A stretch of 47,561 nt of DNA. Origin: an uncultured SAR86 cluster bacterium (GTDB lineage Bacteria > Pseudomonadota > Gammaproteobacteria > Magnimaribacterales > D2472). Under the pieces are notes generated by a model, which was not told the DNA's origin, did no database searches, and saw only the letters and a program-made list of their open reading frames with translations. The translations under genes and the position numbers were made by a program. Below are positions 1 through 47,561 of this stretch, in pieces (the first letter of the stretch is position 1; every line of letters starts with the position of its first letter). Where the stretch lies: the NCBI GenBank assembly GCA_902517505.1, contig CABYCL010000006.1, positions 1 through 47,561 on the forward strand, in the 5' to 3' direction.

Positions 1-73
1 TTATTAATTCCTCGCAGAATCTTCTAGATCCAACCCCTGCTTTAGCAAGAAATTTTTGCAGTCTCTCTGACAT
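1..73 (-). CDS. rluB: Ribosomal large-subunit pseudouridine synthase B, N-terminal fragment
   Basis: Only the first 24 codons are in the window; the gene runs off the left edge. The peptide starts MSERLQKFLAKAGVGSRR, the S4 RNA-binding domain start of the RsuA/RluB pseudouridine synthases. Family knowledge: RluB modifies 23S rRNA. The ATG lies 3 nt after the scpB stop, and scpA-scpB-rluB is a common bacterial order, which supports RluB over other S4 proteins. The catalytic domain is not visible, so assignment within the family rests on context. Confidence 0.8.
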   Translation of the reverse strand, partial: MSERLQKFLAKAGVGSRRFCEELI

Positions 74-76
74 GAT

Positions 77-634
77 TTAAACTGCTTGTGTTAATAAATT
101 TTTTTCTCCAACTTCCTCTGTTTCAGGCAACTCTGGCAGGTCAGAAATATTTTTTAAATTTAAATCATTGAGAAAATCTTTTGTTGTTACATATAATGCT
201 GGTCTGCCAGGAACATCCTTGTGACCGGAAACTTTAACCCAATTTCTTTCCAACAATGATCTGATAATTCTGGTACTAACAGTTATGCCTCTTATGTCTT
301 CAATGTCACCCCTAGTTACTGGTTGCTTATATGCAATTATTGAAATTGTTTCCATCAAAGCTTTTGAAACTCTTGGACTCTTTTCATTCCACAAAATACT
401 AAGGCTTGAACTATGTTTTTGTTTTATTTGTAGCCTAAATCCAGATGCAACCTCTTGGACTTCAAGAGATGTATTTAAATAACGCTCTTCAAGATTGTTA
501 ATTGCTTGTTTGATATCACTTAATTCAGTTACTAATCCAGTATTCTCAAGAGTATTTTTAATTTCTGAGAGTCTCATAGGTCTTCCTGATCCAAAAAGCA
601 GGGCCTCAACAGAATTTAAGATTTCTGTGTGCAA
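77..634 (-). CDS. scpB: Segregation and condensation protein B
   Basis: 185-aa ScpB, the winged-helix kleisin-binding subunit of the SMC-ScpAB condensin that compacts and segregates the chromosome. The start (VEALLFGSGRPMRLSEI) and the second winged-helix stretch (SIIAYKQPVTRGDIEDIRG, about residues 97-115) are typical of the family, followed by a charged tail. The start codon is TTG, 1 nt after the scpA stop, so the two are certainly co-transcribed and probably translationally coupled. Length is normal. No SMC gene is in the window. Confidence 0.95.
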   Translation of the reverse strand: MHTEILNSVEALLFGSGRPMRLSEIKNTLENTGLVTELSDIKQAINNLEERYLNTSLEVQEVASGFRLQIKQKHSSSLSILWNEKSPRVSKALMETISIIAYKQPVTRGDIEDIRGITVSTRIIRSLLERNWVKVSGHKDVPGRPALYVTTKDFLNDLNLKNISDLPELPETEEVGEKNLLTQAV

Positions 635-635
635 T

Positions 636-1430
636 TTAGATACTCCTTATAGATTTTATGAATAATTCTTCGCTTTTATTTTGAATAAGTTCAATATAGC
701 CATCTTTTGCTAATTCCAATGATGCTAAAAGAGTTACAACAACTCCTTTTTTTCCCTCAGGTTGTTTTAAAGTTTTTGAAAAACTTATAATGTTAGTTCT
801 CTTAAGTAAATCTAATAATATCTGAATACGTTCTTTTGTTGATAATTCTTCAAAATCAATTAAATGGCTTGATTTATAGTTTGGTCTATTAATAACTTCG
901 CTAATAACAGAAAATAATTCTTCTTTTGATATTATGACTTCGGAGCTATCTGGTTCTTCAAATTTTGGAGCTTTTGCAGAAGCAATAAAAAAATCTCTAT
1001 CCACTCTTGGTAAAATAGCTATTTTTTCAGAAATTGTTTTAAATCTCTTATATTCTTGAAGTCTTTTTATTAGCGATGCTCTTGGATCTTCTTCTTCATC
1101 ATCAAAAGATTCTTTAGGAAGCATCAGCCTTGATTTAATTTCAGCAAGTGTTGCAGCCATCACTAAATAATCAGCTGCCAATTCAAACTTTAATGAGTCC
1201 ATTAATTCAATGTATTCTAAGTATTGGTCTGTAATGTTTGAGACATCTAGTTCAAGAATGTCAATGTTCTCTTTTCTGATTAGGTATAACAGCAGATCAA
1301 GAGGTCCAGAAAAAGATTCCAAACATATTTCGAGCGCATTAGGCGGTATAAAAAGATCATCAGGCAATTCCTTGAATTGTTCACCCATAACAGTGGGTAA
1401 TTCAAGTTGTGCAAGATTATAATTTTGCAT
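636..1430 (-). CDS. scpA: Segregation and condensation protein A (kleisin)
   Basis: 264-aa ScpA. The N-terminal kleisin motif FSGPLDLLLYLIRKENIDI (about residues 40-58), the following YLEYI and AADYLVMAATLAEIKSRLML segments, and a C-terminal winged-helix region match the family. ScpA bridges SMC heads with ScpB. It is first in an scpA-scpB-rluB operon. The ATG has no evident Shine-Dalgarno; instead a perfect 14-bp palindrome sits 6 nt upstream. Some 30 residues precede the usual kleisin start, so a later start is possible but no better codon is apparent. Confidence 0.95.
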   Translation of the reverse strand: MQNYNLAQLELPTVMGEQFKELPDDLFIPPNALEICLESFSGPLDLLLYLIRKENIDILELDVSNITDQYLEYIELMDSLKFELAADYLVMAATLAEIKSRLMLPKESFDDEEEDPRASLIKRLQEYKRFKTISEKIAILPRVDRDFFIASAKAPKFEEPDSSEVIISKEELFSVISEVINRPNYKSSHLIDFEELSTKERIQILLDLLKRTNIISFSKTLKQPEGKKGVVVTLLASLELAKDGYIELIQNKSEELFIKSIRSI

Positions 1431-1436
1431 AATTAG

Positions 1437-1450
1437 ACACTATATAGTGT
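1437..1450. promoter_or_regulatory. Perfect 14-bp palindrome upstream of scpA
   Basis: ACACTATATAGTGT is its own reverse complement. It lies 6 nt before the scpA ATG, in the 184-nt gap between scpA and the divergent aroG. A 12/14 match, ACAATATGTAGTGT, follows at 1470-1483 with centres 33 bp apart (about three helical turns). This looks like a tandem operator. The regulator is unknown. The rest of the gap holds no gene I can support. Confidence 0.5.
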
Positions 1451-1469
1451 TAGTTTTATCTATTTTAAT

Positions 1470-1483
1470 ACAATATGTAGTGT
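1470..1483. promoter_or_regulatory. Second, imperfect copy of the scpA/aroG palindrome
   Basis: ACAATATGTAGTGT matches the palindrome at 1437-1450 at 12 of 14 positions (mismatches at positions 4 and 8) and lies on the same face of the helix about three turns away. The AGTGT half-site is intact and the other half is degenerate. Likely a weaker half of the same operator; function is inferred. Confidence 0.4.
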
Positions 1484-1614
1484 ATTTCCTTAAAAATTCG
1501 ATTTTTATCAAGAATAATTCATCATACTAATTTTATCTAAGTGGTTTCTATTATTTGTTATTCATTTGATAATATCCCTCCATTTTTTTAATAAGGCATA
1601 TAAAATATACATTA

Positions 1615-2664
1615 ATGAACTATTCAACTGACAACACTAGAATTATAGATAGAAGAAAGGTTCCAGCTCCATATGAGCTTGTGAACAAGTACCCTATTAA
1701 TGATCAAATTTCTAAACTTGTTTATGGAACAAGAAATGAAATAAGCCAAATTCTTCATAATAAAGATGACCGAATTTTTGTTGTAGTCGGTCCATGTTCA
1801 ATACATGATCCTAACAGTGCTATTGAGTATGCAAAAAAACTTTCAGATGAAACCAAAAATTTTAGTGAGAATTTATTGGTCATTATGAGAGTATATTTTG
1901 AGAAGCCAAGAACAACAGTTGGCTGGAAAGGCTTAATAAATGATCCAGATATTAATGAGACTTTTAATATTGCTAAAGGAATTGAAATTGCAAGAAAATT
2001 ATTAATTCAAATAGCTGAGCTAGGTCTTCCGGCTGGTACAGAATTCTTAGATCCTATATCACCTCAATACGTTACAGATATAATTTCTTGGGGTGCAATC
2101 GGTGCAAGAACAGCTGAGAGTCAAATTCACAGAGAACTTGCCTCAGGTCTTTCATGTCCAATTGGAATAAAAAATGGAACTGACGGAGGCTTGAAGGCTG
2201 CAATAGATGGGATTCAAGCAGCAAATCATTCGCATGTTTTTCTTGGTGCAACAAAAGAAGCAGATATAGCAATGCTTAAAACTAGTGGAAATAATGATGC
2301 GCATATTATTCTAAGAGGCGGTAAAGTTCCAAATTATGATCAAGAATCAGTTGAAAATACTTTGACTGCTCTTAAAGAAGCAGAAGTCAATGAATCAATA
2401 ATGATTGATGCAAGTCATGGGAATAGTCAAAAGAAATTTAAGCAACAGATACCAGTTATAGAGTCAATTTGTAGCCAAATAGCTGAAGGTAATAACAATG
2501 TGAAGGGAGTTATGATTGAGAGCCATTTAAATGAAGGAAATCAAAAAATTAGTGAAAATTTAAAATATGGCCAAAGCATCACTGACGCATGTATGGGTTG
2601 GGAAGATACTATTTCTTGTCTTCAAAAATTGAATGATGCAATAAGTGTTAAAAGAGGTAAATAA
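1615..2664 (+). CDS. aroG: 3-deoxy-7-phosphoheptulonate synthase (class I DAHP synthase)
   Basis: 349 aa, the length of E. coli AroF/G/H. It joins phosphoenolpyruvate and erythrose-4-phosphate, the first step of the shikimate pathway. Visible motifs are VVVGPCSIHDP (about residues 58-68), RVYFEKPRTTVGWKGLINDP (about 95-114), GTEFLDPISPQY, and the metal-binding DASHGNSQKK. Which aromatic amino acid inhibits it cannot be read here, so the symbol names the family rather than the isozyme. It opens a long same-direction run; the DnaT-like gene follows after 5 nt. aroK and aroB of the same pathway lie elsewhere in this window. Confidence 0.93.
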   Translation: MNYSTDNTRIIDRRKVPAPYELVNKYPINDQISKLVYGTRNEISQILHNKDDRIFVVVGPCSIHDPNSAIEYAKKLSDETKNFSENLLVIMRVYFEKPRTTVGWKGLINDPDINETFNIAKGIEIARKLLIQIAELGLPAGTEFLDPISPQYVTDIISWGAIGARTAESQIHRELASGLSCPIGIKNGTDGGLKAAIDGIQAANHSHVFLGATKEADIAMLKTSGNNDAHIILRGGKVPNYDQESVENTLTALKEAEVNESIMIDASHGNSQKKFKQQIPVIESICSQIAEGNNNVKGVMIESHLNEGNQKISENLKYGQSITDACMGWEDTISCLQKLNDAISVKRGK

Positions 2665-2669
2665 CTGAA

Positions 2670-3467
2670 TTGAAAAGTAAAAATGATTTATCTTTCTCAG
2701 CTGAAGTGGCAGAAACACTCGGCTTGGAATGTGCAATCATATTAAGTCTATATAACAAAAATGAATTAGAAGATATCTCAACATACGATAATCTAGTCAA
2801 TTCTCTAAAAAAAAGTCTTCGATTTATTGATGTTGAAATAATTAAAGATTCAATAAATACATTATTAAAGTTTGAACTAATAGATATAAAAAAAATTAAT
2901 TACAAAAACGACTACAAAGTAAAATCTCCGAACAAAAATTCATCATCATTTTCGCTTACTAATGAATGGCAGCCTTCAGCAGAGGCTAATGAAATATTAG
3001 ATATGACTGACATTACAAAGGATTTTTACAAAACAAAATTAAAAGAATTTAAAATTTACTGGTATGAAAGAGGTCAAAAAAAGAATAATTGGAATTCAAC
3101 ATTTATTGACTTTATGAGACGAGAATGGACAAAAGAAATAAATTCAGAAAAAGTATTGCCACATATTATTGATGAAAACTGGTATCCTGATAATGATGTA
3201 TTTGATATTCTAAATCTTTCAGAAATAACAAAAGATTCTGCTTTAAAATACTTAAAAGAGTTTATCCTTTATTGGAAAGATAAAGGCACAGCTTTTACAA
3301 CATGGAATTCTAAATTCATTGATCATGTAAAAAGACGTCATATGATGAATGATAATATGGGGAGCAATGAAGAAAATAAAAAATATTCTGAACCAGGGAA
3401 ATATAAACAAGACTTCAAAACAAGAAAAAATGACAATACTTGGGCAAAAGAGATCAATCTCGAATAA
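2670..3467 (+). CDS. DnaT-like primosomal protein with two DnaT domains
   Basis: 265 aa from a TTG start with AGAGG 11 nt upstream, 5 nt after the DAHP synthase stop. Residues 1-80 look like a winged-helix domain. Two copies of the DnaT DNA-binding domain follow: residues 100-153 (W-QPS, LKEFKIYW, WNSTFIDFMRREW) and 171-224 (W-YPD, LKEFILYW, WNSKFIDHVKRRH). E. coli DnaT has one such domain and works in PriA-dependent replication restart. The next gene is a lambda P-like helicase loader, so this protein probably recruits or positions the loader at the origin or at stalled forks, as lambda O or DnaT would. The tail after residue 225 is polar and probably disordered. Confidence 0.75.
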   Translation: MKSKNDLSFSAEVAETLGLECAIILSLYNKNELEDISTYDNLVNSLKKSLRFIDVEIIKDSINTLLKFELIDIKKINYKNDYKVKSPNKNSSSFSLTNEWQPSAEANEILDMTDITKDFYKTKLKEFKIYWYERGQKKNNWNSTFIDFMRREWTKEINSEKVLPHIIDENWYPDNDVFDILNLSEITKDSALKYLKEFILYWKDKGTAFTTWNSKFIDHVKRRHMMNDNMGSNEENKKYSEPGKYKQDFKTRKNDNTWAKEINLE

Positions 3468-4011
3468 AGAAGATTTTATTAAATCAATTGATGCTCTTTT
3501 TCTAAAACTAGAGCTTGCGTATCATTATCAATTTTATAAAGTTTTCGGTACTGATGAGAAATTGAAAGAAGGTAAAAAACTTTGGGCTTTAAGCTTAAAG
3601 GATCAATCTCCTGAAGTGATTCTTCAAGCAGTAGAGAAAGTAATATCCACTCAGTCATTTCTTCCCACACTAACAGATCTTGTGAAATCATGCGGCGAAA
3701 TAAATAAAATAGATGGTTTTCCATCAGTTGAAGAAGCTTACATTGAGGCAAGAAAATCATATCAACCAAGAAAAGAATTTAATTGGTCAAATCCAATTGT
3801 ATATTTTGCTGGTAAAAAAATTGGTTGGAATGCATTGAATGAAAAAGATTCTAAAGAAAACTTCAGTACATTTAAAAAAATCTTTAATTCTTTAAAAATT
3901 GAGGCAATAGGTGGTAAAAAGTTTGAAATAAAAGATAATACTGATTCAAAAAATCGAAAACCACTAAATAAAGATTTATTTGAAGAATTAAGAAAAAAAC
4001 ATAAAGTTTAA
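3430..4011 (+). CDS. Lambda P-like replicative helicase loader
   Basis: 193 aa from the ATG at 3430, which overlaps the DnaT-like gene by 38 nt; the reading frame is open from an upstream ATG at 3349, but that would overlap by 119 nt. The central part (LFLKLELAYHYQFYKVF, then LWALSLKDQSPEVILQAVEK and FLPTLTDLVKSC) follows the pattern of the phage lambda replication protein P family found on gammaproteobacterial chromosomes. Family knowledge: lambda P binds DnaB and loads it onto DNA. No phage genes surround it, so it looks domesticated. Assignment is by pattern recognition at low identity; a profile search would settle it. Confidence 0.65.
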   Translation: MTILGQKRSISNKEDFIKSIDALFLKLELAYHYQFYKVFGTDEKLKEGKKLWALSLKDQSPEVILQAVEKVISTQSFLPTLTDLVKSCGEINKIDGFPSVEEAYIEARKSYQPRKEFNWSNPIVYFAGKKIGWNALNEKDSKENFSTFKKIFNSLKIEAIGGKKFEIKDNTDSKNRKPLNKDLFEELRKKHKV

Positions 4012-4015
4012 ATCT

Positions 4016-4036
4016 ATTGGCATAATTTATGTCAAT
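4016..4036. promoter_or_regulatory. 21-bp inverted repeat before the RND efflux genes
   Basis: The arms ATTGGCATAA and TTATGTCAAT flank a single T and pair at 9 of 10 positions; the tenth is a G-T wobble that would still pair in RNA. It lies in the 42-nt gap between the helicase-loader gene and the efflux adaptor ATG at 4054. It could be an operator for a repressor of the pump or a small RNA hairpin. No local regulator gene of the pump is present. Confidence 0.45.
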
Positions 4037-4053
4037 AATAAAAGTCTTAAAAG

Positions 4054-4932
4054 ATGAAGTTAAATAAAAATATAAGAATATCGATATATATACTAGTACC
4101 AATTATCCTTTGGATGATATCGGGACTTTTTAAGAATGATAATATTGAAATTATAAATCAAGATAATGACCTATTTAGTGTACAAACTTTACTAAGTTCA
4201 GCTTTAGAGTATCAACCTCTTATCAAACTTAAAGCAACTACAAAGTCAGAAGCAAGAATATATGTAAAAGCCAAAACTTCAGGGGAAGTAGTAAGAATTG
4301 GAGCGCTTCAAGGTGCATTCGTAGAAAAGGACACAATATTATGTAGTCTGGGTGTTGTTGAATTAAATAGAACTGAGGTCAAGGCACCATTTTCTGGCTA
4401 TATAGAACAAATAGTGAAACCAGGAAATTTTCTAGAGAGAGGACAAATATGTGCAACTATTATTCAATTAAGTCCAATATCATTTGTTGCAGGTGTTCCT
4501 GAATATGACATAAATAAGGTTCGTATAAATCAAAACGTTAATGTTGAGTTAGTTACTGGGCAAAAGATTACAGGCAAACTTACTTTTGTTTCAAAAAGTG
4601 CATCGCCAGATACTAGAACATTTAGCGTAGAATCTCAAATAGATAATTTGGATGGTGCGATTAAAGATGGTCTTACTGCAAATATGACTATAGAAATTGA
4701 TAAAGTTAAAGCTCATAAAATTTCACCTTCAATATTACTCTTAAATGATGAAGGTAAACTAGGTATAAGAATTATAAAGGAAGGAAACCTTGCTAAATTT
4801 GTCGAAATTATTATTTTAGAAGATTCAGAGGAAGGGTTATGGGTTACGGGTATTCCAGAAAAAGTTGAAATAATAATTCAAGGTCAAGGGTTTGTAGAAG
4901 ACGATCAAGAAGTTATCACTAATCGTATATGA
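4054..4932 (+). CDS. RND efflux periplasmic adaptor (membrane fusion protein)
   Basis: 292 aa with one N-terminal membrane anchor (about residues 9-26), then the lipoyl/barrel-sandwich halves (VYVKAKTSGEVVRIGALQGA-like region near residues 68-88 and APFSGYIEQIVKPGNFLERG near 110-129), and a beta-barrel region. It is short for the family and seems to lack most of the alpha-helical hairpin, because the two lipoyl halves are only about 20 residues apart. The adaptor links the inner-membrane pump to an outer-membrane channel. It overlaps the permease start by ATGA, so the two are coupled. No TolC-like channel gene is near. Substrate unknown. Confidence 0.85.
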   Translation: MKLNKNIRISIYILVPIILWMISGLFKNDNIEIINQDNDLFSVQTLLSSALEYQPLIKLKATTKSEARIYVKAKTSGEVVRIGALQGAFVEKDTILCSLGVVELNRTEVKAPFSGYIEQIVKPGNFLERGQICATIIQLSPISFVAGVPEYDINKVRINQNVNVELVTGQKITGKLTFVSKSASPDTRTFSVESQIDNLDGAIKDGLTANMTIEIDKVKAHKISPSILLLNDEGKLGIRIIKEGNLAKFVEIIILEDSEEGLWVTGIPEKVEIIIQGQGFVEDDQEVITNRI

Positions 4933-7900
4933 TTAAGATAATAGATTTTGCAATAAAAAAAGCAAAAACAACTTTGTTGATTGCGTTTATGGTAATAATT
5001 GCAGGATCTTATGCAAGGCAAGAAATTCCAATTGCTGCTTCTCCAAATGTACAACTTCCTTTCATAACTGTATCCGTATTTCTCGATGGAGCATCACCAA
5101 GTGATACATCAAGACTAATAGCAAGACCTCTTGAAAATAGATTAAAAACTATAACTGGAGTAAAAAGCATTAGATCAACAAGCTCATTGAGCTTCGCAAG
5201 AGTTTTTCTAGAGTTCGAAGTAGGATTTGATATGGATCAAGCTCTGGTAGATGTCAAACAAGGAGTAGAAGAAATAAAGTATCAAATTCCTTTGGAGGCA
5301 GAAGATCCACAAATTCAGGAATATACTGAATCTAGTTTTCCTGTAATGAATATAAGTATTGTTGGAGGGAGTTCTGTTAGACAAAAAGTTTTTTATGCCA
5401 GAGAACTAAAAGACAGGATTGAACCAATAGAACAAATACTTGAGGTGAGGACTTCGGGAGCACCAGAAGAAGTGCTTGAAGGTGTTATAGATAAAGCAAA
5501 AATGGAATCATATGGCGTAACTTTATCTGATATATATTATTCAGTTTCTAATAATAATTTGATTATTCCTGGGGGGAAACAAGATACTGGCAGAGGCAGT
5601 TTCAATATAGAAGTTCCAAGTATTATTGAATCAGCAAAAGACGTATATGAGATTCCTGTAAAAGTTACAAAAGATGCAATTGTCACATTGGGAGACATCG
5701 CTACTATTAAAAGAACTTTTAAAGACTTTACATCCTACGCTAGGGTTAATGGGCAAGATGCAGTAACTTTAGAAATTTCTTTACGTGAAAGTGCTAATGC
5801 TATTGATGCCTCTAATGCTATAAGAGAAGTATTATTTGATTTTGAAAACACCCTGCCAAAGAATTTAGATATTGTAATTACCAATGACGATACGATATAT
5901 GCAAGTCTAATGGTAAAAGAATTAAATGGAAACATTATAGCGGCAGTCGTTTTAATTATGGTACTTGTAATAGCAAGCATGGGAACAAGAGTTTCTATGT
6001 TAGTTGGGCTCTCAATTCCTTTTTGTTTTTTAATGACTTATCTAATTTTATATAGTTTAGATATGGAAGTGAATTTCCTTGTGATGATGGGATTACTTCT
6101 TGGTATGGGAATGTTGATAGATGGTTCAATAGTAATTACAGAATATGCTGATAAAAAAATAGCCGAAGGTCTTTCGCGTGTTGAAGGTTACACTCTGGCA
6201 TCAAAGCGAATGTTTTACCCGATAATAGCATCAACAGGTACAACACTAGCTGCATTTATTCCTATGATGTTTTGGCCTGGTTTTACTGGGCAATTCATGA
6301 AATATCTTCCAATAACTATTTTTTTTGTTCTTTCAGCTTCATTGTTCTATTCATTAATTGTAATTCCTGTTTTAGGAGCATATTTTGGGCAGAGAGATTC
6401 AGCTCTTAATAATGACGAAGAGAATACATCATTATTTGTTCGATTAACCGAATGGTATGGAAAATATATAAAAAGGTTTGTGAGAAACCCTATTGAGACA
6501 GTAGCTGCCGTAATCTCAATTTTGTTAATTATAATTATGAGCTATTCCATTTCAGGTATGGGAACTATATATTTCGCGATAGTAGATCCTATTCAGGCTA
6601 ACGTGACTGTTAAAGCAAGGGGTAATTTTTCAGCACTTGAAACAAAAGTAATCATTGAAGAAGTTGAGGAAAGATTTTTAGAGGTCGAGGGTATAAAAAA
6701 TGTTTATTTAAGATCTGGAACAAATTGGTGGGAATCTGGTGCAGATAGAATTGGTGGTGGCTTTGTTGAAACATTAGAGCCATCCCAAACAAAAATTAGT
6801 GGATTTGAAATTATGGATCTATTAAAAGAATCTACGAAAGACATGCCAGGTATTACTGTTGAAATAGAAGCAGATGAAGGAGGACCATCCTTTGATTCTC
6901 CTATTGAGCTAGATATATATGGCGATACTGAGGAGCAAGTAAACGAAGCAGTTAATAGAGTCGAAAACTATATGCGAAATGGGATGAATGGTTTAAATAA
7001 TATTTACTCATCTAAAGCATATCCATCAGTAGAATGGAGCGTTGAAGTTGACAAGCAAAAAGCCGCACAATTGGGTGTAAGTGTTAGTGATGTTGGTGCT
7101 TTAGTTCAAATGCTAACATCTGGATTTAAAGTTGGTGAATATCGACCAGATGATGCTAAAGATGAGGTTGAAATAAGGGCAAGATTTCCTGACTCGGATA
7201 GAACAATTACAGGAATAAGAGATTTAAATGTTGTAACTAAACAAGGCACAGTTCCGGTAAGTTCATTTGTTCAAGTTGTTCCAAAAGAAAATCGCCAAAC
7301 TGTTAATCGTAAAAATGGAAGGTATTTCCAAGAAATAGGTGCTGGAACAGAAGATGAATCCAAGGTATCAGAAAAAATTGATCAACTAGGTACATGGTTA
7401 AGTTCTTCAGATCTTGGTCCTGGTATTAGTTATGAATTTGGTGGAATGGCTGAAGAAACAGAAGATGTTAATAGATTTATAATGTTAGCAGGAATAACAG
7501 CGATATTTATGATGTTATTAATGCTAATCACGCAATTTAATAGTTTTTATCAGTCTTTTATTATCTTATCTGCGGTTACTATTTCTTTTGTTGGAGTTTT
7601 GTTAGGGCTTCTTATAACGGGAAAATCATTCAGCACTACAATGACTGGTATATCTATAGTTACTCTTGCAGGAATTGTGGTAAACAATAATATTGTTTTA
7701 ATTGATACATTTAATAAGCTTAAAGAAGAGTCACCTCAAATTGAACAATCTATTCATATAATTAACGCATGCAAGCAAAGACTAAGGCCAATCATACTAA
7801 CATCATTAACAACAATTTTTGGTTTATTACCTTTAGCTATGGGAATAAGTGTCGATATAATTTCCAGAGACATTGTCATTGGAAGTAGAGTTGTAGATTG

Positions 7901-8051
7901 GTGGTCAAACCTTGCAGTTTCAATCGTATGGGGACTTGGTTTTAGTACTTTTATGACATTAATTTTAACTCCTGCTGTTCTTTCGCTCCCATATGCATTA
8001 AGAAATGAGTATAAAAAGTACTTTAAAACACACGCTAATGACTTACAATAA
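4929..8051 (+). CDS. RND family efflux transporter permease (AcrB/HAE1-like)
   Basis: 1040 aa, the full length of an AcrB-type pump with twelve membrane segments and two large periplasmic loops (about residues 30-330 and 555-850). In TM4 the proton-relay pair, Asp-Asp in AcrB, reads D398-G399 (LIDGSIVITEYADKK), and the AcrB Lys940 position in TM10 is N919 (GIVVNNNIVLIDTF). I recall similar D-G and VNN patterns in other RND branches, so it is probably functional with a changed proton relay, not broken. Substrates cannot be inferred. It is coupled to the adaptor by ATGA, and xseB follows after 3 nt. Confidence 0.9.
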   Translation: MIKIIDFAIKKAKTTLLIAFMVIIAGSYARQEIPIAASPNVQLPFITVSVFLDGASPSDTSRLIARPLENRLKTITGVKSIRSTSSLSFARVFLEFEVGFDMDQALVDVKQGVEEIKYQIPLEAEDPQIQEYTESSFPVMNISIVGGSSVRQKVFYARELKDRIEPIEQILEVRTSGAPEEVLEGVIDKAKMESYGVTLSDIYYSVSNNNLIIPGGKQDTGRGSFNIEVPSIIESAKDVYEIPVKVTKDAIVTLGDIATIKRTFKDFTSYARVNGQDAVTLEISLRESANAIDASNAIREVLFDFENTLPKNLDIVITNDDTIYASLMVKELNGNIIAAVVLIMVLVIASMGTRVSMLVGLSIPFCFLMTYLILYSLDMEVNFLVMMGLLLGMGMLIDGSIVITEYADKKIAEGLSRVEGYTLASKRMFYPIIASTGTTLAAFIPMMFWPGFTGQFMKYLPITIFFVLSASLFYSLIVIPVLGAYFGQRDSALNNDEENTSLFVRLTEWYGKYIKRFVRNPIETVAAVISILLIIIMSYSISGMGTIYFAIVDPIQANVTVKARGNFSALETKVIIEEVEERFLEVEGIKNVYLRSGTNWWESGADRIGGGFVETLEPSQTKISGFEIMDLLKESTKDMPGITVEIEADEGGPSFDSPIELDIYGDTEEQVNEAVNRVENYMRNGMNGLNNIYSSKAYPSVEWSVEVDKQKAAQLGVSVSDVGALVQMLTSGFKVGEYRPDDAKDEVEIRARFPDSDRTITGIRDLNVVTKQGTVPVSSFVQVVPKENRQTVNRKNGRYFQEIGAGTEDESKVSEKIDQLGTWLSSSDLGPGISYEFGGMAEETEDVNRFIMLAGITAIFMMLLMLITQFNSFYQSFIILSAVTISFVGVLLGLLITGKSFSTTMTGISIVTLAGIVVNNNIVLIDTFNKLKEESPQIEQSIHIINACKQRLRPIILTSLTTIFGLLPLAMGISVDIISRDIVIGSRVVDWWSNLAVSIVWGLGFSTFMTLILTPAVLSLPYALRNEYKKYFKTHANDLQ

Positions 8052-8054
8052 ATT

Positions 8055-8279
8055 ATGGCTAAAGAAGACAAAAAAATAGATTTTGAATCATCGCTAAAAG
8101 AACTTGAATCAATTGTTGAAAAATTGGAAGATGAAAACATTAACTTAGAAGATTCAGTAAAATCATTTGAAAAAGGTATAAATCTTGTAAAAGAATGCCA
8201 GAAAGAACTTCAAACCGCAGAACTAAAAATCAAAAAACTACTTGATGATGGCTCTTCTTCAGAGATTAGTAACTCATAA
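8055..8279 (+). CDS. xseB: Exodeoxyribonuclease VII small subunit
   Basis: 74 aa, normal length. The signature is clear: FESSLKELESIVEKLEDENI followed by LEDSVKSFEKGINLVKECQ, a helical hairpin that binds XseA. Exonuclease VII degrades single-stranded DNA from both ends. xseA is not in the window. The order xseB-ispA-dxs is conserved in gammaproteobacteria, but here it sits directly behind an efflux pump. Confidence 0.95.
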   Translation: MAKEDKKIDFESSLKELESIVEKLEDENINLEDSVKSFEKGINLVKECQKELQTAELKIKKLLDDGSSSEISNS

Positions 8280-8284
8280 TTAAA

Positions 8285-9154
8285 GTGCTGCAAGACTTTC
8301 TATCTCAAACAAGGGATCAGGTCTCAAGAAATATAAAAAAATCTATTGGGCAATCAAACTTAATTGAAGATGCTATGTCTTACTCTGCTTTAGGTGATAG
8401 CAAAATGATTAGAGCAGCTTTGATTATTGCATCTGGAAAAATAAATAAAAATATTTCTAAATCTAGTCTAATAACATTAGCTTCAGCGGTAGAGCTCATT
8501 CATACATACTCATTAATTCATGATGATCTTCCATCAATGGATGATGATGATTTAAGAAGAGGAAGAGAATCAAATCATATTAAATTTGGGGAAGCTAATG
8601 CAATTCTTGCAGGTGATGCTCTTCAAACTCTTGCATATGAAATTATTTGTGATGAAAAATCTTTAGATGCCAAATATAAAGTTGAAGCTATTAAAATGAT
8701 AAGCAAAGCATGTGGTAAAAATGGAATGGTTTTTGGTCAGTATTTAGATGTAAATGCAGAAACAAAAAAAATAGATGAAGAGATGATGGAAAATATTCAT
8801 AAATTAAAGACAGGTAGGCTAATTGAATGTTCGGTGATGGTGGCCCAGATCTCTAATGAAGATGATCTGCAAAAAGATTCTATTAAAAATTTTGGTAAAA
8901 AAATTGGGTTAGCATTTCAAATAACTGATGATATTCTAGAAATTACCTCTAATGAAGAAACTCTTGGTAAAAATATTAATTCAGATGTTAAAAATCGAAA
9001 GGCAACATATGTAAATGTTTTTGGCCTTGATAAGGCGATTAAAGAATCTAGAGAACTATCAAAAGCTGCAATTAATGATTTAAAAAACATTAGATCAAGG
9101 GAAACTGATTTACTGGTAGAATTAGCAAAATATATTTCATATAGAGAAAAATAA
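8285..9154 (+). CDS. ispA: Farnesyl/geranyl diphosphate synthase
   Basis: 289 aa from a GTG start, 5 nt after xseB. It condenses isopentenyl diphosphate with allylic diphosphates in the cytoplasm to supply undecaprenyl phosphate and quinone side chains. The first Asp-rich motif is in HDDLPSMDDDDLRRG (about residues 79-93) and the second in FQITDDILEIT (about 210-220). It is followed after 1 nt by dxs, which makes the upstream precursor, so the operon joins the first and a late step of the isoprenoid pathway. Confidence 0.95.
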   Translation: MLQDFLSQTRDQVSRNIKKSIGQSNLIEDAMSYSALGDSKMIRAALIIASGKINKNISKSSLITLASAVELIHTYSLIHDDLPSMDDDDLRRGRESNHIKFGEANAILAGDALQTLAYEIICDEKSLDAKYKVEAIKMISKACGKNGMVFGQYLDVNAETKKIDEEMMENIHKLKTGRLIECSVMVAQISNEDDLQKDSIKNFGKKIGLAFQITDDILEITSNEETLGKNINSDVKNRKATYVNVFGLDKAIKESRELSKAAINDLKNIRSRETDLLVELAKYISYREK

Positions 9155-9155
9155 T

Positions 9156-11024
9156 TTGAAAGTTTTTAAAGAAATACCAGTTGAAAAACCCAATACCCCT
9201 TTATTAGATTCAGTTACTTATCCTTCTGATTTAAGATCTTTTTCAATAAATGAACTTGAAACTCTTGCAAACGAATTAAGAGAGTTTTTGTTGTATTCAG
9301 TAGGTCAAAGTGGTGGGCATTTAGGCGGGGGACTTGGGGTAATTGAGCTTACAATAATATTGCATCATCTTTATAAAACTCCTTATGATAATCTTGTGTG
9401 GGATGTGGGACATCAAGCATATCCACATAAGATTCTCACTGGAAGAAAAGATAAGATTGATACCATTAGAAAGAAAAATGGTCTAGCCCCCTTCCCATCA
9501 AGATTAGAAAGTGAATATGATACTTTTGGTGTGGGCCACTCAAGTACATCCTTGAGTGCAATTGTTGGAATGGCTGAAGCAAACAGAGAATCTAATCCAG
9601 ATAAAAAACATGTTGCTGTAATTGGCGATGGAGCAATGACAGCAGGCATGGCTTTTGAGGCTCTCAGTCACATAGGCCATTTAAAACCTAATTTACTTAT
9701 AATTTTAAATGATAATGATATGTCTATATCTGAGAATGTTGGAGGTTTATCTAACTATTTTTCAAGAATATGGGCATCTAAGACTTATAAAGGTATTAAA
9801 AAGAGTGGTGCTAGTTTTCTAAAACCTTTACCACAAGCATATCACTTAGCAAGAAAAGTAGAGACTCAAATGAAAGCTATGGTTGCACCTGGAACTATTT
9901 TTGAAGAGCTAGGATTAAATTATATTGGTCCAATTGATGGCCATAATTTAAAAGAATTAAAAGATGTTATCTCAAACCTAAAAGAATTTGAAGGTCCTCA
10001 ATTCCTACATATAATTACAAAAAAAGGAGCTGGCTTAGACTCTGCTGAGGCTGACAGAATAGGTTTTCATGCAATAGGTAAAATAAATTCAATAAAAGAT
10101 AAAAAATCAAAACTAAAGAAATATCAAGATATTTTTGGTGAATGGATTGTCGACATGGCTGAGGCTAGTGAAGATCTTATTGCCATTACCCCTGCTATGA
10201 GAGAGGGATCAGGACTTGTTGAGTTTAGTAAAAAATTTCCAAATAGATATTTTGATGTTGCTATTGCTGAACAGCACTCAGTTACATTTGCAGCAGGTCT
10301 TTCTGTTGAAAAAAAGAAGCCTGTGGTTGCAATTTATTCAACTTTTTTGCAAAGAGGTTACGATCAGTTGATTCATGATGTTGCTGTTCAAAATCTTGAT
10401 GTAACATTTGCATTAGACAGATCTGGTCTTGTTGGTGAAGATGGTCCCACTCATTCAGGAAATTATGATATAGCTTATTTAAGATGTATTCCAAATATGG
10501 TTATTTGTACTCCTTCAGACGAGAACGAAACAAGGAAATTATTAACAACAGCATACTTGCATAACGGGCCAGCCTCTGTGAGGTACCCAAGAGGAACCGG
10601 ACCAAATAGTAATATTAATAAGAATCTTCAACCCATTAAAATAGGTGAAGCGAATATTATTAGAGAGGAAAATTCAAAAATCATTGTATTAAACTTTGGG
10701 ACCCTTCTAGAAGAAGCTAAAAAAGTTTCAAAAGACCTTAAAGCAACCTTGGTTGACATGCGTTTTGTAAAACCATTAGATGAAAAGCTGTTAAAAAAAC
10801 TTTTTAAAAAAGCTGAAGTATTTATTTCAATTGAAGATGGTTCAATTATGGGTGGTGCTGGAAGTGCTGTTCAAGAATTCGTCTCTAAAGAAGATTTAAA
10901 TATAAAATCAATTCTTTTTGGCATACCTGATAGATTCATTGAACATGCATCGAGAGAAGAAATGTTATCAGAAGCTGGTTTAGATATTAATAGTATTAAA
11001 TCTAGATTAAATAAATTGTTATAA
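9156..11024 (+). CDS. dxs: 1-deoxy-D-xylulose-5-phosphate synthase
   Basis: 622 aa, full length, from a TTG start 1 nt after ispA. It condenses pyruvate and glyceraldehyde-3-phosphate, the first committed step of the MEP isoprenoid pathway, using thiamine diphosphate. Visible: SGGHLGGGLGVIELT, the ThDP motif GDGAMTAGMAFEAL ending in LNDNDMSIS, and the transketolase-type VAIAEQHSVTFAAGL and DRSGLVGEDGPTHSG stretches. Its 3' end overlaps the convergent pgpA by 23 nt. Confidence 0.97.
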   Translation: MKVFKEIPVEKPNTPLLDSVTYPSDLRSFSINELETLANELREFLLYSVGQSGGHLGGGLGVIELTIILHHLYKTPYDNLVWDVGHQAYPHKILTGRKDKIDTIRKKNGLAPFPSRLESEYDTFGVGHSSTSLSAIVGMAEANRESNPDKKHVAVIGDGAMTAGMAFEALSHIGHLKPNLLIILNDNDMSISENVGGLSNYFSRIWASKTYKGIKKSGASFLKPLPQAYHLARKVETQMKAMVAPGTIFEELGLNYIGPIDGHNLKELKDVISNLKEFEGPQFLHIITKKGAGLDSAEADRIGFHAIGKINSIKDKKSKLKKYQDIFGEWIVDMAEASEDLIAITPAMREGSGLVEFSKKFPNRYFDVAIAEQHSVTFAAGLSVEKKKPVVAIYSTFLQRGYDQLIHDVAVQNLDVTFALDRSGLVGEDGPTHSGNYDIAYLRCIPNMVICTPSDENETRKLLTTAYLHNGPASVRYPRGTGPNSNINKNLQPIKIGEANIIREENSKIIVLNFGTLLEEAKKVSKDLKATLVDMRFVKPLDEKLLKKLFKKAEVFISIEDGSIMGGAGSAVQEFVSKEDLNIKSILFGIPDRFIEHASREEMLSEAGLDINSIKSRLNKLL

Positions 11025-11487
11025 GTGTCGTTATTATTCCAGCAAAAATACCTGCAATTAAATCGTCTAAAACAATACCAAAACCATTCTTAAGATTCTT
11101 ATCAACATATGAGATAGGATATGGTTTTAAGATATCAAATGCTCTAAACAATACTAATGCTAAGACAGCATAAAAAGTTCTCTCGTCTTGGTTGGATACA
11201 ATAAAAATTACTGGAATCATTGCAACCCAGATGCCTGCAAGCTCATCAATTACAATTGACCTTTGATCTTTTTCTAATAAATCTTTTGTAGCAATATGTG
11301 TGACATAGATAGCTAGAAAAACTATAAATATAGTTGCATATATAATATTTATATAATGAGATAGAATTATAAAAATAACCCATCCAAAGATACTGCCAAT
11401 TGTTCCAGGCGCTAATGGGAATAATCCTATACCACCCAGCGTTGCTAAAAAATGATGTGGATTTTTTAAATTAGGAAACTTCTGCAT
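11002..11487 (-). CDS. pgpA: Phosphatidylglycerophosphatase A
   Basis: 161 aa from the ATG at 11487 (MQKFPNLKNPHHFLATLGG); the frame is open further upstream, but this start matches the family and limits overlap with the upstream gene to 17 nt. PgpA removes phosphate from phosphatidylglycerophosphate at the inner membrane. The LGGIGLFPLAPGTIGS start, several hydrophobic helices, and the acidic DELAGIWVAMIPV and GIVLDDLIAGIFAG motifs are diagnostic. thiL-pgpA is a standard pair, but here a GlpD-like gene sits between them. The 3' end overlaps dxs. Confidence 0.93.
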   Translation of the reverse strand: MQKFPNLKNPHHFLATLGGIGLFPLAPGTIGSIFGWVIFIILSHYINIIYATIFIVFLAIYVTHIATKDLLEKDQRSIVIDELAGIWVAMIPVIFIVSNQDERTFYAVLALVLFRAFDILKPYPISYVDKNLKNGFGIVLDDLIAGIFAGIITTLITIYLI

Positions 11488-12547
11488 TTTCGATAATTGT
11501 AACAATTTTTCTTGCAATAGAAGGAGAAGTTGTCCATTTACCACCAAAAATAGTTAAAAGTGAATTATCTTTCTGAATAAAAAAATCTCTTGATGAATTA
11601 TGGAAGTTATCATTCGATTTAATCAGAGGTCTTATTCCAGAATATGAACTGATTATCTCTGAAATTGAAATAGGTTTTTTTAAAATTTGATTATAGCTAT
11701 CGATAAGATAATCTATTTCGTGTTTACTTATATACATCAACTCAGGATGCATCACTTTTTCCTCGGTTGTACCCAACAAAGTATTCCCTTTGTAAGGCAG
11801 GGCAAAAATGTATCTAGACCTGCATATACTTGAAAACATTAAACCAGATTCAAGTTTTCTATTAATTATTAGGTGGCTTCCTTTTATGTAATCTATATCT
11901 TTTTTACTTTTAATATTATTCTGTTCGAGAAGTATATTTGACCAAGGCCCTACTGCTAATATTATTTTATCGAATTTAGATCCATCAATTGCTCCATTTG
12001 TATCAAAATTAATAACTTCATTATTCTCAAATAAACGTATATTGAGATCTTTTGCTAAATTAATTAATTCTTTTCCAAGAGAATTATCATCCATACTTCC
12101 ATCATAAAAAGAAAGAAAAGTGTTATATTCATCTTTTAATGAAAATTCCTTTTTTAGTGACTTAGAGATTTTGCTAGTATCAAGATTTTTTGGGCCTGCT
12201 AAGAATTCATATAACTTTATTCCTAAAAAAGATTTTAATAAGATAAAAGAAAAAATGTTCCTAAACGGAATAGATATTTTTAATTTATTAGTATGTTTTG
12301 GAAAATTTTCTAACCACCAAGATCTATCATTAAGACCGTTTTTAACTTCGTTAAAATGAAAACTTTCGAGGTACCTTAGGCCTCCATGTAATAATTTAGT
12401 AGTTTTAGAACTAGTTTCACTTAATAATGCATTTTTTTCATAGATTGATACTCTATGCCCTTCTTTAGCAAGAAAAATCCCAACAATTAAACCGGTAATT
12501 CCTCCTCCAATAATTCCAATATTCTTATGCAAAAGAGTCCCACCCAT
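11471..12547 (-). CDS. FAD-dependent oxidoreductase, short GlpD-like (glycerol-3-phosphate dehydrogenase family)
   Basis: 358 aa from ATG 12547 (TTG 12562 and TTG 12532 are alternatives). The N-terminal FAD motif is IGIIGGGITGLIVGIFLA followed by a beta strand ending in YEKN. SSKTTKLLHGGLRYLE matches the GlpD consensus for the loop binding FAD and substrate, and FALPYKGNTLLGTTEE and FGGKWTTSPSIARKI are also GlpD-like. E. coli GlpD is about 500 aa; this one ends after the FAD and substrate domains and lacks the C-terminal helical domain. It may oxidise glycerol-3-phosphate or a related 2-hydroxy acid. It overlaps thiL and pgpA, so it is in their operon. Confidence 0.75.
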   Translation of the reverse strand: MGGTLLHKNIGIIGGGITGLIVGIFLAKEGHRVSIYEKNALLSETSSKTTKLLHGGLRYLESFHFNEVKNGLNDRSWWLENFPKHTNKLKISIPFRNIFSFILLKSFLGIKLYEFLAGPKNLDTSKISKSLKKEFSLKDEYNTFLSFYDGSMDDNSLGKELINLAKDLNIRLFENNEVINFDTNGAIDGSKFDKIILAVGPWSNILLEQNNIKSKKDIDYIKGSHLIINRKLESGLMFSSICRSRYIFALPYKGNTLLGTTEEKVMHPELMYISKHEIDYLIDSYNQILKKPISISEIISSYSGIRPLIKSNDNFHNSSRDFFIQKDNSLLTIFGGKWTTSPSIARKIVTIIENAEVS

Positions 12548-13415
12548 TTTTTTTAAAATCAATAACTAAATTATCTTTTCTTATTAATATTTCTGTTTTT
12601 GATGTGATTTTGCCAATGCAATAATCTTCAGAAATTAATTCATTATCTTTTTGATCTGGTGAGCATGTGTAACACAGCTTATAGTCATCTCCATATGATA
12701 GATCATGGATATCATTTGTTACTGGTATATTTTCATAATCAATTTCAGCTCCAACACCTGATTGCATACAAATACTTCCTAAGTCTTTTATTAATCCATC
12801 TGAGATATCTATACAACTACTCGCATATTTAGAAATATATTCACTTTTATCAAAAGGTATTTTAGGATTAAAAAAATTTTGAACATAAGATGATTTTTCT
12901 TTATTTTCCCAATCAATCAAACCTTTTCGGCCTTCACCCAAAGGACCTGTAATGTATATCAAATCACCAATTTTTGCATTTGATCTTAGTATGTTTTTCT
13001 CATAGGCATAGCCAAAAACATTTACACATATACTTAGTTCACCATTGGTTACATCTCCTCCAACCAACTTAATGTCGTATTCATTTAAAATATTTTCAAT
13101 CCCAATAGTAAATTTTTTATACCAGTCTAAGTCAGTGCTATTTGATGTTAATCCAATTGATATAAAAGCAGGATAGGCACCCATAGCTGCCAAATCACTT
13201 AAAGCAACAGCAATAGATCTGTATGCAATATCCTCAGGCATGCTATCTTTTGGAAAGTGAGTATTAATTTTAGAAATATCCAGTGAGTGTACTAGATCTT
13301 TGTTTTGTGATTTTATAACAGCAGCATCATCACCAGAACCTACTAACACTATGTCATTTAGTTCATTCTCAACTAAATGTCGAAAGCAATTTAAAATTGC
13401 TGATTCTGATATCAA
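12525..13415 (-). CDS. thiL: Thiamine-monophosphate kinase
   Basis: 296 aa from a TTG start that overlaps the thiolase stop (TTGA). ThiL phosphorylates thiamine phosphate to the active diphosphate. Visible: VGSGDDAAVI (about residues 25-34), AYRSIAVALSDLAAMGAYP, VGGDVTNGELSICV, TGPLGEGRKG and CIDISDGLIKDLG, all in family order. The product is the cofactor of Dxs encoded nearby on the other strand. Usually thiL follows nusB and precedes pgpA; here it is separated from nusB and linked to a thiolase. Confidence 0.95.
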   Translation of the reverse strand: MISESAILNCFRHLVENELNDIVLVGSGDDAAVIKSQNKDLVHSLDISKINTHFPKDSMPEDIAYRSIAVALSDLAAMGAYPAFISIGLTSNSTDLDWYKKFTIGIENILNEYDIKLVGGDVTNGELSICVNVFGYAYEKNILRSNAKIGDLIYITGPLGEGRKGLIDWENKEKSSYVQNFFNPKIPFDKSEYISKYASSCIDISDGLIKDLGSICMQSGVGAEIDYENIPVTNDIHDLSYGDDYKLCYTCSPDQKDNELISEDYCIGKITSKTEILIRKDNLVIDFKKNGWDSFA

Positions 13416-14599
13416 GAAGGATATCTTTCAAACAATCCGCTGGCTCCCATACCACCGCCAACACACATTGTTACTACGCCAAACTGCTTATCTAAATTTT
13501 GAAGTTGTCTTGTAAGGTGTCCAACTTGTCTTGAGCCTGTCATACCAAATGGATGACCAATTGAAATTGATCCCCCATCAAGATTTAATTTATCCATTGG
13601 TATACCTAATTTATCCCTGCAATACACAACTTGAACGGCAAAAGCTTCATTAAGTTCCCAAATATCAATATCATCAATTGAAAGATTATAATTTTTTAAT
13701 AGTTTAGGAACTGAATAAACTGGGCCTATTCCCATCTCATCTGGTTCACATCCCATTGAAGTAAATCCTCTAAAATATGCTAAAGGCTTAAGATTAAGTT
13801 CCTTAGCCTTATCTTCAGACATAACCAAAGTTACAGAAGCTCCATCTGATAATTGAGATGAGTTTCCTGCTGTTACTGATCCATTTTCAGGATCAAAGAC
13901 TGGTTTCAAAGATGATAAACCCTCAAGAGTTGTTTCAGGTCTATTACATTCATCTTTATCAACTGTATAGTCGATTTCTTTTGATTCACCAGTTTCTTTA
14001 TTAGTAAGAAGCATCTTTGTATCCATTGGAATAATTTCGTCATCATATCCACCAGATTGTTGAGCTGCAGCTGTTCTCATTTGACTTTCAAATGCATACT
14101 CATCCTGCACTTCTCTTGATACCTCATATCTTTTTGCTACAACTTCAGCAGTCATACCCATTGGAAAATATATTCCTGGAGTTTCTTCCGCCAATCTTTC
14201 ATTCACAAAATTATCCATATTCATATTCATCATGGAGATTGTTTCTGCTCCACCAGCAATAACTGTGTCATATGAACCTGCCATAATTTGCCCAGCTGCC
14301 ATTGATATTGATTGAAGACCAGAAGAACAGTATCTATTTATAGTTGTTCCTCCTGTAGTTATAGGCAATTTTGACAATACTGCTGCATTCCTTCCAATAT
14401 TATGGCCTTGAGCTCCTTCAGGATTTCCACAACCCATAATAATATCTTCGACTTCATCGGGCGGTAAGTTGGGATTTCTATCCAACATCGCATCTATAAT
14501 ATGTGCAAGCATTTCATCTGGTCTCGTCATATTGAAGCCACCTCTATGTGACTTTGCAAGCCCAGTCCTAACACTATCAACAATCACTACATTTTTCAT
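13412..14599 (-). CDS. Acetyl-CoA C-acyltransferase (thiolase)
   Basis: 395 aa, normal length. The nucleophile is C91 in NRYCSSGLQSISMAAGQ; the C-terminal catalytic His and Cys are in ISIGHPFGMTGSRQ and VTMCVGGGMGASGLFER. It cleaves 3-ketoacyl-CoA or condenses two acyl-CoAs; no FadB partner is nearby, so degradative versus biosynthetic role is open. Good ribosome site: GGAG 6 nt before the ATG, one of the clearest in the window. It overlaps thiL by TTGA and follows the small LETM1-like gene after 22 nt. Confidence 0.92.
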   Translation of the reverse strand: MKNVVIVDSVRTGLAKSHRGGFNMTRPDEMLAHIIDAMLDRNPNLPPDEVEDIIMGCGNPEGAQGHNIGRNAAVLSKLPITTGGTTINRYCSSGLQSISMAAGQIMAGSYDTVIAGGAETISMMNMNMDNFVNERLAEETPGIYFPMGMTAEVVAKRYEVSREVQDEYAFESQMRTAAAQQSGGYDDEIIPMDTKMLLTNKETGESKEIDYTVDKDECNRPETTLEGLSSLKPVFDPENGSVTAGNSSQLSDGASVTLVMSEDKAKELNLKPLAYFRGFTSMGCEPDEMGIGPVYSVPKLLKNYNLSIDDIDIWELNEAFAVQVVYCRDKLGIPMDKLNLDGGSISIGHPFGMTGSRQVGHLTRQLQNLDKQFGVVTMCVGGGMGASGLFERYPS

Positions 14600-14621
14600 A
14601 ATTTCTCCAATTAAAGCTTAA

Positions 14622-14933
14622 CTATTCTAGTCTATCTTCATCTTTACTTAAAGTCTTATACCACTCCGGAATGAGATCAATATCAAACTCTTTAGCTTTT
14701 TTCAAAACATAAGGAATTGATATTGGGCTAAATGGTAAGACAACTAAAACACCAAGTCCTAAACTTTTAAAGATTTGTTTTAATTGTTTATTAGCCTCAG
14801 TAATATCTTTTTCATTTGCGTTTCCTTCTATATAACTTATATAGATATCAAGCATTTTTTTATTCTCTTCTGTTTCTTCTAAAAAAAGATCCTTAAGTTT
14901 AAGTAAATTTTGCTTTAATTTATCTGTATTCAT
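14622..14933 (-). CDS. Small LETM1-like domain protein
   Basis: 103 aa. The N-terminal two thirds is charged and helical. Then comes a hydrophobic stretch, FKSLGLGVLVVLPFSPISIP (about residues 50-69), and LKKAKEFDIDLIPEWYK. This resembles the LETM1-like ribosome-binding domain core (a helix, then a LLP-G pattern, then LIPS), known from mitochondrial LETM1 and some short bacterial proteins. One membrane-associated segment is possible. First gene of the leftward run to pgpA, and 32 nt from the divergent nth. Function unknown; the family call is tentative. Confidence 0.5.
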   Translation of the reverse strand: MNTDKLKQNLLKLKDLFLEETEENKKMLDIYISYIEGNANEKDITEANKQLKQIFKSLGLGVLVVLPFSPISIPYVLKKAKEFDIDLIPEWYKTLSKDEDRLE

Positions 14934-14965
14934 AATCTTGAAAATATTATGCTACATTTATTTGT

Positions 14966-15619
14966 ATGAATAAAACTGAAAGAGCTATAGTTATAAAGAG
15001 AATATTGGATAAAGTCTATCCGGAAACACCTATTCCTCTCAATCATCAAGACAACTTTACTTTACTTATTGCAGTTCTTTTATCAGCACAATGTACTGAC
15101 GAGAGAGTTAATCAGGTAACTCCAAATCTATTTTCGATTGCTTCTGATGCTCTATCAATGTCTAAACTTTCCGTAAATAAAATTTATAAAATTATCAAGC
15201 CATGTGGATTAGGGCCTCAAAAATCAAAAGCTATATCTAAACTATCTAAAATTTTAGTTAATAAGTTTGATTGTGAAGTTCCAAATAATTTTTCTGATCT
15301 TGAAAGCTTGCCAGGTGTTGGGCATAAAACAGCCTCAGTTGTAATGAGCCAAGGGTTCGGTGTCCCTGCTTTTGCAGTTGATACTCATATACATAGATTA
15401 GCGCAAAGATGGGGACTCACAAATGGAAAAAATGTAAAAAAAACCGAAGAAGATCTAAAAAAAATTTTTCCAAAAGAATCTTGGAATAAGCTTCATTTAC
15501 AAATTATATTCTGGGGACGTGAGCACTGTATGGCCAAAACTTGTTATGGTACAAAATGTAAAATTTGTAAATCTTGTTACCCAAAAAGAAAGAAACCTTT
15601 TGTGCACAAAAGACCCTAG
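14966..15619 (+). CDS. nth: Endonuclease III
   Basis: 217 aa DNA glycosylase/AP lyase removing oxidised pyrimidines. Visible: LIAVLLSAQCTDERVNQVTP, the helix-hairpin-helix LPGVGHKTASVV with the catalytic Lys, and the catalytic Asp in AFAVDTHIHRLAQRWGL. The C-terminal iron-sulfur loop is unusual: cysteines at 188, 193, 198, 201 and 204 give C-x9-C-x2-C-x2-C (or use C193), not the C-x6-C-x2-C-x5-C of E. coli Nth. A 4Fe-4S cluster could still form. Probably transcribed from the 32-nt divergent gap. Confidence 0.93.
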   Translation: MNKTERAIVIKRILDKVYPETPIPLNHQDNFTLLIAVLLSAQCTDERVNQVTPNLFSIASDALSMSKLSVNKIYKIIKPCGLGPQKSKAISKLSKILVNKFDCEVPNNFSDLESLPGVGHKTASVVMSQGFGVPAFAVDTHIHRLAQRWGLTNGKNVKKTEEDLKKIFPKESWNKLHLQIIFWGREHCMAKTCYGTKCKICKSCYPKRKKPFVHKRP

Positions 15620-15666
15620 ATAATATAAAATTATTATAATTTCTTTTTAACAAAACATTAAAAACT

Positions 15667-16947
15667 ATGAAACCATCAAGAAGTGATAGTATTTTCTCTA
15701 ATGATAATCCAATAAAGGATTATGATTCTGAGCTTTGGGCCTCTTTTGAAAGTGAAGCTGAAAGGCAAGAAGATCATATTGAATTAATTGCATCTGAGAA
15801 TTATGCATCTAAAAGAATTCTTGAAGCTCAAGGATCAGTCTTGACTAATAAGTATGCAGAGGGATATCCATCTAAAAGATATTATGGTGGTTGTGAGAAT
15901 GTTGATATTGCTGAAAACCTTGCTATTGAAAGAGCAAAAAAACTTTTCAAAGCAGATTATGCAAATGTTCAACCTCATTCTGGCTCTTCTGCAAATGCTG
16001 CTGCATATTTAGCTTTACTAGAACCAAATGATACTATTCTTGGAATGAGTCTTGATCATGGAGGCCACTTAACTCATGGCTCCAAGGTAAATTTTTCAGG
16101 TAGAAACTATAAAAGCGTTCAATATGGGCTTCATCCTGAAACTCATGATATTAATTATGATGAGGTTAGGTCTCTTGCAAAAGAATACAGACCTAAATTA
16201 ATAATTGCAGGTTTTTCAGCGTTTACTGGAATAATTGACTGGAAGAAATTTAGAGAAATAGCTGATGAGGTTGGAGCATATTTTCTTGTAGATATGGCTC
16301 ATGTATCTGGTTTGGTAGCAGCCGATTTATATCCATCTCCTGTTCCATATGCAGATGTTGTTACATCAACTACTCATAAAACATTACGTGGTCCTAGATC
16401 TGGAATTATTCTTGCTAAGTCAAATGAAGAAATAGAAAAAAAATTAAATTCAGCAGTTTTTCCTGGATCACAAGGTGGCCCGCTTATGCATGTTGTTGCT
16501 GCTAAAGCTTTATGCTTTAAAGAAGCTTTAGACCCTGAGTTCAAAATTTATATTAATCAAGTAATGGAAAATGCAAAAACTATGGCTAATACATTGATGT
16601 CAAATGGTATAGATATTGTTAGCAATGGAACAGAAAATCATATAATACTTGTTGATCTGAGGAATAAAGGGATTTCAGGAAAAGACCTCGAAAAAGTCCT
16701 TGGATCTGTAAATATTACTGTTAACAAGAATTCTGTTCCAGATGATCCGGCCTCACCTTTTGTTACTTCAGGTATTAGAATTGGAACACCTGCTGCAACA
16801 ACTAGAGGATTTAAAGAAAAAGAAATCATTCAAGTAAGTAATTGGATATCAGATATTATTAATGATTTTAGCAATGAAGAACTCCAAAAAAATATAAAAG
16901 AGGAAGTGCATAATCTGACGAGTAATTTTCCAGTATATAATGTATAG
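15667..16947 (+). CDS. glyA: Serine hydroxymethyltransferase
   Basis: 426 aa, normal length. It interconverts serine and glycine with tetrahydrofolate and is the main one-carbon source. The PLP lysine is K238 in [31 protein letters not shown] and [20 protein letters not shown] at the N-terminus are diagnostic. The gene is followed with no gap by nrdR (the TAG stop abuts the nrdR ATG) in the common gammaproteobacterial order glyA-nrdR-ribD. No Shine-Dalgarno is seen before the ATG. Confidence 0.97.
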
Positions 16948-17427
16948 ATGTATTGTCCGTTTTGCCAAGCTGAAGATACTAAGGTAATTGATTCAAGATT
17001 AGTTGCGGATGGGTCTCAAATTCGAAGAAGAAGAGAATGTGAAGTCTGTCACTCTAGATTTACAACTTTTGAGACAATTGATTTAGCTCTTCCAAGAGTT
17101 ATTAAAACTAATGGTGAAAGGCAGCCTTTCAATGGCTCAAAACTCAAGTCAGGCATGTTAAGAGCTTTAGAAAAAAGACCATTATCTACAGAAGAGATAG
17201 ATTCTGTTTTTGGTAAGATTTTAAAAGAAATAAGAACAAAAGGAGTTCGAGAAATCAAATCTATTGAAATTGGCAAAATTATGATGAATGCTTTAAAAGA
17301 GGTCGATAGTGTTGCTTATGTACGTTTTGCCTCTGTATATAGGGATTTTCAGGACATTGAAGATTTCTCTCAAGAAATAAGTTCACTTACCAAAGAGAAG
17401 CCGACAAAGAAAAATTCAAAAAAATGA
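16948..17427 (+). CDS. nrdR: Transcriptional repressor of ribonucleotide reductase genes
   Basis: 159 aa NrdR. The N-terminal zinc ribbon is MYCPFCQ...ECEVCHSRF (C3, C6, C31, C34), followed by the ATP-cone (PRVIKTNGERQPFNGSKLKSG region, about residues 49-137) that senses ATP/dATP. It represses nrd operons through NrdR boxes. The C-terminus is Lys-rich. It overlaps ribD by ATGA. No canonical 16-bp NrdR box pair was found in this window. Confidence 0.97.
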   Translation: MYCPFCQAEDTKVIDSRLVADGSQIRRRRECEVCHSRFTTFETIDLALPRVIKTNGERQPFNGSKLKSGMLRALEKRPLSTEEIDSVFGKILKEIRTKGVREIKSIEIGKIMMNALKEVDSVAYVRFASVYRDFQDIEDFSQEISSLTKEKPTKKNSKK

Positions 17428-18431
17428 ACTACGAAGAACTGATGCTTCGTGCTATCACTAAAGCAGAAAAATTTAAATTCACTACAAAACCTAATCCAGT
17501 GGTAGGTGCAATTGTAATCAAGGACAATGAAATAATTTCAGAAGGGTATCATGAAGCTTATGGTAAGAATCATGCTGAAATTAATGCAATTGAAAAAGCT
17601 AAAAATTATTTAGGCAAGAAATTTGAAAGCTTTTCAGAATTATCTTTGATATGCACATTGGAGCCTTGCAGCCATCATGGAAAAACAGGATCTTGTGCTG
17701 ATTTCATTGTTGATACAGGCTTTAAAAATATAATTATCGGGGCAATTGACCCTAATCCAAAGGTTGCTGGCAAAGGTATAAAAATTTTACAAGATAATAA
17801 TATAAATATTGAATTCGGATTATTTGAAGATCTTGTAGAAAAACAAAATAAATTTTTCTTTTATAAACATAAAAATAAAAAACCTTATATTACTATCAAA
17901 ATTGCATCTTCATTAGATGGTAAGTCTCATTACAATGATGAAAGAGTTTTTATTACTTCTCAGTCATCTCTTGATGATGTGCAGAAAATTAGAGCTGAAT
18001 ATGATGCAATTTTGACAGGAGGAAATACCTTACGAAATGATAATCCTAAAATGAATTCGCGTGTTGATTTTGAGCTAAATCAACCTAAAAAAATATTATT
18101 AACTAATAATGCATATAGCAAAGAACTAGATTTCTTTAAAAATGCTTCTGTAGATGTTTTTAAAATTAATGATTTAAAAAAGATTATTAACTCATATAAA
18201 AACAGTGAGATATGTTCAATCCTAGTAGAAGCTGGCCCAAAGTTAGTTAATTCATTTCTAAAAGAAGGAATTGTTGATGAATTAATAGTTTATAGTTCAA
18301 CAAAAAAACTGGGTGAAAAAGGAATAAATTGGTTTTATGAAGATAATGCTATTGAAAATTATGGATTTAAATTAGAATCCTCATATAAAATTGATACCGA
18401 CTTAAAACAAATATTTAAAAAGAATGGATAA
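17424..18431 (+). CDS. ribD: Bifunctional riboflavin deaminase/reductase
   Basis: 335 aa. Residues 1-145 form the deaminase: zinc ligands and catalytic Glu in [11 protein letters not shown] and [14 protein letters not shown]. Residues 150-335 form the reductase ([35 protein letters not shown]). It performs steps two and three of riboflavin synthesis. ATGA overlap with nrdR upstream and an 8-nt overlap with ribB downstream mark an operon. The usual gammaproteobacterial ribE (riboflavin synthase) gene between ribD and ribB is absent. Confidence 0.95.
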
Positions 18432-19503
18432 AAGCAATATTTTAGAGATTATTAGTGACATCAAAGATGGGAAAATGGTGATTATTGTTGATGATGAATC
18501 TAGAGAAAATGAGGGAGATCTAATCTGTGCAGCTGAATTAGTGACTCCTGAAATTATTAACTTTATGGCTTCTAAGGGAAAAGGCTTAATTTGTCTTCCA
18601 ATGAGCACAGAGCTTTGTCAAAAATATGATCTTCAAATGATGACTAATAACAACAGGGCTGCAAATAAAACTGCTTTTACTGTATCTATTGAGGCTGCTG
18701 AAGGTATCACCACAGGAATATCGGCTGCTGATAGATCTCATACGATTAAAACAGCAGTAAATATGAATTCAAAGCCATCAGATATCGTTCAACCAGGCCA
18801 TGTTTTTCCTCTTAAAGCCATGAAAGGTGGAGTGCTAAGTAGAGCTGGCCATACGGAGGCTGCCTGCGATTTGGCTAAATTGGCTGGACTTCAATCTGCC
18901 GGAGTAATATGTGAAATTATGAATGAAGATGGAACAATGGCTCGTAGAGATGATTTAATAAAATTTGGTAATGAAAATAATATTAAAGTTGGTACTATCG
19001 CAGACTTAATTGATTATAGACTTTCAATGGATGCGACAATTGAGTCAGTTCTTGATAAAGATGTAAAAAACGAGTTTGGTAAATTTAAATTGAATGTATG
19101 GAGAGATAAAATACATGATGAATATCATTTTTCTCTTTTAAAGGGTGATATTCAATCAGCAGACTCGCCACTAGTAAGAGTTCAAACTCAAAGCATTCTT
19201 CAAGATACTCTTGGGATAGATGAACTCGGTAAAAATTGGTCTATAAGAGATTCATTAAAAAGAATTTCTGATGAGGGGGTTGGTTTATTTGTATTAATTA
19301 ATTACAAAGATTCAAAAAACTATTGGTTAAATAAATTAGAGGAAAAAGAAATAGAGCCAAAGAGCAATAGAAGAGTAATAGGTGTTGGTTCTCAAATTTT
19401 AAGAGCATTAAATCTAAAAAAGATTACTGTTCTAGGAACCCCAACAAAATATAATGCTGTTTCTGGATTTGATATAGAAATAACCGGTTTCACTAATGAA
19501 TAA
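18424..19503 (+). CDS. ribB: 3,4-dihydroxy-2-butanone 4-phosphate synthase with degenerate RibA-like domain (RibBX type)
   Basis: 359 aa. Residues 1-205 are a complete Rib[47 protein letters not shown] and the [16 protein letters not shown] motif. It makes the four-carbon precursor of riboflavin from ribulose-5-phosphate. Residues 210-359 occupy the place of GTP cyclohydrolase II, but the zinc-binding cysteines and catalytic GE motif are gone ([16 protein letters not shown] at that place). Such proteins are known as RibBX in gammaproteobacteria; the second domain is not expected to act on GTP, so a separate RibA is needed. No room for an FMN riboswitch upstream. Confidence 0.9.
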
Positions 19504-19889
19504 AATATTAATAGTTCGAACTTCTTGGTATGAAGAGCATATATCTAAAATGCTAAATGTTTCCAAAGAGATATTTGAGAAAAACTTTGAATGTTCAGAG
19601 GTTATTGCTCCTGGAGCTCTAGAACTTTCCGCCCTAGCTTCAAATGAGATATCGGTGTCTAATAATGAATATAAAGGTATTATTTTTTTAGGAATTGTAA
19701 TGAGAGGAGAAACTTCACACTATGATTTAGTTACTCAAGAAACCTTTAGATCTATTGGAGTTCTATCTGATAATAATGCTCATATAGCAATAATCAATAA
19801 TGTTATTTGTGTAGAAAATAAAGAACAGCTTGAAGCAAGAGTAGTAAAAAGTACTACCAATAATGCTCATGCTTTAATAAAACTAATAA

Positions 19890-19906
<17 letters not shown>
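19496..19906 (+). CDS. ribH: 6,7-dimethyl-8-ribityllumazine synthase
   Basis: 136 aa, somewhat short for the family (about 155). VIAPGALELSALASNE binds substrate and GETSHYDLVTQET carries the catalytic His. It joins the RibD and RibB products to form lumazine, the direct substrate of riboflavin synthase. The ATG overlaps the end of ribB by 8 nt, and nusB overlaps its end by 17 nt, a very compact rib operon. Confidence 0.94.
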
Positions 19907-22377
<2,471 letters not shown>

Positions 22378-22385
<8 letters not shown>

Positions 22386-23424
22386 CGTCATCACCTTTTT
22401 TCTTATTTTCTTCCATTATTTTATCAAGAGGTAAATAAAGAAGGTTATTTCCACCCTCAACATCAACCATAATTTTTGTTGAATTTGATAGAACTGATTG
22501 AAGTGCATCAAGATAAAGTCTATCTCTTGTAACTTCTGGTGCTTTTGAATATTCCTCAAGAAGTTTATTAAATCTATCTACTTCACCTTCTGCTTTTGAA
22601 ACTACTTCTTCTTTATATGCTTCAGCACCTCTTATTCTTGCTTGAGCTTGACCTCTAGCCTCAGGAACAATTGTTAGAGCATATCTTTCTGCCTCATTTT
22701 GAAGTCTTTCTTTATCCTCTCTTGCCGCAACAACATCATCAAAGGCATTTTTTACTGCAGCTGGTGGATCTGTTTTCTCAATATTAACCTGTTGAACCAA
22801 TAGGCCTGTTTGATATATATCTAAATATGCCTGTAATCTTGTTTGAACTTCTTGAGCAATATTTTCCCTTCCAACTGTTAGGGTTTGGTCTAATGTATTA
22901 TCTCCAACAACGTGCCTTAATGCACTCTCAATAGCATTCCTTAGACTGCCTTCAGGATCTTTTACATTGAGAACAAAATCTTTTAAGTTAGCTATTCTGT
23001 ATTGAGCCGATACTGTAACATCTACAATATTTTCATCTTTTGTAAGCATGCTATTGGTTTGAGTATATCTTCTTGTTAGAGAAACATTTTCTATATACCT
23101 TTCATCGATACCAGCTAATCTAAAATTAAGTCCCTCTTCTTGTTCCTCATGAAACACACCAAGTCGAAGGATAACTGCTCTCTCAGATGCATCTAATTGA
23201 TAGATACATTGAGATGCATAGACAATAGAAAAACCAAAAAGTGCATAAAGAAATATTCGTGAGGATGGAAATTTAAATCCACCACTATTTCCACTTCCAC
23301 CTGAGCCATTGCTTGAAGATTTTTTACCACCAAGAATAGATGAAAACTTTTTCATTAATTCATCAAAGTCAGGTGCATCATTTTTATTACCCCACGGATC
23401 TTTGTTTTGATTTTCCCAATTCAC
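22378..23424 (-). CDS. hflK: FtsH protease regulator HflK
   Basis: 348 aa from a GTG start with GAGG about 10 nt upstream. The cytoplasmic N-terminus is Gly/Ser-rich (about residues 34-50), then one membrane segment (about 56-70), then the SPFH domain (LDASERAVILRLGVF) and coiled coil, ending in an acidic tail. Partner of HflC. In many gammaproteobacteria hfq and hflX stand between miaA and hflK; here the gap is only 59 nt. Confidence 0.95.
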
Positions 23425-23450
23425 TTTTAAATTACCTCGTTTATAAATCT

Positions 23451-23456
23451 ATTATA
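23451..23456 (-). promoter_or_regulatory. Possible -10 element for hflK-hflC-purA
   Basis: On the minus strand a perfect TATAAT lies 26 nt before the hflK GTG, with the GAGG ribosome site between them. No good -35 is seen 16-18 bp upstream. It would start an hflK-hflC-purA transcript inside the 59-nt gap after miaA. In such AT-rich DNA a chance match is quite possible. Confidence 0.3.
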
Positions 23457-23483
23457 ATCATATGTTGGGGCTTATTATTATAT

Positions 23484-25993
<2,510 letters not shown>

Positions 25994-26007
25994 AAAAATA
26001 TATAAAA

Positions 26008-26024
26008 ATTATTAATGTAATAAT
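26008..26024. promoter_or_regulatory. Short AT-only inverted repeat in the waaA/acyltransferase divergent gap
   Basis: Arms ATTATTA and TAATAAT flank ATG within the 46-nt gap that must hold both promoters. It could be an operator, but seven-bp AT arms arise readily by chance here, so this is only a pointer. Confidence 0.2.
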
Positions 26025-26039
26025 ACATCTTAATATCAA

Positions 26040-26912
26040 ATGAAAAATGCTTTATTAACAATTCTTCTATTTTTTTGGAGAGTCATAGTTCTTCTTCCAT
26101 GGAATATTCAAAATATTTTTTCAGTTGTTATTGGTCATTTAATGTTAATTTCATCTTTTAAAAGAAATAAAATAAGTAAGGTTAATATTGATCTATGTTT
26201 TCCTGAATTAAATCAAAAAGAACGAAATAAAATATATAAAGATAATATTGTTGCATCAGGTAGAGTGATCTTTGATACTGGAATTGCATGGTTTTGGTCT
26301 AATAAGAGAATTCAAAAAAACATACCCTATGAAATCAATGGGCTTGAAAATCTATTACAAAATCAAAAATCTAAAAAAGGAATTCTGTTATTTTTTAAAC
26401 ACTCTCTTCATCTAGAGCTTGATTCAAGAATATTGGCTATGAATGCTGAAATTTATGGAGTTGAAAGAGAACATAACTCCAAAAAGTTTGAATTAACTCA
26501 AAGCAAAGGAAGGCTAAAAAGCCTTAAAGGGTTGGCGGGTAGAAAAAATACAATGACTTTCATGAGGTGGCTTAAAAATGGAAAGACTGTTTTGTATGCT
26601 CCCGATCAGGATTATGGAATGAAGAATTCTACTGTTGTAGATTTTTTTGGTATGCCAGCAGCAACAATATCAGCACCACTTAAAATTATTAATAATACTA
26701 TTTGTAAAACTTTCTTTCTAAACTCTTATTTTTATAAAGGAAAGTTAATAATCGATGTTGATGAAGTAAAAATTAATCAAAACTCTGTTGATGAATTCTC
26801 AAGTGAATTGAATATGCTAATTGAATCCAAAATTAAACTTAATCCAGAAGAGTATCTTTGGCAGCATAGAAGATTTAAATCCACACTTGGAAAGGAAAGT
26901 ATTTATAAATGA
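26040..26912 (+). CDS. Lipid A biosynthesis acyltransferase (LpxL/HtrB family)
   Basis: 290 aa. N-terminal membrane segment (about residues 5-35); catalytic HX4E is H121-E126 in FFKHSLHLELDSRI; later APDQDYGMKNSTVVDFFG and EEYLWQHRRFK are typical. It transfers a fatty acyl chain to Kdo-lipid IV-A at the inner membrane, directly after the WaaA step encoded divergently. Whether it is the LpxL or LpxM type cannot be told. It overlaps the following methyltransferase-like gene by ATGA. Confidence 0.9.
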   Translation: MKNALLTILLFFWRVIVLLPWNIQNIFSVVIGHLMLISSFKRNKISKVNIDLCFPELNQKERNKIYKDNIVASGRVIFDTGIAWFWSNKRIQKNIPYEINGLENLLQNQKSKKGILLFFKHSLHLELDSRILAMNAEIYGVEREHNSKKFELTQSKGRLKSLKGLAGRKNTMTFMRWLKNGKTVLYAPDQDYGMKNSTVVDFFGMPAATISAPLKIINNTICKTFFLNSYFYKGKLIIDVDEVKINQNSVDEFSSELNMLIESKIKLNPEEYLWQHRRFKSTLGKESIYK

Positions 26913-27511
26913 ATTTGCATGGAATAGGAAAAATAAAAGGTTTTATGCCTCCTCATGAAGGTAAGGCGCTCATCAAGTGGGCTTCAGAATTTTCAATAAA
27001 GGGTATGATAATGGAGATTGGAACCTATTGTGGTAAATCATCAATATATTTGTCTGTCGGTGCTAAAAAAAATAATCAAACTGTATTTACCTTAGATCAT
27101 CATCTCGGATCAGAGGAACATCAAATTAATGAGGAATACTTTGATAAAGAAATATATGATTATTCAGAAGAAAGAGTAAATACTCTTCCTTTATTAATTC
27201 AAAATATCAATCATTTCAAAATTCAAAATATAGTGCCTATAATTTCAGAATCTACAAAAGCGTCTATTAATTGGGATACAAATTTGGGCGTATTATTTAT
27301 TGACGGAGGACATTCTTTTGAGTCTGCTAATGATGACTATTTATGCTGGGAATCAAAAATCATTAAAGGTGGTGCATTAATAATTCATGATATTTTTGAA
27401 AATCCTAGCGAGGGTGGTCAAGCTCCATATGAAATATATCAAAAGGCACTAAAAAATAATTATAAAGTTTATGAGAGAGTGGATACCCTTGTTTGTCTAA
27501 AAAAGTATTGA
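26909..27511 (+). CDS. Class I SAM-dependent methyltransferase-like protein (Methyltransf_24 type)
   Basis: 200 aa. The SAM-binding motif I is IMEIGTYCGKSSIYLS (about residues 34-49); VLFIDGGHSFESANDDYLCW (about 129-148) and KGGALIIHDIFENP follow, the pattern of the small TylF/CmcI-like methyltransferases that act on sugars or natural products. The acidic IDGGH suggests metal-dependent O-methylation. Coupled to the acyltransferase by ATGA, so a lipid A or LPS sugar is a reasonable substrate guess. Its 3' end overlaps the convergent gene by 15 nt. Confidence 0.75.
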   Translation: MNLHGIGKIKGFMPPHEGKALIKWASEFSIKGMIMEIGTYCGKSSIYLSVGAKKNNQTVFTLDHHLGSEEHQINEEYFDKEIYDYSEERVNTLPLLIQNINHFKIQNIVPIISESTKASINWDTNLGVLFIDGGHSFESANDDYLCWESKIIKGGALIIHDIFENPSEGGQAPYEIYQKALKNNYKVYERVDTLVCLKKY

Positions 27512-28546
27512 TTGGTCTTTTAAAAATAAATCTTTTCCTTTAGAAAGTCCCATTACAGAATCTGCAGCAATAATTAATGCCGCAGAAGTCCAGCTGGGTC
27601 TCTCAAGTGGCCAAAAGATATTTTCTTCATATTGCCAACCCATGTATGGTACTCCATTAATATCAGAAATATTTATGACATCTTTTAATAGCTTTTTGGC
27701 ATCTTCTTCTCTGCCTGAGATCATTAAACATATTATAAATTCACATGTTTCAGCTACTGTCACCCATGGCTCTTCAATAACACACTTGATACCCATTTCT
27801 TTAATATAAAAATCTTTAAAAACTTTATCTACATAAAAAAAATTTTGATTATCATTAAGGCATCCAGATAGAATTGGATAATACCAATCCATAGAGAATC
27901 TTTTCCTATCTTTTAATAAATCAAATTTTCCAGAAGGATTTTTAATTGCTTTGGATAACAGTTCATATGAGTTATTCCAGTCTTCTAAATTTTTAGTATT
28001 TTTAATTATTTTTGAGATCGCAATTCCGCATTCAATACTTTTAAGTATTGATGAAGAACCTGTAAGAAGAAAATCTTCCTCAATTTTTTGATTTTTATCT
28101 ACAGACCACGGAATAGTTCCATTTTGAATTTGCAGCTTAATAGAAAAATTTATAGCTGATTCTATTGAAGGCCATAAATATTCCAAATATTCTTTATCAG
28201 AAAAGATTTTATAAAAATGTAAGGATGCGACAGATATGTATGGTGCAAAATGAGTCGGTTTGTTTTTTTCTATTGGAATGTCATCCATATATTTTGAGAA
28301 CCAGCTCCCATCTTTGTTCTGATTTTTAATAAGCCAATCAAAAGCTAATTTTGATGATTCATATTCATTTGCAAAGTTTAAGCCCATGATTGATTCAATA
28401 TGATCCCAAGGATCATGCGATCCATCATCGTTTGAGGGTATTGCACCTGATTTTAATTGAATCGATTTTATAAATTTAGCTATATTCTCAAAAAAAGATT
28501 TTTTAAGAATTTGTTTTTCTTTAAGTCTTTTTTGAGGGAGATGCAT
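27497..28546 (-). CDS. Predicted (alpha/alpha)6-barrel protein, glycosidase- or prenyltransferase-like
   Basis: 349 aa, no signal peptide or membrane segment. Repeated helical-hairpin pattern: IQLKSGAIPSNDDGSHDPWD (about residues 30-49), WLIKNQNKDGSWFS (about 68-81), IQNGTIPWSVD and VNISDINGVPYMGWQYEEN. The Q-x-x-x-G-x-x-P/W repeats occur in terpene-cyclase/prenyltransferase beta folds and in six-hairpin glycosidases. Acidic residues next to Trp (DPWDHIE, EEPWVTVAE, LERPSW) suggest a sugar-binding pocket. It sits 2 nt after a methyltransferase and near a glycosyltransferase, so it may trim or bind an envelope glycan intermediate. No firm function. Confidence 0.55.
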   Translation of the reverse strand: MHLPQKRLKEKQILKKSFFENIAKFIKSIQLKSGAIPSNDDGSHDPWDHIESIMGLNFANEYESSKLAFDWLIKNQNKDGSWFSKYMDDIPIEKNKPTHFAPYISVASLHFYKIFSDKEYLEYLWPSIESAINFSIKLQIQNGTIPWSVDKNQKIEEDFLLTGSSSILKSIECGIAISKIIKNTKNLEDWNNSYELLSKAIKNPSGKFDLLKDRKRFSMDWYYPILSGCLNDNQNFFYVDKVFKDFYIKEMGIKCVIEEPWVTVAETCEFIICLMISGREEDAKKLLKDVINISDINGVPYMGWQYEENIFWPLERPSWTSAALIIAADSVMGLSKGKDLFLKDQSILF

Positions 28547-28548
28547 TT

Positions 28549-29253
28549 TTACATCTTTTCAAAATACATTGAAAAACTTTTGCCCATAATGGGATTCAGT
28601 AATTTATCAACACTATCAATGATTATTGGTTTTTTTAATATATGCCTTTCAAGAATTCTTTTATAAAGCTTTACAAAAATATTTGATTCTTGGGAATTCC
28701 AAAAAAAACATCTTAACCACCAATAAGGACTATGAATTGAATGAAATTTTTCAGATGCTAGGAATTTAAATCCTGATTCTTCAATTTCTTTAACTAATCT
28801 TTTTTGATTAAATATTCTTAGGTGGCCTCCCGGTTGATTTTGGTAGTCTTTGGATAAAAACCAACAAATTTTTTCTGGCCAAGAAGCAGGAACACTTGCG
28901 TAAAATTTACCTCCAGGCTTTAAAACTCTATAAATTTCCATTACAGCATCATTATATTCATGGAGATGTTCTAAAACCTCAGAACATACTATCAGGTCAA
29001 AAGTGTCATCTGAAAAAGGTAAAGAATATGCGGAGCCTTTTAAAAATTCAGCGCCAACATTTGATATTGATTCAAAATATTCATATCCCTCTTCAGCTAT
29101 TTCAAGAGATTTATTGTCCATATCCAAGCCAAAGCATTTCATCATTGGATAGTCTTGCATAACTCCAAATATGTGCCTCCCTTCTCCACAACCCACATCA
29201 AGCATAGTACCGTCATTTTTCAACTTATACTTTTTAAAGTTAAACGTTAGCAT
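28549..29253 (-). CDS. SAM-dependent methyltransferase (Methyltransf_11 type)
   Basis: 234 aa. Motif I is TMLDVGCGEGRHIFGV (about residues 16-31); then FDLIVCSEVLEHLHEYNDAV (motif II) and YRVLKPGGKFYASVPASWPE (motif III). GGHLRIFN in the second half is common in methyltransferases of polysaccharide clusters. It overlaps the glycosyltransferase upstream by 14 nt and is followed after 2 nt by the six-hairpin-like gene. Likely methylates a surface sugar or lipid carrier; substrate unknown. Confidence 0.8.
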   Translation of the reverse strand: MLTFNFKKYKLKNDGTMLDVGCGEGRHIFGVMQDYPMMKCFGLDMDNKSLEIAEEGYEYFESISNVGAEFLKGSAYSLPFSDDTFDLIVCSEVLEHLHEYNDAVMEIYRVLKPGGKFYASVPASWPEKICWFLSKDYQNQPGGHLRIFNQKRLVKEIEESGFKFLASEKFHSIHSPYWWLRCFFWNSQESNIFVKLYKRILERHILKKPIIIDSVDKLLNPIMGKSFSMYFEKM

Positions 29254-30493
29254 TTTTAAAATCCTTTATTGTTTCAAAGATAATATTCTCATACTCTTGT
29301 GTGATTTTAATCCAATTAAACTCATTAATTACGTGTTCTCTTCCTTGAAAAGCAATCTTTTTATATTTATCGTAATTAGCAAGTATATCTTTTACGCTCT
29401 TATATATCATGTCCTCATTTTTTGGTTCAATAAGCTTGGCAAACTTTAAAGTTAGTTCAGGAATGGAAGATACATTGGTTGCAATTAATGGAACTTCACA
29501 ACTCATTGCCTCAATTACTGGGTATCCAAAACCCTCATATAAAGAACTTACAATTGCAATAGAGCTTTTTGAATAACATTTCTTTATTTCATTTTTAGTA
29601 AGATTTGATTTAAATATCACATCATTATCTATACCTAACTTCTTAATTAATTTTTCTGTATGGCCTCCTTTTTTTATGGTGCCAATGACAACTAAATGTA
29701 TTTTGGGAAAATCTTTCTTAAGTTTCTTCAATGCCTTTAAAGAAAAATCCAATCCTTTTAATGGGACATCTGCGCTTGCGGTTGTTATTAATCTATATTC
29801 TCTTCTTTTAGAATTATCTTCCGGGCAGAACTCATCTGTATCTAGGCCGTTGTTTATTACAGTAATATTTTCTTTATTGCATTTAAACTCACTTACTATT
29901 CCTTCTCTTGAGCTTTTTGATGGGGTTATTATTCTTATAATGTTAGGAGCAACTTTTTTTTGCATTTTTAAAAATGAGTACCATCTATATCTAGAAATTC
30001 TATATTTTATTTTTTTTGAAGATGCTAGCTCATATTTATAATCAAAAGTAATTGGATGATGAATGATCTCTATAAAAGGGAATCTTTTTTGAATATCAAT
30101 CATCCCATAACTTAAAGATTGATTATCAATTACTAAATCATAATTATTATCTAACTCTAAATATCTTGCTGCTCTTTTACCGAAAGTTCTGGGCTCGGGA
30201 AATCCTCCAAATAGTACAGAAAAAAATTCATAATAATCGTCTATTTTTTTATTTTTTTTTCTAAAAAATTTTCTAACCCTATCACGAAATGAAAAAGTTT
30301 CAAATAAGTCCAAGCCTGGAAGTTTTATTAAATTAATTCCTGAGTTTAAGTTAGGATATGGAGGACCAGAAATGACATCAACATTATGACCTTTAAGTTT
30401 TAAAGCATTAGATATGTCTCTAATGTAAACGCCTTGACCACCTCCAAATTGAGCACTTCGATAACTCAGTATTGCTATATTTAATTTGCGCAA
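29240..30493 (-). CDS. GT-B glycosyltransferase (family 4 type)
   Basis: 417 aa from a TTG start, 6 nt after ilvE. N-terminal acceptor domain with FGGGQGVYIRDISNALKLKG; the C-terminal donor domain has NNGLDTDEF, GLDFSLKALKKL and the EX7E motif in YEGFGYPVIEAMSCEVPLIA. Retaining, nucleotide-sugar dependent, cytoplasmic face. In Pseudomonas the gene after ilvE is the heptosyltransferase waaF; this is not a WaaF-type (GT9) protein. Probably builds the LPS core or another envelope glycan. Confidence 0.85.
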   Translation of the reverse strand: MRKLNIAILSYRSAQFGGGQGVYIRDISNALKLKGHNVDVISGPPYPNLNSGINLIKLPGLDLFETFSFRDRVRKFFRKKNKKIDDYYEFFSVLFGGFPEPRTFGKRAARYLELDNNYDLVIDNQSLSYGMIDIQKRFPFIEIIHHPITFDYKYELASSKKIKYRISRYRWYSFLKMQKKVAPNIIRIITPSKSSREGIVSEFKCNKENITVINNGLDTDEFCPEDNSKRREYRLITTASADVPLKGLDFSLKALKKLKKDFPKIHLVVIGTIKKGGHTEKLIKKLGIDNDVIFKSNLTKNEIKKCYSKSSIAIVSSLYEGFGYPVIEAMSCEVPLIATNVSSIPELTLKFAKLIEPKNEDMIYKSVKDILANYDKYKKIAFQGREHVINEFNWIKITQEYENIIFETIKDFKNANV

Positions 30494-30499
30494 AAGCTA

Positions 30500-31420
30500 T
30501 TAAGTTGTATAAGTTAGCCAGCTTTCATAGGCTGTATCATGACCAGAAAGTATTGCCTGAAATTTTTCTTGAAGTTGAAAAGTTATATCTCCTCTTAGTC
30601 CTGTATTTATAACTTTATTATCAAGTTTTGTAATTGGAGTAATTTCTACTGCTGTCCCGGTAAAAAAAGCTTCATCTGCTTCAGAAAGATCAGCATAATC
30701 TAAATTTTTTTCAACTACTTCAAATCCAAGATCTATTGCTATTTGAATTACAGACTGTCGTGTTATTCCATTTAAGCAGTGCTCAGTTGTTGGAGTAAAA
30801 ATTGTGTTATCTTTAACAATAAAAATATTCTCGCCACTTCCTTCAGATATATAACCATTTTTGTCCATCATTATTGCTTCATCAGCTCCTTTGTCTAATG
30901 CCTCATGAAGAGCCATTGTATTGCTAAAATACGTTCCAATTATCTTATTGCCTGAATGGAGTGAACTTTCATACTGTTTATGTGAGGACTTGATTACAGA
31001 TATTCCTCTTTTCTTAGCATCTGGATCCATATACGATGGCCATTCCCATGCTGCTATGGCGACATTGACACTTAAATCCTTAGCTCTAAGTCCCAAACCT
31101 TCATTTCCTAAATATACAATCGGTCTTAAATACCCTTCATCAAGATTGTTTTTAATTAATGTTTCGCATTGTGCTTTATTTAATTCTTCTTGAGAAAAAG
31201 GAATTTTTATACTTATTTTTGATGCAGCATTAAAAAGTCTTTTTGTATGGTCGTCTAATCTAAAAATTGCTGATTTATCCATTGCTTGGTAAGCTCTAAC
31301 GCCTTCAAATACTCCAGTTCCATAGTGAAGTGTATGCGAAAGAATATGCACATTGGAATCATTCCACTTCTCAAATGACCCATTCTTCCAAATTAATTTG
31401 TTATCAGTATCTACAAACAC
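30500..31420 (-). CDS. ilvE: Branched-chain amino acid aminotransferase
   Basis: 306 aa, GTG start. Fold type IV PLP enzyme for the last step of Ile/Leu/Val synthesis. HTLHYGTGVFEGVRAY, the PLP Lys in SGNKIIGTYFSN, and GYISEGSGENIFIVKD are clear. ilvE beside LPS core genes is also the Pseudomonas arrangement. Divergent from the phosphomannomutase gene over 62 nt; on the minus strand TTGCAA and TATAGC stand 17 nt apart close to the GTG, a possible promoter with almost no leader. Confidence 0.95.
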   Translation of the reverse strand: MFVDTDNKLIWKNGSFEKWNDSNVHILSHTLHYGTGVFEGVRAYQAMDKSAIFRLDDHTKRLFNAASKISIKIPFSQEELNKAQCETLIKNNLDEGYLRPIVYLGNEGLGLRAKDLSVNVAIAAWEWPSYMDPDAKKRGISVIKSSHKQYESSLHSGNKIIGTYFSNTMALHEALDKGADEAIMMDKNGYISEGSGENIFIVKDNTIFTPTTEHCLNGITRQSVIQIAIDLGFEVVEKNLDYADLSEADEAFFTGTAVEITPITKLDNKVINTGLRGDITFQLQEKFQAILSGHDTAYESWLTYTT

Positions 31421-31482
31421 TTTTCAAGCTATAATTATGTGAAGTTATTATTGCAAAATCATAACTATAACAAAAGAAAAAT

Positions 31483-32853
31483 ATGCAAATAAGAAAATCA
31501 ATATTTAGAGAATATGATATTAGAGGCATATATCCAGAAGAAATAAATGAAAAAGTAATTGATCAAATTGCTAAAGCTATTTCTATTAAATGTGAGCAGG
31601 AAAATGTCTCAGAAGTATGTCTAGGCAGGGATGGAAGAGTTTCTGGAGAAAGCTTGCTTTCTTCTTTGTCCTCGTCATTATCAAGTTATGGCATTAATGT
31701 TGAAAATATAGGCCTTTCGACAACTCCATTGCTTTATTTTGCAGCAAAAAAAAATAAAAATAAAAGTGGGGTAATGATAACCGGTAGTCATAATCCTAAA
31801 AATTATAATGGAGTAAAGCTTGTCATCAATGATAAGCCAGTTTCAGGTACTGAAATTTATGAGCTGATACATCAAAACAAAGATTTTTCAGATATTCCTG
31901 GAAAAGTTAATTGTATTGATGTGAAAAACAAATATATTTCGGAAGTATCAAAAAATATTAATCTAGAAAGCAAGAGAAAAATAAAAGTTGTTATTGATTG
32001 TGGTAATGGCGCTGCCGGTTGTATAGCACCAAAATTATATAATGATTTGGGTTGTGAAGTAGTAGAACTTTTTAGTGAAGTAGATGGAAACTTTCCAAAT
32101 CATCATCCCGATCCTGGAAAAATTGAAAATCTTAAAGAATTAATTTCCACGGTCAAATCCACTAAAGCAGATCTTGGTCTTGCTTTTGATGGGGATGGTG
32201 ATCGAGTTGGGCTTGTTACTGAAAAAGGAGAAGTTGTTTTTCCGGATAAGATATTAATGATGATGAGTAAAGAAATCTTAAAAAAACATAAAGGCTCGAT
32301 TATTTTTGACGTAAAGTGCACAAATTCTTTACCTGAAATTATTAAAAAATATGGAGGAACACCAATTATGTCTCCTACTGGTCATTTTCATATAAAAAAT
32401 GGTATAAAAAAACATAATCCTCTATTAGCCGGCGAAATGAGTGGTCATATTTTCTTTAATGATAAATGGTATGGTTTTGATGATGGTCATTACTCTGGCG
32501 CAAGAATTATCGAGCTTATGTCTATAAGCAAGAAAAGCATCTCATCCATTGATGATGAATTACCAAAATTATATTCAACTCCAGAATTAAGTATTAATGT
32601 CAATGATGAAAATAAATTTAAAATCATTGATGACTTTTCATCAAATTGCTCCTTAAAAGGAGAAAAAATAACCATAGATGGTCTAAGAATTAATTTTCAG
32701 AATGGCTGGGCTTTGATAAGGGCATCAAATACAACTCCAAAAGTAGTTATGAGATTTGAAGGTGATTCAATTGAGGCTTTAAATAATATTAAGAATGATT
32801 TTATAAATGAACTTTCTCGCATTTGTCCTGATATTGATATAAATTTAGACTAA
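31483..32853 (+). CDS. algC: Phosphomannomutase/phosphoglucomutase
   Basis: 456 aa alpha-D-phosphohexomutase. The phosphoserine loop is MITGSHNPKNYNGVK (about residues 98-112), metal loop FDGDGDRVGLV (about 232-242), sugar loop GEMSGHIFF and phosphate loop RASNTTPKVVMRFEG. It provides mannose-1-P or glucose-1-P for polysaccharide and LPS. The AlgC name rests on being directly before slmA, as in Pseudomonas and relatives; specificity is not readable. slmA begins 3 nt after the stop. Confidence 0.9.
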   Translation: MQIRKSIFREYDIRGIYPEEINEKVIDQIAKAISIKCEQENVSEVCLGRDGRVSGESLLSSLSSSLSSYGINVENIGLSTTPLLYFAAKKNKNKSGVMITGSHNPKNYNGVKLVINDKPVSGTEIYELIHQNKDFSDIPGKVNCIDVKNKYISEVSKNINLESKRKIKVVIDCGNGAAGCIAPKLYNDLGCEVVELFSEVDGNFPNHHPDPGKIENLKELISTVKSTKADLGLAFDGDGDRVGLVTEKGEVVFPDKILMMMSKEILKKHKGSIIFDVKCTNSLPEIIKKYGGTPIMSPTGHFHIKNGIKKHNPLLAGEMSGHIFFNDKWYGFDDGHYSGARIIELMSISKKSISSIDDELPKLYSTPELSINVNDENKFKIIDDFSSNCSLKGEKITIDGLRINFQNGWALIRASNTTPKVVMRFEGDSIEALNNIKNDFINELSRICPDIDINLD

Positions 32854-32856
32854 TAA

Positions 32857-33426
32857 ATGAAAAAAGATAGAAAAAATATCATATTACAAGCTCTTGCGAG
32901 TATGCTTGAAGAAAGAAATTTATCTAAAATAACAACTGCCTCTCTTGCAGAAAAATCAAAAATAACTGAGGCAGCCCTATATAGGCATTTCCCAAGTAAA
33001 AGATCGATATATGCAGAGTTATTTTCATTTTGTGATAATGCTATTTTTACAAAGTGCAATGAATTAAAAAAAAATAAAATATCGTCTAAAGAAAAAGTTA
33101 AAAATGTCTTCATGTTTTTTATGATGTTTATTGAAAAAAATAAAGGGTTTGCAAGATTGCTATCAAGAGAGGCTCTTTCTTCAGATGAGCAAAATGTTTG
33201 TGATAATGTTAATCAATTCTATGAAAGGTTGGAGCTTGTGCTAAGACAAATGTTAAAAGAGGACGATAGCAATTTAAGAACTCAGCCAGGGATATCTGCT
33301 CAACTTATAATTACTACATTAGAAGGAAATATAGGTAGATATATTAGATCAAAATTTAAGGACTCTCCATCAACATATATTGAAAATGTATGGAGTCTTA
33401 TATCAGTAAGTATTTTTAAAAATTAA
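32857..33426 (+). CDS. slmA: Nucleoid occlusion factor SlmA (TetR-like)
   Basis: 189 aa. N-terminal helix-turn-helix: ILQALASMLEER, KITTASLAEKSKITEAALYR and HFPSKRSIYAELFSF, the SlmA variant of the TetR fold, followed by the all-helical dimer domain. SlmA binds palindromic sites on the chromosome and blocks FtsZ ring assembly over the nucleoid. Linked to algC as in other gammaproteobacteria. Its TAA shares TTAA with the convergent mrcA stop. Confidence 0.88.
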   Translation: MKKDRKNIILQALASMLEERNLSKITTASLAEKSKITEAALYRHFPSKRSIYAELFSFCDNAIFTKCNELKKNKISSKEKVKNVFMFFMMFIEKNKGFARLLSREALSSDEQNVCDNVNQFYERLELVLRQMLKEDDSNLRTQPGISAQLIITTLEGNIGRYIRSKFKDSPSTYIENVWSLISVSIFKN

Positions 33427-35861
33427 TTAATATTTTCATCTAAAAATAATTCAAAATAAAAATTATCCTTGGACTCTTTATCTATCTCTCCTGTAGATTT
33501 ATTTACCCTTACAAAAGAAATATTTTCTGGTATTGGGTCTTTTGATACCTCTAAAGTTTTTAATTTATAATCCATGTAATTTAGCCATATTGGTAAGGCT
33601 ATTGTTGAACCATATTCATTTTCACCAAGAGATGTAAAATCATCTGTGCCAACCCAAACAGTTGTAACTAAATCTGTGTGAAAACCTGAAAACCAAGTGC
33701 TTACAGAATCATTTGTTGTGCCAGTTTTCCCAGCAATATCATCTCTTTTTAAAAATTCTGATTTTCTTCCCGCAACGCCATTCTTCATAAATCCCCTAAG
33801 AATATCTTCCATCAAAAATGATATTCTTTCATCAATAACTCTTTCTTCTTTATTTAAAGGCTTTAAGACGTTATATGGTCTATTTAAATTCATCTCTAGT
33901 GTATCTAACCATGGAAAAGCATTAATGTTTTGATTGTTTTTTTGAGCGTTCAGTTCATCGTGAGAAAAGATAAAATTCCCAAATCTGTCCTGTATGCTAT
34001 CTATAAAATATATATCTGGAATAAAGCCTCTGGTTGCAATTACGCTATATCCTCTTACCATTTCTGCAGGTGAAAAGTTGCCAGAGCCTAGGGCTAGTGA
34101 CAGATCTTTTGGTAGCCTAGATTTATTAAATCCAAAATTCTCAATATATTCATGAGATTTTTCTATTCCTAACTCTCTAAGTAGTTTTATAGAAACAATA
34201 TTTACAGATTTTGTAAGGGCTTCTCTTAAAGATAATAATCCATAAAATTCTCCAGTATAGTTTTGAGGTCTCCATTCACTTTCTAAATTTTCATCCTCAA
34301 AAACAATTGGAGCATCGTTTATTAGACTTGAGAGATTATATCCATTGGCTAGACTAGAAGAATAAACAAAAGGTTTAAAACTTGAACCAGATTGAGGAAA
34401 TGAAAGTCTTACTCGATCAAAATTACTTTCATTAAAATTCTTTCCACCAATATAAGCTAATACTTTTCCAAAATTTGGTTCAATGGAAATTAATGATGCT
34501 TCTGCTATAGGTATTTGATCAAGATAATAAAAGTCATTATCTATTTTTAAGTAAACGAAATCTCCAAAATTAACGACATCTAAAAAACCATCTGGTTTGT
34601 AACCGAGTTTATTTATAGATATCTTATTTCTTGCCCATAGGTATTGATTTGTCCACAAAATCTTTTTGATATTAAAATCTTCATCAAGAGCAAATATCTC
34701 ATTATCAGAAACCTTAATAACAATAGCTTTAATGTGGGTTTTATAATACGGATATGAATCGAATATATTATTTAGTTTAATGGAGATGATATTTTCATCA
34801 AAGTTTATCTCAGAGAAATAAACATCATTTAAAAGAAAACTTACATCCAAATCATTTAAGGAGTTTATCTGTTCATCTGTAAAAATATCTTGATAATTAT
34901 CTTTGTCTCTCCAACCATGCCTTTTATCATAAGAAAATAATTCAATATTAACGCTTTCAACTGCTTTGCTTTGAGATTGAGAATCAATAGTAGTAAATAT
35001 CGACCATCCCTCTTTATATGCTCTCAATCCATATCTTTTAATTACTTCTTGTCTGGCTAACTCAGCCAAATGACTAGCATCAACATCATATAAATTTATA
35101 TTTTTTGCTATCTTTATGTCTTGTGAAATTGCATTTATATATTGTTCATTATCTATATATCCTAATAAAAGCATTCTCGATAAAATCCAATTCCTTCTTT
35201 GCAATGTTCTTCTGGGATTTTTAACAGGATTGACTTTGGAAGGAAGTTGAGCCAAAGCTGCAATTGTTGCTGATTCACTTATATCTAATTCACTTAGTCC
35301 CTTATTAAAATAAGTATTTGAAGCAGCTTCAATGCCATATGATCTATTTCCTAAAAAGATTCTGTTTACATAAAGTTCAAATATTTCTTCTTTACTAATT
35401 TTTCCTTCAAGCTCTATCGCTAAAAATATTTCTTTTATCTTTCTAGAGATGGTTTGCTCTCTTGTTAAAAGATATCCTCTAACAACTTGCATAGTTATGG
35501 TTCCCCCGCCACCTTGACAGCCTGAAGGTCTTAAGCATCTGATAAATGATCTAATTAAACCTGTATAGCTTATACCCTGATGATTAAAGAAATTATCATC
35601 TTCTGCAGCCAAGAAAGCATTTTTAATATCCAATGGAATTTCATCAAAATTAATTGATCGTCTCTTGATCTCCCCAAATTCACCTATTAATACACCATCT
35701 TTTGTAAAAACCTTTAGTGGCATTTGAAGCTCAGATTCATCAACATATTTAATTTCAGGTAAAGATGGTTTAATTACAAAAAAAGTACCTAAAATAAAAA
35801 TAATGCCTAAGAGGCATATAGAAATTCCAGAAAAAAAAGAAATCTTTAATAATCTTTGCAT
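33423..35861 (-). CDS. mrcA: Penicillin-binding protein 1A
   Basis: 812 aa bifunctional class A PBP. N-terminal membrane anchor (about residues 8-30); transglycosylase domain with AAEDDNFFNHQGI, GGGTITMQVVR and KIKEIFLAIELE; an OB-like insert region; transpeptidase domain with SXXK S493-K496 (SGSSFKPF), SVN (TKSVNIVS) and KTGT (AGKTGTTNDS). It polymerises and cross-links peptidoglycan. Divergent from aroK as in Pseudomonas, but the pilMNOPQ genes usually in between are missing; the gap is only 100 nt. Confidence 0.95.
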   Translation of the reverse strand: MQRLLKISFFSGISICLLGIIFILGTFFVIKPSLPEIKYVDESELQMPLKVFTKDGVLIGEFGEIKRRSINFDEIPLDIKNAFLAAEDDNFFNHQGISYTGLIRSFIRCLRPSGCQGGGGTITMQVVRGYLLTREQTISRKIKEIFLAIELEGKISKEEIFELYVNRIFLGNRSYGIEAASNTYFNKGLSELDISESATIAALAQLPSKVNPVKNPRRTLQRRNWILSRMLLLGYIDNEQYINAISQDIKIAKNINLYDVDASHLAELARQEVIKRYGLRAYKEGWSIFTTIDSQSQSKAVESVNIELFSYDKRHGWRDKDNYQDIFTDEQINSLNDLDVSFLLNDVYFSEINFDENIISIKLNNIFDSYPYYKTHIKAIVIKVSDNEIFALDEDFNIKKILWTNQYLWARNKISINKLGYKPDGFLDVVNFGDFVYLKIDNDFYYLDQIPIAEASLISIEPNFGKVLAYIGGKNFNESNFDRVRLSFPQSGSSFKPFVYSSSLANGYNLSSLINDAPIVFEDENLESEWRPQNYTGEFYGLLSLREALTKSVNIVSIKLLRELGIEKSHEYIENFGFNKSRLPKDLSLALGSGNFSPAEMVRGYSVIATRGFIPDIYFIDSIQDRFGNFIFSHDELNAQKNNQNINAFPWLDTLEMNLNRPYNVLKPLNKEERVIDERISFLMEDILRGFMKNGVAGRKSEFLKRDDIAGKTGTTNDSVSTWFSGFHTDLVTTVWVGTDDFTSLGENEYGSTIALPIWLNYMDYKLKTLEVSKDPIPENISFVRVNKSTGEIDKESKDNFYFELFLDENIN

Positions 35862-35961
35862 GACTTATTTTAAATCTTTAATTTTAGAGAATACATCATT
35901 TACAATTTAAAAAGTGTATTTATTAGATTAGATGTTAAAATTTCGGCTTAATTAGCTAACT

Positions 35962-36465
35962 ATGAATATTTTTATTGTAGGTCCAATGGGTTCCGGTAAA
36001 TCAACCGTAGGTAAAATTATATCTGATGAATTGTTTTTAAATTTTTTTGATACTGATGAAGAAATTGAATCAAGAACAGGCGCATCTATTGATTGGATTT
36101 TTGATCTTGAAGGTGAAGAAGGTTTTAGAAAAAGAGAAAGTTTGGTTCTTGAGGAAATGGCTGAAAAGAACTCAATAGTTCTATCGACTGGAGGAGGAAT
36201 AATATTATCAAGTCCTAATAGAGAGCTTTTGTCATCTAGAGGAACTGTTTTCTATCTCTCAACCCCGATATCTATTCAAGTTGAAAGAACATCCAAAGAT
36301 AAAAATAGACCTTTGCTCAAAAATGGAGATCCTTCAGAAATCCTTTCAAAACTTCATGAAGAAAGGAAAAGTTTATATGAAGTAGTTTCTGATCATATTA
36401 TTGAAACTGAAAATAAATCAAGCCAAGAAGTTGCAGCTGAAGTAATAAACTTAGTCAAGGGGTAG
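35962..36465 (+). CDS. aroK: Shikimate kinase
   Basis: 167 aa. P-loop IVGPMGSGKSTVGK (residues 5-18), DTDEEIESRTG for shikimate and Mg, STGGGIIL, and the lid RTSKDKNRPLL. Fifth step of the shikimate pathway. aroB follows after 2 nt, the standard pair. The 100-nt gap to mrcA holds both promoters; TTTACA at 35899 with TATTAG 16 nt on is a weak candidate. Confidence 0.95.
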   Translation: MNIFIVGPMGSGKSTVGKIISDELFLNFFDTDEEIESRTGASIDWIFDLEGEEGFRKRESLVLEEMAEKNSIVLSTGGGIILSSPNRELLSSRGTVFYLSTPISIQVERTSKDKNRPLLKNGDPSEILSKLHEERKSLYEVVSDHIIETENKSSQEVAAEVINLVKG

Positions 36466-36467
36466 TT

Positions 36468-37532
36468 ATGGCTGTTATATCTGCAGGTAAAGGAAAATCT
36501 AAATATGATATTCATATTAATGGAAGTTCCCTTCCAAAGAAAATATTAAATAAACATCTTGGAAACAAAAACAAAATCTTAATTGTTACTGATAATGGAG
36601 TTCCAAAAGGACATATTAAAAAACTAAAAAGTAATATAAATAATAAAAATATAAATATTCTTACATTAAGTAATGGTGAGAATTCAAAATCATTTAACTC
36701 ATACCAAAAAATATTAAATAAGCTTTTTGAGCTTAAATTTGATCGATCAGATATCTTGATTGCTTTTGGAGGTGGTATGGTTGGAGATATATCTGGTTTT
36801 TCTGCAGCAACATATCTAAGAGGAATTAAATATATTCAAATTCCTACTACCCTATTAGCTCAAGTTGATTCATCGGTTGGAGGCAAAACTGCAATAAATG
36901 TAACTCAAGGTAAAAACCTTGTTGGAGCATTTTATAATCCAAGCTTAGTTTTGATATCTACTCATTTTTTACAAACTCTAGCTGATCATGAATATAAATC
37001 TGGTCTTGGAGAGGTAGTTAAATACGCCTTGATAGGAAATAAAAAACTAAAAAAAATTATCGAAAAAAATTCAAAAGAAATTATAAAAAGAAATGAATCA
37101 ATCTTAAAAGTTATAATTGAAGAATCAATTAAAACAAAATCAAAAATCGTAACAAAAGATGAAAAAGAAAACGGCATTAGAGCAATTTTAAACTTTGGGC
37201 ATACTTTTGGACATGCAATTGAGGCCCATAATAATTATAAAAATATTACCCATGGAGCAGCAATAACTCTTGGAATGGTAATTGCGTCAAAATTATCTTT
37301 CTTTGAGGGACATATAAATAATTATCAATTAGATAATGTGGTCAACTTGATAAATTCGTTGGAATTAAATACTGATCATAGTGGATATAGTTACTCTAAG
37401 CTTAAGAAATATATTGAAACAGATAAAAAAATTAAAAATGGGAAATTAAATTTAATTTTAATTGACAAAAAATTTAATGCTTTTGTTACTTCAAATTTTA
37501 ATAATAAGAATATTTCTAAAGCCTTGAATTAA
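36468..37532 (+). CDS. aroB: 3-dehydroquinate synthase
   Basis: 354 aa. NAD-binding AFGGGMVGDISGFSAATYLRG is near residue 100-120, then PTTLLAQVDSSVGGKTAIN and the metal-binding NFGHTFGHAIEA. Second step of the shikimate pathway, acting on the product of the DAHP synthase at 1615. AAGGGG before the ATG is a good ribosome site. The TAA shares TTAA with the gltB stop. In Pseudomonas a damX-like gene and gltB follow on the same strand; here gltB is reversed and damX absent. Confidence 0.96.
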   Translation: MAVISAGKGKSKYDIHINGSSLPKKILNKHLGNKNKILIVTDNGVPKGHIKKLKSNINNKNINILTLSNGENSKSFNSYQKILNKLFELKFDRSDILIAFGGGMVGDISGFSAATYLRGIKYIQIPTTLLAQVDSSVGGKTAINVTQGKNLVGAFYNPSLVLISTHFLQTLADHEYKSGLGEVVKYALIGNKKLKKIIEKNSKEIIKRNESILKVIIEESIKTKSKIVTKDEKENGIRAILNFGHTFGHAIEAHNNYKNITHGAAITLGMVIASKLSFFEGHINNYQLDNVVNLINSLELNTDHSGYSYSKLKKYIETDKKIKNGKLNLILIDKKFNAFVTSNFNNKNISKALN

Positions 37533-40500
37533 GCTGCGTTCGCTGTTGTAGCTTTTAACAAATCTTGTATATTGCTTGCAGCAGGAACAACTAGCCAAAA
37601 ATGAGGCTCATATCTATCAAAATCATCTAAAATATCTTTTGCCTTGTTGCTATTTGTATACTTGTAATGATTAATTATGATCTCTTTTAAGTGCTTCCTA
37701 TGTGGTTGCATGTCTTCTGTTGTTATTCTTTCAAGTGAAACAAGGCCTCTGTTACATTTGTCAAAGAAAGTTCTATCTTCATCAAGAACATATGAAAATC
37801 CTCCGGTCATTCCTGCAGCAAAATTTAATCCAACTTTACCTAGAACTGTAATGTGACCTCCTGTCATGTATTCACAGCAATGATCTCCAGCCCCTTCTAT
37901 CACAGCATTTGCTCCAGAATTTCTTACTCCAAACCTTTCACCGCATGAGCCAGAAATATATATTTCTCCGCCAGTTGCACCATACAAACAAGTGTTCCCT
38001 GCAAGAATGGTACTTTCGTTAGTTAAGGCAAAATCAGAATTATTTTTAATTACTATCCTGCCTCCGTTCATACCCTTTCCTACATAATCATTAGCATCTC
38101 CGTTTAGAATTAAGTTAAGGCCATTCGCATTCCAGCATCCAAAACTTTGTCCTGCTGAACCATTAAATTCAATTTCTATACCATTAGTTAAGCCTTTTTC
38201 ACCATATTTTGCAGCAATTTTTCCAGATATACTTGCACCAACCGAACGATCTGTATTATTTATTTTGTAGCTATATTTACCCATATTGTCTTTGTCAATA
38301 TTGTTTGATGTATCAGATAGTATTCTTTTAGATAGTTGTGCTTTATCCCATGGATTATTTTGTGATACTGTGCAGTAATGAGACTCTTTGTTGCTTTTGT
38401 CAGTATATAAAATTGGAGAAAGATTAATATTTTTTAAATAATCTTCTATGTCTTGAAGTTGATAAAGATAATTTGTTTGACCAATAATATCTTCGAGTTT
38501 TTTGATTCCAAGTTCGCTTAAATACTTTCTTACATCATTGGCAATAAAATTAAAATAATTTATTACTCTTTCTTTCTCGCCAATGAAATGTTGATTTATG
38601 AGATCTTTCCTTTGAGTTGCAACACCTGTTGCACAATTATTTAAATGACAAATACGTAGATATTTACATCCCATTGCTATCATCGGCCCAGTGCCAAAAC
38701 CAAAAGATTCAGCTCCTAACATTGCAGCCTTAACTACATCTAAGCCTGTTTTCATACCTCCATCTGCTTGCAGCCTAATCTTATGTCGAAGTCCACTATC
38801 TCTTAAACTTTGATGTGCTTCAGCTAAACCTAACTCCCATGGTGAGCCAGCATATCTTATCGATGTTAATGGGCTTGCACCTGTTCCGCCATCATGACCT
38901 GAAATTGTTATTAGGTCTGCGTAAGCCTTTGCAACGCCCGAAGCTATAGTTCCAACTCCAGGCTCTGAAACAAGTTTTACTGATACTAAAGCTTTGTCAT
39001 TAACTTGTTTAAGGTCAAATATTAATTGAGCTAAATCTTCAATTGAATAGATATCATGATGAGGTGGTGGTGAAATTAAAGTAACGCCAGGTGTTGAATA
39101 TCTAAGCTTAGCAATTAAATTATCAACTTTTCCACCTGGTAATTGCCCTCCTTCACCAGGCTTTGCACCTTGAGCAATTTTAATTTGTAATACCTCAGCG
39201 TTAACTAAATAGTGAGGAGTAACGCCAAATCTACCTGAAGCAACTTGTTTAATTTTAGACATCTTGTCTGTGTTATATCTTTCTTTAGCCTCGCCACCTT
39301 CGCCAGAGTTAGATCTTGATCCAAGAGAATTCATAGCCTGAGCAAGAGTTTCATGTGCTTTTGGAGATAATGCTCCTAAACTCATTCCAGCAGAGTCAAA
39401 TCTTTTTAAAATTTTCTTTTTAGACTCAACATTTTTTATTTTTATTGGTTTTGAAGATGGTCTTTTTATTTCTAGAATATCTCTCAACATTGCTGGAGGC
39501 CTTTTATCCACAAGATCTGCATATTCTTGATAAACTTCATGCGATCCACTTGAAACAGCCTCTTGAAGTTTTTTTACTATTTCTGGATTGTAAGTATGGT
39601 ATTCGCCTCCATGAACATATTTAAGAAGTCCTCCCACGCTTATATCAGACAAATTTGATCTTGCATATTCATCTAATTTTTTTGTTTCAATATCTAAATC
39701 TTTAAAGCTTTTTCCACCTATCCTGCTAATAGAGTTGGTAAAACACAGATCTACAATTTCCATATTAAGACCAACTATTTCAAATAGCTGCGAACCTCTA
39801 TAACTTGAAATAGAAGATATTCCCATTTTAGATATTATTTTTAGAATACCTTTATTGATGCCTTTTCTATACCTCGCACAATTTTCATGAGGTGTTCCTT
39901 TTATCTCATTTCTTTCTGATAAATCAAGGATGGTTTGATAGGCCAATGATGGGTAAACTGCGGTTGCTCCAAATCCAATCAGGCAAGCAATCTGATGAGT
40001 ATCTCTAGCAGAGTAAGACGATATGACTATGTTTGCATCTGATCTTAATCCAAGTTCAACAAGCTTTTGATGAACACATCCAACAGCCAATAAAGCATTG
40101 ATCGGTAATTTATTTGAAGATGGGAGCTTTTCAACTAAATGTATTATGACTTTTCCATTTTTTACTTCTTTAACAACATCTTTTTGAAGTTTAACTAAAG
40201 CATTTTTTAGATCTGTCTTATGAGAGTATTCCAAATTTACTTGAACAGATTCAAAATGTTTATTCTTAATAATGGATTGAAGTTTTTTAAATGAAAGTAC
40301 TGGTGATGTGGTGACTAATCTCTTTGCATGATCAGGTGTTTCATCAAAAACATTTAACTCAGGTCCATAACAAGTCTCCAAAGACATTACACTAACTTCT
40401 CTAAGTGAATCAATTGGAGGGTTTGTAACTTGAGCAAATTGTTGTCTGAAATAATCGTATATTTGTCTATGCATTTTGCTCATTACTGCCAATGCAGTAT

Positions 40501-41965
40501 CGTCACCCATAGAACCAGTACCCTCATTAGAGTCAACTGCAAGTGGTTTGATAACAGAGGTTCTTTCTTCTTTATGAAGTAGGAACATTTTAGAAGCAAC
40601 AGATAAATCGGTATGATTTATTTTTTTAAGTCCTGGGCCTTCATATTTATCAAGGCTAGATTCGATATAAACGGTTCTTTCTCTTAACCACTCTCTATAA
40701 GGGAGTTTTGATTTAAGATCTTGGTCAATTTGGATTTCGTTAATTACTTCTCCAGTAAAAGTATTCACAGCCAAAATACCACCTGGTGATACTCTACCTT
40801 TTTCGACAATCTTTTCATCTGCAGTTGGATTTACACCAGTTTCAGATGCAATTGTAATTATGTTGTCCTTATCTATTTGATATCTAGCTGGTCTTAGACC
40901 ATTCCTATCAAGCATGCATACAGCCCATTTGCCATCAGACATAACTATGCCTGCTGGGCCATCCCATGGCTCCATATGCATCGAATTATACTCATGAAAA
41001 CTTCTTATATCTGCATCTAATAAATATGCGTTTTGCCATGCAGGAGGCATTACCATTCTTATTGCTCTGAATAACTTTACTCCTCCATTGATCAAGATTT
41101 CGATCATATTATCTAATGCTGATGAATCTGATCCTGTCTCATTTACTAGTTGTTTAAATTTTTGTATTTTTGGAATACGAGGACTCTTAAATTTTGACGA
41201 TCTTGCTTTTACCCAATTCCTGTTTCCTCTTATTGCATTAATTTCACCATTATGAGCTAGGAGTCTAAAAGGCTGAGCAAGATGCCATCTAGGATGAGTA
41301 TTAGTTGAGAATCTTTGATGAAATAAGCAAATTGAGGATTTGAACTGAGATGATTTTAAGTCTAAATAGAAATCTTGTATGGCATCAGGCAACATCAACC
41401 CTTTGTAAACAATGGTTTTTGATGAAAGGCTACAAAAATAAAGCTTTTCATCGTTAAGGTAAATCTCTTCAATTTGTTTTCTTGCTTGATATAAATTAGT
41501 TTCAAATTTTTCTTCATAAAATACTTTGTCGGTCGATTGAATATATAGTTGGTAAATATTTGGCAAACAATTTAGGGCTATCTCTCCAAGAATTGTTTTA
41601 TTAATTGGTACATTTCTTATAGCCTTTACTTCTAAATTTTCACTTTTAAATATCTTATTAATTTTTGAAATATCTGATTTTATTTTCCTAGACGTGAAGA
41701 TTTGACCGATTGCAAACTCTTCTGTTATTTTAATTTTTTGTTCTTTATATAAAGCATCTATAAAAAATTCTTTATTTATATCTATTAGAAGACCGCAACC
41801 ATCCCCAGTTTTACCATCTGAACCAATGGCACCTCTGTGAGTCATGCTTGTGAGAGCATTTATAGATTTGGTAATAATTTTATGTGACTTTCTACCACTG
41901 ATATCTGCTATCAGACCAAATCCACAATTATCTCTAAAGTCATTTTTTGAAATAAGTCTAGACAT
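37529..41965 (-). CDS. gltB: Glutamate synthase large subunit
   Basis: 1478 aa from ATG 41965, which gives MSRLISKNDFRDNCGFG with the catalytic Cys at position 14, like the short Pseudomonas propeptide; ATG 41986 would add seven residues. Domains in order: class II glutaminase, central, FMN-binding synthase with the 3Fe-4S motif CKYLRICHLNNC, and the C-terminal beta-helix of Gly-rich repeats (NGGRIVIKN, GATGGEIYISG, MTGGHITVLG). It transfers the glutamine amide to 2-oxoglutarate. Its orientation is odd: it points away from gltD, its electron-supplying partner, across a 92-nt gap, whereas they normally form one operon. Confidence 0.96.
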   Translation of the reverse strand: MSRLISKNDFRDNCGFGLIADISGRKSHKIITKSINALTSMTHRGAIGSDGKTGDGCGLLIDINKEFFIDALYKEQKIKITEEFAIGQIFTSRKIKSDISKINKIFKSENLEVKAIRNVPINKTILGEIALNCLPNIYQLYIQSTDKVFYEEKFETNLYQARKQIEEIYLNDEKLYFCSLSSKTIVYKGLMLPDAIQDFYLDLKSSQFKSSICLFHQRFSTNTHPRWHLAQPFRLLAHNGEINAIRGNRNWVKARSSKFKSPRIPKIQKFKQLVNETGSDSSALDNMIEILINGGVKLFRAIRMVMPPAWQNAYLLDADIRSFHEYNSMHMEPWDGPAGIVMSDGKWAVCMLDRNGLRPARYQIDKDNIITIASETGVNPTADEKIVEKGRVSPGGILAVNTFTGEVINEIQIDQDLKSKLPYREWLRERTVYIESSLDKYEGPGLKKINHTDLSVASKMFLLHKEERTSVIKPLAVDSNEGTGSMGDDTALAVMSKMHRQIYDYFRQQFAQVTNPPIDSLREVSVMSLETCYGPELNVFDETPDHAKRLVTTSPVLSFKKLQSIIKNKHFESVQVNLEYSHKTDLKNALVKLQKDVVKEVKNGKVIIHLVEKLPSSNKLPINALLAVGCVHQKLVELGLRSDANIVISSYSARDTHQIACLIGFGATAVYPSLAYQTILDLSERNEIKGTPHENCARYRKGINKGILKIISKMGISSISSYRGSQLFEIVGLNMEIVDLCFTNSISRIGGKSFKDLDIETKKLDEYARSNLSDISVGGLLKYVHGGEYHTYNPEIVKKLQEAVSSGSHEVYQEYADLVDKRPPAMLRDILEIKRPSSKPIKIKNVESKKKILKRFDSAGMSLGALSPKAHETLAQAMNSLGSRSNSGEGGEAKERYNTDKMSKIKQVASGRFGVTPHYLVNAEVLQIKIAQGAKPGEGGQLPGGKVDNLIAKLRYSTPGVTLISPPPHHDIYSIEDLAQLIFDLKQVNDKALVSVKLVSEPGVGTIASGVAKAYADLITISGHDGGTGASPLTSIRYAGSPWELGLAEAHQSLRDSGLRHKIRLQADGGMKTGLDVVKAAMLGAESFGFGTGPMIAMGCKYLRICHLNNCATGVATQRKDLINQHFIGEKERVINYFNFIANDVRKYLSELGIKKLEDIIGQTNYLYQLQDIEDYLKNINLSPILYTDKSNKESHYCTVSQNNPWDKAQLSKRILSDTSNNIDKDNMGKYSYKINNTDRSVGASISGKIAAKYGEKGLTNGIEIEFNGSAGQSFGCWNANGLNLILNGDANDYVGKGMNGGRIVIKNNSDFALTNESTILAGNTCLYGATGGEIYISGSCGERFGVRNSGANAVIEGAGDHCCEYMTGGHITVLGKVGLNFAAGMTGGFSYVLDEDRTFFDKCNRGLVSLERITTEDMQPHRKHLKEIIINHYKYTNSNKAKDILDDFDRYEPHFWLVVPAASNIQDLLKATTANAA

Positions 41966-42020
41966 ACTAAAAGTGTGAAAAAACATTATTGTATCACAAT
42001 AAACTATGAATTAATAAAAA

Positions 42021-42047
42021 AAAGTGTCATACTATGTCATACACTTT
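42021..42047. promoter_or_regulatory. Inverted repeat with tandem core in the gltB/gltD divergent gap
   Basis: Arms AAAGTGT and ACACTTT are perfect complements around a 13-nt core; within it GTCATAC occurs twice, 10 bp apart (42026-42032 and 42036-42042), one helical turn. It ends 10 nt before the gltD ATG and must overlap any gltD promoter. Another AAAGTGTGA lies near 41970 by the gltB start. Most likely an operator controlling gltD and perhaps gltB; the binding protein is unknown. Confidence 0.5.
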
Positions 42048-42057
42048 GAATATTTAA

Positions 42058-44740
<2,683 letters not shown>

Positions 44741-44744
<4 letters not shown>

Positions 44745-45616
44745 TCACCCCAAAGCCTTATAAGCCCTTCCTGTGTGCAAGATGCAATTAACTTTCCATC
44801 CCTAGAAAAAATGGAACCTCTAGAAAAACCACGAGCATTTCTAGTTATTGGGCTCTCCATTGTGTACAAAAACCAACCATCTAGATCCACATTTCTATGA
44901 AACCACATAGCATGATCAAGACTAGCGTTCTGAAAATTTTTAGTTAAGAAATTAACTCCTACAGAATTATTTGCAGCTCCTAAAAGACCCATATCTGATA
45001 TATACAAAAGAAAGGCCTGTTGAGTTATCTGATCTTCAGGAATACTTCCTTCAGCTTTTATCCAGGTGTTTTTATATGGTGGCATTCTTTTGGGATTAAA
45101 ATAACTTTGTTCTTCAACTGGTCTCATCTCAATCTCTTTTTGTCTAATAAACATAGGCATATCTTCTATCTTCATGTTTAATTCTTTTAAAGCCTCTTCC
45201 CTTACTTCCATCTCACTCTTTAATGTTTCAGGCTCAGGGACTTTTGGCATCTCAATTTGATGTTCTAGTCCTTTTTCTCTTTTTTGGAAAGATATAGAAC
45301 AATTAAATATCGCTTCACCATCCTGAAGAGCTTTTACAGTCCTGGTTGTAAAACTTTTGCCATCTCTAATTCTGTCTACGGTGAAAGTTATAGGTTTTTT
45401 CATATCTCCTGGTCTTAAGAAATAAGAATGGAAAGAGTGTGCAAAATGCTCTACATCAACAGTTTTGTATGCAGCAATCAATGTTTGTGCCATGACTTGG
45501 CCTCCAAAGATTCTTTTATAGCCAACATTTCTACCAGTCCAGCTAAAAATATCTCTATCAATTCCATCTAGCTCAAATAAACCAAGAGTTCTTTTTAATG
45601 CGGTTTTGTTATTCAT
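44741..45616 (-). CDS. tesB: Acyl-CoA thioesterase II
   Basis: 291 aa, the length of E. coli TesB. Two hotdog domains: GRNVGYKRIFGGQVMAQTLIAA near the N-terminus, and LDHAMWFHRNVDLDGWFLYTM with the family's catalytic Asp, ending SCTQEGLIRL with the catalytic Gln. It hydrolyses acyl-CoA. Starts 2 nt after the upstream SDR gene's stop, so they form a two-gene operon possibly concerned with lipid turnover. Confidence 0.95.
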
Positions 45617-45618
45617 TT

Positions 45619-46374
45619 TTAGGTTGCGCTTAGTCCACCATCTACCACTAACTCGGTGCCTGTAATAAAAGATGATTCATCTGATGCTAAAAAAACAGCA
45701 GCATTGGCAATATCTATTGGCTCAGCCAATTTTCTAAGTGGTATTTGTTTAACTAATTTTTCTTCAATATTTCTTTCAGGAGCTGAATCGATCATACTTT
45801 GAACCATTGCTGTTCTTGTAAATACAGGATGAATAGAATTACATCTGACAAGATTTGTAGATTTTGCGCAATGAAGTGCAACAGACTTGGATAAATGCCT
45901 AACTGCGGCTTTTGAAGAATTATATGCAGACATGTTGTGTGAGGCGACAATACCAGACATCGAAGAAATATTAATTATTGAGCCATTGCCAGACTTTCTC
46001 ATCAATGGTAAAGAGAATTTACATCCCAAAAAAACAGAGTCTAAATTCACACTATGGACTAGATGCCAAGATTCTAAGTAAGTTTCTTCAACATCACCTC
46101 CCCCACCAATACCTGCATTGTTGACTAATATATTCAACGAACCAGTATTTTTTTCAATATTCAAGATTGTCTCTTTCCACTGATCTTCTTTTGTGACATC
46201 AAGAGTCATATATTCACATGAAAGTTCCTCTGCTGTTTTAACTAAAGATTCTTCATTAATGTCTGTGATTATTATATTTGCGCCTTGAGAGATCATGGAT
46301 CTTGCCATTTCTTTTCCCAAACCCTGGGCCGCTCCAGTGATTAATCCAACTTTATTTTTTAGTCTTCCTGACAT
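45619..46374 (-). CDS. Short-chain dehydrogenase/reductase
   Basis: 251 aa classical SDR. Cofactor motif GLITGAAQGLGKEMA (about residues 10-24) with Asp at the end of beta 2 (IIITDINEES), which favours NAD; NNAGIGGGG; catalytic Ser in INISSMSGI; and YNSSK (Y-x3-K). C-terminal ASDESSFITGTELVVDGG is typical. Substrate unknown; similarity in style to cyclopentanol/hydroxysteroid dehydrogenases. Transcribed with tesB from the 106-nt gap shared with cobS. Confidence 0.88.
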   Translation of the reverse strand: MSGRLKNKVGLITGAAQGLGKEMARSMISQGANIIITDINEESLVKTAEELSCEYMTLDVTKEDQWKETILNIEKNTGSLNILVNNAGIGGGGDVEETYLESWHLVHSVNLDSVFLGCKFSLPLMRKSGNGSIINISSMSGIVASHNMSAYNSSKAAVRHLSKSVALHCAKSTNLVRCNSIHPVFTRTAMVQSMIDSAPERNIEEKLVKQIPLRKLAEPIDIANAAVFLASDESSFITGTELVVDGGLSAT

Positions 46375-46480
46375 AATTTAATATAGTAGTTAAAATGACA
46401 TCTTACATTGTTTACAAAAAAACTAGAACTTTAAACCCTCAAAAGGTAGGATATGCAGTCCGAAAAAGAACTTTTTAAAA

Positions 46481-47461
46481 ATGGTTATAAATACAGAAAT
46501 AGAATTACCAAAAAAACCTGACAGCAAAGTCGAGGTTGCTGATACGTTTAATATTGATTCAAAAATAACAGTAAAGGCATTTAAAGAAAAAAATGCCTGG
46601 GTACCCGAAATTGATAACTCATATGTTTTTGACAAAGATACAACGCTTTCGATATTAGCTGGTTTTGAACATAACAGAAGAGTAATGATCCAAGGTTTTC
46701 ATGGAACAGGAAAATCTACACATATTGAACAAGTAGCTGCAAGACTTAATTGGCCTTGCGTTAGAATTAATCTTGATAGTCATATAAGTAGAATAGATCT
46801 TCTTGGGAAGGATGCTATAAAACTAAATGATGGTAAGCAAATTACTGAATTTCAGGAGGGGCTTCTACCTTGGTCTATTCAAAATCCAGTTGCTCTTGTT
46901 TTTGACGAATATGATGCAGGTCGTCCCGATGTCATGTTTGTTATTCAAAGAATATTAGAAGTAGAAGGTAAACTTACTTTACTAGACCAAAATAAAATTA
47001 TTAACCCTCACCCAGCCTTTAGATTATTCGCAACAACAAATACTGTTGGGTTAGGAGATATGACTGGTCTTTATCATGGCACTCAACAGATTAACCAGGG
47101 TCAAATGGATAGATGGCACATATTATCAACATTAAATTATTTAAATCCCATGCAAGAATTGAAAGTAGTAACATCAAAATTAACTAGTCTCAAGGGAGCA
47201 AAAAATCAAGAAATCATTAAAAATATGATTAAGCTAGCTAACCTGACAAGAACAGGATTTGCTAATGGTGATATCTCAACACTTATGTCTCCTAGAACAG
47301 TAATATCATGGGGTCAGAATTTTAAGATCTTTAAAGATCTTGTTTCATCATTTAAATTAACTTTTCTCAATAAATGTGATGACATAGAAAAATCAATTAT
47401 CTCAGAGTACTTTCAAAGATGCTTTGATATTGAAATAGAAAACGAATCAACAAATACCTAA
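46481..47461 (+). CDS. cobS: Cobaltochelatase-type AAA+ ATPase CobS
   Basis: 326 aa. Walker A GFHGTGKSTHIEQVAARLNW (about residues 69-88), Walker B ALVFDEYDAGRPDV, sensor-type FATTNTVGLGDMTGLYHGTQ. The close spacing of these motifs and NLDSHISRIDLLGKDAI match alphaproteobacterial CobS. In aerobic B12 synthesis CobS-CobT power cobalt insertion by CobN. The next gene is cobT. No cobN or other corrin gene is in view, and CobST is rare in gammaproteobacteria, so either transfer or a different chelatase/remodelling job is possible. Confidence 0.88.
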   Translation: MVINTEIELPKKPDSKVEVADTFNIDSKITVKAFKEKNAWVPEIDNSYVFDKDTTLSILAGFEHNRRVMIQGFHGTGKSTHIEQVAARLNWPCVRINLDSHISRIDLLGKDAIKLNDGKQITEFQEGLLPWSIQNPVALVFDEYDAGRPDVMFVIQRILEVEGKLTLLDQNKIINPHPAFRLFATTNTVGLGDMTGLYHGTQQINQGQMDRWHILSTLNYLNPMQELKVVTSKLTSLKGAKNQEIIKNMIKLANLTRTGFANGDISTLMSPRTVISWGQNFKIFKDLVSSFKLTFLNKCDDIEKSIISEYFQRCFDIEIENESTNT

Positions 47462-47467
47462 TTTTTA

Positions 47468-47561
47468 ATGGGTTGGACAAAAAATAGAGAAAGATTACAT
47501 GAGGCTGCGGTTTCAACTGTAAAAGCAATATCAAAGAACAAAAAAATTACTTCTAATACTG
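47468..47561 (+). CDS. cobT: Cobaltochelatase CobT-like, N-terminal fragment
   Basis: Starts with ATG 6 nt after cobS and runs off the right edge after 31 codons. The peptide (MGWTKNRERLHEAAVSTVKA and on) resembles the start of CobT, where a helix ending in TxRAIA precedes the VWA-bearing remainder. The match is short and context carries most of the weight; the C-terminal VWA/MIDAS domain cannot be seen. Confidence 0.7.
   Translation, partial: MGWTKNRERLHEAAVSTVKAISKNKKITSNT

Follow-up and report, generated by a model that had tools for sequence, protein, structure and literature searches.

A tandem-DnaT protein and a lambda P-like protein as the probable helicase-loading module of the SAR86 order Magnimaribacterales

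Two overlapping genes of an uncultured SAR86 bacterium, found within the 47,561-nucleotide stretch of DNA analyzed here (the window), encode a tandem-DnaT protein and a lambda P-like protein. We read this pair as the chromosomal replicative-helicase loading module of the order, derived from a phage O-P module and replacing DciA/DnaC, with a C-terminal tail on DnaT substituting for the lambda P-like protein in two of the four families (f2 and f4); the probability of this reading is roughly 0.78. The preliminary description of the locus had already suggested a lambda P-type loader, domesticated and paired with a DnaT/lambda O-like protein; profiles, folds and distribution support this suggestion.

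For bacteria that lack DnaC or DciA, Brezellec et al. reportedly proposed in 2017 that a domesticated lambda O/P pair, DopC/DopE, represents a third type of helicase loader, and we know of no direct test of that proposal. It is cited in PMC13326638. In both systems, bacteria that lack dciA and dnaC carry a chromosomal lambda P-like loader beside a partner resembling lambda O, though, compared by description only, the partner here carries two to three DnaT domains, and variants exist in which lambda P is short or missing and DnaT bears a tail. Judged in the same descriptive way, the DopC/DopE pattern (a chromosomal O/P-like pair with neither dciA nor dnaC/I) is found in our order sample, where the number of genomes, 121, compensates for the incompleteness of single assemblies. 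As far as we have checked, the spread through the order, the tandem-DnaT partner, its persistence without PriA and the switch of tail and motif are new.

The two proteins and their locus

The source assembly comprises 1.06 Mb in 28 contigs and is 83% complete; the window is contig 6. An aroG-type DAHP synthase gene (1615..2664, PF00793, E 1.2e-91) is the upstream neighbor of the module, and the tandem-DnaT ORF (2670..3467, 265 aa, TTG start) begins 5 nt past its end. The lambda P-like ORF (3430..4011, 193 aa) starts at the ATG at 3430 and overlaps dnaT by exactly 38 nt; a further in-frame ATG is present upstream at 3349. The downstream neighbor (4054..4932) encodes an HlyD-type membrane fusion protein (mfp; PF16576, E 2.5e-20), and all of these features lie on the plus strand. 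The divergent scpA/scpB genes are also located upstream, and the downstream region includes RND efflux operon/HlyD genes, an ispA-like ORF and a short ORF resembling the exonuclease VII small subunit; names of neighbors that have no profile match are our own reading of the sequence. The dN/dS values of ~0.1-0.2 for both dnaT and the lambda P-like gene indicate purifying selection and, therefore, real genes. The two ORFs, their overlap and their place beside aroG are just as first described, and the assignment of the pair to the chromosome agrees with its position between the core genes aroG and the RND operon and with its wide occurrence in the order.

The first protein had been described as a winged-helix-like part followed by two DnaT domains. 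Both domains are recovered by PF17948 with a combined score of 117.5 bits (cut-off 25), the first at 2949..3149 (62.7 bits) and the second at 3168..3341 (64.7 bits). The AF2 model (pLDDT 81) finds its best PDB matches among DnaT-ssDNA structures, with Z-scores of 9.0 to 6aeq and 8.9 to 4ou6 (DnaT ssDNA-binding domain) for the second domain. The N-terminal region (2670..2909, AF2 helices at residues 11-67) does resemble winged helices in fold comparison, but weakly (MotA, Z 6.0; DnaD N-domain, Z 4.3). At the C-terminus lies a 'D..W' motif (NDNTWAKEINLE, 3429..3464), recognized from pattern counts and considered a putative lambda P-docking peptide. There is no lambda O Pfam match for the DnaT protein, and it has zero matches among 50,697 phage records.

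The protein shares the ssDNA-binding domain fold of E. coli/Salmonella DnaT (PF17948; 4ou6, 6aeq), but differs in its two to three tandem domains, its winged-helix-like N-terminus and its adjoining lambda P-like gene. Because the domains are in tandem, no DnaC is recognized and the gene is kept in PriA-less genera, we do not consider it a primosomal DnaT in the E. coli sense, that is, a single domain with PriA/PriB/DnaC. With phage lambda O it has in common the gene position before P, the winged-helix-type N-terminus and the C-terminal 'D..W' motif, whereas DnaT domains replace the lambda O middle region.

The second protein, initially likened to lambda P, belongs to Phage_lambda_P: its profile score exceeds the curated cut-off, and both the fold and the C-terminal helix are matched. 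The PF06992 score of 27.8 bits (cut-off 26) is marginal for a single sequence, but all 30 orthologues tested match at E<=0.001 (best 5.8e-12), and phrog_109 ('P-like helicase loader') matches the protein at 9.9e-13. The family profile aligns in hhalign with phage lambda P residues 37-228 (E 3.6e-4). The closest structural match of the AF2 model (30 orthologues, pLDDT 79) is lambda P on E. coli DnaB (9oa1_Z, Foldseek E 7.1e-4); the two superimpose with a VIA Z of 10.7 over 188 residues, but with a high rmsd of 7.3. Locally, model residues 15-86, the N-terminal helical domain (3472..3687), align with SPP1 G39P (1no1_A) at Z 9.3 over 67 residues, with an rmsd of 1.7. Single-protein sequence searches of the PDB yield designed helical repeats or unrelated chains only, and the A1 profile has SPP1 G39P as its sole, weak PDB match. 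The closest phage proteins are P proteins of Pseudomonas phages, with ~26% identity.

At the C-terminus of the model, a linker leads to a helix at residues 181-190 (3910..4008, ending in ...KPLNKDLFEELRKKHKV), which hhalign pairs with the phage lambda P end 'RPLNRAQALAKIAEIKAKFGL'. That end of lambda P has been tentatively assigned to the DnaB linker helix in the DnaB-lambda P complex (PMC6391071), and by analogy the helix of the lambda P-like protein may be a DnaB-docking tail. In addition to the fold over most of the length and the C-terminal helix after a linker, phage lambda P (PF06992; 6bbm, 9oa1) shares the position of its gene directly after that of its partner, whereas the present protein has a shorter N-terminus, only ~16% identity and a host core locus. 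SPP1 G39P (1no1) has the N-terminal domain fold in common, but is a stand-alone phage loader/inhibitor.

These folds suggest a mechanism in which the tandem DnaT domains and the winged helix would bind ssDNA at the DnaA-opened origin or at a stalled fork. The C-terminus of lambda O is thought to recruit lambda P, and the D..W motif of DnaT may recruit the lambda P-like protein analogously. By homology to lambda P, the latter would bind DnaB, with its C-terminal helix on the linker-helix/docking-helix site, open the DnaB ring and place it on ssDNA. In f2 and f4, the tailed DnaT itself would contact DnaB. We infer that the pair is essential.

Loader genes and C-terminal tails in the order

The 121 genomes of the order, most of them incomplete assemblies, fall into four families, f1 to f4, which fits the published four-family layout of the SAR86 order Magnimaribacterales (PMC11582366). 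Judged by size and the aroG tree, f1 would correspond to D2472/Suzuki, f4 to CHAB-I-7, f2 to Magnimaribacteraceae and f3 to RedeBAC7D11. DciA (PF05258) is found in none of the 121, window genome included, at E<=0.01; the class sample, by contrast, has it in 221 of 274 genomes (E<=0.001). Neither is a DnaC/DnaI-type AAA+ loader of ~250 aa recognized among the listed PF01695 hits in the 121 genomes. PF01695 matches occur in 118 of them and were rejected as DnaC because they are the size of DnaA (~430-485 aa) or Lon (~800 aa), their products being assigned from size; others are short partial matches, and the best scores 39 bits. The earlier suggestion of a genome without DciA and DnaC is thus supported, and DnaB is present in the window genome, as it is in 111 of the 121 genomes and in 39/39 good ones. 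Cellvibrionales has been described as an order without both dciA and dnaC/I (PMC5109545).

A gene with a DnaT domain occurs in 110 of the 121 genomes. Lambda P is detected with a lineage-specific profile in 63 genomes, all of f1 or f3, and not in f2 or f4; PF06992 alone undercounts it (37 genomes). A two-gene module of lambda P-like and DnaT proteins, as originally pictured, therefore exists in f1 and f3 but not throughout the order, since f2 and f4 have no lambda P and a tailed DnaT. In the class sample, proteins with at least two DnaT domains are confined to DciA-less genomes (5/5: G000, G003, G004, G123 and G165; Fisher p 2.3e-4, uncorrected for shared ancestry), and three genomes with one DnaT domain (G196, G219 and G386) have DciA. 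One of the five, AqS3 (G165), shows the same aroG-dnaT-lambda P order and is the sole match in a single-protein scan of genome contigs. We also observe an f4 genome (G012, single contig, 93% complete) with no detected DnaT, lambda P or DciA; the 60 kb around the position predicted from synteny hold no aroG, dnaT or mfp homologue.

In the f2 and f4 loci examined the gene order is aroG-dnaT-mfp, without lambda P. Here DnaT ends in '...LKKLKEKHQI' or '...LREKYKI', much like the f1 lambda P end '...LFEELRKKHKV'. The ends were scored with a 12-residue matrix built from the lambda P tails of f1, with a threshold set at the 99th percentile among 537 control C-termini. This threshold is exceeded by 38/38 DnaT ends of these families (29/29 f2, 9/9 f4) and by 0/51 of the others (0/26 f1, 0/25 f3). 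Only 7/25 f3 lambda P tails exceed it, so the f1-trained matrix under-reads divergent tails. The D..W pattern, '[DNE].{1,2}W', has the reverse distribution: it is present at the DnaT end in 51/51 f1/f3 proteins and 0/38 f2/f4 proteins, compared with 7/537 control C-termini, and it recurs at the ends of phage lambda O, of the G123 and G165 proteins and of the phage O-like protein in G386. Since the patterns were chosen after viewing the sequences, the counts should be taken as a description of a regularity, not as independent tests of it. A separate observation concerns genus g4 of f1 (L159, L160 and L161), which has a 151-aa lambda P consisting of the N-terminal domain and the tail, with the middle domain missing; this shortened protein is an intermediate.

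We read these distributions as a move of the putative helicase-docking tail from the loader to its DnaT partner. With the lambda P gene lost and a lambda P-like tail at its end, the f2/f4 DnaT probably contacts DnaB directly, and the lambda P body is not indispensable everywhere, as these two families manage without it. A less likely explanation, though one that deserves attention, is that the shared tail binds a different common partner, such as SSB, DnaA or a protease, or that it is a basic helix that arose by convergence. The tail is indeed short and basic, its proposed docking to DnaB is read from sequence, and the f1, f2 and f4 tails on their own give no convincing match to the phage lambda P end. 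Their link to phage lambda P runs via f3 and the f1-f3 and profile alignments. However, an f3 lambda P tail, when aligned without gaps to the phage lambda P end, outscores 1000/1000 shuffles, hhalign sets the tail on the C-terminal end of lambda P, which has been placed, tentatively, at the DnaB linker helix, and of the two proteins one and only one bears the tail. The DnaB linker/docking-helix sequences themselves vary between families and offer no simple co-variation test.

PriA loss and the question of restart

DnaT is a replication restart protein in E. coli, and the pair could function in restart only, forming with PriA a DnaT-type primosome that uses the lambda P-like protein in place of DnaC; an undetected loader would then serve the origin. 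The preliminary description had proposed looking for priA, and PriA is present in the window genome, in keeping with such a role; it scores over the cut-off (TIGR00595) in 103 of the 121 genomes of the order. It is missing, however, from two related f3 genera, g10 and g17, where TIGR00595 finds no PriA in 13/13 sampled genomes, including the single-contig, 97% complete G003, and 11 of these 13 keep both DnaT and lambda P. Furthermore, the order yielded no other loader of a known type. We therefore consider a restart-only function improbable, and the retention of the pair in g10 and g17 without PriA favors a role that is probably at the origin and not in restart alone.

The PriA-less genomes are G003, G035, G039, G047, G055, G059, G071, G083, G099, G102, G108, G111 and G117. 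They do contain TIGR00595 matches at E ~1e-16, which were rejected as PriA: these cover only the first quarter of the profile and lie in ORFs of ~970-1000 aa that are Mfd-like by size. Loss of the restart helicase PriA by a bacterial lineage is unusual.

Origin of the module and its implications

In the aroG tree, f4 is sister to f1 (100/99), f3 branches next and f2 lies outside. In the published tree, Suzuki pairs with CHAB-I-7, and Magnimaribacteraceae pairs with RedeBAC7D11 (PMC11582366). As f2 and f4 are not sisters in either tree, the switch probably happened twice. Two losses of lambda P are more economical than two gains, because f1 and f3 share the site and because G123 and G165 have lambda P. 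The tail could have reached DnaT twice, for example if the lambda P body was deleted in frame; possibly, a tail on DnaT was already ancestral. We give about even odds to the full scenario, in which the loader was lost in f2 and f4 and the DnaB-docking helix moved to the tandem-DnaT protein twice independently, leaving a loader of ssDNA-binding domains and a helicase-docking tail, with no AAA+ domain, DciA domain or lambda P body. Two independent moves would point to the tail as the core to which a lambda P-type loader can be reduced.

In the loci examined, aroG lies upstream of the module in f1, f2, f3, f4 and AqS3, and mfp lies directly downstream in f1, f2, f3 and f4; what we say of synteny across the order refers to these loci, drawn from all four families. 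That the pair is a resident prophage or remnant with no role in the host chromosome is scarcely credible: lambda P is a phage protein, and the nearest matches are the Pseudomonas phage proteins, but the aroG-RND site is constant, no phage genes were seen within the window, both genes are under purifying selection, and a number of lambda P-like genes that adjoin O genes of phage type sit in DciA-positive genomes instead.

Other arrangements of these domains were seen in the class. Phage-type modules in which an O-like gene with a DnaT domain directly precedes a lambda P-like gene occur in G219 (L211, 1402-2220) and G386 (L210, 832-2374), and modules of this type are the likely source of the chromosomal pair. 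A 397-aa ORF in G280 (L087 670-1860 / L105 4335-5525) appears to be a fusion of winged-helix-like repeats, a lambda P N-terminal domain and a tail-like end; that genome has no DciA hit. In G222 (L088, 249-2067) and G338 (L089, 294-2064), a phrog_270 O-like initiator gene overlaps a gene for a 263-aa lambda P-like protein. These pairs include no DnaT domain and neither genome has a DciA hit; the genes are possibly a separate domestication.

The chromosomal pair extends the DopC/DopE proposal to an apparently dominant ocean lineage, in which natural losses of PriA separate the loader proposal from PriA-dependent restart. It also offers two short peptides for testing, the presumed lambda P-docking end of DnaT and the presumed DnaB-docking tail. 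Should the tail indeed bind DnaB, these bacteria would illustrate the extent to which a helicase loader can be pared down.
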